64,000 nt of DNA from Actinomycetes bacterium. GTDB lineage: Bacteria > Actinomycetota > Actinomycetes > Mycobacteriales > Mycobacteriaceae. This document shows, piece after piece, positions 1 through 64,000 of the stretch (the first letter of the stretch is position 1; every line of letters begins with the position of its first letter). The DNA lies in contig JAHZIT010000005.1 in assembly GCA_022601275.1 (NCBI GenBank), positions 21,777 through 85,776 of the forward strand, in the 5' to 3' direction. The translations under genes were made by a program, and so were the position numbers. The notes under the pieces were generated by a model, which ran no database searches, was not told the origin of the DNA, and saw only the letters and a program-made list of their open reading frames with translations.

Positions 1-86
1 TTACGCCGAGACCGCCTGAGAGTGGGCGCCGCGTACCGATTTCGGGGACCCGCTCGAACCCCCTGAGCGCCGGCGACGCACAGACC

Positions 87-557
87 TCAGACCAGGTACT
101 GCGCGGTGCTGCCTGACAACGGCATGCCCGGCATGCCCAGCTTGCGATGGTCCCAGCTGCGCATACGGGACGGCAGGACCCGCACACAGATGCGGTTGTT
201 CATCATCTGATCGACGAAGGGCCGCATCTCTTCGGTGTAAGGGCCGGTGTAGCGCTCCCAGACGCTGATGCCTACGCGCAGGTTGGTGTCAGGGTCGTCG
301 ACGATCTCGGCCTGCCCATCGATCGACACGCCACGCAGCGTGTCGTAGGTCTGGCCATCTTCGATCATCACGGTGATGGTCGGGTCGCGGCGCAGGTTGA
401 CCGCCTTCTGCGACTTGGCCTTGGTTTCGAACCAGATCTCTCCGTCCAGCACCGCGTACCACATCGCGACCAGGTGCGGTCGGCCACCGGGCAGCACTGT
501 GGCCATGGTGGCGGTGCGGCTACGTTCGATGAATTCGGCGATCTCGTCCTCGGACAT
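87..557 (-). CDS. PPOX-class (pyridoxamine 5'-phosphate oxidase-like / F420-dependent) oxidoreductase
   Basis: ORF 87..686; family-like segment MATVLPGGRPHLVAMWYAVLDGEIWFETKAKSQKAVNLRRDP; internal ATG (MSEDEIAEF) at 557 chosen as start, a GTG at 587 is also possible. Confidence 0.8.
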   Translation of the reverse strand: MSEDEIAEFIERSRTATMATVLPGGRPHLVAMWYAVLDGEIWFETKAKSQKAVNLRRDPTITVMIEDGQTYDTLRGVSIDGQAEIVDDPDTNLRVGISVWERYTGPYTEEMRPFVDQMMNNRICVRVLPSRMRSWDHRKLGMPGMPLSGSTAQYLV

Positions 558-847
558 GACGATCTTCGAGCGTTCTTTGTTGCCCACGTTCCCGATACTT
601 TCAGGCCGCTGCGGCGGCCGGTTCCCGGGGCGGGGACAAACGACCGGACCGTGCGCGCCGGCGTCCGAGCGCCCGGCGGTGGGCACCCATCCACCAGAAC
701 TCGACCTTGCCCTCCTTCCCGGCGGTCTCGACGTCCCACCGCCTGTTCACCACCGATTCACCTTCTCTCCATGCGCTTTGGCGAGAGTGCGGGTGTGGAT
801 ATCCGCCGCGGGGCCCGTGCCGCGGAACCACCCATCAAAGGAGAGTC

Positions 848-2215
848 ATGTCCTCGACCACCAACGCCCCCCAGGAGCTGCGGGATGTGCTGGCAGACGG
901 GCAGATTGCGAACTGGCTCAAAGCGGTGCCGTTACCCGCCGAGCGCAGTCGGCAGCTGGCCAAGCTCAGCAGGTCCGAGCTGCGACAGCTCGGGGTGATC
1001 CTGGATGTGGAGACAGCAGAGGATCTGTTGGACTCCGTCGACTACGACCTGGCGGCGCGCACTGTCTCCGCGTTGGATCCCGCTGTCGCCGCTCCCCTGG
1101 TCGACGGCCTCGACACCGACCACGCCACCGAGGTGCTGCGTGAGATGAAAGACCCGGCGCGCGAGGCGGTCCTCTCGGCGCTGCCGGCCGAGCGCGCCTC
1201 CGCGCTGCGCGCGCTGCAGGAGTGGCCCAAGGATTCCGCGGCCGCGCACATGGTGCCCGAGGCGCTGCTCGTCGCACCCGGCACCCCTGCCGCACAGGCC
1301 ATCGCCGAGGTGCGTCAGGACGCGGCCGCACTGCGCGCCGATTCCCGGACCGGGGCCTACATCTACGTGACCGACGCCGACCGTCACCTACTCGGTGTGG
1401 TGGCGTTTCGCGACCTGGTGCTGGCCGAAGCCGATCAGCGAGTGTCGGAACTGATGAGCGACGACGTGCGATGGGTCTCAGCCTTGACCGACGCCGAGGA
1501 GGCCGCCCAGGCGCTCGATGATTTCAATCTGGTGGCGGTGCCCGTCGTCGATGGCGACCAGCGCCTACTGGGCATCCTGACCGAATCCACCGCGGCCGAC
1601 ATCGCCGAGCAAGAAGCCACCGAGGACGCTGAACGGCAGGGCGGTTCGGCGCCGCTGGAATTGCCCTACCTGCGGGCGTCTCCGTGGCTGCTTTGGCGCA
1701 AGCGAATCGGCTGGCTGCTCCTGTTGTTCGCCGCCGAGGCTTACACGGGCACGGTGTTACGGGCGTTCGAAGACGAGATGGAAGCCGTGGTGGCCCTGGC
1801 CTTCTTCATCCCGTTGCTGATCGGCACCGGCGGCAATACCGGAACGCAGATCACCACGACGCTGGTGCGGGCGATGGCTGTCGGCGACGTGCGACTACGT
1901 GATGTACCGGCGATACTCGCCAAGGAGTTGTCGACCGGTGTGCTGATCGCTGTGACGATGGCGCTGGCAGCACTCATCCGGGCGTGGATGCTTGGGGTGG
2001 GGCCGGAGGTAACCCTGACCGTCTCCCTGACTGTCGGCGCGATCGTGCTGTGGGCCGCGTTCATCGCGTCGATCCTGCCGCCGGTGCTCAAGAAGGTCGG
2101 GATCGACCCTGCGCTCGTCTCGTCTCCGCTCATCGCTACCGTCGTCGACGGCACCGGGTTGATGATCTACTTCTGGATCGCGCATCTGACGCTGTCGCAA
2201 TTACAGGGTCTGTAG
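848..2215 (+). CDS. mgtE: Magnesium transporter MgtE (MgtE_N, CBS pair, C-terminal membrane domain)
   Basis: N-terminal MgtE repeats, CBS-like segments, PLLIGTGGNTGTQITTTLVRAMAVGDV membrane motif; start MSSTTNAPQEL at 848 preceded by aaaggag. Confidence 0.9.
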   Translation: MSSTTNAPQELRDVLADGQIANWLKAVPLPAERSRQLAKLSRSELRQLGVILDVETAEDLLDSVDYDLAARTVSALDPAVAAPLVDGLDTDHATEVLREMKDPAREAVLSALPAERASALRALQEWPKDSAAAHMVPEALLVAPGTPAAQAIAEVRQDAAALRADSRTGAYIYVTDADRHLLGVVAFRDLVLAEADQRVSELMSDDVRWVSALTDAEEAAQALDDFNLVAVPVVDGDQRLLGILTESTAADIAEQEATEDAERQGGSAPLELPYLRASPWLLWRKRIGWLLLLFAAEAYTGTVLRAFEDEMEAVVALAFFIPLLIGTGGNTGTQITTTLVRAMAVGDVRLRDVPAILAKELSTGVLIAVTMALAALIRAWMLGVGPEVTLTVSLTVGAIVLWAAFIASILPPVLKKVGIDPALVSSPLIATVVDGTGLMIYFWIAHLTLSQLQGL

Positions 2216-2257
2216 CCGTTGCCCCCGTCTGCGAGCACCCCATCGCGGTCTGACCGC

Positions 2258-3703
2258 TCAGTCGCCGCCGACGCCAGCGGGATCGGCGACCCGGCGCACC
2301 CAGATATCACCCTCGAGGGTTCCCGGTAGCCCTGCTTCGTCGGCGATGAACACGGGATTCTGTCCTGCTTCTGCCTGTCGGTGGTAGTCCTTGATGGCGG
2401 CGAACGCCCACTTGCCCAACAGACAGATTGCGACCAGGTTGACCAGCGCCATGCAGCCCATCGCCACGTCGGCGAGCGCCCACACCAAGGTCAGCTCCGA
2501 TAGCGCGCCCACGGCGATCGCCATCAGCACAAAGACCCGGAAGACGTTGATCGTCATTCCCCGAGCGCCGAGAAAGAACAGGTTGATCTCGGCGTAGACG
2601 TAATTGCCGAGCACCGATGAGAAGGCGAAGACGAAGACCAGCACCACCATCAGCGATACGGTCCAGGAGCCAAGGCCTTGGGCGACTGCGGCCTGAGTGA
2701 GGGTCGCCCCCTCTACCCGGGTGGGGGTCGACGGATCGTAGATGTCGGGTCCCGACACGAGGATGATGAACGCCGTCGCCGTGCAGATGACCATGGTGTC
2801 GACGAAGACGCCCAGCGACTGGATCAGACCCTGCTTGACCGGGTGGGAGACGGTGGCCGTGGCGGCCACGTTGGGCGCGCTGCCCATGCCGGCCTCGTTG
2901 GAGAACAGTCCGCGCTTGACGCCGTTGAGCATTGCTGCGGCGATACCGCCGGCGAAACCGCCGGCCATTTCGGTGAACCCGAACGCGCCCCCGATGATCT
3001 GGGTCAGCACTTCGGGGAGGAAGTCGATGTTGACCGCCACGATCACCATGGCCAAACCCGCGTAGGCCAGGGCCATCAGTGGCAGCACGATCTCAGCGAT
3101 TCGTGCCACCCGCTTGACGCCGCCGAAGAGCACCGGGGCGGCCAAGACGAGCAGGCCCGCCGTCGTCCAGCCGACTTCGACCGTGTACGAAACGTTGAGC
3201 ACCGCGGCGATGGCATTGGCCTGCACCATGTTGAACGCGATACCGAACGTAAAGATCAACAGGACGGCGAAGATGATGCCGCCGGTTCGCGATCCCAGGC
3301 CGCGCTGAATGTAGAAAGCTGGACCGCCGCGGAACGACCCGTCGCCGGCCCGGACCTTGAAGATCTGGCCGAGGGTCGCCTCGATCAGAGCGGTAGCCAT
3401 CCCGATCGCCGCGACCACCCACATCCAGAAGATCGATCCGGGTCCCCCCACAGTCAGCGCGATCGCGACGCCGGCGATGTTTCCGGTGCCGACGCGGGAG
3501 GCCAGTCCGACGCAGAACGCCTGGAACGACGAAATCCCTTCGCCGTGCGTGCGCGAGTGGGTGAGCTGGCCCAGCATCTTTTTGACGTAGCGGATCTGGA
3601 TGAAGCGGGTGCGGATGGTGAAGTAGATGCCGACCGCGACCAGCAGATACACCAGGATGTAGCTGTAGAGCACATCGCCGACAGCTCCGATCAGCTCTTC
3701 CAT
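2258..3703 (-). CDS. Alanine/glycine:cation symporter (AGCS family)
   Basis: FQAFCVGLASRVGTGNIAGVAIALTVGGPGSIFWMW and GVKRGLFSNEAGMGSAPN motifs typical of AGCS. Confidence 0.92.
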   Translation of the reverse strand: MEELIGAVGDVLYSYILVYLLVAVGIYFTIRTRFIQIRYVKKMLGQLTHSRTHGEGISSFQAFCVGLASRVGTGNIAGVAIALTVGGPGSIFWMWVVAAIGMATALIEATLGQIFKVRAGDGSFRGGPAFYIQRGLGSRTGGIIFAVLLIFTFGIAFNMVQANAIAAVLNVSYTVEVGWTTAGLLVLAAPVLFGGVKRVARIAEIVLPLMALAYAGLAMVIVAVNIDFLPEVLTQIIGGAFGFTEMAGGFAGGIAAAMLNGVKRGLFSNEAGMGSAPNVAATATVSHPVKQGLIQSLGVFVDTMVICTATAFIILVSGPDIYDPSTPTRVEGATLTQAAVAQGLGSWTVSLMVVLVFVFAFSSVLGNYVYAEINLFFLGARGMTINVFRVFVLMAIAVGALSELTLVWALADVAMGCMALVNLVAICLLGKWAFAAIKDYHRQAEAGQNPVFIADEAGLPGTLEGDIWVRRVADPAGVGGD

Positions 3704-3851
3704 GACCACTCCCGATGTCTTTTTAGGTAAACGCGGTCGGATCATCCTGTCACCGCGGCACCGATACCGCGCGATAAGTTGATCGATCCGATTCCCCCGC
3801 CTGGCTGATGGGCGGCTACGCTTCCCAATCGTCCATCGTCAGAGGAGTCAT

Positions 3852-5075
3852 GTGCTATCGCCCGAGTCCACCGAAATCGTCAAGGCGACCGCCGGCGTCG
3901 TCGCCGAGAACTCCGTCGCAATCACCGAGCGGTTCTACCCGCATATGTTCGCCGCGCATCCCGAGTTGATGCGCGTGTTCAACAAGGCGAATCAGGCGAT
4001 CGGTGAGCAACCGCGTGCCCTGGCTGCCAGCGTTGTGGCATATGCCGTGCAACTGATCGACCCGGACGCGCCTGACTTCGGCCCGATCCTGCGCCGGATC
4101 GCCCACAAGCACGTGTCGTTGGGGATCAAGTCCTACGAGTACCCGATAGTCGGACACCACCTGATGTGGGCCATCGGTGACGTGCTCGGCGACGCGGTGA
4201 CCCCCGAAGTCGCGGCTGCCTGGGACGAAGTCTATTGGCTCTTCGGCTGTCAGCTCATTGCCGAGGAAGCGCGCCTGTACGCGCTAGGGGGTACCGATCC
4301 TGAGCATCCGTGGCACAAGTACCGGATCGTCGAGCGGATCGACGAGAACCCCGACGTTTTCTCCCTCCTCCTCGCCCCGGTTGACGGCACGGCCCCCGAG
4401 CATTCGACCGGCCAATACGTCGCGATCGCCGTCGACCTGCCCAACGGTGAGCGACAACCGCGGCAGTACACCATCTCGTCCGGGCCGCGGGGCGACTCGC
4501 TGCGGGTGACCATCAAGCGCGTCCGCGGCCTCCACGGGGCCCCGGATGGCCAGGTCTCGAACTGGCTGGGCGACAACGCGAAACCCGGCATGCTGCTGGA
4601 CGTCTCGCAGCCCAGCGGTGACCTGGTGCTCGAGGAGTCGGACGGTCCGCTGGTTCTCGTGTCGGCGGGCATCGGGATCACCCCGATCGCCGCGATCGTC
4701 GAGGATCTGTCACGTCGCCAGCCTGACCGGCAGGTGCGAATATTCCATGCCGACGTGTCGCACACCAGCCACGCACTCTACGACCACCTTCGCCGCCAGG
4801 TGCTCTCGATGGGAGACGCCAAGGCGCAGAACTGGTATGAGGAGGACGCCGAATCCGCACCCACTCTGTATCCGGCCTTACCCGGGTTCATGGACCTGTC
4901 GGACATCGAAATCCCCGCAGATGCAACAGTATTCATGTGCGGTCCGTTGCCGTTCATGCAGGCGACCCGCAAGACCCTGCTCGGCAAGGGCGTCTCCGCC
5001 GAACGAATCCACTACGAAGTCTTCGGTCCCGACCTGTGGGCCAACAACCCCGACAACGCGGAGACCACCGCGTAG
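3852..5075 (+). CDS. hmp: Flavohemoprotein (globin + FAD/NAD reductase domains)
   Basis: Globin N-terminus, then RQYTISSGPRGDSLRVTIKR and VSAGIGITPIAAIVEDL; GTG start with upstream gagga. Confidence 0.9.
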   Translation: MLSPESTEIVKATAGVVAENSVAITERFYPHMFAAHPELMRVFNKANQAIGEQPRALAASVVAYAVQLIDPDAPDFGPILRRIAHKHVSLGIKSYEYPIVGHHLMWAIGDVLGDAVTPEVAAAWDEVYWLFGCQLIAEEARLYALGGTDPEHPWHKYRIVERIDENPDVFSLLLAPVDGTAPEHSTGQYVAIAVDLPNGERQPRQYTISSGPRGDSLRVTIKRVRGLHGAPDGQVSNWLGDNAKPGMLLDVSQPSGDLVLEESDGPLVLVSAGIGITPIAAIVEDLSRRQPDRQVRIFHADVSHTSHALYDHLRRQVLSMGDAKAQNWYEEDAESAPTLYPALPGFMDLSDIEIPADATVFMCGPLPFMQATRKTLLGKGVSAERIHYEVFGPDLWANNPDNAETTA

Positions 5076-5108
5076 AGGCGGTTCAGGAGACGGGATGATC
5101 CCGTTTGA

Positions 5109-5774
5109 TCACCCGGCTCCAAGCCCGGCGTGCAGGTTTTTTGCCGTCGGTGAGGTAGGCACCGTCGCCGGGTCGGGATAGGTGCGAAGTACCCGATCGG
5201 CGGTGCCCGAGCTGGTGACGGTGAACCAATAGTGCTCGTTCTTGAAGTGGTGGAGCCGGTGATCGCGGTAGATCGCCCGATACATGCGCGTCTTCGGTTT
5301 GTAGTCGCTATGGATGAGATAGTGGCTCCACTCGTAGACCAAACCGAGCACGGTCAGGAATCCGAGGAAGGTCAGGCCCAGGCCCGGGCGCGGAAACGCC
5401 AGCAGCGCAATCGCAATGGCCAGCGGCAGCACCCACAGCAGCGCCGGCCAGGGAATGAATATCTCCGGCACGCTGCGCGGAGCCAGATGGTGTTCCCGAT
5501 GCTTACGGGCCAGCAAGGAGTCGATGGTCAGCCGCCCGACGCGTCGTGGCCGCCAGTGCAGGATGAAGACGTGGATGATCCATTCGAAGAATGGGAACAC
5601 AGCCACCATCACCACCGGGACCAGCGCGTCGGTGTACTGCCAGTCGCCGACGGCGATTCGCGCGGTAACCGCGCCGACGAGGGTGGCGAGGATCATCCAG
5701 GGCGATGGATAGGTCCAGAATTCACGCCGGGCGTCACTGAGGGTAAAGGCCTTTCGTGCGGTCGCAGTGCTCAT
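5109..5774 (-). CDS. Fatty acid hydroxylase / sterol desaturase superfamily membrane protein
   Basis: Histidine clusters [26 protein letters not shown] with hydrophobic segments. Confidence 0.8.
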
Positions 5775-6493
5775 CGAGGTTCCTCCATGGATGTGAACAC
5801 GGCACTCAGCGCCGTGGTTGCGGGTTCGAGTAGGTCCAGCGCGGCTGCTTTCGCAGCGGGGGCGTCGCCGCGCGAGATCGCCTCAGCGAGTGCGCGGTAG
5901 GCCTGCGGACGGCCGACTTCGGCTGCCATGACGGCCGCGAGTGCGGGAAGCGCGGGCTCGTAGGCGGCGCGAAGGGTGTTGTACATGAGCCGGAATGTGA
6001 TCGAGTCCGCACCGTCGACGACGTGGTCCCAGAACGTCAGCGCGTGACGCTGCCGCTCAACCTGATCCGTCTCTGTCTCGAGGGCGCGCACCGCCTCGTC
6101 GAGCAACGCTGGCAACTCCGGCCGGCGTCGCTGAGCGGCGAGTTCGGCAACCTTGGGCCCGTTGTGCAGGCGTGCTTCGACGATGCTCCGTGCGACGCTG
6201 ACGTCGAGCTGTCCGCTCCGCAGCAGCAGGCGGGGCAACAGGTCCAGTCCGGCGTGCCGGCGGAAGTCGCGCACGGTGGTGGCATCACCCTGACGGACTT
6301 CGACCAGACCGGCGGCCGAGACCCGCTTGATTGCTTCGCGCACGGCAGGGCGCGACACCCCGAGCACCTCGGCGAGCCGACGCTCGCTGGGCAACGTCTG
6401 GCCCGGTTGCATTTCCCCGCTGAGCACCTCGGCCACGATCTGCTCGAACACGTCTTCGGGTACAGATCTGCGGTTCACCGGCTGTAGTGCCAT
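5771..6493 (-). CDS. GntR-family transcriptional regulator, FadR subfamily (FCD domain)
   Basis: N-terminal w[51 protein letters not shown]; all-helical C-terminus. Confidence 0.9.
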
Positions 6494-6527
6494 GCCTCAG
6501 CATGGCCCACATACCGGCCAGACGTCA

Positions 6528-6542
6528 AGTGGTCATACCACT
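6528..6542. promoter_or_regulatory. Candidate FadR-type operator agTGGTcatACCAct
   Basis: Perfect inverted repeat AGTGGT-CAT-ACCACT matching TGGTnnnACCA, 35 nt upstream of the GntR start codon. Confidence 0.65.
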
Positions 6543-7462
6543 GCAGGTGGGTGCCGGCCCCGGAGTCGAGCGAAGATGTCGTCGCCGAGCGATCCAGGTG
6601 CGCCGATCGCAACCAGGCGGGCGCCAGATCGGGTCGGCCCCCCGTCACGAGGGGTCACCCGGATCCGGGTGCCGACGACCTGGACAGTGCAGGCTGCGGG
6701 CCCATCGCCGGTGAGTTCGGCGACACCCTTGACCCGCAGCAGTCCCTGCGGGAGCGAGTTCAGCCAGTCATGGAGGACTGCCGGGTCGAGGGGCTCAGCA
6801 GATGCGAAACTCTGGGTGTCCAGTTCGGTATGCGAAGGACCCGCGCCGTCGAAATGCCCGGCAGGTGATGCCGGCGTTTGCAGCGGTCCCAGAATCACCT
6901 CCAGCGGCACCGCGCCGCGCACGGCTTCGACGGCGGGAACCCCCGGCGCCCGCTCCGAGATGAAATTCCGAATAGCGGCCCGCTCGGGACCGTCGATCTC
7001 GTCGACCTTGTTGATGACGAGTAGATCGGCACTCTTGAGTTGCTCGCCGACGGTGTCCCCCACGTAGCGATCGGCCACCTGCCTGCGCACCGCGACAGCG
7101 TCGACAACCACCAGCGTTCCGTCGAGTCGCAATCCCGGCCCGCCGGCTGCGCCGGCGATGCGCCGCGGAAGTGAAACCCCGCTGGCCTCAACGAGAATCT
7201 GGTCCGGGGGCGTCGGAAGTTTGCGCAGCACCTGAAGCGCTTCGGTGAGCCCTCCGCCCAGGCTGCAGCAGATACATCCGTTGCGCAGACTGATCGTGTC
7301 GGTCCCGGCGGATTCGATCAACTCTGCATCGATGTCGAGGTCACCGAAGTCGTTGACGAGTACGGCCAGCCGCAGTCCCCGATTAGCCCGCAGCACGTGA
7401 TTGACCAGCGTCGTCTTACCCGCGCCAAGAGCTCCCCCGATCACCGTGATGGGGATGCTCAA
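6533..7462 (-). CDS. CobW/G3E-family GTPase (metallochaperone type)
   Basis: P-loop GGALGAGKTTLVNHVL; CICCSLGGGL (CxCC motif); NKVDEID. Confidence 0.92.
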   Translation of the reverse strand: MSIPITVIGGALGAGKTTLVNHVLRANRGLRLAVLVNDFGDLDIDAELIESAGTDTISLRNGCICCSLGGGLTEALQVLRKLPTPPDQILVEASGVSLPRRIAGAAGGPGLRLDGTLVVVDAVAVRRQVADRYVGDTVGEQLKSADLLVINKVDEIDGPERAAIRNFISERAPGVPAVEAVRGAVPLEVILGPLQTPASPAGHFDGAGPSHTELDTQSFASAEPLDPAVLHDWLNSLPQGLLRVKGVAELTGDGPAACTVQVVGTRIRVTPRDGGPTRSGARLVAIGAPGSLGDDIFARLRGRHPPAVV

Positions 7463-7516
7463 GCTGGTCGCGCCTTCGAACAGGGCCTCGTCGGCGCCGG
7501 GGCGGCACCCATCGGC

Positions 7517-9175
7517 CTAGCCGTTTCCCGGTGCTGGTCGCGGAACACCGCCAACCACGGTGCCCCAGATTCCGATGTCCCGGATTTCATCGGGCGCCAC
7601 GGCCAGTGGATCCTCGTCCAGAACCGCGAAATCAGCGAACTTCCCCGGTTCGATCGAACCGATTTCGGAGTCCCACTTGTGTTGATAGGCCCCCCCGAGG
7701 GTCACCGCCCGCAAGGCGTCCCCGACACTGACCCGCTCAGGTTCCCCCAGCACCCTTCCCGACGCGCTCAGCCGATTGACCGCGCACCACGCCGAGTGCA
7801 AGCCGCCGAGCGGGGTTATCGGTGCGTCGCTGTGGAAGGACAGCGGGACGCCTTCTCGCAGCGCCGTCGCGGCAGCCTCCATGCCGTCGGCTCGATCCGG
7901 TCCAACCACCATCGAGGCGTGCTGATCGCCCCAGAAATAGATGTGGTTGGAGAAGACGTTCGCGCACATTCCCAGCGCCTTCATCCGCCGGTACTGGTCG
8001 GGCTGGGTGAACTGCGAGTGCTGCACGGTGTGGCGGTGGTCGAATCGCGGCGCCACCGTCAGCGCATGCTCGACCGCATCGAGGAAGGCGTCGACGGCGA
8101 GCGTCCCGTTGCAGTGGCAATGGATGATGTGGCCTTCGCGGTGGTATGCCTCCACGACGGCGGGCAGTTCGTGCGGATCGATGTTCCAGATACCCTGGGG
8201 CGCACCGTTGAAGTAGCCGGGGAATCGAAAGCAGGCGGTAAAGCCCTGCGGTGATCCGTCGAGCACCAGCTTGATCCCCGGGTATCGCAGTTTGTCGGTG
8301 TTATCGGCCGCGAACTGCGCCGAAACCCGCGCCGCTTCGGCCGGATCCGTTGGTCCGCCCAGTGCCGTACACGCCAGAATCGACACTCGCGCCGGGTAGC
8401 TCGGATCGTTGACCACCCTCGACCACAGCGCCCGCTTGGCGGGGTCGTAGACGCCCGCCGACGCCAGTTCTCCGAGCGCCGTGACGCCGGCATTGCGCGC
8501 CTCCTCAGCCCAGGCCTTCATCGCCAGTTCGTCGTTCGCGGCAGAGATGAAAGCGCCCATCCCTTCCGGCGCACACGCCATCGCCGCGAGTTCCTGCAGC
8601 ACCCCGGTCGGCTTCCCGTCGTCTCCCTTCAGCACGCCCTCGACGTCAGTCTCGGGCCCGATGCCCTCCAGCGCCATCATCGCTGTGTTGACAACTGCGA
8701 CATGCCCGCTGGCGTGCTGCACGAAGACCGGCCGTTCGGTGGACACCTGGTCGAGGTCGCGGGCGGTGAACTCGAATCCGGCTGGAAAGTAGATCGGGTC
8801 GAATCCCCAGCCGATCAGCGGCTCCTTAGGGTCCTGCAGCGCCGCCTCGGCTGCTCTGAGACGGTCGATGACTTCGCCCTTTGAGCGCAGCCCCGGGCAG
8901 AGCGTTCCGTCGGGAGCCTTGCGATCGAACCAGCCGAGAAACGGCCAGCGCCACATCGCGCCGGCATGGACGTGCGCGTGGGCCTCCACCATCCCCGGCA
9001 TCAGGACCTTGGTCTCGAAGGTGCCGTCCACGGTGTGCTCGCCCCATCCGGCGAGCTCGTCGACGGTACCGACGCCGACAACCCGGCCATCGCGGACGGC
9101 CACCGCCTCGACGCTCGGGCGATAGGGATACATCGTCTCGATGCGCTTGGCGGTGTAGATGGTCAGTGCGGTCAT
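7517..9175 (-). CDS. Metal-dependent amidohydrolase (YtcJ-like)
   Basis: MPGMVEAHAHVHAG, HCHCNGTLAVDAFLDAVE, SFHSDAPITPL, GSIEPGKFADFAVLDEDP; start MTALTIYTAKRI at 9175 within the longer ORF. Confidence 0.88.
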   Translation of the reverse strand: MTALTIYTAKRIETMYPYRPSVEAVAVRDGRVVGVGTVDELAGWGEHTVDGTFETKVLMPGMVEAHAHVHAGAMWRWPFLGWFDRKAPDGTLCPGLRSKGEVIDRLRAAEAALQDPKEPLIGWGFDPIYFPAGFEFTARDLDQVSTERPVFVQHASGHVAVVNTAMMALEGIGPETDVEGVLKGDDGKPTGVLQELAAMACAPEGMGAFISAANDELAMKAWAEEARNAGVTALGELASAGVYDPAKRALWSRVVNDPSYPARVSILACTALGGPTDPAEAARVSAQFAADNTDKLRYPGIKLVLDGSPQGFTACFRFPGYFNGAPQGIWNIDPHELPAVVEAYHREGHIIHCHCNGTLAVDAFLDAVEHALTVAPRFDHRHTVQHSQFTQPDQYRRMKALGMCANVFSNHIYFWGDQHASMVVGPDRADGMEAAATALREGVPLSFHSDAPITPLGGLHSAWCAVNRLSASGRVLGEPERVSVGDALRAVTLGGAYQHKWDSEIGSIEPGKFADFAVLDEDPLAVAPDEIRDIGIWGTVVGGVPRPAPGNG

Positions 9176-9350
9176 CGCGTCCTTCCCATGATGCCGGTGG
9201 GCATGGTTCGGTCCTGCTGCGCGAAACCTTACTGGCTGAGGGCCGCACCGATGAGCGATTGGGGCCGGGCGCCGGCGAGGCAGCCGCCCCCTCCCCGGGA
9301 ACCATCCCGGACTGACAAGGATCGAGCGCAAACCGCGCGAGGTGTGGACA

Positions 9351-10346
9351 ATGGGGATCGTGAAAGCCGCCAATGTTGCAGATACCGTGCTCGAAGCCAC
9401 CGTTGTGCCGAGTTTCAGTCGTATCGGGCCGGAGCTGCGTTCACGGCTCGATAACTGGACGAGCACCGACGCGTACCGGCTGGACGGGCGCGTGATCGTG
9501 ATCACGGGTGCAACATCAGGATTGGGTCTCGTCGCGGCACGGGCATGGCTGGTCGCGGGTGCAACGGTCGAGATCGTGGCCCGCAACCCTGAGAAGGCCG
9601 CGTCGACGGTGGCTCGGCTTCAGGACGAGATCGAGGGTGCGTCGGTGGCGGCGACGATCGGGGAGACTGCGGACCTTGACAGTCTGCGAGCAGTGGCGGC
9701 GACCCTGCGGGAACGTCACGACCGAATAGATGCCCTGGTGCACAACGCGGGCGCGCTCGACCTGACCCACAGCTACGCGGCGACGGGGGTCGAGCAGACA
9801 ATTGCGAGTCAAGTGGTAGGTCCGTTCTTGTTGAGCGCCCTGCTCTACGAGCCACTCATCGCGGCGGCGCCCGGGCGGATCGTATGGGTCTCGTCGGGCG
9901 GCATGTACACCGAGCCGCTTTCGGTGGACGGACTCACCATCGGTCCCGCCGGCTACCGCGGCAGCGTCGCCTACGCGCGCGCCAAGCGGGCGCAGGTAAC
10001 GCTCACCGAGATGATGGCCGAACGGGTCGACAGTTCCGAGTTGGTGGTTCAAGCAATGCATCCGGGCTGGGCCCTGACCCCCGGGGTCGAACGTTCGCTC
10101 CCGACCTTCCGTCGCTTGATGGGCCCGTTGCTGCGGACCGCCGAGCAGGGCGCGGACACCTTGGTGTGGCTGGCAGCCGACGACGGCCAGCCCTTGGCCG
10201 CCACGGGTAAGTTCTGGCTCGACCGGCGCGTGCGTTCGCTGCACAAGAGCAGGGCGACCCGCGCCGCGGACACTCCCGCCGAACGAACCCGCCTCTGGGA
10301 ATGGGTCACAGCCGCAGCCGGAACCGACTTTCCGCCCCAGGGGTGA
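9351..10346 (+). CDS. Short-chain dehydrogenase/reductase
   Basis: VIVITGATSGLGLVAARAW (TGxxxGxG), NAGALDL, YARAKRAQV (YxxxK). Confidence 0.9.
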   Translation: MGIVKAANVADTVLEATVVPSFSRIGPELRSRLDNWTSTDAYRLDGRVIVITGATSGLGLVAARAWLVAGATVEIVARNPEKAASTVARLQDEIEGASVAATIGETADLDSLRAVAATLRERHDRIDALVHNAGALDLTHSYAATGVEQTIASQVVGPFLLSALLYEPLIAAAPGRIVWVSSGGMYTEPLSVDGLTIGPAGYRGSVAYARAKRAQVTLTEMMAERVDSSELVVQAMHPGWALTPGVERSLPTFRRLMGPLLRTAEQGADTLVWLAADDGQPLAATGKFWLDRRVRSLHKSRATRAADTPAERTRLWEWVTAAAGTDFPPQG

Positions 10347-10351
10347 ACGCC

Positions 10352-11341
10352 ATGCTTGGGCTGTCGTTACGGAAACTCATCGACAGCCCGCCGAACGTGC
10401 GTCGGGGATTTACCGTCCCCGCAGTCGCGTGCACAGCAGGCACACTCGCCGCAGGCGCGTGGGCATGGGTACCGGTGACCGCCACCCTCGACCTCTTGCA
10501 CGACCCTGGTCGACTCCCCCGGCTGCGTACCGTTTCGATGACCGCGGCGTGGGCCGGGCTGGAGACGCTCGGGATCGGCATGTCGACCGCCCTGTGGGCC
10601 GCGGGCCGCGCGGGCGACGTCGACGCGCACTACACCCTGCAAAGGTGGTGGGCCCTGCGGCTCATCGACACGATGCGCATGTTCGCGAACGTACAGCTGC
10701 AAGTGAGCAACCTCGACGCGGTCGCACCCGGTCCCGTGGTGCTCGCAGCCCGCCATGCCAGCATCGCCGATGTGCTGCTGCCGGTGTGGCTGCTGGCACA
10801 GCACGACATGCGACCTCGCTATGTCCTCAAACGCGAACTGCTCATTGATCCCTGCCTCGACATCGTCGGTAACCGGGTACCCAACCATTTCGTCGTCCGG
10901 AAAGGAGACGCTGCCGCCGCCGAGCTGGACGCGCTGCGCGCGATGGCGGCGGGCATGGGTCCACGCGACGGCGCCGTGATCTATCCCGAAGGCGGCATCG
11001 CGAACGACCCGCGCCGCGCCGCCGAGCTAGCAAGGCTGGCAGAGCGCGACCCCGACCGGGCAGACCAGCTGAAGACACTCGGCCGGCTCCTGCCCCCCCG
11101 TTACGCGGGACTTTGGGCCATCCTCAGTGGATCACCCGACGCTGACCTCGTGTTCGTGGACCACACCGGCCTGGAAGTCATCAACAAGATCCGCCGCGCG
11201 CCCGGGCAGATTCCGTTCCGATCGCCGATCCAGGTCACGCTCCACCGCGTCCGCCGGGCGGACATCCCCGACACTCTGAACGCTTTCAAAATCTGGCTCG
11301 ACGACGCGTGGCTCAACCTCGACAGACAGAGCACGGGCTGA
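10352..11341 (+). CDS. 1-acyl-sn-glycerol-3-phosphate acyltransferase-like (PlsC) protein
   Basis: Acyltransferase-like blocks AARHASIADVLLP and VIYPEGGIAND; begins 6 nt after the SDR stop. Confidence 0.8.
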   Translation: MLGLSLRKLIDSPPNVRRGFTVPAVACTAGTLAAGAWAWVPVTATLDLLHDPGRLPRLRTVSMTAAWAGLETLGIGMSTALWAAGRAGDVDAHYTLQRWWALRLIDTMRMFANVQLQVSNLDAVAPGPVVLAARHASIADVLLPVWLLAQHDMRPRYVLKRELLIDPCLDIVGNRVPNHFVVRKGDAAAAELDALRAMAAGMGPRDGAVIYPEGGIANDPRRAAELARLAERDPDRADQLKTLGRLLPPRYAGLWAILSGSPDADLVFVDHTGLEVINKIRRAPGQIPFRSPIQVTLHRVRRADIPDTLNAFKIWLDDAWLNLDRQSTG

Positions 11342-11353
11342 ACACACTGACCG

Positions 11354-11439
11354 TGGTGGGCGAAGGGGGACTTGAACCCCCACGTCCCGAAGGACACTGG
11401 CACCTGAAGCCAGCGCGTCTGCCATTCCGCCACTCGCCC
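11354..11439 (-). tRNA. tRNA-Leu(CAG)
   Basis: GGGCGAG/TTCGCCC acceptor, GGGGG-TTCAAGT-CCCCC T-arm, CTGGC-TTCAGGT-GCCAG anticodon arm, encoded CCA. Confidence 0.93.
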
Positions 11440-11686
11440 GAATGACCGAGGGAGCCTATCACGCACGCACCCCCCGCCCCAAGCGCGCCGACAGGCCACC
11501 GCGCCCGCCTTGCTTCACTCTCTCACCGCTCTTACCTGCGGCGATACTCCTCTCAGGCCGCTAGCGGTCCCGCGCAGGCGGACCTGGCCTATATCATGCA
11601 GGCAAGCGTCGCTGGCAGCCGACACGCTGGCGACGCAGCAGTGTGAGCAGAACCGCCGCACGACATCCAGGGAGGCGATCGGGGAC

Positions 11687-13105
11687 ATGGGGTTAGCCGA
11701 CCGCGTCGAGCGAAAACTAGAGAACACGGTCGGCAACGCGTTCGCCAGGGTTTTCGGTGGATCAATCGTGCCGCAGGAAGTGGAGACCCTGCTGCGCCGC
11801 GAGGCAAGCACCGGTACTCAGGAGGTGCACGGTGGCCTGATTTTGGCCCCGAACGACTACATCATTACCCTCAGTGTGCCTGATTACCTCAAGGTGAGTG
11901 CCGACCCGGACATCACCTCGACCACATTCGCCAAGCACTTGGAGGGATACATCCATGAGCAAGGGTGGCAAACGTATGGTGATGTGGTTGTCAGATTCGA
12001 TCAGTCGCCCAACCTGCACACCGGACAGTTTCGCGCGCACGGCGCGGTCAACCCCGACTCGACCGCCAGCGAACCCGCCCCACCTCGAGACCTATCGTCC
12101 AACGCAAGACCAGGAGTTCTACCGATGACCGACAATCCGAGCTACCGCGGCCAGGGACAGGGTCGGCCCGAAGACGAGCATTACAACCGGTCCGAGGACG
12201 AGCGTCCCCCCCGTCCCGATGAACAGCGCCAGCATCCCCCGGCCGAGCAGGGCGGCTACCCACCGCAGGGCGAGCCCTACTATCCGCCGCGCGGCGGTTA
12301 CCCGGGACCGGGCGGCGGATACCCCGACCAAGGTGGCTATCCAGGCCACGGATACCCGCCTCCGTCCTATGACCAGCGGCCGCCTCCGGGATACGGCCCA
12401 CCGCAGGGTGGATACCCCGACCAGGGCTATCGCCAGGCACCCCCGGGTTACGGGCCGCCCCCCGGCGGACAACCCGGGTATGACTACGGCCGCCCCCCCG
12501 GCCGGCACGAAGAAGGCGGCTACGCCCCCCCGGGCCGCCCCGCGTACCCCGAACAAGGCGGGTATCCCGACCAAGGCGGATACCCCGACCAAGGTGGATA
12601 TCCCAACCGGGGCGGATACCCCGACCAGGGCGGATACCCCGACCAAGGCGGATACGCGCCGCAGGGTGGCCAGCCTTACGGCCGCCAGGAGTACGCCCAG
12701 CCCGACTACGGACGCTACGGCGAGGACCCAGCCGCGGCCGGCTACAGCGAGGCCCCTGCCGCGGCCGGCTACAGCGACCAGGGTTACGGGGAGGCTCAGG
12801 GCGAGAACTCCGCTGCGGGATCGGCGGTCACGCTGCAGCTCGACGACGGCAGCGGGCGCACCTACCAGCTACGCGAGGGCGCCAATGTGATCGGACGCGG
12901 GCAAGACGCCCAGTTCCGACTGCCCGACACAGGAGTGTCCCGTAGGCACACGGAGATCCGCTGGGACGGGCAGGTCGCGCTATTGTCAGACCTCAACTCC
13001 ACCAACGGCACGACGGTGAACAACGCTCCGGTACAGGAATGGCAGCTGGCCGACGGCGACGTCATCCGGCTCGGACACTCCGAAATCATCGTCCGCGTTC
13101 ACTGA
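11687..13105 (+). CDS. fhaA: FHA domain protein FhaA (DUF3662 N-terminus, Pro/Gly/Tyr linker, C-terminal FHA)
   Basis: [39 protein letters not shown]-rich linker; C-terminal [26 protein letters not shown]; first gene of the pstP/pkn cluster. Confidence 0.95.
12552..12655 (+). repeat. 18-bp in-frame tandem repeat encoding GGYPDQ in the FhaA linker
   Basis: Successive ggcggataccccgaccaa-type units. Confidence 0.85.
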
Positions 13106-13208
13106 GGGTCGACCGCTCGAGAGAAGCGGTCTGCTGCTTGGCCCTCGCGTCGACCGCCACCCAAGTATGGTGACGGTGCCGAAAGGGCGGGGACGGAGAG
13201 GACGTCAG

Positions 13209-13676
13209 ATGCAGGGGCTGGTACTGCAGCTGACCCGTGTCGGCTTCTTGCTGCTGCTGTGGTTGTTCATCTGGTCGGTGCTGCGAATCCTGCGCAACGA
13301 CATATACGCGCCCACCGGCACGGTGATGATGCGGCGCGGGCTGGCACTACGCGGGTCACTCCTGCCCAACCGCGGCCGCAGAAACATCCCCCGCCAACTC
13401 GTGGTCATCGAGGGCGCGCTCAAGGGCACCCGCATCCCGTTGGGCACCCAACCGGTGCTGATCGGTCGCGCCGATGATTCCGCGCTGGTGCTGACCGACG
13501 ATTACGCTTCGACGCGTCACGCAAGGCTTTCGCCCCGGGGTCCGGAATGGTACGTCGAAGACCTGGGCTCGACCAACGGTACCTACCTCGACAGATCGAA
13601 GGTGACGACAGCAGTACGAGTCCCGATGGGCACGCCGGTGCGGATCGGCAAAACTGTCATCGAGCTACGCCCATGA
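13209..13676 (+). CDS. fhaB: FHA domain protein FhaB (FipA), N-terminal TM helix
   Basis: LLLLWLFIWSVL TM segment; GRADDSALVLTDDYASTRHARL FHA motif; position before pstP. Confidence 0.95.
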   Translation: MQGLVLQLTRVGFLLLLWLFIWSVLRILRNDIYAPTGTVMMRRGLALRGSLLPNRGRRNIPRQLVVIEGALKGTRIPLGTQPVLIGRADDSALVLTDDYASTRHARLSPRGPEWYVEDLGSTNGTYLDRSKVTTAVRVPMGTPVRIGKTVIELRP

Positions 13677-15235
13677 CACTGGTCCTTCGATACGCCGCAC
13701 GCAGCGACCGCGGGCTGGTGCGGGCCAACAACGAGGATTCGGTCTATGCCGGTGCCCGCTTGCTGGCGCTCGCCGACGGTATGGGCGGCCACGCTGCCGG
13801 GGAGGTGGCCTCGCAGCTGGTGATCGCCGCACTGGCCCACCTGGACGACGACGAACCCGGCGGCGATCTGCTCAGCAAGCTCGACGCCGCGGTCCGAGAG
13901 GGCAACTCGGCCATCGCCGAGCACGTGGAGGCCGATCCCGAGCTCGACGGCATGGGTACCACGCTTACGGCAATCCTGTTCGCGGGCAATCGACTCGGTC
14001 TGGTGCACATCGGCGATTCGCGCGGCTACCTGCTACGCGACGGCGAACTCACCCAGATCACCAAGGACGACACCTTCGTTCAGACGCTGGTCGACGAGGG
14101 CCGCATCACCGCTGAGGAGGCGCACAGCCACCCGCAACGATCGCTGATCATGCGCGCCTTGACCGGTCACGAGGTGGAACCGACGCTGATCATGCGGGAG
14201 GCCCACGCCGGTGACCGGTATTTGCTGTGCTCCGACGGCCTCTCTGATCCGGTCAGTCACGAGACCATCCTGGAGGCGATGCAGATCGCCGACGTCGCCG
14301 AAAGTGCCGACCGGCTCATCGAGTTGGCCCTGCGCGGAGGCGGACCAGACAACGTCACCGTGGTGGTGGCCGAGGTCGTCGATTACGAGTACGGCCAGAC
14401 CCAACCCATCCTGGCCGGCGCGGTGTCCGGCAACGACGATCAGAGCGCCCCGCCGAACACCGCGGCCGGTCGGGCATCGGCGTTCAACCCCAAGCGGAAT
14501 GTGGCCAAACGCGTGGTGCCGCCACCTGAAGAGCCGCCGGCGAGACCCCGGTCCCGGCGCCCCATCTTCATCGCCGCCGCGGTGGTCGTCGTGGTCGTGC
14601 TGGCAGGTCTGGCGATTGGTCGCGAGATCGTGCGAAACAACTACTACGTCAGCGACCACGACGGCACCGTCTCGATACTGCGGGGTGTTCAGGGCTCCTT
14701 TCTCGGAGTCTCGCTGCAGGAGCCCTATCTGCTCGGTTGTCTGAACGCCCGCGATGAGCTGTCGCTCATCAGCGCGAACCAGCCTCTGGACAACCTGGGC
14801 TGCGGCCTACTCGCGGTCGAAGATATGCGTCCCTCAGCGCGCGCCCAGGTGATCGCAGGTCTTCCGTCGGGGTCGCTCGACGACGCCATCAGCCAGATCG
14901 AGGAACTCGCCCGCAGCTCAGTCTTGCCGGTCTGCGCACCGCCCACCCCCACATCCGCCGCGCCGAGCACACCTTCTGCGACGCCCCCGTCCCCTCTGCT
15001 TCCCACCATCCCGCCATCCACCGCTCGCTCACCGGAAAATCCTGGTTCGAGCGGCGGTCCGGGCACCCGTGCGCCCGCAGCCCCCCGCACCGTCCCCAAC
15101 TCCCCCGCGCCCACACCCACACCCACCCCCACACCGTCGCCGTCACCGTCGCCGTCCCCGCCGACCTCGCAGACCGTGACCGCGCTCCCGCCCCCACCAC
15201 CTGAGCCGGGAACGAACTGCAGGGAAGTGTCGTGA
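13673..15235 (+). CDS. pstP: PP2C-type Ser/Thr phosphatase PstP
   Basis: ALADGMGGHAAGEVAS, GDSRGYLLRDGEL; TM helix; S/T-P-rich tail; ATGA overlap with fhaB. Confidence 0.96.
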   Translation: MTLVLRYAARSDRGLVRANNEDSVYAGARLLALADGMGGHAAGEVASQLVIAALAHLDDDEPGGDLLSKLDAAVREGNSAIAEHVEADPELDGMGTTLTAILFAGNRLGLVHIGDSRGYLLRDGELTQITKDDTFVQTLVDEGRITAEEAHSHPQRSLIMRALTGHEVEPTLIMREAHAGDRYLLCSDGLSDPVSHETILEAMQIADVAESADRLIELALRGGGPDNVTVVVAEVVDYEYGQTQPILAGAVSGNDDQSAPPNTAAGRASAFNPKRNVAKRVVPPPEEPPARPRSRRPIFIAAAVVVVVVLAGLAIGREIVRNNYYVSDHDGTVSILRGVQGSFLGVSLQEPYLLGCLNARDELSLISANQPLDNLGCGLLAVEDMRPSARAQVIAGLPSGSLDDAISQIEELARSSVLPVCAPPTPTSAAPSTPSATPPSPLLPTIPPSTARSPENPGSSGGPGTRAPAAPRTVPNSPAPTPTPTPTPSPSPSPSPPTSQTVTALPPPPPEPGTNCREVS

Positions 15236-16644
15236 CGACGCAGCCGCAAGCTCCCGTCGCGGTGACGCCTCCCCTGCCGACCCGACGCAACGCCGAGCTT
15301 TTTCTGCTCGGCTTCGCCGCGTTGATCACCACCGTGGCGCTGCTGCTCGTCGAGGCCAATCAAGAGCAGGGCCTGGGCTGGGATCTGGCGCAGTACACCG
15401 TGGCGTACCTGGCACTGTTCGCCGGTGCGCACTTGGCGGTGCGCCGGTTCGCTCCCTACGCCGATCCGCTGCTCCTGCCGCTGGTAGCACTGCTGAACGG
15501 CCTGGGGCTGGTGATGATCCACCGTCTCGACCTCTCCGAGGGCGAGATGACGTCCCGGGGGCTCGGCGGTACAGCGAATCAGCAGATGCTGTGGACTCTG
15601 GTCGGCGTCCTCGGATTCTCCGCCGTCGTCATCTTCCTGCGCGATCACCGCATGCTGGCCCGGTACGGCTACCTGTGCGGATTGTCCGGACTCGTCTTGC
15701 TGGCGATCCCGGCGATCCTGCCGCGGTCACTGTCGGAGCAGAACGGATCCAAGATCTGGATTCAGTTCCCCGGCTTCTCGATTCAGCCCGCGGAGTTCTC
15801 GAAGATCCTGCTGCTGATCTTCTTCGCCGCCGTGCTGGTGTCCAAGCGCAGCCTGTTCACCAGTGCGGGCACCCACGTCCTGGGCATGGACCTGCCCCGG
15901 CCACGCGACCTGGCTCCGCTGCTGGCGGCATGGATCGCCTCGATCGCGGTGATGGTCTTCGAAAAAGACCTCGGCACTTCGCTGCTCCTCTACGCGTCGT
16001 TCCTGGTCATGGTCTACATCGCTACCGAACGGTTCAGCTGGGTGGTGCTGGGCTTGGCCTTGTTCGCCGTGGGAAGCGTTGCGGCGTACTTCCTTTTCGA
16101 CCACGTCCGGGATCGGGTCCAGGCCTGGCGGGACCCATTCGCCGACCCCGACGGCGCGGGGTACCAGATGATGCAGTCGCTGTTCAGTTTCGCCACCGGA
16201 GGCATCTTCGGAACCGGGCTGGGCAACGGACAGCCCGGCACCGTGCCCGCGGCCTCCACCGACTTCATCATCGCCGCTATCGGCGAGGAACTCGGGCTGG
16301 TGGGTTTGGCCGCCGTGCTGATGATCTACACCATCATCATCATTCGCGGCCTGCGCACCGCGATCGCCGTGCGCGACAGCTTCGGCAAGCTGCTTGCTGC
16401 CGGTCTGGCCACGACCCTGGCAATCCAGCTGTTCATCGTGGTAGGCGGCGTCACCAAGCTGATCCCGCTCACCGGTCTGACCACTCCCTGGATGTCTTAC
16501 GGCGGCTCGTCGCTGGTCGCCAACTACGTGCTGCTGGCGATCCTGGTCCGCATCTCACACGCGGCCCGCAAGCCGATCGGCACCGGGCCACTGCCCATCG
16601 CGCCCATCGCGGCATCCGGCACTGAGGTGATCCCGAAAATATGA
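15232..16644 (+). CDS. rodA: SEDS glycosyltransferase RodA
   Basis: FtsW/RodA motifs GNGQPGTVPAASTDFIIAAIGEELG and PWMSYGGSSLVANY; GTG start overlapping pstP stop. Confidence 0.96.
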   Translation: MTTQPQAPVAVTPPLPTRRNAELFLLGFAALITTVALLLVEANQEQGLGWDLAQYTVAYLALFAGAHLAVRRFAPYADPLLLPLVALLNGLGLVMIHRLDLSEGEMTSRGLGGTANQQMLWTLVGVLGFSAVVIFLRDHRMLARYGYLCGLSGLVLLAIPAILPRSLSEQNGSKIWIQFPGFSIQPAEFSKILLLIFFAAVLVSKRSLFTSAGTHVLGMDLPRPRDLAPLLAAWIASIAVMVFEKDLGTSLLLYASFLVMVYIATERFSWVVLGLALFAVGSVAAYFLFDHVRDRVQAWRDPFADPDGAGYQMMQSLFSFATGGIFGTGLGNGQPGTVPAASTDFIIAAIGEELGLVGLAAVLMIYTIIIIRGLRTAIAVRDSFGKLLAAGLATTLAIQLFIVVGGVTKLIPLTGLTTPWMSYGGSSLVANYVLLAILVRISHAARKPIGTGPLPIAPIAASGTEVIPKI

Positions 16645-18116
16645 ACACCTCGCTGCGTCGCATCTCTGTCATGATCATGGCCCTGATCGTGCTGCTGCTC
16701 GCCAACGCCACCCGGACTCAGGTCTTCACCGCCGACGGCCTGCGCGCAGATCCGCGCAACCAGCGGGTACTGCTCGACGAGTACTCGCGTCAGCGGGGCC
16801 AGATCTCAGCGGGCGGCCAACTGCTGGCCTACTCGGTGTCGACGCCGGGCCGGTTCCGCTTCCTGCGGGTCTACCCCAACCCGATGACCTATGCGCCGGT
16901 CACGGGCTTCTATTCGCTCAGTTACTCGAGCACCGGGCTGGAGCGTGCCGAGGACAGCATCCTCAACGGGTCCGACCAGCGTTTGTTCGGTCGCCGACTC
17001 GCTGACTTCTTCACCGGCCGAGACCCCCGCGGCGGCAATGTCACCACCACGATCAATCCGCCGGTGCAGCAGGCAGCCTGGGATGCGATGCAGGAGGGTT
17101 GCGACGGGCCGTGCCGGGGCGCAGTGGTCGCTCTGGAACCCTCGACGGGCAAGGTTCTGGCGATGGTGTCGGCGCCCTCCTATGACCCCAATCTGTTGGC
17201 CACCCACGACGTCGCCGAGCAGTCGACCGCTTGGCGGGCACTGCGCGACGATCCCGACTCCCCACTGCTGAACCGAGCGATCTCGCAGACCTACCCGCCC
17301 GGATCGACGTTCAAAGTCATCACCACCGCGGCCGCACTGCAGGCCGGCAAGACCCCGGACTACGAGCTGACCGCGCAGCCGGAGATCACCCTGCCCAACA
17401 GCACCGCAATGCTGGAGAACTACGGCGGAGAGCCCTGCGGCCCCGACCCGACCACCACGCTGCGATACGCATTCGCCTATTCCTGCAACACCGCCTTCGT
17501 CCAGCTCGGTATCCATACCGGCGCCGGCGAGCTGCGCTCCACCGCAAAAGCGTTCGGCGTGGATGTGGTCCCCGCGCCCATCCCGCTGCAGGTCGCTGAA
17601 TCCACCATTGGCCCGATCGTCGACGACGCCGCGCTGGGGATGTCGAGCATCGGTCAGAAGGACGTGGCGCTGACGCCGCTGCAGAACGCGGTGATCGCGG
17701 CGACTGTCGCGAATAAGGGGATCACTATGCAGCCCCACTTGATCGACAGCCTGCAGGGGCCCGACCTGGCCAACATCGCCACCGTCGCAACCGCCGGCGA
17801 GCGCCGGGCAGTGACGGAAGAGGTCGCGGATACACTGACGGATTTGATGGTCGCCGCCGAGCAGGTGACTCAGCAGGAGGGAGCCCTCGCTGGAGTGCAG
17901 ATCGCATCCAAGACCGGCACAGCGGAACACGGCACGGACCCTCGCAACACGCCGCCGCATGCCTGGTACATCGCCTTCGCGCCCGCACAGGCACCCAAGG
18001 TCGCGGTCGCGGTGCTGGTCGAGAACGGCGGGGATCGTCTTTCGGCAACCGGCGGTGCGGTGGCGGCTCCGATCGGACGTGCCACCATCGCCGCAGCCCT
18101 GCGGGGAGCCTCATGA
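16641..18116 (+). CDS. pbpA: Penicillin-binding protein PbpA
   Basis: Transpeptidase motifs [12 protein letters not shown] (SxxK), YSCN (SxN), SKTGTAE (KTG). Confidence 0.96.
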
Positions 18117-18165
18117 GTCGCGCGATCCGGAGGCGAGAAATAGATCCGCGATCCGGCGGCCGGAA

Positions 18166-19473
18166 ATGAGTGCGCGCGTCGGGGTGACCCTGTCCGGGCG
18201 CTACCGGCTCCAACGGTTGATCGCCACCGGCGGCATGGGTCAGGTCTGGGAAGGCCTGGACTCCCGGCTGGGACGGCGCGTGGCCGTCAAAGTGCTCAAG
18301 GCCGAGTACTCGACCGACGCCGAATTCATCGAGCGGTTCCGCGCTGAGGCACGCACCGTCGCGATGCTCAACCATCCGGGCATCGCCGGTGTGTACGACT
18401 ACGGGGAAACAGACCTCGACGGCGAGGGTCGAACCGCCTACCTGGTGATGGAACTGGTCAACGGTGAGCCGCTGAACTCGGTGATCAAGCGGACGGGGCG
18501 GCTCTCGCTGCGGCACGCACTCGACATGCTCGAGCAGACCGGCCGGGCGCTGCAGGTCGCCCACACCGCGGGCCTGGTGCACCGCGACGTAAAGCCCGGC
18601 AACATACTGATCACCCCCACCGGCCAAGTGAAGCTGACCGACTTCGGCATCGCCAAGGCCGTCGACGCCGCGCCTGTGACCCAGACCGGCATGGTGATGG
18701 GGACCGCGCAGTACATCGCACCCGAGCAGGCCCTAGGCCATGACGCAACCGCCGCCAGCGACGTGTACTCACTCGGTGTGGTCGGCTATGAGTCGCTGTC
18801 GGGAAGGCGACCTTTTACCGGCGAGGGCGCGCTGACTGTGGCGATGAAACACATCAAGGAGAACCCTCCCCCGCTGCCCGCAGATCTGCCGCCCAACGTC
18901 CGGGAACTGATCGAGGTCACGCTCGTCAAGAACCCCGGCCTGCGCTACAAGTCGGGCGGGACCTTCGCCGACGCGGTCGCCGCGGTGCGGTCTGGCCGCC
19001 GACCGCCCAGGCCCAACGCCAGTCCGCGACAGGGCCGCGCCGCACCTACCGCGGTGGGTACGACCGTCACGGCCCGAGCCGCCGAGGTTCCCAGGCGCGC
19101 CCCGGCCCCGGTGGCGCGCCCTCGCACCACCGGAAGTCACCACCGCTCGCCGCCGGCGCGCAGCGCCTTCTCGTCGGGCCAGCGCGCGCTGTTGTGGGCC
19201 GCCGGGGTGCTCGGCGCACTGGCCATCGTCATCGCGATCCTGATCGTGCTCAACGCCCAGGACCGCAAGGACCGCGCGCCCGTGCCGACCACCGTGACAG
19301 AAACGCCGACATCCCAGACCTCGGCTCCCGGGGCGCCGGAGACCCCCGGCGCTGCACCCGCTGCTGCACGCGCCGATGGATCGGACCGCCGTGGGGTACC
19401 GGAGAGCCTCGGCAGCTGGGCATATCCCACGGTGACGTCGCATCCCTGGGCCTCAGAACAGAGGGTGCCATGA
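18166..19473 (+). CDS. pknA: Ser/Thr protein kinase PknA
   Basis: Hanks kinase motifs [35 protein letters not shown] helix. Confidence 0.96.
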
Positions 19474-21347
19474 CGACTCCACAGCACCTGTCCGACCGTT
19501 ACGAAGTCGGCGACATTCTGGGCTTCGGCGGAATGTCCGAGGTCCACCTGGCCCGTGACCTGCGACTGCATCGGGACGTCGCGATCAAGGTGCTGCGTGC
19601 CGACCTGGCCCGAGACCCGAGCTTCTATCTGCGGTTCCGCCGAGAAGCGCAGAACGCAGCCGCCCTCAACCATCCCGCGATCGTCGCGGTGTACGACACC
19701 GGCGAGGCGCAAACGGCGAACGGCCCGCTGCCCTACATCGTGATGGAATACGTCGACGGCGTCACTCTTCGCGACATCGTCCACGGTGAAGGGCCGATGC
19801 CGACGCAACGAGCCATCGAAGTCATCGCCGACGCCTGTCAGGCCCTCAACTTCAGCCACCAGCACGGCATCATCCATCGCGACGTCAAACCCGCCAACAT
19901 CATGATCAGCAACACCGGCGCGGTGAAGGTGATGGACTTCGGTATCGCTCGAGCGCTGGCCGACGCCAGCAATCCGGTCACCCAAACCGCTGCCGTCATC
20001 GGCACCGCGCAGTACCTATCCCCCGAACAGGCCCGCGGGGCCAAGGTCGATGCCCGCTCCGATGTGTACTCACTGGGCTGTGTGCTCTACGAAATCCTCA
20101 CCGGTGAACCGCCTTTCGTAGGTGACACGCCCGTCGCGGTGGCCTACCAGCACGTCCGGGAGGACCCTGCCCCGCCGTCGACACGAAATAGCGGCATCTC
20201 CCCCGAGCTCGACGCAGTCGTGCTCAAGGCGCTGGCCAAGAATCCGGACAATCGGTACCAGACGGCCGCCGAAATGCGGTCCGACCTGGTCCGGGTCCAT
20301 AGCGGCGAGGCGCCGGACGCCCCGAAGGTCTTCACCGATGCCGAGCGGACGTCGATGCTGTCGGCAGCCCCGGTAGATCACCGCACCGATCGCATCGAGC
20401 CGCTGGGGCCCTACCCGGCACGCTACGAAGAACGCCGGCGGCGCGGTTCGGTGGCGCGATGGTTAGCGGCGGTGGCCATCCTGGCGGTGGTGACCGTAGT
20501 GGTCACCATCTCCATCAATACCTTCGGTGGAACCACCCGCAATGTGGCGGTGCCCGACGTCGGCGGCCAGGTGTCGGACGACGCGATCGCCGCACTGCAG
20601 AACCTCGGATTCAAGACCACCGTGGAGCGCAACCCCGACTCCGAGGTTCCGCCCGATCACGTGATCGACACCGATCCGGTCGCCGAGACCTCGGTGGCGG
20701 CCGGCGACGAGATCACCCTCAACATCTCCACCGGGCCCGAGCAACGCGAAGTGCCCGACGTCTCCAACCTGAGCTATGCCGACGCAGTGCGAAAGCTCAC
20801 GACTGCGGGCTTCGGCCGCTTCCGGCAGACCACGTCAGCGTCGCTGCCTGAGCAGAAGGACCGGGTGATCTCCACGGTTCCGCCGGCCAACCAGACCTCC
20901 GCGATCACCAACGAGATCACCCTGGTCGTGGGGACCGGCCCGGAGACAGCTGCGGTGCCCGATTGCCTCGGCCAAACCGTCACGGTCTGCCAACAGATCC
21001 TCTCGGCATCCGGTTTCGACAATGTCGTGACTGTCCAAACCGACAGCACGAGAACCAAAGGTCAGGTGCTCGGCACCGATCCTGTCGCCGCCCAGACCGT
21101 TCCACAGGACGCGGTGATCCAGATCCGGGTGTCCCGAGGCAACCAGTTCGTGATGCCGGATCTGACCGGAATGTTCTGGACCGACGCCGAGCCGCGGCTG
21201 CGGGCGTTGGGCTGGACCGGCATCTTGGACAAGGGCGGCGATGTGCGAGACAGCGGTCAGCGCACCAACGCCGTGGTACGTCAGAGCCCGTCGTCGGGCT
21301 CCGCGGTGAACTTCGACGGCAGGGTCACGCTGAACTTCGCCGCGTAG
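19470..21347 (+). CDS. pknB: Ser/Thr protein kinase PknB with extracellular PASTA repeats
   Basis: [42 protein letters not shown] helix followed by repeated VPDV...G...V.G..P PASTA units; overlaps pknA stop. Confidence 0.97.
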
Positions 21348-22056
21348 CGGCCTGCACTGCGCCGGCGACCTCGTCCTCCAGTCGGCGAACCAGCCCCTCG
21401 GCGGGCGCGGCGCCGCAGTAGGCCAACCAGTTGGCCAGCATCCGGTGCCCGCCCTCGGTCAGGATCGATTCGGGGTGGAACTGCACGCCGTGGATCGGCA
21501 GGTCGCGGTGGCGCACCCCCATGATGACGTCCTCGTCGCCGCCGTCAGTGGCATCACCCCGGTTGCCCTTGCCATCACCGCGCCCGCCCCGGTCGGTGCG
21601 GGCGATCACCTCCAGTTCGGCGGGAACCGTTTCGGGAAGGATCGTCAAAGAGTGGTACCGGGTGGCGACAAACGGATCTGGAAGACCTTTCAGCACACCC
21701 TTGTTCGAGTGGTGGACGGTGCTGGTCTTGCCGTGCAGCAGCTCAGGCGCCCGATCAACGGTCCCCCCGAACGCCACTCCGATCGCTTGGTGCCCCAGAC
21801 ACACCCCCAGGAGCGGGGTCCGGGCGGCCGCGCATGCGTCGACCATCGGAATGCAAGCCCCGGCACGCTCGGGAGTGCCGGGGCCCGGGCTGAGCAGCAC
21901 ACCGTCGAACTCTTCGGCCGAACGGGCGAGGTCGGCCGGGGTGGCCAACCGCTCGTCGTCGTTGCGCCACACCGTCGCTTCCACGCCGAGTTGACCAAGA
22001 TATTGGACCAGGTTGAACACGAAGCTGTCGTAGTTGTCGAGGACCAAGACCTGCAT
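21325..22056 (-). CDS. trpG: Glutamine amidotransferase, anthranilate/aminodeoxychorismate synthase component II
   Basis: LVLDNYDSFVFNLVQYLG, GVLLSPGPGTPE, LLGVCLGHQAIG, HGVQFHPESILTE. Confidence 0.95.
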   Translation of the reverse strand: MQVLVLDNYDSFVFNLVQYLGQLGVEATVWRNDDERLATPADLARSAEEFDGVLLSPGPGTPERAGACIPMVDACAAARTPLLGVCLGHQAIGVAFGGTVDRAPELLHGKTSTVHHSNKGVLKGLPDPFVATRYHSLTILPETVPAELEVIARTDRGGRGDGKGNRGDATDGGDEDVIMGVRHRDLPIHGVQFHPESILTEGGHRMLANWLAYCGAAPAEGLVRRLEDEVAGAVQAATRRSSA

Positions 22057-22142
22057 CGCAACAGGCTACCGCCGGTGGATCCGGCCCACTCGCCGACGCA
22101 GGGGGTTGCGAGCTGTTGCGCCCGAGTCGCCCCGCGCGGCTC

Positions 22143-22904
22143 TCAGTAGCCAAGTGGGCCGATGGGGCGCGCAAACTTCATCCGGACGGACTGCTGGTGA
22201 CCCACGAGCTCGACCTCGCCCGGATCTTCTGCATAGCCCAGGCCGAACCGCGCCACATACCGTTTGTAGAGCGTCACCATCGGATCGGCAGACAGCGCCT
22301 CCTGCATCTTCGCAGCATCACCGATCGCAGAGATGACGTAGGGCGGGCTGTACGTGCGGCCGTTGAGTAGCAGAGTATTTCCCACGCAGCGTGGTGCCGA
22401 GGTCTCGATGATGCGCTGGTCCTGCATTTGGATTCCTTCGGCCCCAGCACTCCACAGGGCGTTGAGCACCGCCTCGATGTCCTGCTGGTGCACAACTAGG
22501 TCGTCGGCCAAAGCGTCGCGGGGAAACCGCCCCTGGGCGTCGCGCTGAGCGTCGTTCAGAGTCACCACCAGGCCAGGGCCCTTCATCGGGGTCAGGCCCG
22601 CCTGTCCGGCCAGCGCATCTGCGCGGCGGGTGATGGCGGCCAGCGCCGCATCGGCACTGGGGGAGCCGCCGTGGTGGTTATCGATCTTGCTGACGGTGAC
22701 GTCGCGCTGAGCAGTCAATCGGTCAACGGACAGCTGGGCCTCGCGAACCAGGTCAGCGAGCCGGGGCGCGTCGCTGCGGCGGATCTCTTCGCCACCGGAG
22801 ACGGTGTGCGTGACTCCCAGCAACAGTCCGGCGGCAACACACACCACCGGAACGCCGAAGCGCCACGCAGCGTGTGGCCGCCGGGGCCCAGCGCGATCGT
22901 TCAT
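22143..22904 (-). CDS. DUF881 family membrane protein (Rv0012-like)
   Basis: TM N-terminus, GPGLVVTLNDAQ, LWSAGAEGIQMQDQRI, PPYVISAIGD; conserved position next to crgA/trpG. Confidence 0.88.
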   Translation of the reverse strand: MNDRAGPRRPHAAWRFGVPVVCVAAGLLLGVTHTVSGGEEIRRSDAPRLADLVREAQLSVDRLTAQRDVTVSKIDNHHGGSPSADAALAAITRRADALAGQAGLTPMKGPGLVVTLNDAQRDAQGRFPRDALADDLVVHQQDIEAVLNALWSAGAEGIQMQDQRIIETSAPRCVGNTLLLNGRTYSPPYVISAIGDAAKMQEALSADPMVTLYKRYVARFGLGYAEDPGEVELVGHQQSVRMKFARPIGPLGY

Positions 22905-22953
22905 CGGTTTCGTCTCCCGGTGAGATGTCCCAAAGGGCTGCGTTAGGCTAATT

Positions 22954-22989
22954 GTCGCAGCTTCACCCATCGTCGCAGCTTTACCCATC
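22954..22989. repeat. Two tandem 18-bp units gtcgcagctt(c/t)acccatc upstream of crgA
   Basis: Direct reading; units differ at one base. Confidence 0.8.
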
Positions 22990-23024
22990 GTCGCACTGGC
23001 GACGCCGATCGTCTGAAGGTACGC

Positions 23025-23306
23025 ATGCCCAAGTCCAAGGTCCGCAAGAAGAACGACTTCACCATCAACCCGGTGAGCCGGACTCCGGTCAAGGTGAAGG
23101 CCGTACAGTCGGGCACCTGGTTCGTCGTGCTGTTTATCGGCCTGATGCTGATCGGCCTCGCCTGGTTGATCGTGTTCCAGTTGGCGGGCAGCGGACCCGA
23201 CGTGCCGAACTTCCTGCAGTGGATGGCCGATCTCAACGTGTGGAACTATGCCATCGCCTTCGCGTTCATGATCAGCGGTTTGTTGCTCACGATGCGGTGG
23301 CGGTGA
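23025..23306 (+). CDS. crgA: Cell division protein CrgA
   Basis: 93 aa [25 protein letters not shown]... with two TM helices. Confidence 0.96.
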
Positions 23307-23452
23307 CCCCGATCTGCCCCACGAGGAGCTCGTTTTGGCCCCCGCAGTTTTCCTGCTCGCAACCTGGCCGTTACCAGATCACATCGATGTTATTCATCCC
23401 CATTGGGGATAGAACCTGTGGATAACCGCATTCGCCACGGCAGGAGGGTGAA

Positions 23453-23881
23453 TTGTCAGTCCAGCAAACACAATGGGAGCCGCCGGCGTCGGGCATCGTC
23501 GCGGCCGGAATTCTTGCGGTAGTCCTGGGTTTTGGTGCTGTGACGCTGGTCACAGACCCGCCCGGGCGCGTGCTGGTTGGCATCGCCGCCGTCGGGTTAC
23601 TGGTCTTCGCCCTGATGTCGTGGCACGCGCGTCCGAAACTGGCAATCACCGACGGGGCATTGGTATTCAAGGGTTGGTGGCAGACGCGACATCTCGGTCA
23701 TGCCGATATCAAGCTGATCCGGATCACCGAATTCCGCCGGATCGGCCGCACGGTTCGTCTACTGGAGATCGACGGCACCGACGGTCGTCTGCTGGTGCTC
23801 AGCCGCTGGGACCTGGGCACAGACCCGCTGCGGGTACTCGACGCACTCACTGACGCCGGTTTTGCCCCTGGCTCCGGGTGA
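23453..23881 (+). CDS. PH-domain membrane protein (Rv0010c-like)
   Basis: Two TM helices then PH-like TDGALVFKGWWQTRHLGHADIKLIRI; start assignment uncertain. Confidence 0.8.
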   Translation: MSVQQTQWEPPASGIVAAGILAVVLGFGAVTLVTDPPGRVLVGIAAVGLLVFALMSWHARPKLAITDGALVFKGWWQTRHLGHADIKLIRITEFRRIGRTVRLLEIDGTDGRLLVLSRWDLGTDPLRVLDALTDAGFAPGSG

Positions 23882-23911
23882 CTGCGACGCACTTCGTCAC
23901 CGTGGGCGTGA

Positions 23912-23962
23912 GTGCGCCCAAATCCCTACGTGCGCCCAAATCTCGTGCGCTCAAATCCCTAC
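23912..23962. repeat. Three tandem units of gtgcgcccaaatccctac (18/15/18 bp)
   Basis: Direct reading between the PH-domain gene and ppiA, overlapping the ppiA stop. Confidence 0.85.
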
Positions 23963-24486
23963 GAGATGGTGATCGACTCGATGACCACCGGCTCGGTCGG
24001 ACGGTCGTTGCGGTCGGTTGCGGTGGTTCCGATGGCGTCGACGACCTTCTGCGACTCGGCATCGACGACCTCGCCGAAGATCGTGTGCTTGCGGTTCAGG
24101 TGCGGCGTCTTGCCGACCGTGATGAAGAACTGCGAACCGTTGGTCCCGGGGCCGGCATTGGCCATCGCCAGCAGGTACGGCTTGTCGAACGCCAGCTCGG
24201 GGTGGAACTCGTCGGCGAACTGGTAACCCGGGCCGCCCCGGCCGGTTCCGGTCGGATCGCCGCCCTGGAGCATGAAGCCCCCGATCACCCGGTGGAACAC
24301 CGCTCCGTCGTAGAAGGGGCCGGAGGACCCACCCGAGGCGTTCTCGGTGCTGTAGTCCTTGCTGCCCTGCGCCAGCCCGACGAAGTTGGACACCGTCTTG
24401 GGGGCGTGGTTTCCGAATAGGGCGATCTTGATGTCGCCACGGTTGGTGTGCAGGGTCGCGGTCGCTGTCTGAATGGGGCTCGTCAC
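23959..24486 (-). CDS. ppiA: Cyclophilin-type peptidyl-prolyl cis-trans isomerase
   Basis: [58 protein letters not shown]. Confidence 0.96.
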
Positions 24487-24592
24487 GGGAAGTCAGTCTG
24501 CCACGCCGGGTCTGATGGCCAACCGGGCACCTTGTGCTCGCACAGATGGCAGTCTTGGGGTGCGAGGTCCGTTAGACCGAAAGAGGTGGCAC

Positions 24593-25027
24593 ATGAGCTC
24601 CGAGACCGTCGACCAATTGTCCCCGCGCCAGCGACTCGGCCGAGGCCTGAAGTACTCGGCAGTCGGCCCTGTGGACGTCACCCGGGGGACCCTGGGCCTT
24701 GGGCTGGAGTCTGTGCGCTCATCGGCAGCCTGGGTCGGCGACCGCTACCGCCGCGAACAGGTTGCCCGCCGGTTGAAAGCCGATCTCGCCTCAGCCCAAG
24801 ACGCCATCGTTGCGGAGCTCTCGGCGGCGCAGGAAGTGGCGGCCCAGCTTCCCGACACGCTCGAGAAGGCGCGCCGGGCGGGCAGGGCTCACCGGCCACT
24901 GCTGCTGGCCGGGATCGGTGTCGCGGTGCTGGCCGGCGGAGCGGCTGCCTTTGTGATCGTTCGGCGCTCGTCACAGCCGGAGCCCTCACCGTTGCCGCCG
25001 AGCGTCGACGTCGCTCCCAAGCCCTGA
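24593..25027 (+). CDS. cwsA: Cell wall synthesis protein CwsA
   Basis: MSSETVDQLSPRQRLGRGLKYSAVGPVDVTRGTLGLG..., C-terminal TM; position between ppiA and tRNA-Ala. Confidence 0.88.
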   Translation: MSSETVDQLSPRQRLGRGLKYSAVGPVDVTRGTLGLGLESVRSSAAWVGDRYRREQVARRLKADLASAQDAIVAELSAAQEVAAQLPDTLEKARRAGRAHRPLLLAGIGVAVLAGGAAAFVIVRRSSQPEPSPLPPSVDVAPKP

Positions 25028-25110
25028 CGGCCTTGCCCGGCCGATGGCCGGGGTCCTCCGTAACCGATGACGCGACTCAGGTGTAACCCATGACTCGACT
25101 CATCACATTG

Positions 25111-25183
25111 TGGAGCCTAGGGGAATCGAACCCCTGACTTCTGCCTTGCAAAGGCAGCGCTCTACCAACTGAGCTAAGGCCCC
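25111..25183 (-). tRNA. tRNA-Ala(TGC)
   Basis: Cloverleaf ggggccttagctcagttggtagagcgctgcctttgcaaggcag...ggttcgattcccc. Confidence 0.96.
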
Positions 25184-25193
25184 CGGGTGCCGT

Positions 25194-25307
25194 TCAGGAA
25201 GGCAGATCGGCGGCTGTGTGCCACACCTCGGCGCGGTGTTGGGTCCGCCACACTGTCAGTGCAGCAGCCGCGGCAACAGCGGCAGCAAGAAGAAGCACGA
25301 TCTTCAC
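25194..25307 (-). CDS. DLW-39-family small protein, 37 aa (not in ORF track)
   Basis: GTG-initiated translation MKIVLLLAAAVAAAAALTVWRTQHRAEVWHTAADLPS* between tRNA-Ile and tRNA-Ala. Confidence 0.8.
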   Translation of the reverse strand: MKIVLLLAAAVAAAAALTVWRTQHRAEVWHTAADLPS

Positions 25308-25324
25308 CGATCCTCACCTTTCCG

Positions 25325-25398
25325 TGGGGCTAGGAGGACTCGAACCTCCGACCTCTTCGTTATCAGCGAAGCGCTCTAACCGCCTGAGCTATAGCCCC
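25325..25398 (-). tRNA. tRNA-Ile(GAT)
   Basis: ggggctatagctcaggcggttagagcgcttcgctgataacgaagaggtcggaggttcgagtcctcctagcccca. Confidence 0.96.
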
Positions 25399-25489
25399 GT
25401 TCACCGCCCTTTGAGAACCCCCGCCTGCGGGGCCGAGCGCCGAGATTACCGCACGGACCTGCTGTGACCCAAACCCGAACCCTGCGACG

Positions 25490-26419
25490 TCAGTCGCGGT
25501 CGGCCAGGGTCACCTCGACCCCACCGACCAGGTCGGTAGTCAGGTTGTAGATAAAAACTCCGACGGTCGCTGCGGCGGTCATGAGCACGATGTTCACCAG
25601 ACCGATCAACGCGGCCCCGCCGAAGATGGTGCCGCTGGAGACGAGTTCGCCGCCGGTGCTACCGCTGGCGCTGGTCAGCAGATCACCGACGTTGCTATTG
25701 AGCTTGCTCCACACACCCATGCCGCCGAGCACCAGATACAGGAACGCCACCGCGATCATCCACACGAAGAACATCGCCACCGACAGCACCAGCGATACCT
25801 TCAGTGCGCTCCAGGGATCGACGTGCCGGATCTGCATGCTCGCCCGCACCGGGCCCTTGGCCGGCCGGACCGCGACCTGAACGGCCCCGCCGGAAGTCTG
25901 CGCCTGCTCGGGCGCCTTCGCCGGCTTTTCGACAACCGGTCGCTCCACCGGCCTGTTCTTCTGCTGAGGCCGGGGGGGCGCGTCCGACAGGTTGGGCAGC
26001 TCGCTGCCGTAATCCGCGGAACTCTCTTCGGAACGGGCTCCCCGGTCGGCACGCTCGCCCGGGCCCGCCGAGTCAGCCTCGCGCGCATCGGCAGTGGCCG
26101 GTGCGCCGGCGATGAAGCGGTTCAACCGGGCGTCCAGACCCGACGGGGCCCCCGGTGGACCCTCGGCGGCGGGGGGGGCTTCGGGTGGCTGCTGTTTCGC
26201 CCTGGCTCGGTCGGCCGGACCGCGTTGCCACGGAGGTGCGTCGCCCTGTGCGGCACCGCGTGCCGGCGGGGCGGCCACCGGTGGCGGACCGCTGCGCGTC
26301 ACCGAGTTCCCCAATGCACCCTCCTTCGGACCGGCACCCTCGGGAACAGCAGCGGAGCCGCTGTCGGCGCCCGATGTCTCGCCTGCACGGGAGGGTCCGG
26401 GCTCTATCGGTGAGCTCAC
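25490..26419 (-). CDS. DUF3566 membrane protein (Rv0007-like), long disordered N-terminus
   Basis: C-terminal IRHVDPWSALKVSLVLSVAMFFVWMIAVAFLYLVLGGMGVW; directly downstream of gyrA. Confidence 0.92.
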   Translation of the reverse strand: MSSPIEPGPSRAGETSGADSGSAAVPEGAGPKEGALGNSVTRSGPPPVAAPPARGAAQGDAPPWQRGPADRARAKQQPPEAPPAAEGPPGAPSGLDARLNRFIAGAPATADAREADSAGPGERADRGARSEESSADYGSELPNLSDAPPRPQQKNRPVERPVVEKPAKAPEQAQTSGGAVQVAVRPAKGPVRASMQIRHVDPWSALKVSLVLSVAMFFVWMIAVAFLYLVLGGMGVWSKLNSNVGDLLTSASGSTGGELVSSGTIFGGAALIGLVNIVLMTAAATVGVFIYNLTTDLVGGVEVTLADRD

Positions 26420-26468
26420 CTGGGACTCCTTAGCTCAGTGCCTACTGCTCGCAGCAGTCGGTGTCGCA

Positions 26469-28967
<2,499 letters not shown>

Positions 28968-28983
28968 TGGACTTCCCTCTCCT

Positions 28984-29046
28984 CAATCCCTGCGAGCTCC
29001 CAGCCGATCCCTGCGAGCTCCCAGTCAATCCCTGCGAGCTCCCAGC
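28984..29046. repeat. Three tandem 21-bp units (caatccctgcgagctcccagc) in the gyrB-gyrA spacer
   Basis: Direct reading; shared core ccctgcgagctcccag at 21-bp period. Confidence 0.9.
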
Positions 29047-29050
29047 CGAA

Positions 29051-29098
29051 CGTGAAGTTGTCGTCACGGTGAGCGCCGAACGCGCGGGCAACTTCACG
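29051..29098. repeat. REP-like inverted repeat in the gyrB-gyrA spacer
   Basis: cgtgaagttg (29051-29060) and perfect complement caacttcacg (29089-29098). Confidence 0.8.
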
Positions 29099-29107
29099 GT
29101 CGATGCG

Positions 29108-31234
<2,127 letters not shown>

Positions 31235-31374
31235 TCAGCACTTACCCACAGGCGGCGTTTCTGCGCACCTATTTGCCTCGCCTACGGATTATCTCGAATA
31301 TCTATACGTCGAGACGCTCGAGAGTTGTGCATGGATCCTTGTTGCCGCTCTCAGCCCGTGATAATGGAACGTGC

Positions 31375-31968
31375 CTATCCGTAGGTGTCACGCGGTCCGC
31401 GGCCCTTCACCCGGTAGGGCCCCTTGCGCCACGACGGACCCACCGGACCGACGACTTTCAGTGTGGTCACCACCCCGTCACCGACAGCGGCGGCGATCTT
31501 GGCGAGAAGTTGCGCCTGCACCATTCGCAACTGCGTGGCCCAGGCCGTTGACTCTGCCGACACGGTCAGAACACCGTCGTGCAGCGAGGTGGGTACGGCG
31601 TGCGCCGCGATCTGCTCGCCGACCACGGCCCGCCATCGGCCGAACACCGACCCTTCGGCAACCCGCCCAGACCATCCCCGGCTGCGAGCCAGGTCGCTGG
31701 TGGCAGCCCCGAGGAGTTGGGGGTCACGGCCATCGGGAGTCGGGCCGGACCACCGGCGTCGGCTGTTGCCCGCGATCCGGCGCGGCCCAGGAGAGTTGCG
31801 CCCGCGTCCGACATTCTTACCCTGGCTCCGCGCAGCACCCCGTGCTTCCTCGAGGGTGCGCCGCACCAGGTCCATCCCCTGGAGACCGGCGAGTTCGGCG
31901 GGCGGCTGGAACGCAGGACCCGGATCACCAGGATTGTCGTCACATTCCTCAGGGTCGCCAACATTCAT
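31375..31968 (-). CDS. dciA: DUF721 / DciA-family protein (Rv0004-like)
   Basis: [47 protein letters not shown]; between recF and gyrB. Confidence 0.88.
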
Positions 31969-33125
31969 GACAAAACCCCCGAGATACGACCGCTGTCGCT
32001 GTCGTGCATGGTGATGTCGATCCGGCGGACGTCCCAGCCCGCCGGGATGTCCTCGTGTACTGCGGCGGTCACCAAGACCTGCTCAGCAGAAACCGCGACC
32101 TGTGCCAACGCAGCCCGCCGCGCGGTATCGAGCTCGGCGAAAACGTCGTCGAGAAGCAACACCGGATCTGTGCCTTCGGCACGCAACAATTCGTATGCGG
32201 CCAATCGCAACGCCAACGCGAACGACCACGATTCTCCGTGGCTGGCAAATCCTTTGGCAACCTGCTCTCCGAGGCGCAACTCCAAGTCATCGCGGTGCGG
32301 ACCGACCAGACACACCCCGCGCTCCAGTTCGGCCTCACGTCGCCGCCCCAGCTCTTCGAGCAGCGCAGCCTCGAACGTTGCCCTGTCGGCATTTCCCGCA
32401 GCGGCTTCACTCTCGATCCCTCCCACGCGGCTGCGATAACGGATTCCGGCCGGACGTGCTTCGGGGGCCAACAGCCGATACGCGCGCTGAACTTCGGGAG
32501 CTAATTCTCCCACCAACTCCACGCGTGCAGCCACCAATTCCGCGCCATGGGCTGCCAGGTACCCGTCCCAGACCTCGAGGGACTCCAGTGCACCGCGATC
32601 CCCTCGGTGGCGTGCAGGACCCGCAGTCTTGAGCAAGGCGGTGCGCTGTCGGACGACCTTGTCGTAGTCGGCTCGCACGGCTGCCACCCGTGGGCGCCGC
32701 GTCGTGGCCAGTTCATCCAGATAGCGCCGGCGCTCACCGGGGTCGCCACGCACTAGCGACAAATCCTCCGGCGCGAACAACACAGCCCGCAGCATGCCCA
32801 GGATTTCACGCGCTGATCTCACCGGGGAGCGGTTCAGCCTCCCCTTGTTCGCCCGCCCCGAGGTCACATCGAGGTCGATGGCGAGCTCGCGGCCGTCGCT
32901 GACGATGATGGTAGACACCACCGCCCGCTCGGCACCCGCGCGGATCAGAGGCGCGTCGGCAGCCACCCGATGTGAGCTGAGCGTCGACGAGTACCACAGT
33001 GCTTCAATAAGATTGGTCTTGCCGAACCCATTGGAGCCGACGAACACGGTGCGCCCGGGCTCAAGGTCGAGCTCAACCCGCTCCCACGACCGGAAGTCTG
33101 TTAGGGCGAGATGGCGTACGTACAC
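31965..33125 (-). CDS. recF: DNA replication/repair protein RecF
   Basis: [56 protein letters not shown]. Confidence 0.98.
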
Positions 33126-33138
33126 CGATGCACCCCGG

Positions 33139-34032
33139 TCACCCAGACTCGCTGACTCTCTTTACTGCGTGGCCACCGAATTGATTGCGCAGTGCCGCTA
33201 CCGCTTTCATCGTCGGTGAGTCGTCCTGGCGCGAAAGGAACCGGGCGAACAATGCCGCGGCGATGCTCGGCACCGGCACCCGCAGCCGGATCGCTTCCTC
33301 CACCGTCCACCGGCCCTCACCGGAATCCTCTGTATAGCCACTGATCTCACCCAGATCCGGGTCTTCCTTGAGCGCCTTGGCGAGCAATTGCTGAAGCCAG
33401 GACCGAACGACCGTGCCGTTGGTCCAGGCTTGATAGACGGCTTGGGGGTTCTCGACGAGATCCTCAGCCGCGAGCATCTCGTATCCCTCGGCATAGGCCG
33501 TCATCAGGGCGTATTCCACACCGTTGTGCACCATCTTGGCGAAATGCCCGGCACCGACCGGCCCGACGTGCACGAATCCATCCTCCAGAGGTCCCGGCGG
33601 ACGCAATGCGTCGAAGATCGGCATTGCTCGCGCAATGTCGGCATCGCTACCCCCAACCATCAACCCATAGCCTTCGGTCAATCCCCAGATACCGCCGGAT
33701 ACGCCTGCGTCAACGAATCCGATTCCCTTTTCCCCCAACAACTTCGCATGCGGTGCATCCTCGGTGTACCGGGAGTTGCCTCCGTCGATGACCAAATCGC
33801 CCGCTCCGAGCACCTCTCCCAATTCTGAGATGGTCTTGTCGGTCACTGTGCCCGATGGCACCATCACCCATACAACGCGGGGCGAGGCCAGCGCAGCCGC
33901 GAGCTCCCCAAGGGACGCCACATCGGAGACTTCTGGTCTTGGGTCGTAGCCGATGACGTCGTGCCCTGCCTCGCGCAAACGGGCACGCATGTTGAATCCC
34001 ATCTTGCCGAGACCCACGAGACCTAGTTGCAT
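33139..34032 (-). CDS. gnd: 6-phosphogluconate dehydrogenase (decarboxylating), short 297-aa type
   Basis: [68 protein letters not shown]. Confidence 0.95.
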
Positions 34033-34064
34033 CTACGCATCCCTTCTCCTGTCCGTGCCTAGGG

Positions 34065-35258
34065 TCAACCGGGAAGGCGCACCGGCATCAACAAATAGAC
34101 GTAGTCCGTTTGAGCCGCCGAGAACGGACCCTCGCCGCCGGCGACGCCATCCTCCTCGCCGGCCGGACGCAACACCGCTGGCCGGCTCGGTGTGGTGAAA
34201 CCGAACGTGACTTTCTCGGCATGAAGGGAACCGAGGCCGTCGGTCAAGTACGTCGGATTGAAGGCGATGGTCAGCGGACTCCCGGCGAACTCCACCGGCA
34301 GATCCTCCTCTGCCCGACCCACATCGTCAGCACCGGCGGACAACCGCAGCACGCCGTCGCCGAACTCCATCCGTACCTGTGCTCCCCGGTCAGCGACAAG
34401 GGCGACGCGCTTGATCGCCTCGGTCAGCTCGGCAACGGCCATCGTGGCCACTGCTGTGTGTTCGCTGGGAAGTAGCTGCCGGAATTTTGGGAACTCCGCA
34501 TCCAGCAGTCGGGTCGTGGAACTCTTTCCTTTGCTGCGAATTCCGAGCAGGCCTTCGCTGCCCACTGTCGGCCCCGACCCCAGTGACAGGTGCACTTCTT
34601 CGCCGTCGGTACCTGCCTTCGCCGCTTCGGCCAAGGTTCTGGCGGGAACCAGTACCTCCACTTCCACGCCGGTCGAAGCGGTCGCCCAGGTCAGCTCCCG
34701 CACCGCCAGCCGAAAGCGGTCGGTAGCGGCCAAAACGACCTTTTCTCCGGAGATCTCCACTCTGATTCCGGTCAACATGGGCAAGGTGTCATCGCGTCCC
34801 GCGGCGACAGCCACTTGCCCGATGGCTTCGGCAAACAGATCCGAAGACAGCACGCCGGTTTCGTCGGGCAGCGTCGGCAACGTGGGGTAATCCTCGACAG
34901 CCATCGTCGGGAGGGAAAAACGAGCGCTACCGCACGTCAAGGAGACCCGGGTCCCTTCGGCGCTCACGTCGACCGGCTTGGCCGGTAACGACTTGACAAT
35001 ATCGGAGAGCAGCCGGCCGGATACCAAAACGCTTCCAGGAGAGGCTATCTCAGCAGGAATCTTCACTTCGGCGGAGACTTCGTAATCGAATCCCGAGACG
35101 GTCAGTCCGTCGTCGGATCCGGTGAGAAGCACACCCGCCAGCACCGGCACCGTCGGCCTGGAAGGAAGATTGCGGGCGACCCAGGCAACCGCATCGGCGA
35201 AGTCTTCGCGGGTCAATCGAAATTTCAAATCCGTGAGACCTGCTGCCGCCACGTTCAT
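34065..35258 (-). CDS. dnaN: DNA polymerase III beta clamp
   Basis: [35 protein letters not shown]...; position in dnaA-dnaN; start [10 protein letters not shown] taken at 35258. Confidence 0.98.
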
Positions 35259-35469
35259 AGCGTCCCTTCGATGCACACCCCGACAAAAACGTCAATCAGC
35301 GATTTCCGGTGTCGCACACCGCGCCGCCCGGACGCGCTACGCCGACCGAAACGGCTGTCGATGAACCACCGTAGAGCCTCTGGGCCCAACTTGAAAGCTA
35401 ATCGGCTGGGCTGACATCAGTGGGTAAACGGACCACCCGAACACGCCTGTTCCGAGTTTCCCCAGGGCT

Positions 35470-35515
35470 CTTCTTCTAGAGGAAATTCATAGATTTGTAA
35501 CAGCAGTAGTAATAG
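35470..35515. promoter_or_regulatory. Candidate DNA unwinding element (AT-rich tract)
   Basis: ttcttctagaggaaattcatagatttgtaacagcagtagtaatagg flanked by DnaA boxes in a high-GC background. Confidence 0.6.
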
Positions 35516-35673
35516 GACCTGTGGAGATTGTGGATAGGTGCGGTGCTGCGCTGTACAGCGGTGCCAGGCGGGTGTTGGTGCGTTGTGGATAGCCGGTGGG
35601 TGGCGACGGGGTGGTTGGGGATACCGGCACAGGTGGGGAGGAAATCGGGGGAGAAGAGGGTCTTGACCCCATC

Positions 35674-35682
35674 TTGTCCACA
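35674..35682 (+). promoter_or_regulatory. DnaA box TTGTCCACA
   Basis: Exact actinobacterial-type DnaA box; CTATCCACA boxes lie on the opposite strand at 35529-35537 and 35584-35592. Confidence 0.8.
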
Positions 35683-35763
35683 CGGCGGTCCACAGGGCGG
35701 GTCTGTGACAGTTGGGACGGCAGGGGCGAAAGTTTTTTGACATTGGGTGTGCGGCAGCGGCCG

Positions 35764-35852
35764 GCTGAGGCGGGGAGGGTTCAGGCGGGGAGGGTTCAGG
35801 CGGGGAGGGTTCAGGCGGGGAGGGTTCAGGCGGGGAGGGTTCAGGCGGGGAG
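35764..35852. repeat. Six-copy 15-bp G-rich tandem repeat (caggcggggagggtt) in oriC
   Basis: gcggggaggg cores at 35768, 35783, 35798, 35813, 35828 and 35843. Confidence 0.95.
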
Positions 35853-35884
35853 GGCCGGAGATTCCGGGGGAAGAGTCGGTTATG

Positions 35885-37369
35885 TCAGCGCTTGGCGCGC
35901 TGACGGATTCGGGTGGTGAGTTCTTTCACGTGATCGAAGATCTCATGGCGCTGGGCCATCTCGGCGCGAATCTTTTTCTCCGCGTACATCACGGTGGTGT
36001 GATCGCGTCCGAACGCCTGGCCGATCTTGGGCAGCGAAAGGTCGGTCAGTTCGCGGCAAAGGTACATCGCGATTTGCCGCGATTGCGCCAGAGCGCGGGT
36101 CTTGCCGGGTCCGCGGAGCTCCTCGACGCTCGTCTCGAAGTATTCCGCGGTGGCTGCCATGATCGACGCAATACTGATCTGCATGGTGGAGGAGTCCGAG
36201 ATCAGATCACGGAGCACGATCTCGGCGAGGGATTTGTCGATAGGGGTCTTGTTCAGCGAGGCAAATGCCGTGACGCGGATGAGGGCGCCCTCCAGCTCGC
36301 GAATGTTGCGTTCGATCCGGCTGGCGATCAGCTCGAGTACGTCGTCGGGTACCTCCAACCGATCCATCCGAGCTTTCTTGCGCAGGATGGCAATTCGGGT
36401 TTCCAGTTCCGGCGGTTGTACGTCGGTGATCAGTCCCCACTCGAACCTGGTTCGCAAGCGGTCCTCGAGAGTAGCCAGTTGCTTGGGTGGACGATCGGAG
36501 GAGATGACGATCTGCTTGTTGGCGTTGTGCAGGGTATTGAAGGTGTGGAAGAACTCCTCCTGGATGCCGTCCTTGCCCTCGATGAACTGAATGTCATCGA
36601 CGAGCAGGACGTCGATGTCTCGATAGGTGCGTTTGAACGAGGCCCGGCGATCGTCGCGGAGCGAGTTGATGAAGTCGTTGGTGAATTCTTCGGTGGAAAC
36701 GTACTTGACCCGCATGCCGGGAAACAGGCGCTGGGCGTAGTTGCCGGCCGCGTGGAGTAGGTGGGTTTTGCCCAGCCCCGATTCTCCCCAGATGAAGAGG
36801 GGGTTGTAGGCGCGGGCAGGAGCTTCGGCTATCGCAAGAGATGCCGCGTGGGCGAAGCGGTTGGAGGAGCCGATCACGAAGGTGTCGAAGGTATAGCGAC
36901 GGTTCAAGTTGATCGAGTTGTCGTCGTCTGCGGAAGACCCGTTGGACCGGCGGTTGAAGTAGGTGGGCCAGCTCTCTTCGGCGCTGGCCAGGGCCGCCGC
37001 GTCTTCGTCCTCCTCGTCGCTGTCGGGGGAGGGGGCGGGCTCACGAAACTCTTGATGTTCGGTGTCGGGGCTGATCGGGGTTTCGTCCTCTGGATCTGCG
37101 ATGCGGACCCCCAGCTCAACACGCTGGCCGAGTTGCTTGCTCAACGCGGCGATAATCGGTTCGCGCAGGTGGCGTTCGATCTCGTTCTGGACGAACGGGG
37201 TAGGTACCGACAGCAGAGCGAAACCCTCGGTGATGACCAGGGGACGCACCAGTTTGAGCCAGGCCCGTTGCTGGGGAGTCAACGACGAGGCCTCGCCAGA
37301 ATCGCCGTTGAGTTCGGTGACGACACGGTTCCATATGGCGACGAACGGGGGATCGGGGTTAGCTGTCAA
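35885..37369 (-). CDS. dnaA: Chromosomal replication initiator DnaA (probable TTG start)
   Basis: [50 protein letters not shown]; domain [17 protein letters not shown]; start chosen at ttgacagctaaccccgat. Confidence 0.98.
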
Positions 37370-37423
37370 TGAGACGCACCCCCTAGCGGCCGGCCCAGAG
37401 ACGGCCAAAGTACCGGGAACGAT

Positions 37424-37456
37424 CTGTCCACAAAGTTATCCACAGGTTGTGGAGAA
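37424..37456. promoter_or_regulatory. DnaA-box cluster upstream of dnaA
   Basis: CTGTCCACA (37424-37432), TTATCCACA (37436-37444), reverse TTCTCCACA (37448-37456). Confidence 0.85.
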
Positions 37457-37603
37457 GGGTCGGTCGTCACCTGGTTGTTTACGGACGGGGATGCCGCTGG
37501 CCGGAGCGCGTCACGGTTTGGGTTCATTCCGTGGGCTCGCGACGGAATGGGAATCCTCGCTCTGTTGTCTCGTGCCGTCCCGACGTGGAATTGGCACTGC
37601 CAG

Positions 37604-37632
37604 AAGCTAACAGGTTTCTTTCCCGGTGCCAA
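37604..37632 (-). promoter_or_regulatory. Candidate dnaA promoter TTGGCA-17-TAGCTT
   Basis: Sigma-A-like -35/-10 with 17-bp spacing on the - strand upstream of dnaA. Confidence 0.6.
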
Positions 37633-37759
37633 CAGTTCGGCAACATTGGTCAGTACTGAATTGCGGAGCGCTCAATAGTCCCAGGTGGACGTTACGGGCG
37701 GGGTCGATGAGACGTCGCCACGGTGCTCTGCATGCGTGCGCGTGGGTACGGAGACAGGT

Positions 37760-37788
37760 TTGACCTAGGTAATTCCCGTCAGTACCCT
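37760..37788 (+). promoter_or_regulatory. Candidate rpmH promoter TTGACC-17-TACCCT
   Basis: Sigma-A-like -35/-10 with 17-bp spacing upstream of rpmH. Confidence 0.65.
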
Positions 37789-37957
37789 CGAACAGTCGCC
37801 CGCACGTGGCGATACGGCTGCGACCTGGACCCCTGGGTAACGCGCCGGTTAGTAATGCGAGACGGACGACTTACCAACGGCCGACTGCGGCGCGCCCGCC
37901 ATGAGGGTTCATGGCTGCCTGACCGCGGAAAGCTAGACGCAACAAGGAGTGACAGCC

Positions 37958-38101
37958 GTGGCCAAGGGCAAGCGGACGTTTCAGCCCAATAATCGTCGCC
38001 GCGCGAGGGTGCACGGGTTCCGGCTGCGGATGCGTACGCGCGCCGGGCGGGCCATCGTGTCGGATCGGCGCCGCAAGGGCCGTCGTTCACTGACTGCGTG
38101 A
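37958..38101 (+). CDS. rpmH: 50S ribosomal protein L34 (47 aa, not in ORF track)
   Basis: GTG start after aaggag; [47 protein letters not shown]. Confidence 0.99.
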
Positions 38102-38122
38102 TGCGGCGCAAGGTGTGACGAG

Positions 38123-38479
38123 GTGCTTCCGGCGCAGAACCGGATGACGAGCTCCACGGAGTTCGCCGTCACGGTTAGTCAGGGGACGCGGGCCGCGCAA
38201 CCGAACCTCGTTCTGTACACCCGGTCTGACGGGGCCTGCCGATCCGGACCGAGAATAGGTCTGGTCGTGTCAAAAGCGGTCGGTAATGCAGTCCAGCGGC
38301 ACCAGGTGTCCCGGCGGCTGCGGCATGCCGCGCGAACCATGCTCGAGGAGCTCGACCCCGCGGACCGCATGGTGATTCGCGCGTTGCCCAGCAGTCGCCA
38401 CGCGCCGTCGACGCGCCTGGAGCAAGAACTCAGGACGGCGCTGCAGCGCATCGAGTTGCGCTCCGGAGAAGCTAGGTGA
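38123..38479 (+). CDS. rnpA: Ribonuclease P protein component
   Basis: [46 protein letters not shown]. Confidence 0.96.
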
Positions 38480-38814
38480 CCGCACGGTGGTCCGTGGCGC
38501 GGGCAGCGGTCTTCATGATCCAGCTCTACCGCCACGCGATTTCTCCGTTGCGGCCGCCGACCTGTCGGTTCACCCCGACCTGTAGTCAGTACGCAGTCGA
38601 CGCGCTCACCGAGTTCGGTGCGTTCCGGGGTGGTTGGCTGGCCGCGGTGCGTCTGCTGAAATGCGGACCGTGGCATCACGGAGGATGGGATCCGATACCG
38701 GATCGAGAAACAGCCCGCGGAGAGTACCGAAGCGAAGCCGCCGAATGTGCCTGCGGCATCACCGAAGACGGGATAAGTACGGTGCAGCAAGGGGAGAGTC
38801 AGACGCGTGTTTAA
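38476..38814 (+). CDS. yidD: Membrane protein insertion efficiency factor YidD
   Basis: [61 protein letters not shown]. Confidence 0.97.
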
Positions 38815-39976
38815 TTGGATGAGCCTCGACGTCATCTACTACCCGGTGTCGGCGATCATGTGGATTTGGTACAAGGCCTTCGCCTTCGTGCTCGGCCCGG
38901 CCAACTTCTTCGCCTGGGCGCTATCTGTGGTGTTCCTGGTCTTCACCCTGCGCGCGATCCTCTACAAGCCGTTCGTTCGGCAGATCCGCACGACCCGCCA
39001 GATGCAGGAACTGCAGCCCCAGATCAAGGCGCTGCAGAAGAAGTACGGCAAGGACCGTCAGCGCATGGCGCTCGAGATGCAGAAGCTGCAGCGCGAACAC
39101 GGCTTCAATCCCGTGCTGGGGTGCCTCCCGATGTTGGCGCAGATTCCGGTGTTCATCGGTTTGTTCCACGTCTTGCGATCCTTCAACCGAACGGGCGGGT
39201 TCGGGATCGGGCACCTCAACTTGTCGGTCGAAGAAAACCGACGGCTCGGCAACTACGTGTTCAGTGCCACCGACGTAGGAAACTTCCTCGACGCGAACTT
39301 CTTCGGCGCGCCGCTCGGTGCGTTCATGACACAAAAAAGCGGACTGGAGGCGTTCACCCAGTTCGGCGAGTTCAGTAGGCCGGCGCTGATCGCGGTAACG
39401 GTGCCGATCATGATCGCCGCGGGTATCGCAACGTACTTCAACAGCCGGGCGTCGGTGGCAAGGCAAAGCCCCGAGGCGGCGGCCAGCCCGCAGACCGCGA
39501 TGATGAACAAGCTTGCGCTCTATGTGTTTCCGCTCGGCGTCGTGGTGGGTGGGCCGTTCCTGCCGCTGGCGATCATCATGTATTGGCTGGCCAACAACAT
39601 CTGGACCTTCGGCCAGCAGCACTACGTGTTCGGCAAGATCGAACACGAAGAAGAGCAGAAGAAGCTCGAAGCCCTGGAGCGCCGCGCCGCCAATGCGCCG
39701 GCCCCCGGCGCCAAGCCGAAACGGAAGAAGAAGGCGGGTGCCGGCGCGGCGGGAACCGCGCAAGAAGTGATCTCGGCACCGGATGGTGCGGAGACGGCAG
39801 AGCCCAAGGACGAGACGGCCCGGGGGTCGGGGTCGGCCAAGGGTGGCCAGGGCGGAACGGCGCGTGGGTCGGGGTCGGCCAAGGGTGGCCAGGGCGGCAC
39901 CAAACCGGCGGCCCGCAACGGCGCGGCGAACCGCACGCCCAAACCCGGCGCTCGGCCGAAGAAGCGGAAACGTTGA
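38807..39976 (+). CDS. yidC: Membrane protein insertase YidC
   Basis: [68 protein letters not shown]. Confidence 0.98.
39818..39902 (+). repeat. Two-copy 42-bp in-frame duplication ([14 protein letters not shown]) in the YidC C-terminal tail
   Basis: gggtcggggtcggccaagggtggccagggcgg repeated at a 42-bp offset. Confidence 0.9.
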
Positions 39977-40012
39977 CGAGCGGGTGACCGCGAACGAGGG
40001 AGAGGGGTCGAT

Positions 40013-40639
40013 ATGACCAACGCAGAAACTGCCACCGCGGACACCGGGGAGCGCAGCGAGGACGTGAACGGGACGGGGAACGCTGACCCGGATGCCGCCA
40101 AGGACACCCCGGAGACCCGGGATGTCGCCGATGCTCCCGCCGGGGACCCGGAGGCTGCCGCGGACGGTCCGGACGGCGAGGACAGGTTGGTCGCCGAAGG
40201 GGAGATCGCCGGTGACTATCTTGAAGAACTGTTGGACCTTTTGGACTTCGACGGCGACATCGATCTCGACGTCGAGGGCGACCGCGCCATCGTGAGCATC
40301 GATGGCGGCGGAGATCTCACCAAGTTGGTCGGCCGCAAGGGAGAAGTGCTCGACGCGCTCCAGGAATTGACCCGGCTGGCGGTTCACCAGAAGACGGGCG
40401 AGCGAAGCCGCCTCATGCTCGATATCGCCCAGTGGCGCAGACGTCGTCGTGACGAGCTGTCGGCACTGGGGGATGAAGTCGCTCAGCGGGTCCTCGAGAC
40501 CGGTGTGCGCGAGGAGCTGTCGCCGATGACGCCTTTCGAGCGGAAGATCGTCCATGACGCGGTGGCCGGCGTGCAGGGCGTGCACAGCGAGAGCGAGGGC
40601 GTGGAGCCGTCGCGCCGGGTCGTCGTTCTCGTCGACTGA
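40013..40639 (+). CDS. khpB: Jag/KhpB-type KH-R3H RNA-binding protein
   Basis: DYLEELLDLLDFDGDIDLDVEGDRAIVSIDGGGDLTKLVGRKGEVLDALQELTRLAVHQKTGERSRLMLDIAQWRRRRRDEL. Confidence 0.96.
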   Translation: MTNAETATADTGERSEDVNGTGNADPDAAKDTPETRDVADAPAGDPEAAADGPDGEDRLVAEGEIAGDYLEELLDLLDFDGDIDLDVEGDRAIVSIDGGGDLTKLVGRKGEVLDALQELTRLAVHQKTGERSRLMLDIAQWRRRRRDELSALGDEVAQRVLETGVREELSPMTPFERKIVHDAVAGVQGVHSESEGVEPSRRVVVLVD

Positions 40640-40701
40640 GCCAGAGTTACAACGATGTAGTTCGGGGACAGCCGCGGGCTTCGGTTGCGGACGTTCGGAG
40701 G

Positions 40702-41400
40702 ATGTTTCACGTGAAACACACGGAGGTGTCGCCGCCGCCGGTCGCCGCCGCTGCGGTGTTTGGCGGCGAAGTCGAGCGCGCGCACCGGTATGCACGAATC
40801 CTGGCGGGAGCCGGCGTCGAGCGCGGGCTGCTCGGCCCTCGCGAAGTCGAGCGGGTATGGGACCGGCACGTGCTGAATAGCGCGGCCGTGTCGGAACTGC
40901 TCGAACCCGAGGAACGTGTCGCCGACATCGGCAGCGGAGCCGGGTTGCCGGGGATACCGTTGGCGTTGGCTCGACCGGACGTTCGCGTGACGCTCATCGA
41001 ACCGCTGCTTCGCCGCAGCGACTTCCTCCGCGAAGTGATCGACGAACTGGGTATCGACTGCAGGGTTGTCCGGGGCCGTGCCGAGGATCGAGCGGTACGC
41101 GATGAGGTGGGGGAGGCGGACGCGGTGGTGTCTCGGGCGGTGGCCTCGTTGGACAAATTGGCGAAGTGGAGCGCCCCGCTGCTGGGGCCGGAAGGTCGGA
41201 TGCTGGCCATCAAAGGAGAGCGAGCCGAGGACGAGATCCGCGAGCATCGCCGTGCGATGGCAAGACTGGGCCTGACCGATGTGAAGGTGATGAAATGCGG
41301 CGCTCGTTTTGTGGATCCTCCGGTGACGGTGGTCGTAGGGTGTCAGGGGTCCCAGCAGCTTCGGCTGGGGAAGCGATCCCCGGGAGGGAAGCGCAGATGA
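40702..41400 (+). CDS. rsmG: 16S rRNA (guanine-N7) methyltransferase RsmG (GidB)
   Basis: ERVWDRHVLNSAAVSELL; VADIGSGAGLPGIPLALARPDVRVTLIEPLLRR. Confidence 0.96.
   Translation: MFHVKHTEVSPPPVAAAAVFGGEVERAHRYARILAGAGVERGLLGPREVERVWDRHVLNSAAVSELLEPEERVADIGSGAGLPGIPLALARPDVRVTLIEPLLRRSDFLREVIDELGIDCRVVRGRAEDRAVRDEVGEADAVVSRAVASLDKLAKWSAPLLGPEGRMLAIKGERAEDEIREHRRAMARLGLTDVKVMKCGARFVDPPVTVVVGCQGSQQLRLGKRSPGGKRR
40703..40718. promoter_or_regulatory. parS: parS centromere site TGTTTCACGTGAAACA
   Basis: Exact canonical 16-bp palindrome overlapping the rsmG start. Confidence 0.95.
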
Positions 41401-42335
41401 TGTCCGTTCCCGAGGGCCGGGAACCCCAGGCGGTTGCCTCCGATGTTTCACGTGAAACGTGGGAGGCCGATACGCCGATCGGGGCCGAGGCCGAGCGCGC
41501 GGCGCGGATGATGCAGGCGGCGACACAACGACAGCTCCCCAGGCCGGCGCAGCAACGGGTCTTCACCATCGCCAATCAGAAAGGCGGCGTCGGGAAAACC
41601 ACGACCGCGGTCAACATCGCGGCGGCCCTGGCGCTACAAGGTTCACCCACGCTCGTGATCGATCTTGACCCGCAGGGCAATGCCAGCACTGCTCTGGGAA
41701 TTGAGCATCGGCCCGGCACGCCCTCTTCTTACGAGGTGCTGATCGGAGAGATGTCCGTTGAGAGCGCGCTGCAGCGGAGCCCGCACAGCGACCGCCTCTT
41801 CTGCATCCCGGCAACCATCGACCTCGCCGGAGCCGAGATCGAATTGGTCAGCATGGTAGCTCGCGAGGGCAGGTTGCGGGCTGCGCTCGCCGAGCTCAAA
41901 CACCACGACTTCGACTATGTTTTCATCGACTGCCCGCCGTCTCTGGGACTGCTGACGATCAACGCGTTGGTCGCTGCGCCGGAGGTCCTCATCCCGATCC
42001 AATGCGAGTACTACGCCCTCGAGGGGGTAGGTCAGCTGTTGCGCAACATCGAAATGGTCAAGGCCCACCTCAATCCCAAACTCGATGTGACGACCGTGGT
42101 TCTGACGATGTACGACGGGAGGACGAAGCTGGCTGATCAAGTGGCGACGGACGTGCGTGCGCATTTCGGCGACAAAGTGTTGCGGACCGTCATACCGCGC
42201 AGCGTCAAAGTCTCCGAGGCCCCGGGCTACGGGATGACGATTATCGACTATGACCCCGGCTCGCGCGGCGCGATGAGCTATCTGGATGCGAGCCGGGAGT
42301 TGGCGCAGCGAGGCGTGCCGGGACAATCGCGATGA
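41397..42335 (+). CDS. parA: Chromosome partitioning ATPase ParA
   Basis: [29 protein letters not shown] (deviant Walker A); [13 protein letters not shown]. Confidence 0.97.
41444..41459. promoter_or_regulatory. parS: parS centromere site TGTTTCACGTGAAACG
   Basis: 15/16 match to canonical parS inside the parA 5' coding region. Confidence 0.92.
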
Positions 42336-42423
42336 GCGCCTACGGGACGAGTGCCTACCGGGTGACTCAGTACAGGACAAGCCCATCCGCGATGCGCATC
42401 TGCGCCAAGAGAAGAGGGAACCG

Positions 42424-43419
42424 ATGAACAACGCGGCACGTAAGCGCAGCGGACTGGGCCGTGGCCTGGCTTCGCTGATTCCGACGGGCCCTGCCGACCC
42501 AGACACGCCGGCCACCCTGGGTCCTCGGATGGGCGCAGCGGCCGCCGATGTGGTCCTGGGGGGTCCGGCGCCGGCGACACCGGAGGCCGGTTCCGTCGGT
42601 GCGGTGTATCAGGAGATCGCACCGTCGAAGATCGATCCGAACCCGCGGCAGCCGCGCCAGGTGTTCGACGAAGAGGCACTTGCCGAACTCGTGCACTCCA
42701 TCCGCGAGTTCGGATTGATGCAGCCGATCGTGGTGCGAGTGGCGCCCGGTGATGAGGGCGCCGAGTCCCCGCGCTACCAACTCGTCATGGGGGAGCGGCG
42801 GCTGCGTGCCGCGCAGCAGGCCGGGGTCGCAACGATCCCCACGATCGTTCGGGAAACCGCCGACGACAGCATGTTGCGCGATGCGCTCCTGGAGAACATC
42901 CACCGCGCGCAACTGAACCCGTTGGAAGAGGCGGCGGCTTATCAGCAGCTGCTCGAGGAGTTCGACGTCACCCACGAGGAACTCGCATCCCGTATCGGCC
43001 GCTCGCGGCCACTGATCACCAACATGATCCGCTTGCTCCGGCTTCCGATCGCCGTGCAGCGTCGGGTCGCTGCCGGAGTGCTGTCGGCGGGTCACGCGCG
43101 GGCGTTGCTGGCGCTCGAGGGCGGCGCCGAAATCCAGGAGGAACTCGCGGCGCGGATAGTCGCCGAGGGCCTGTCGGTGCGCGCCACGGAGGAGGCCGTG
43201 ACTCTGGCCAACCGTGACGGAGGCGCCACACCAACTGCGCCACGCCGCAAGCCGATCCGGATGCCCGGGCTGCAAGATGTTGCCGAACAACTGTCCACGG
43301 CCTTCGATACCCGCGTCACAGTCAGCCTGGGCAAGCGAAAAGGCAAGATCGTTGTGGAGTTCGGCTCGGTGGACGATTTGCAGCGGATTGTGGACCTCAT
43401 GAACACGTCGTCGCCGTGA
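42424..43419 (+). CDS. parB: Chromosome partitioning protein ParB
   Basis: [63 protein letters not shown]. Confidence 0.98.
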
Positions 43420-43637
43420 ACGGTCATACCGACGAATTACGTCACTGTGACACTGGCGGCCCCGAATGCGCTGCCCAGGCGCATCTTTGGGGGAGACCCG
43501 TTGTGGCCCAGTCGAATTCGTCGTCGGACGAAGGTGAGTGGATCTATTGCGAACGGAGCAGCGCCGGTCCGGCCCGCGCCTTCTATTCTGATAGGGCTGC
43601 CGGGCATTCTTGTGCGGCGTAGGAACTTGGGAGTGTA

Positions 43638-44414
43638 GTGGCCACGCGAATCACGCCCCTTCGGCTCGAGGCGTTCGAGCAGCTTCCCAAGCATGCGCGG
43701 CGTTGCGTGTACTGGGAGGTCGATCCGCCGACGGTGGGCAACGACGACCAGCTGTCGGATCCGGAGTTCGAGAAGGAAGCGTGGCTGTCCATGGTCATGC
43801 TCCAGTGGGGGTCGTGCGGACAGATCGCGGTGCAGGAGTGCCGCGATCCGGCCGAGGACAGTGACCCAGGGTTGGAGCTCACCGATGAACCCTGTCTGGG
43901 GTATGCGTTCTACGCGCCCCCCCGGGTGGTGCCCCGGGCCGGACACTTCCCGACCGGGCCGGTCAGTCCCGATGCCGTTCTGCTCACCTCCCTCGGGGTC
44001 GAGCCAGGCCCGGGCAGTGCGGAGCTGCCCGGAATGTTGATCGCCGCGGTTGTCGGCGATCTGGTCCGCCGTGGTGTTCGCGCGCTGGAAGCCTTCGGCC
44101 GATCACCTCAGGTGGCTGAACTCTCCGATCCGGCCCGGGTGCCCGCCGACGCGGCGCCGGTGATGGCGGCACTCGGTGACTGCTCCGTCGGGCGCTGCGT
44201 GCTCGCCACCGACCTGCTACTGGATGTCGGGTTCGTTGTGGTGTCCCAGCACACCTATTTTCCGCGGCTGCGGCTGGAGCTCGAGCAGGGACTTGGATGG
44301 AAGGCCGACGTCGAGGCCGCGCTGGAGCGATTGCTCCAAAGTGCGCAACTACAACAACCAGTCGGCGCGGGGGCGAACCCAGTCGGCGCAGCGGCGCACC
44401 GTTCCCAGGGCTAA
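43638..44414 (+). CDS. Conserved GNAT-like hypothetical protein (Rv3916c-like)
   Basis: MATRITPLRLEAFEQLPKHARRCVYWEVDPP...; position between parB and cwlM. Confidence 0.8.
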   Translation: MATRITPLRLEAFEQLPKHARRCVYWEVDPPTVGNDDQLSDPEFEKEAWLSMVMLQWGSCGQIAVQECRDPAEDSDPGLELTDEPCLGYAFYAPPRVVPRAGHFPTGPVSPDAVLLTSLGVEPGPGSAELPGMLIAAVVGDLVRRGVRALEAFGRSPQVAELSDPARVPADAAPVMAALGDCSVGRCVLATDLLLDVGFVVVSQHTYFPRLRLELEQGLGWKADVEAALERLLQSAQLQQPVGAGANPVGAAAHRSQG

Positions 44415-45598
44415 GCCCGGCGGGCCTGTTCGACGGAGTGCTCGTGGGCGAGCAGCTCAGCGAAGGTGAACGTACCGGTGGGGCGGTCGTTCTTGCCCAG
44501 GAGATACAGCCGCTTGATGGCGGCGAGCATGCCCTCGGCGATGGAATCGCGAGATTCCGGCGAGACCAGCATTGCCTGGTCTCCGGCGTTGGTGACGTAG
44601 CCGATATCGACCTGAACGGTGGGCATCCGGGTGAGTCGAAGCAGGTCCCAGGTGCGGCCGTGCACGCGGCTGTCCTGCAATCCTGTGCGCGCCACCACTT
44701 CTCGTTGAATGAAGTCGGCCAGGTTGCGTCCGATGGTGGATACCGAACCATGTGCGTTTCCAAAATGGAACGAGGCGACGCCGTTGGCGGACGGGGTCGC
44801 CTGTGTTGCGCAGCGCAGACTGATCATCAGGTCGGCCCCAACGGAATTGGCGGTGGCGGCGCGTTCGGCATCGGTCGGTGCGCGGTTGGGCGGCCGGGAG
44901 AGGAACGTCTCCATCCCGATCGCGGTCATGCGGGCCTCGAGGCGACGTGCCAAGTCCCACAGGACATCTGCTTCACTGACTGGGCCGACCGGACCGTTCA
45001 TGATCAGGCCGCGGTCGCAGTCGCCGCGGCCCGGATCGATAATGATCCGCTTGCCCGACAGGCGGGGTCCAGAATTGCGGACGAGCTCTTCCTCGTGGAT
45101 GGCGTGCGGAGATCCGCCGGTTACCCGGGAACCAAGAAAATACAAGGAGCGCAACGTATCCGGCCCGCAGATGCCGTCGGGATACAGCCCGTACTCTCGT
45201 TGGTAGGACATCAGCGCATTGTGAGTCAGCAGACCGAAGTATCCGTCGACCAAGTTGGTGTAGAAGCCCAGATCCTGAAGCCGGGCTTGCAGGGTGGCGA
45301 CGTCGTCCCCGTACATCGGCGCCCCGAACTGGTGATTGAGGGTGCGTGCGCCTAGTCGATAAGAGGCTTCCCGAAGGGCGCGGTGGGTCGCTTCGCCGAC
45401 GACACCGTCCACCAGAAGGCCGCGGTGCTGCTGGAACGCCCGGACGGCATGGTCGAGTTCGCCGTCGAACATGTCTGCCGCAATCTGCTTGCCGGTGGTC
45501 AGATCCTCGTCGGGATTGTCGATCAAGCCCAAGGCGGACAGTGCGGCCCGAACCTCGGCGACCGCACCCCCGCGATCACCGCGGCGCAGACTCGACAT
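44411..45598 (-). CDS. cwlM: N-acetylmuramoyl-L-alanine amidase-like CwlM (peptidoglycan-binding repeats + amidase_3)
   Basis: Two PG-binding-type repeats (AFQQHRGLLVDGVVGEATHRAL), IIIDPGRGDCDRG; position next to trxC. Confidence 0.94.
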   Translation of the reverse strand: MSSLRRGDRGGAVAEVRAALSALGLIDNPDEDLTTGKQIAADMFDGELDHAVRAFQQHRGLLVDGVVGEATHRALREASYRLGARTLNHQFGAPMYGDDVATLQARLQDLGFYTNLVDGYFGLLTHNALMSYQREYGLYPDGICGPDTLRSLYFLGSRVTGGSPHAIHEEELVRNSGPRLSGKRIIIDPGRGDCDRGLIMNGPVGPVSEADVLWDLARRLEARMTAIGMETFLSRPPNRAPTDAERAATANSVGADLMISLRCATQATPSANGVASFHFGNAHGSVSTIGRNLADFIQREVVARTGLQDSRVHGRTWDLLRLTRMPTVQVDIGYVTNAGDQAMLVSPESRDSIAEGMLAAIKRLYLLGKNDRPTGTFTFAELLAHEHSVEQARRA

Positions 45599-45702
45599 AG
45601 CCAGCATTGTCTCAGACGAACTGGCGATTCGGGAAAACTCCAGCCAGTCGTTAAGGCGTTGAAATGCGTCGCTGGGCCGCGAAATGCTGTCTCAGCGCAG
45701 CT

Positions 45703-46041
45703 TTAGACCAGGTCGCTGAGTTCCCGCAACAGCGCAGCCTTGCCCTTGGCGCCCACGATTCGCTTGACCGGCGCACCATCTTTGAACAGGATCATCGTCG
45801 GTATCGACACCACCTGAAAGTCGCGGGCGGTCGCCGGATTCGCATCGACGTCGATCTTGGCGACGGTCAATGTGCCGGCCTTCTCGGCAGCGATTTCTTC
45901 AAGCACCGGGGCGACCATTTTGCATGGGCCGCACCACGTTGCCCAGAAGTCCACCAACACCGGCGTGCTGCTCGCCAGCACATCCCCGGCGAACGAATCA
46001 TCGGTGACCGCTACCGTCGACCCCGCATCCGGTTTGCTCAT
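45703..46041 (-). CDS. trxC: Thioredoxin
   Basis: [23 protein letters not shown]. Confidence 0.97.
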
Positions 46042-47012
46042 TGCTGTGCTCCTATCAGATCGTTGTCATCGGTTGAGGAATGAGAGGTTTCGGCGAGCCA
46101 GCGCTCCGCGTCCATCGATGCGGCACAACCACTTCCAGCAGCGGTGATGGCCTGCCGGTAGGTGTGGTCAACGAGATCGCCCGCGGCGAACACGCCCGGG
46201 ATCGAGGTGAAAGTGCTGCGGCCCTGCACCTTCACGTAACCCGCGGCGTCCAGTTCCACCTGGTCACGCACCAGCTCAGAGCGGGGGTCGTGGCCGATGG
46301 CGACGAAGACACCCGTCACGGCCAACACCGATTCCGCACCGGTCGCAGAGTTTCGCAGCCGGATACCGGTCACCTTGGGGTCGCCATCGATGCCGGTGAC
46401 CTCGGTGTTGGTCAGGAACCGGATCTTCTCATTGGTCCGGGCCCGCTCGAGCATGATCTTGGACGCGCGGAACTCGTCGCGGCGGTGGATCAGCGTGACG
46501 CTGCGGGCGAACCGGGTCAAGAAGGTGGCCTCCTCCATCGCCGAGTCGCCACCACCGACCACGGCGATGTCCTGGTGCCGGAAGAAGAAACCGTCACAGG
46601 TGGCGCAGGTGCTGACCCCCATGCCGAGCAGGGCGGCCTCGCCGGGCACACCCAGGTGCCGGGCAGCCGCACCCATGGCCAGAATCACGGCGCGGGCCCG
46701 GTGCGTCTCATCGCCGACGGTGACGGTCTTGACCGGCCCGGCCAGGTCGACGGCGTCGACGTCCTCCATGCGTAAGTCGGCGCCGAAGCGCAGCGCCTGC
46801 TCGCGCATCTCGTCCATCAACTCCGGGCCGGTGATGCCTTCGCGGAAGCCGGGATAGTTCTCCACCTCGGTCGTGGTCATGAGCGCGCCGCCGAACTGGG
46901 TGCCTTCGAACACCAACGGTTTGAGCTGGGCGCGGGCGGCGTACACAGCCGCCGTATAGCCGGCTGGGCCTGATCCGACGACGATGACGTCATGGACGTT
47001 GGGTGATGTCAT
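46038..47012 (-). CDS. trxB: Thioredoxin reductase
   Basis: [30 protein letters not shown] redox centre; overlaps trxC start. Confidence 0.97.
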
Positions 47013-47127
47013 GGGAGCCTTTCTGCGTGCGGCACGAGTTCGAACGACCGCAGTTTCCTGAACAACAGAGTATGCCGAGGTGTTCCCGCTGAAGCTTCCG
47101 GCGCGTCGGAGGCTGCTGCAGTCTGGC

Positions 47128-47937
47128 TCAGGGCGCGGTCAGCACCGTTTCGGCGAGCAGACCGGTGTCCGCGGCGTTGCAGCTCGGCTCGACCACCACC
47201 GCGCCGATTTGGTCCGGCGTGCCGGAGGGAACCAGCAGGAGCACGCCGGGCCGGCCCGATACCTCCAGAGCGCGGCCACCGAGCACCTGGATGGTCGGGG
47301 AGTAGCCGAGACCGGTCAGGCAGGAGGCCCGCCGCCGAGGGTCGGCTAGGGGACCCAGATCTTGCTGCTCGGAGAGGGCCGCACGGAGCTCTGCATCAGA
47401 CAACGGAAAATCAGCGGAAGGAAGATCAGCGGATGCGGTCCTCTCCACGGTGATCTGCGCTGCGGTGGGACCCGCCGGAAACGCCGGTCCGGGATCGCGG
47501 GTCAGGACGAGCGCACCTAGGACGACAGCCGTCGCCACCGCGCAGACTCCGATCACCAGGCCCGCCCGCTGCGCCCGCGTCAGCCGCGGCCGCGGGACGG
47601 TGTGGCCGCCCGTCGACGGCGAACCGGGATTCGGTGCGGTGCGCAATGCGGCGCTCACCCTGGCGGTGACGCTCGCCGGCACGTCCGGCAGAGCCTGCTC
47701 GGCAGCCTCAGCCCCGCCCAGCTGGGCCAGTTCGCGCCGTACCGAATGCAGCAGGGCCAGCGTGCGTGCCGCCTCAGGATCGGAGCGGGCACTCCGTCGG
47801 ACCCGGGCGGCGGTGGCGTTGTCCAGCAGCCCGGCCTGTAGGTCCGCGAGCAGTTGGGGGGTGAGGTCAATGGGATCGAGATCGGGGGGTGCGGGATCGG
47901 GACTCGAGTCAGGCTGGGGGCCCGCGCCGTCGCCCAT
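47128..47937 (-). CDS. rsmA: Anti-sigma-M factor-like membrane protein (Rv3912-like)
   Basis: [32 protein letters not shown] zinc-less anti-sigma-like N-terminus, single TM helix, downstream of sigM. Confidence 0.82.
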
Positions 47938-48005
47938 CGCTGCCTCCGCCGGTCGTCGCCGCTAGAGTCGCCCCTGAAGATGGGTTCGAGGTTATCTGAC
48001 GGGGC

Positions 48006-48587
48006 CTACTCAGTGGTTGTGGCACCAGCCGCGATGCAGGCCAGCGACGTCGCGAGCTTGCTGCGGGCGCGCGAGCACCTGCTTTTCACCGTGCCCTCTG
48101 CCACCCCGAGGATGCGGGCGGTCTCGGCTACCGAATAGCCCTGCATGTCGACGGCGACGACCGCAGCGCGCTGCTCTACGGGAAGACGCATCAGGGCGCG
48201 CTGCACCACCATCGCGGTGTCCGCCCGCCGGGTCGGGTCGACAGCCCGGCACATCTGTTCGTCCAACTCTTCGTAGGCGTGGGATTTGTTGCGGCGCAAC
48301 CGGTCCAGGCATGCATTGACGACGATGCGGTATAGCCAGCTGCTGACGGCGGAATCGTTGCGAAATGTGCGAGCAGCTCGGTGCGCGGCCAGGAGCGCGT
48401 CTTGTAGCGCATCGGCCGCGTCGTCGGGGTCCCGGCTGGTGAGTAGGGCCAGCCGGTAGAGCTGACGATGGTGGCGGTAGAACAGCTCCTCGAATGCATA
48501 CCGGTCACCGCCAACGTGAGCGGTGAGCAACTCGGCATCGGTACGCAGCCGCCCGGTGTGCCCCCGTGTTCCCCCGAATATCCCCAC
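48006..48587 (-). CDS. sigM: ECF RNA polymerase sigma factor SigM
   Basis: Sigma70 region 2 FEELFYRHHRQLYRLALLTSRDPDDAADALQDALLAA; region 4 YSVAETARILGVAEGTVKSRCSRARSKL. Confidence 0.92.
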   Translation of the reverse strand: MGIFGGTRGHTGRLRTDAELLTAHVGGDRYAFEELFYRHHRQLYRLALLTSRDPDDAADALQDALLAAHRAARTFRNDSAVSSWLYRIVVNACLDRLRRNKSHAYEELDEQMCRAVDPTRRADTAMVVQRALMRLPVEQRAAVVAVDMQGYSVAETARILGVAEGTVKSRCSRARSKLATSLACIAAGATTTE

Positions 48588-48683
48588 AGGCGAACACTAA
48601 ACGGCGCCGGGGGTGGCTTCGGACACCAATTTCCTCGGGGCATCCCGCCCCGCGCCGTATCAGCATGTACGGCGGGCCGCAGT

Positions 48684-51600
48684 TCAGGACGCGGCTTTGA
48701 GGGTGATTTCCGAGACGTCGGTTCGGCTCTCACCATCTACCGACCCGAGAGTGGAAATCCACACCAGCACGTTCGATGTCGGCGACGCGTCGTTCACCTC
48801 GATCGTGTTGGTCCCCGTCTTCAGCGGGGTGGGCTTGGTGAGGGCAGTCGTGTCGTCCAACGCGGTCGGCGTTGCGGTCGGCGAGGACCGAATCTGTACA
48901 GCGGTACCGGTGCTGTTGACATTGATGGTGACCGAGCCGAGAACGGCGGGTTTCGGCAGCTGCAGCATCAGGCCGACCCCGTTCTTGAAGGCAGGGAAGG
49001 GTTTCGCGTCGGTGTAGGTGTCGGTGGGCCAGACCGTCGTCGGGTCGCCATCGATCGCGAGCCCGGCCAGCGCGGGTGCGTCGGCCTCGCCCCCAGGCGA
49101 GAATACAGTTGCGCGAACGGGTTCGATGACCGAACCGTCCCGGATGGGAGCCGCGCTCTCTGACGTGGAGGGTGCGTTCAGGCCGAGTTCGTCGCCACCG
49201 AGACCGTCGCCGACATCGCCGAAAATCCGGCCGAGCACACTCGTCAGCAGCACCAACACCACGACGACGACCACCGCAGCCACCGCGAGTCCGATCATGA
49301 GGAACTTGCGCCGGCGTTGCTCGGCGTCGGGGTCGGATGCAGTCCGCAGCCAGCCCCCGGTGTCGGTGCCAGTGCCGGAGCCCGTACCGGATGCGGCGAC
49401 CTCGACCGGCGCAAGGTGATCGGTGCGGTCGGCGATCGCCGTGGCCTGCTGCAGCAGGTTCAACAGAGTGGGTGCGCTGCGAATCCCGCCGCCCTCCTGG
49501 ACGGCGTGCGATGCGGCGGCCGAGATCTGGAACGGGATGTCGCGATCGAAGGCGCGAGGCTCGATGGGCTGCCCCGCGGCATCGAGCTCGGCGGGCGCGA
49601 GTCCACTGCGCTCACCGGATTCGGGTAGCGGCCAACGATCGATGAGCAGCGCATACAGTGACGCCCCGATACCGCGAATGTCCTCCTCGGGCGTGGCGTC
49701 GGGCATCGTGGCCGGGAACGCCAGTGCCACGTCGCCTTCGATGCTGACGCGAATCCGGCTGGGATGGTCCACGGATAGGGCCACCCCATTGCGGTGCGCG
49801 GCGTCGGCGGCCGCCGCCAGCGACTGGATTGCCCGGGCACCGCCGATCGGGGAAGGTGTGGTGTCGGCGACCTCGGCCAGCGATCCGCCCCGGATCCATT
49901 CGGAGACCACCAGCCCGCCGGAGCCGGTGCTGGCGACGTCGAGCACGCGCGCCACGCCGGGCATGTCGAGGGTGCTCAGCCGCTGTGTCCGGGCCAGGAT
50001 CTCCTGCACGTATCGCTCGGGCAGCGACCCGTCGGGGCCGACGAAAGTCAGCGCCACCTGGCGGTCGAGCGCCGTGTCGAGCGCCTGCCAGAACTGGAGG
50101 TGGGTTGGACCTCCGTGGAAAACCAGGAGCCGGTAGCGCCGGTTGGCGATCATCGCACCGGGGATCAACTTGACGGCTTCAGCTGAGAGCGCCGGCTCGA
50201 TCGGCGGTTGCCGGGGTGCATCGAATGCCGGCGGTTCTCGTGCCGGGTCACTGCCGACATCGGCGGGTGGGCGCGCCTGCGGGGCCGCGGCGTGCGACGG
50301 CGGGCCCGGAGTGCCCGGGTGCGACGGCGGGCCCGGAGTGCCCGGGTCGGCCGGCTTCGCGTGCGCGCCGAAAGTATCTGGCACGTCGGGCTGGAAGTCG
50401 TCAGCTGACGGGCGGTTGACGCGGGTCGGGGGAGGGGTCCCGGCATTGTCTGAGCCCGTGGGGAAGCCACCGGCGGGTTTGTCGCTCACCGCAGATCCTT
50501 TCCGCCTCGAGTCGTCGGCAACCTCAGCCGAAGGTCCCCGCTGCGCCGTCGTGAAATGCGGAAGCCGACGCGACGAGGACAGATTCCGTTGATCAGCGTA
50601 CGGGAGGTTGCTGTCGCCGCGTGGGCGTACGGGAGGCCGCGGTGCCGGTGTCGCGGCCGCCGCCGGGCGAGACAGGAAGCGCCGGCGGACCGCGGCGAGG
50701 GCTGCGTGCGCGTCGGGAACCCTGGCGACGAGCAACACAGCGACGATGATCGGCGCCATGACGATGCCGAGCACCGTCAGCCGCAGCAGCGAACCGACGC
50801 CACCCCACTTGCTGGTCAGGTCCTCGAGCCCGAGGAGCGTGTCGATGAGGTGGGCGGTCAGGCCCGCAACCATCGACGCGGCGATGGTCACCAGGATGGT
50901 GCGGACCACGTCAATGCCGATCAGCCGTCCTTCCGGCGGGTCGAGGCGGGCACGCAGTAGGAAGTAGCCGAGGGTTGCGCCGGCCAAGAACCCCAGCCCG
51001 TTGGCCAGGCCCAGGTAGCCGGCCACCAGATCGGGGTCGTCGGTGAGGTGCGGAGCCGCCAGCGAGGCGGCGATCTTCACCGCCGTGATCACGACGATCA
51101 GCGCGATCGGTGTCCAGGGCTCCTCGCGCGCGTAGAACACCCTCAGCTGCAGCAGCACCAGCGCGTAGGGGATCAGAGTGAACGCCGACAGGGTGATCGC
51201 CATGCCGAGATAGCCGGCGTCGACATCGCCGAAGTTGCCGTAAGCGAACAGTGCGCTGCCGATCGCCGGGCCACCGACGGTCATGATCGCCACGATCGGG
51301 ATCAGCGTCACCATGGTCAACCGGGTTGCCAGGGACAGGTCGGCCAGCACCGCGGGGCCGTCGTCGGCGGCGGCATTGCGTGACAGGCGGGGCATCACGA
51401 CGGTCAGCACGGTGACACCGATGATGCCGAACGGCAGTTGCAGTACCAACCAGGTGTAGTTGTAGATGGCGGGACCCGATGCCGCTGCGGCACTGGCGAT
51501 CTGGTTACCCACAATCAACCCGATCTGGCTGATCAGGACGTAGAGCACCATCGCCAGTGCCATCATGCCGAACCTCTTGAGGCGAGCGTCGATTCCCCAC

Positions 51601-52307
51601 AGCGGGCGCATGCTGATCCGCTGGGCCCGGATAGCGACGAACAACACCGCGGCCTGGGCGACTACACCCAGGGTTGTGCCGATACCGAGCACCAGCAGCT
51701 TCGCGTTGCCCATCTCGACGGGATCGATCGAAAGTTCGCCAGGAACAAGGACATACAACCCCAGGGTGAGGATCGCGATGACATTGTTGACCACCGGGGC
51801 CCACGCCGGGGGCCCGAAGATGTTGCGGGTGTTCAGGATCGCCATGAACACTGACGACAGTCCGTAGAAGATGATCTGCGGAAGCAGTAGGTAGGCGAAC
51901 GCTGTGGTGAGGGGCCTGTTCACCAGCGGTTCCGAACCCAGCATCAGGTCGACCAGCAGTGGCGCCGCCAACGTCGAGGCCAGGGTTACCAGCAGTAGCA
52001 GCGCGGTGGCCAGGGTGAGCAGGCGCCGGATGAAAGCGGCACCGCCGTCGGAGTCGTCGAGTTCGGCGCGCGCGAGGACCGGCACGAAGATCGCGGTGAA
52101 CGTCGCCTCGAGTACCAGCGCGGCGATGAGGTTGGGCAACTGGTTGGCTACGGTGAACGCGCTGGACAAGGCGGCGCCGAGGATCGCCGCGAGGAGCACG
52201 ATGCGGGCGAAGCCGGTGAGCCTGCTGACAAGCGTGGCCGCGGCCATGCCCCACGACCGCGATACCACCGCCGAGTCCGACAATTCGGCGCGGTCGGGAT
52301 TATTCAC
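48684..52307 (-). CDS. murJ: MurJ/MviN lipid II flippase fused to an intracellular pseudokinase and extracellular C-terminal domain
   Basis: 1207 aa; MATE/MviN N-terminus (MAAATLVSRLTGFARIVLLAAILG), kinase-like segment lacking HRD/DFG motifs, TM helix, C-terminal sugar-binding-like domain. Confidence 0.95.
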   Translation of the reverse strand: MNNPDRAELSDSAVVSRSWGMAAATLVSRLTGFARIVLLAAILGAALSSAFTVANQLPNLIAALVLEATFTAIFVPVLARAELDDSDGGAAFIRRLLTLATALLLLVTLASTLAAPLLVDLMLGSEPLVNRPLTTAFAYLLLPQIIFYGLSSVFMAILNTRNIFGPPAWAPVVNNVIAILTLGLYVLVPGELSIDPVEMGNAKLLVLGIGTTLGVVAQAAVLFVAIRAQRISMRPLWGIDARLKRFGMMALAMVLYVLISQIGLIVGNQIASAAAASGPAIYNYTWLVLQLPFGIIGVTVLTVVMPRLSRNAAADDGPAVLADLSLATRLTMVTLIPIVAIMTVGGPAIGSALFAYGNFGDVDAGYLGMAITLSAFTLIPYALVLLQLRVFYAREEPWTPIALIVVITAVKIAASLAAPHLTDDPDLVAGYLGLANGLGFLAGATLGYFLLRARLDPPEGRLIGIDVVRTILVTIAASMVAGLTAHLIDTLLGLEDLTSKWGGVGSLLRLTVLGIVMAPIIVAVLLVARVPDAHAALAAVRRRFLSRPAAAATPAPRPPVRPRGDSNLPYADQRNLSSSRRLPHFTTAQRGPSAEVADDSRRKGSAVSDKPAGGFPTGSDNAGTPPPTRVNRPSADDFQPDVPDTFGAHAKPADPGTPGPPSHPGTPGPPSHAAAPQARPPADVGSDPAREPPAFDAPRQPPIEPALSAEAVKLIPGAMIANRRYRLLVFHGGPTHLQFWQALDTALDRQVALTFVGPDGSLPERYVQEILARTQRLSTLDMPGVARVLDVASTGSGGLVVSEWIRGGSLAEVADTTPSPIGGARAIQSLAAAADAAHRNGVALSVDHPSRIRVSIEGDVALAFPATMPDATPEEDIRGIGASLYALLIDRWPLPESGERSGLAPAELDAAGQPIEPRAFDRDIPFQISAAASHAVQEGGGIRSAPTLLNLLQQATAIADRTDHLAPVEVAASGTGSGTGTDTGGWLRTASDPDAEQRRRKFLMIGLAVAAVVVVVVLVLLTSVLGRIFGDVGDGLGGDELGLNAPSTSESAAPIRDGSVIEPVRATVFSPGGEADAPALAGLAIDGDPTTVWPTDTYTDAKPFPAFKNGVGLMLQLPKPAVLGSVTINVNSTGTAVQIRSSPTATPTALDDTTALTKPTPLKTGTNTIEVNDASPTSNVLVWISTLGSVDGESRTDVSEITLKAAS
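50292..50345 (-). repeat. Perfect 27-bp tandem duplication in the murJ linker (PGTPGPPSH x2)
   Basis: gtgcgacggcgggcccggagtgcccgg twice head to tail. Confidence 0.92.
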
Positions 52308-54682
52308 GGGCGCCGCCGGGGAGCGTCTTGGCCGGCCTGGTCATCGCCGTATGCCAGGGCCACTTCGATCGGGTCGGGGCGGTCCAGATCAGCGCGGTCG
52401 GGCTGGCCGCGGAATCGGTGCCACAACCGCCGGCCGGCCAGCAGAAACAGGACTGCGCCGGCGGATAACGTGATGAAGAAGAGCAGCTTGCCGTAGGCGT
52501 TGGAGTGCACCGACAGACGAACCGGCTCACCCAGCGGCAGGCCTTCGGCGGTGCGCAGCGTGACGTCCACCGCCACTCGCTGGGTGAAATGCACCTCGAT
52601 CGGCACCTTCAGCGGCAGGAAGCCGGGCGGCAGCACGATCTCACCCATGTCGGTCACCGTCATGCCGGGGGGAGCGTCGATATCCAGCCGTACCCGGATC
52701 GGCACCGGCAGGTCATTGCGAAGTGCCAGCGGCAGCGGGCTGCGTTCGGTCGCCAACGTGTACGAGCCGCCCGGGTTGACGATGGCGACGGCCCTGAACA
52801 AGTCCTCTACGGTGCGAGCCACCGTGGTGAGCCGTTGCTGGGCCAGCCCGTTGCGGGCATTGGGCGGCACCGAAAGGCTCAGTGCGCGAAGTAGGTCCTC
52901 GCGTAGCGGTGCCGTGTACTGGCCACCGGTCTGCCCGGTGCGTTCGTCGGTGGTCAGTGCCGCCGTCAGGCCCCCGAGTCGGCCGTTCACCGCGGCTATG
53001 CCCGAGACGACCTCGTCGTCGAACCGCCCCCGGGGGTTGCCCAGTGGCCCCGACGGCAGCGACGTGGATTCGGTCACCGCGGTGGCCTCGTCGATCAGTG
53101 CGGTCAGCGGGCGCGGAACCGTAAGTCCGGCCCGGATGCTGGTAGCCAACGCGGTGAGGACGGACTGCGCGTCCAGGGCTGACAGATTCCACAGCAGGGG
53201 AGGCATCAGGATCTGGGTTCGTGGCACCGTGTCGGGCGCGAGGCTTCGCCACAGCATCGAGGCGAGCGCATTCTGGCGCCGAGCCACCTCGGTGTCCTGT
53301 TTGAGCGCGATGTCCAGAGACGGGTCGAGATAAGAGGGCGATTCGGGGGCGGCGCCCATACCGGCCAGCGCCGCCCCCACCGCGGGGTCGAAGGGGGCCG
53401 CGACAACGGTGGGTGTGTAGCGCACGGGTTCGGTGTCGGCGGTCTCGGGTACACCGCCGTCCGAGGCGCCGGACCCGGACAGCTGGGCAGCGCCGATCGC
53501 CACGGTGGGACCCTGTTGGGACAGTAACTGCACGGCAGGTCCGGTCAGCGGTCCGTCGCCGACCAGGCTGGCGCCGCGGGTCGAGGTGATGCCCAGGATC
53601 CGGTCGACGATGTTGGCGGCCCCCGTGGTGGCCGCGGCCGACAGGGTGGGGTCGGCGACCCGATGCAGGGCGTCGAGGTCGGCCTGGGCGTAGGTCGTGG
53701 GTGCCACACACATCCGTTGGGCCAGCACCTTGAGCCTGTTGAGCCAGTCGATGGCGGCCTGCTGCCCGGTACCTGGATGCGTCGGGGTACCCGGGCCCGC
53801 GTCGGAGGCGTCGTTGACGACGTAGCCTCCGGTCATCGCATTGACCGTGACGAGTAGGTCGGGGTCGACGGCCAGACACAACGCAGGTGTGATCTCACCG
53901 CCGGGATTGACCTCCGGGCTGGTCGCGAAGTCGACTGCGGTCAGCATGATGTCCAGGCGCCCTCCGGTGGCCAGCGACGTCGCGAGGTCGTCGTCGATCA
54001 GCCGGACAGGGGTCGTGCCCCCCGGGGCGCCGGCCGCCAGTCGTGGCCGGTCGGCCAGTGGCCAGAACATCGTCAACCCGACCGGGCGAGTGATGTTCGG
54101 CGGCACGACGGAGCTCAGGGCGTCGACTTCGCCGACGTCAGGAGCCTCATCGGGCGGCACACCGAGCACCGGCATCAGGAACCGAGAATCGTCGAGCCGG
54201 GCAGGTGCCCCGTAGTCGGGGGTGCCGTTCACATTGACCATGACGGGGTAGACGCCGGGACTTTCGATGTCCAGTGAAGGGCGGTCCGCGGACCGCAGCG
54301 GATAGGCCAGACGGAATGGAATGTCCTGTCCGCGAGCAATTTCGGGGGCCACAGCGATGAAATCGGCCACCGGGGTGTACTGATCGACGTCGCCGGATAG
54401 GTCGGTGCGAAGCGCGCTGGAGGAGGAGACGGCGGCGGCTCGCTCCAGCCGCACCACCACGTCGCGGACCACGCGGTCGCCGACGTTGCTGATCTTGCCG
54501 GAAACGGTGACAACGGGCTCGCTGGTCGTGGTGATGACGTCGGGGGTGACGCTGTCGATCTGAACATGCAGGAAAGGGGTGTTTCCCGGCCGACCTTCGG
54601 CCACCCCGGATCCGGCCAGCGGCAGGAGCGCCAACAGCAGGGTGGTGACGGTGGCCAGCAGCCGTACGGGCGGCCCGCTCAC
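52304..54682 (-). CDS. DUF6049-type secreted/membrane protein (Rv3909-like)
   Basis: N-terminal signal [24 protein letters not shown]-terminal [24 protein letters not shown]; between murJ and mutT4. Confidence 0.86.
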
Positions 54683-55464
54683 GGCCCCGGTCCGCAGCCG
54701 TTCGTCCGCTGGCCGGGCTGTGGTTGAGCGGCGGGGCCAGGCCTTTTCTTGCGGGTGCGCGAGTGTGTCTGTCCCCGCAATCGCGGGGCTGTTCGGGGCA
54801 GCGGGGGCAAGGCGCCGGGCCCGTCGGACTGCAGCTTGTCGATCAACTCGTCGGCAACCTCTGCGAGACGCCGTTCATCGGCGTAGGCGAGCCGCGAGGG
54901 CAGTTCGCCCAGCGGTACCCAAGCCACCTCGGTGACCTCGACGTCCTCGTCGGAGAGCTCACCGCCCAGGAACCGCATCAAGTAGTGGTGCACGGTCTTG
55001 TGCACGCGCCGGCCCTCGGTGACAAACCAATAGTCGATGCTGCCCAACGCTGCCAGCACGCTGCCCTGGATGCCGGTCTCCTCGGCGACTTCGCGGATCG
55101 CGGTCTGATCTGCGGTCTCACCCACCTCGATATGGCCCTTCGGCAGCGACCACAACATGCGTCCCCGTCGGTCGATACGGCCGATCAACGCCGCGACCTG
55201 GCTTTCCTTGGGCCCGTCGATACCGTCGATGACCAGGCCGCCCGCCGAGGTCTCATGCACGGTGCGAAGCCGGGCGGGGGGCCGTCGGGGACGTGCCTTC
55301 TGCGGTTTTGGCGCCGGAGTCGACTCGGCACTCTCCAGGCCGGACGGGGTGTGTCGGCGTTGTCCACCGGCCTGGTCGGCTCCCGCCTCGGGCGGACCGA
55401 CCGCGCGTCGGCCGCGGCGCCGACCACGGCGCCGTCGGGGTTTGGGCTGCTCGCCGTCCGACAC
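54679..55464 (-). CDS. mutT4: NUDIX hydrolase (MutT4-like)
   Basis: [30 protein letters not shown] box; basic N-terminal tail. Confidence 0.93.
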
Positions 55465-55549
55465 TCAAGCGATAGTAGTTGGGATGAACGGCGGCCCTCG
55501 CCGCACTCGCCGGTAGGTGACACGGCTGTGACCACTATGCTCATCGGAC

Positions 55550-57025
55550 GTGTCCGACCCCGGTAGAGACAGCGCCCCCAGCGCTGACGTTTCTGAACTG
55601 TTGGCCGGCGCGCAAGTGTCGCTGCAGCGGCACGGCGAGGTGCTTCGGGCACTCGGCGGGCTCTTCGCCGAGGACGGGCACCAGCTGTATCTGGTGGGGG
55701 GAAGCGTCCGGGACGCCCTGCTCGGCCGCCTGGGCTCCGATCTCGATTTCACCACCGACGCCCGCCCCGATCAAATGCAGCGGCTGTTGCGCGACTGGGC
55801 GGATACCCTGTGGGACACCGGCATCGAGTTCGGCACGATCGGCGTTGGTAAGGGTGCAGAACGGTTGGAGCTGACCACTTTCCGCGCCGATTCCTATGAT
55901 CAGGTGTCGCGAAATCCCGATGTCCGGTTCGGCACCGAACTGGCTGAGGATCTGGTGCGACGGGATTTCACCGTCAACGCCATGGCGGTCCGGATTTCCC
56001 CAGATGGACCTGCGGAGTTCCTCGATCCGCTGGGCGGGCTGGCCGCCCTGGATGCGGGTCTGCTGGATACGCCCGCGGCTCCGGAAGTGTCTTTCGGCGA
56101 TGATCCGCTGCGAATGTTGCGCGCAGCCAGATTCGTCTCCCAGCTCGGCTTCACCCTGGCGCCGCGCGTGCGCCGCGCACTCGAGGAGATGGCGCCGCAG
56201 CTGGGCAGGATTACCGCCGAGCGCGTGGCAACCGAACTGGACAAGCTCCTGCTGGGCGCCCACCCCGTCGCCGGTGTGGACCTGATGGTCGAGACGGGTC
56301 TGGGTGAGGTGGTGCTGCCCGAGGTGGGGGCGATGCGGATGGCGATCGACGAGCATCACCAGCACAAGGACGTTTACCAGCATTCGTTGAAGGTGCTCAA
56401 GCAGGCGATCGAGCTCGAGGAGGTTGCGAGCGCGCCGGACCTGGTGCTGCGGTGGGCGGCGTTGCTGCACGACATCGGCAAGCCCGCGACGCGCAGGCAC
56501 GAACCCGATGGGGGGGTCAGCTTCCATCACCACGAGGTGGTCGGCGCGAAAATGGTCCGCCAGCGGATGCGCGCCCTGAGGTATTCCAAGCAGATGGTCG
56601 ACGACGTTTCGCAGCTGGTCTACCTGCATCTGCGCTTCCACGGTTACGGAGACGGTCGTTGGACGGACTCGGCGGTGCGGCGCTACGTGACCGATGCCGG
56701 CCCGCTGCTGGACCGCCTGCACAAGTTGGTGCGCGCCGACTGCACTACTCGGAACAAGCGCCGGGCGGCTCGGCTGCAGGCGAATTACGACGACTTGGAG
56801 CACCGCATTGACGCGCTCGCGGCCAAGGAGGATCTGGCCCGGGTCCGCCCCGACCTGGACGGCAACGAGATAATGCGCATCCTGGACATCCCGGCGGGTC
56901 CGCAGGTCGGCCGGGCCTGGGCTCACCTCAAGGAGCTCAGGCTGGATCGCGGCCCGCTCAGCCATGAGGATGCGGTGCAGGAGTTGCTCAAGTGGTGGAA
57001 CGAGAACGCACCGCCGCGCGTCTGA
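55550..57025 (+). CDS. pcnA: CCA tRNA nucleotidyltransferase
   Basis: YLVGGSVRDALLGRLGSDLDFTTDARPDQ; HD motif LLHDIGKPATRRHEPDGGVSFHHHE. Confidence 0.96.
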   Translation: MSDPGRDSAPSADVSELLAGAQVSLQRHGEVLRALGGLFAEDGHQLYLVGGSVRDALLGRLGSDLDFTTDARPDQMQRLLRDWADTLWDTGIEFGTIGVGKGAERLELTTFRADSYDQVSRNPDVRFGTELAEDLVRRDFTVNAMAVRISPDGPAEFLDPLGGLAALDAGLLDTPAAPEVSFGDDPLRMLRAARFVSQLGFTLAPRVRRALEEMAPQLGRITAERVATELDKLLLGAHPVAGVDLMVETGLGEVVLPEVGAMRMAIDEHHQHKDVYQHSLKVLKQAIELEEVASAPDLVLRWAALLHDIGKPATRRHEPDGGVSFHHHEVVGAKMVRQRMRALRYSKQMVDDVSQLVYLHLRFHGYGDGRWTDSAVRRYVTDAGPLLDRLHKLVRADCTTRNKRRAARLQANYDDLEHRIDALAAKEDLARVRPDLDGNEIMRILDIPAGPQVGRAWAHLKELRLDRGPLSHEDAVQELLKWWNENAPPRV

Positions 57026-57031
57026 TCAGGT

Positions 57032-57532
57032 ATGGAGTACTGCATCGGTGACCCTGACGGCTCGGCGACCATGTGGACGGTCGACGCGGACAGCGATCTC
57101 GACGGTGACGGGCGGCTGGAGGCGATCGGTCTCGACGTCGACGGCGACGGCCTGATCGACGACGTGCTGGCCGACCTCGACGATGACGGGGTAGCCGATC
57201 ACGCAGTGCTCGACCTGGACGAGGACGGTCGGCCGGAGGCCTACTTCACCGACGACGGCACAGGGACCTGGGCTTTGAGCCTGGACCGGGGCGGCATGCG
57301 CTGGTTCGGGCTGGATGGGGTCGAGCGGACCGTGGGGCCCGCGGTCACGGTCGATCTCGACGGTGATGGCGTGCCCGCGGAGCGGCTTGCAGATATCGAC
57401 CGCGATGGCCTCGCGGACCGGGCTTTCGGCGCCGGGTTGGCATGGGTGGACACTGACGGCGACGGGCGTTGGGATGTCCGGCTCGGCGACGGCGACGGCG
57501 ACGGCAGGGCCGACAGCGCGGGCCGCATCTAG
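57032..57532 (+). CDS. Hypothetical Asp/Gly-rich protein with repeated DxDxDG motifs
   Basis: DLDGDGRLEA, DVDGDGLIDD, DLDDDGVADH, DLDEDGRPEA, DLDGDGVPAE, DIDRDGLADR, DTDGDGRWDV, DGDGDGRADS; begins 6 nt after pcnA stop. Confidence 0.85.
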   Translation: MEYCIGDPDGSATMWTVDADSDLDGDGRLEAIGLDVDGDGLIDDVLADLDDDGVADHAVLDLDEDGRPEAYFTDDGTGTWALSLDRGGMRWFGLDGVERTVGPAVTVDLDGDGVPAERLADIDRDGLADRAFGAGLAWVDTDGDGRWDVRLGDGDGDGRADSAGRI

Positions 57533-57559
57533 CGCACGTGCCTGCGGTCGCCTTCGGGC

Positions 57560-57619
57560 GCGAGCGCGCATGTCTGCACGCCGACGCGCCGCAAACGCCG
57601 GCGTTTTGCGCGCGGTCGC
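57560..57619. repeat. REP/terminator-like nested palindrome
   Basis: gcgagcgcgc / gcgcggtcgc outer arms (one mismatch) around perfect aaacgccggcgttt inner palindrome. Confidence 0.65.
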
Positions 57620-57659
57620 TGTCGCCCAGAGCTACCGAAGTGCCCGGAGTGCAGCCGCA

Positions 57660-58436
57660 TCAGCCGCGTCCGGCACCCGGCTGCCCGGCGAACGCCTGCG
57701 CGATACCAAGCCAGCGGTTGGCGTCCGCGCCGACCGCGACCACAGCTAGCTCCGATCGTGGACGACGCTGCGTGACGAGCATGCAGAAGTGCTCGGCCGG
57801 GCCGGTGACCTGCTGGGCCGCATCCTCGGGCCCCCACGTCCACTCGGACCCGTCCGGCGCGGTTAGTTTCACGTGGAACGGTTCCGACGGCGGTGTCAGC
57901 CCGTTCACCGCGTAGGCGAAGTCGCGGGTGCGGACGCCGATGTGGGCGATCGACCGCAGCCGCGCGGTAGGTGCCCGCCTCACCCCGAGGGCATCGGCCA
58001 CGTCCAGGCCGTGCGCCCACGTTTCCATCAACCGCGCGGTGGCCATCGATGCCGCGCTCATCGGCGGCCCGAACCACGGCAACTTCCGGCCGTCGGCCAC
58101 GGTCAGCAACTCCTCGTGCAACACCGCACGGGTGGTGCGCCATCGGGCCAGCAGGTCCGTGGGACTGAGCACGACGAGTTCCTCGGCGCCGGCGTCGACG
58201 AAACCGGACGGATTCTCGGCCGCGCGGCCGAGAATCTCGGTGAAGCCAGACTGATCGGTGATGGCGGTGAGTGCGACCCGATCCGTCCACAACAGGTGTG
58301 CGATCTGGTGGGCGATCGTCCAGCCGGGCGCGGGCGTCTCGGTCGCCCAGCGCGCGGGCTCCAGGTCGCCGACCATCGCGTCGAGGTCGTCGCTTTCGGC
58401 ACGCAGGTCGGTGACTATCGGGGCTGCTGCAGCCAT
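57660..58436 (-). CDS. Maleylpyruvate isomerase-like, mycothiol-dependent (DinB/MDMPI superfamily) protein
   Basis: [45 protein letters not shown]; start [11 protein letters not shown] at 58436. Confidence 0.85.
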
Positions 58437-58492
58437 GCCGGTCACCCTATCCGGACGGTCGAGCCGGGTGTCGTCTGCGCTGCACGGGGTGC

Positions 58493-59815
58493 TCATCGCC
58501 GCCCCAGCGTTGAGTGAACCGCCAAACCCAGCAGGTAGAGGCCGGAGCCGGTGAGGGCGAGTGCCGGGGCATGGCCGTCCGGGGGAATGACCGCGGCGGC
58601 TCCGGCGATCGCGGCGACGAATGTTATCCAGAACAGTGAATCCTGAACCGTGAATACGTGCCCGCGCAGCGCGTCGTCGACATCGACCTGCATCGCGGTG
58701 TCGGCGCACAGCTTCACCACCTGACCGGCCCCGCCGAGCAGGAAGCCGCAGACGACCATCACCGGTAGCAGCAGGCTGGCCCCGAAGAGCTGTACGACGG
58801 CCGCGAACGCCAGCGCGCCGTTGGGCGCCGCGTAGCGGCCCCACTTCTTGACGGCGGCAGGTGTCACGACGGTGGCAAGGAAGGAGCCGGTGCCGGTAGC
58901 GACGACGAACAGCACTGCGGTGCCCAGACCGGCGACGGCGGCGGTGTCGCTGTGCCGCACCGTGACCAGCACCAGCAGGGTGTTGATTCCGAACACCATG
59001 CGGTGGGCGGACAATCCGGCCAGGGTGGCCGCAACGGTGGGAACGGCCAGCACGGTTCGCACGCCGTGCAGCCAACCGGTGGCCACGGCGTAGGCAACCG
59101 AGCCGTGGACGGTGCGCGCGCTGGGGTCGGGCCCGAGTAGGCCCGGCGGGAAGCGCACCGACAGCCACAGCGCCAGCGCCACCGGCGCCGTCACGATGAA
59201 AATGATCGCAGCAGATGCGGAATCGTCCGCCCCGAACACCCCCCGGGGCAGCAGCATGAAGTTGGCACCCAAGAACGCGGCCGCGGCACCGGTGGCCACC
59301 GCGACCGAGTTCATCGACACCACCTGCGCGCGCGGCACCAGATGCGGCAGCGCTGCCGACAGTCCTGAGGAGACGAATCGGGTGAAGCCGTTGACGACTA
59401 ACGCGCCCAACAGGATCGCCAGATCCCCCACCCCGGCCGCCAGCAAGGCGCCGACCCCGACCACCAGCGCCAGCCGCCCACCGTTCGCGCCGATCAGCAC
59501 CAGTCGCCGGTCCCAGCGGTCCAGCAGCGCGCCTGCGAACGGACCCAGCAGCGAATACGGCAGGAAGAGCACCGCGAACGCACCGGCGATCGCCCACGGA
59601 TCTGCGGCGCGTTCGGGGTTGAACAGGATCGCGCCGGCCAGCCCCGCCTGGAAGAGGCCGTCACCGAACTGACTGACCGCGCGCACCTCCAGCAACCGCC
59701 AGAAATCGGGCAACTCCCGCACCGAGTGCCACAGGGCGACGAGTGCGCGGGCGTCGGCCACTGGCCTCCCGTCCTGTTGCAACGTTGGAGCGCCGGATTC
59801 TTCGGCTCTTCGCAT
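58493..59815 (-). CDS. MFS transporter
   Basis: About 12 hydrophobic segments; [30 protein letters not shown] loop signature. Confidence 0.88.
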
Positions 59816-59916
59816 GACCGCACATCGGTGGGCGAGCGTGCCCGACCACAGTACAAATATCGGTGGCCGCCGCGCTTGTTCCCCACGTCGAGCAACGGTG
59901 ATGACATGATGGTGGA

Positions 59917-60531
59917 GTGGCCCAGCAAGACGATCCGGAAGACTTCAGAGAGGGAGTCGCGCCAGCGGCGCACCGGGTGCGCGCGGGAACCCTGTTGCTG
60001 GCGAATACCGACCTGATGGAGCCGACGTTCCGGCGCAGTGTCATCTACGTTGTCGAGCACAATGACGGCGGCACGTTGGGTGTCGTGCTGAACCGGTCCA
60101 GTGAAACCGCCGTCTACAACGTGTTGCCGCAGTGGGCCAAGCTGGCAACCAAGCCGAAGACGATGTTCATCGGCGGTCCGGTCAAGCGGGATGCTGCGCT
60201 GTGCCTGGCAGCGCTGCGTGACGGGGTGGATCCCAGGGATGCGCCGGGTTTGCGGCATGTGCAGGGCCGCATTGCGATGGTGGACCTCGATGCGGAGGCC
60301 GACGCGGTCGCGCCGTTGGTCGAGGGCGTGCGCATCTTCGCCGGCTATTCCGGCTGGACGACAGGGCAGCTCGAAGGTGAAATCGAGCGTGCCGATTGGA
60401 TCGTGCTGTCGGCGTTGCCGGCTGACGTGCTGGTGGAGCCGCGCGTCGATCTTTGGTCGCGGGTGCTGCGACGGCAGCCGATGCCTCTGCCGCTGCTAGC
60501 GACCCATCCGATCGACCTCAGCCGTAACTGA
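59917..60531 (+). CDS. YqgE/AlgH family protein (Rv0038-like)
   Basis: [68 protein letters not shown]. Confidence 0.95.
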
Positions 60532-60900
60532 TTCCTCGTCTGATCCGCAGCTCAGCGTGCAGGTCGCGCATGCGCCGCCGCAGCCCGCGGCCTCGCCGTC
60601 GGGCGGTCTGTTGCGCTGCTCGCGCAGAACAGCCGTGGCGCTCTGCCAGCACCCGGCGGCCACCGTGCCTACGGCACCGACAACACACACGGTCAGCACG
60701 ACCACCGATGTCGGCGGGCTTGCTGACATCGCGACCAACCCCCCGGCGGCCAGCATGGCGCCGGCCGCCAGCTGGACGGGCGCCACCCCCCGCAAGACCC
60801 GGCGGACGTAGTCCGCGGACGGCGGACGTGTCAGCGACCACACGCCTTGTACGACGGTCGCGACGGCCGCGCCCAGACACAACACCGCGGCGACCAGCAT
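60496..60900 (-). CDS. Small membrane protein with Cys-rich C-terminal tail (Rv0039c-like)
   Basis: Multiple TM helices then CGGACATCTLSCGSDEE; convergent with yqgE. Confidence 0.75.
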   Translation of the reverse strand: MLVAAVLCLGAAVATVVQGVWSLTRPPSADYVRRVLRGVAPVQLAAGAMLAAGGLVAMSASPPTSVVVLTVCVVGAVGTVAAGCWQSATAVLREQRNRPPDGEAAGCGGACATCTLSCGSDEESVTAEVDRMGR

Positions 60901-60966
60901 GCGTCACAGAATACGGTGTGGGCTGCTGCTCGTCGCCAGGACGCCGAGGTGCACCGAAATGGCCCC

Positions 60967-61962
60967 TTACCCCGTTGCTGCCGCCTGCCCGGCCGGTGTG
61001 GCAACCGAGGGGGCCGCGGGCGCTGCCGGTGCGGCGGCGGGCGCTGCGGGCAGTGCGGGTGTGGCGGCGGGCGCTGCCGGTGTGGCGGCGGCAGGCGCCG
61101 GGAGACTGGCCGGCGCGGCGCCGGGCGGAGCCGTCGGTGATGCCGAGGGAGCGCTGACCTTGAAGCCCTGAACGATCGCCTCGGTGGCGCCGGCGGCGGG
61201 CACGACCTGGTCGACGCTGGTGGTCACGGACAGCGACACGAGGTACTGCTCGGGGCCTGAGGCGGCGATCACGTGGCGGCGCGAAGTGTTCAGCGTCAGC
61301 GCGTTCTCCCGGTAGGTGCCCTCGATCAACGACGACGGCATGCCGCCGTAGTCGGCGAGAGAAGCGTCGGTGGACCGCCACGCAGGCAGCTGCTGGCTGT
61401 CGACGAACCCGTGGCGGATGGCCTCCTTCGGATCGAACTGGCCGATCAGCTTGTAGACCACAACCTGGGCGTTCGACGAGTGCAGCCCGTTGCCGCCGAC
61501 CCGATCGGCGATCACGGCGAATGCGTCAGGAACGTTGGGGTCGGGTATGTGTGCCCAGCCCGGCGGCATCGGCAACACGATGTTCAGCGCCCGGAAGCCT
61601 TGGCTGGCCTGGGGTTCGAGTGTGACACCGGCCTCGGTCAAGTATTCGGTGATCGTCCCCGAGGTCGCCGGAGTGATGGTGACCGGGGGTGGAGCAGGCA
61701 CCGTGGCGGGTACCGTCCCGGTGACGCCGGCCGGTACCGCCGCCGGACCCGCGGCGGGTGCAGCTTGCTGGCCGACGGCCTGCGGAGCCGCAGCGGTGGG
61801 TGCCACGGTCACGGTCTGCGTCACTGTCGCCGGGGCCGGCAGCGGTGGCTCCGGAGCCGTCGGCTGGGCGGATGCGGTCACCCCCGCAAGGCCGAGTACC
61901 CCCGCGGCGCCGACCGCGGCGCCCCCTGCCAGAATCCGCTTGTGGCGGGCGATTTCGCTCAT
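60967..61962 (-). CDS. Secreted Ala/Pro-rich LpqN/LpqT-type antigen (Rv0040c/Mtc28-like)
   Basis: Signal-like HKRILAGGAAVGAAGVLGLAGVTASAQP; central folded domain ending GATEAIVQGFKV; Ala/Pro-rich tail; position next to leuS. Confidence 0.85.
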   Translation of the reverse strand: MSEIARHKRILAGGAAVGAAGVLGLAGVTASAQPTAPEPPLPAPATVTQTVTVAPTAAAPQAVGQQAAPAAGPAAVPAGVTGTVPATVPAPPPVTITPATSGTITEYLTEAGVTLEPQASQGFRALNIVLPMPPGWAHIPDPNVPDAFAVIADRVGGNGLHSSNAQVVVYKLIGQFDPKEAIRHGFVDSQQLPAWRSTDASLADYGGMPSSLIEGTYRENALTLNTSRRHVIAASGPEQYLVSLSVTTSVDQVVPAAGATEAIVQGFKVSAPSASPTAPPGAAPASLPAPAAATPAAPAATPALPAAPAAAPAAPAAPSVATPAGQAAATG

Positions 61963-62156
61963 CCGCTGCAGTCCTCTGCGTCCCATCTCACGTCCGTACC
62001 CGACAGCTCGGGGAAGTCGCACCCGCGCCAGGCGACGAATGTATCCACGGGTGCGACGCGGTTGCCAGAGTGGGGCGCGACCTGGAACCAACCCCTGACG
62101 CATCCGCAACGGAACCGAGACCAACCCGAGGCCCCAAGAGCGGCGATCGGGGTGCT

Positions 62157-62164
62157 TATACCCT
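62157..62164 (+). promoter_or_regulatory. Candidate -10 element (TACCCT/TATACC) of a leaderless leuS transcript
   Basis: tataccct ends 6 nt before the GTG start; no Shine-Dalgarno visible. Confidence 0.55.
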
Positions 62165-62170
62165 GGTTGC

Positions 62171-64000
62171 GTGACCGAAACGCCGACTGCGCATCCTGCC
62201 GCCGCCGATACCCCGCAGCATCGCTACACCGCGGAACTGGCGAGCGAGATCGAGCGGACCTGGCAGCAGCGATGGGCGGAGTGGGGGACTTTCGATGTGG
62301 CCAACCCGGTCGGCGCGCTGGCGCCCGCCGACGGGAGCCCGCTTCCCGCCGACAAGATGTTCGTCCAGGACATGTTCCCGTATCCGTCCGGCGAAGGTCT
62401 GCACGTCGGCCACCCGCTGGGGTACATCGCAACCGACGTGTATGCCCGTTACTACCGGATGATCGGACGTAATGTTCTGCACGCCTTAGGATTCGATGCC
62501 TTCGGTCTGCCCGCCGAACAGTATGCGATCCAAACCGGAACACATCCGCGCACCCGTACCGAAGCCAATATCGTCAACTTCCGCCGTCAGCTCGCGCGGC
62601 TGGGCCTCGGCCACGACTCGCGGCGCAGCTTCTCCACCACCGACGTGGACTACTACAAGTGGACCCAGTGGATCTTCTTGCAGATCTTCAATGCGTGGTT
62701 CGACCCCGCCCTGGGTAGAGCCCGTCCGATCGCCGAGCTGATCGCCGAATTCGATACGGGGACGCGACCGATCGGCGACGGCCGCCGATGGTCGGAGCTC
62801 GATGCCGCCGAACGGGCGGATCTGGTCGACCAGCACAGGCTGGTCTATCGCGCAGATTCGGTGGTGAATTGGTGCCCGGGCCTGGGTACCGTGCTGGCGA
62901 ACGAGGAAGTCACCGCTGACGGCCGCAGTGAGCGCGGCAACTTTCCGGTTTTTCGGAAACGTTTGCGGCAGTGGATGATGCGGATCACCGCCTACGCCGA
63001 CCGGTTGCTGGAGGATCTGGACCTTCTGGACTGGCCGGAAAAGGTCAAGACCATGCAGCGAAACTGGATCGGCCGCTCGACTGGCGCAACGGTGTTTTTC
63101 GCAGTCGATTCGGTAGCCTGCGCGGCGGATATCGAGGTCTTCACGACCAGGCCCGACACGCTATTCGGCGCAACGTATCTGGTTTTGGCTCCGGAACATG
63201 AACTGGTAGACCAGCTCACCGGTGACGCTTGGCCGCCCGACGTCGATTCGCGGTGGAAGTTCGGGTCGGCGACGCCGGCTGATGCGGTGGCCGCGTACCG
63301 CCGCGCGGTAGCTGCCAAGTCCGATATGGAGCGCCGGGAGAACCGCTCCAAGACCGGCGTATTCCTCGGCACGTGGGCGACGAATCCCGCTGATGGGCAG
63401 AAGATCCCGGTGTTTATCGCCGATTACGTGTTGGCCGGTTACGGCACCGGTGCGATCATGGCGGTACCCGGTGGCGATCAGCGTGACTGGGATTTTGCCA
63501 CGGAGTTCGGCCTGCCGATTGTGGAAGTTGTTGCTGGTGGGGATATTTCACAGCAGGCGTACATCGGAGACGGTGTTCTGGTGAACTCGGGGCACCTCAA
63601 CGGAATGGATGTGTCCGCTGCCAAGAAGGCGATGACCGAGCGGCTGACCGAGGATGGCCGAGGCTATGAACGTGTCGAATACAAGCTGCGGGACTGGCTT
63701 TTCGCCCGGCAGCGGTACTGGGGCGAGCCGTTCCCGGTGGTGTACGACGCAGCCGGCCGCAGTCACGGTCTGCCCCAGGCGCTGCTGCCCGTCGAACTGC
63801 CCGATGCGCCGGATTACTCGCCGGTGCTCTTCGATCCCGAGGACGCCGACAGCGAGCCGTCACCACCGCTGGCCAAAGTCACCGACTGGGTCAACGTCGA
63901 GCTGGATCTGGGTGATGGTCTCCAGCCCTACACCCGGGACACGAATGTCATGCCGCAGTGGGCGGGTAGCTCCTGGTATGAGCTGCGCTACACCGACCCG
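62171..64000 (+). CDS. leuS: Leucyl-tRNA synthetase (5' part, runs off window end)
   Basis: GTG start [23 protein letters not shown]...; [24 protein letters not shown] (HIGH-type) open to 64000. Confidence 0.97.

Follow-up and report, generated by a model that had tools for sequence, protein, structure and literature searches.

This locus raises the question of why a perfect G-rich tandem repeat stands beside a mycobacterial replication origin, and whether it acts there. The DNA came from an uncultured Mycobacterium represented by a 3.4-Mb assembly of 194 contigs, the only genome found for its species and assigned to the genus by its gene order and its named relatives, and we analysed a 64,000-nucleotide stretch of it (the window). 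TRF detected a tandem array at 35768-35854 (+ strand) with a period of 15, 5.8 copies, 100% matches and a score of 174. Five 15-bp units, AGGCGGGGAGGGTTC, start at 35768, 35783, 35798, 35813 and 35828, and a sixth of 12 bp, AGGCGGGGAGGG, starts at 35843 without the final TTC. Apart from that shortened last copy, this was the arrangement described in an initial annotation, six head-to-tail G-rich 15-bp copies between dnaA and dnaN. The + strand of the array is G-rich and the dnaA-sense strand C-rich. The best score among 30 first-order Markov surrogates of the 64-kb window was 65; the near-identical head-to-tail units exceed chance, as in a minisatellite or VNTR. When the genome assembly was searched with a two-unit pattern allowing up to 2 mismatches, only the dnaA-dnaN array matched, and the repeat is thus a single-locus one and not a MIRU, whose copies are dispersed at many loci. 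Two array units had no exact match in viral contigs, the only Rfam families detected were tRNAs away from the locus, and a tandem array in a mycobacterial oriC was not found described in the open-licence literature.

The array lies between two genes on the − strand, dnaA, encoding the replication initiator (35885-37408; Pfam Bac_DnaA, 3.6e-77), whose stop codon is 30 bp from the array, and dnaN, encoding the DNA polymerase III beta clamp (34065-35258; Pfam), which has a probable ATG at 35258 and its longest ORF from 35276. Since the dnaA-dnaN interval works as oriC in M. tuberculosis (PMC2607554), the oriC interval here would be approximately 35259-35884. Within it, 29 bp from the array, is a conserved element of the AAAAACTT type, AAAAAACTTT (35729-35738, − strand), which matches the A+T-rich site opened by DnaA in M. 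tuberculosis oriC. DnaA boxes were found by consensus search at 35674-35682 (+ strand, TTGTCCACA, an exact match to the consensus used), 35584-35592 and 35529-35537 (both − strand, CTATCCACA). The last of these adjoins a DnaA-trio-like run, CTATTACTACTGCTGTTA (35498-35515, − strand), 253 bp from the array, whose start motif occurs in 139 of 148 mycobacterial spacers. The motif GTCACAG (35703-35709, − strand) lies within the palindrome CTGTCACAG and is a possible MtrA site. A tandem GTCACAG repeat of 2.7 copies was also seen in the spacer of another species (G298), 105-123 nt past the dnaA stop, and possibly represents clustered MtrA sites.

We extracted 148 distinct dnaA-dnaN intervals of the genus, including the array-bearing one; all 148 sampled congeners encode a close DnaA (77-90% identity). 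By a simple pattern, the AAAAACTT element recurs in 125 of the 148 intervals. Its match in M. tuberculosis oriC is an A+T-rich stretch (oligonucleotide ...TTCTTAAAAAAACTTCTCTA), where DnaA opens the helix in vitro, as judged by a KMnO4 footprint at −500 to −518 from dnaN (PMC2607554). A CTATTACT... run directly follows a DnaA box in 139/148 intervals, a layout that fits the DnaA-trio of the basal unwinding system (PMC8287927). Most of the 148 spacers therefore carry two conserved candidate opening elements (35498-35738 in the window), one backed by the published M. tuberculosis footprint and the other by the trio model, at an almost invariant distance of 222 bp. The median distance from AAAAACTT to the trio is 222 bp (interquartile range 221-223), and it is 222 bp in the array genome. 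The spacer from the dnaA stop to AAAACTT ranges from 12 to 235 nt (median 60.5), and the coefficient of variation is 0.04 for core length versus 0.66 for spacer length. Conservation is 0.15-0.33 bits before the AAAACTT element, near background, and 1.26 bits within it.

The array falls wholly inside this free spacer, between the dnaA stop and the AAAAACTT element, and the first DnaA box (35694/35682) comes after it. The array had been placed inside oriC; this holds in that it lies within the dnaA-dnaN interval, but it precedes the first DnaA box and is outside the length-conserved core, and it therefore borders the origin core. The core of the array genome aligned with those of its nearest relatives (G357 and G371) without gaps, except for one A in an A-run. 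Given this and the normal 222-bp length, we conclude that the array was added next to an origin core that is itself intact. With all but one unit removed, the spacer would be about 71-74 nt, near the typical median.

A comparison of the dnaA-dnaN intervals of relatives, which had been proposed as a check, recovered neither the array nor a comparable one from any of the 147 other distinct spacers. The nearest case was a 12-bp unit in 3.7 copies at 84%. The alignments listed to congeners stop near query position 217-236 and restart no earlier than about position 361. Distant genera gave C-rich alignments across the array part of the query, but these fall on different contigs or well away from the dnaA match and look like composition hits. 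The array, judged from these sequences, is not a feature of the genus and does not behave as a conserved oriC element. It may nevertheless predate the single species, because the closest relatives by core similarity are only about 77-79% identical over the core. Lineage restriction (absence from 147 spacers) and a length-tolerant location (spacer of 12-235 nt) are both properties of a minisatellite or VNTR.

The genome around the array is itself rich in tandem repeats. In samples of 571 kb of the array genome and 664 kb of 23 relatives, analysed with the same settings, tandem loci numbered 289/Mb and 90-91/Mb, respectively, an approximately threefold excess, although MAG contigs, whose ends lie near repeats, are here compared with mostly finished genomes. 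Periods not divisible by 3 numbered 37 in the array genome versus 14 in the relatives (p = 2e-4), and arrays of four or more copies at ≥95% identity numbered 9 versus 0. Other arrays in the genome include 15-bp units in 7.5 and 5.7 copies and a 32-bp unit in 3.6 copies. Thus, the oriC array is one of many. PE/PPE-like genes and the ends of MAG contigs may account for part of the excess; loss of NucS was ruled out as a cause, as nucS is present. Within the window, an 18-bp unit in 6.2 copies (12545-12655) encodes a YPDQGG repeat, which we take to resemble the repeat region of mycobacterial FhaA, and a 42-bp duplication (39815-39897) lies in the C-terminal tail of a YidC-like ORF.

We consider it likely that the array is a lineage-specific minisatellite, produced by slippage or unequal recombination in the unconstrained stretch that separates the dnaA stop from the oriC core. 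Three options had been offered for the repeat, G-quadruplex formation, binding of a repeat-binding protein and a replication-slippage VNTR, and the last is the best supported because the copies are identical, the array is absent elsewhere, spacer lengths vary widely and the genome is rich in arrays. Replication slippage or unequal recombination would have expanded one 15-bp C-rich/G-rich stretch, with a gain of about 72-75 bp; slippage as the mechanism, a recent origin and near-neutrality are what we infer from the pattern. Judging from gene order, the G-rich strand would be the lagging-strand template for the fork leaving oriC into dnaA. When single-stranded, it would probably fold into up to three G-quadruplexes, and this folding may promote the array's own slippage; we do not take it as an evolved origin function.

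The folding potential is strong in silico. With at least four runs of G3+ and short loops, the array has the sequence of a G-quadruplex, and the claim that it satisfies the G3+N1-7 pattern many times over was borne out, since every adjacent unit pair fits, giving three side-by-side motifs on the + strand. A suggested G4Hunter run gave a mean of 1.80 and a maximum of 2.12 over the array in 25-nt windows, predicting strong potential on the G-rich strand; only about 0.004% of 25-mers in 285 kb of the array genome reach 2.12. ViennaRNA (RNA parameters) returned −44.4 kcal/mol with quadruplexes allowed and −21.8 kcal/mol without. These values, together with the 29 bp that separate the array from the sequence that matches the site of KMnO4 sensitivity in M. 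tuberculosis oriC (PMC2607554), would suit a switch in which the G-rich strand folds as AAAAACTT opens and holds or blocks unwinding, with copy number modulating initiation. We regard such a switch as unlikely. G4 motifs near dnaA on the G-rich strand are isolated, non-repeat and scattered among a few other spacers; they are expected there because the dnaA-sense strand has a C-over-G bias, and they are not conserved, so that of the proposed G4 formation at the origin the predicted potential stands but conservation does not. Furthermore, dnaA is transcribed from the G-rich strand, and in E. coli plasmids this orientation showed no R-loop-driven G4 (PMC7023247); the DnaA-trio run, the other candidate site of opening, is 253 bp from the array. 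A slippage-driven, reversible control of initiation, in which origin firing is tuned by the copy number of a G4-forming array 29 bp from the element that DnaA opens, is very unlikely.

Read from the other strand, the six units would be CCCTCCCCGCCTGAA in the dnaA mRNA and could form a Rho-utilisation-like C-rich 3' UTR that loads Rho and stops transcription before oriC. The C/G ratio is 4.8 against a median of 2.06, the highest of the 148 spacers (78-nt windows, first 200 nt past dnaA), the RNA is nearly unstructured across the array, and the spacer is generally C-rich. The C-over-G bias, however, extends over most of the intergenic region's left half, as fits origin strand skew, and the first 60 nt show hardly more structure than a control stretch. 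This makes a Rho site quite improbable. A terminator hairpin, CCGGAATCTCCGG, just past dnaA was rejected separately, because the first 60 nt are no more structured than shuffles (z −0.3) and across 148 species barely differ from the control stretch. Identical head-to-tail units beside an origin also recall iterons that bind DnaA or another initiation-controlling protein, but the array holds no DnaA box at ≤1 mismatch, its unit is single-locus and absent from the other species examined, and a 15-bp period is not a whole number of helical turns; we give this reading little credence, and the repeat-binding protein suggested earlier finds no support in a unit unlike a DnaA box. The period is divisible by 3 and a mechanical ORF (35747-36760, + strand) is open through the array, which could then encode an RRGGF repeat. 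That ORF, mostly antisense to dnaA, has no Pfam match, and DNA of such G+C content is expected to hold long antisense ORFs; the chance of a coding repeat is negligible.

The minisatellite reading has parallels. Like the mycobacterial MIRU-VNTR and ETR loci, which consist of head-to-tail near-identical units in or between genes and are attributed to slippage, the array is a candidate strain marker; it differs in that its 15-bp unit occurs at a single locus without an interspersed family and is known from one genome. In M. tuberculosis, as in Beijing strains, the dnaA-dnaN interval tolerates IS6110 at more than one position (PMC3294723, PMC3701491), and such insertions likewise add DNA to this interval in a viable mycobacterium. 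IS6110 is, however, a transposon of known cause and the array a repeat expansion, and the comparison is of the interval and not of the exact site relative to the core. Mycobacterial G-quadruplex motifs (PMC5515968) share the G3+N1-7 sequence but were studied in promoters, whereas here a perfect array with predicted G4 lies beside the origin. Plasmid iterons are likewise tandem units beside a replication origin; the array differs in its lack of an initiator-binding motif and of conservation, and in being very G+C-rich.

With the opening element 29 bp away, an effect of the array on replication initiation is possible. Nearness to that element (29 bp or 253 bp, depending on the model) and predicted folding would argue for such an effect; against it stand the absence of conservation, a spacer that accepts many lengths and the IS6110 insertions tolerated by M. 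tuberculosis in its dnaA-dnaN interval. The array is ordinary in kind and notable in place. It provides a natural test of the amount of G-rich, repeat-rich DNA that can stand next to the opening element of a mycobacterial origin, and the general fact that it brings out is that the length of the dnaA-side spacer is free, whereas the core from AAAAACTT to the trio is held at about 222 bp in nearly all sampled mycobacteria.
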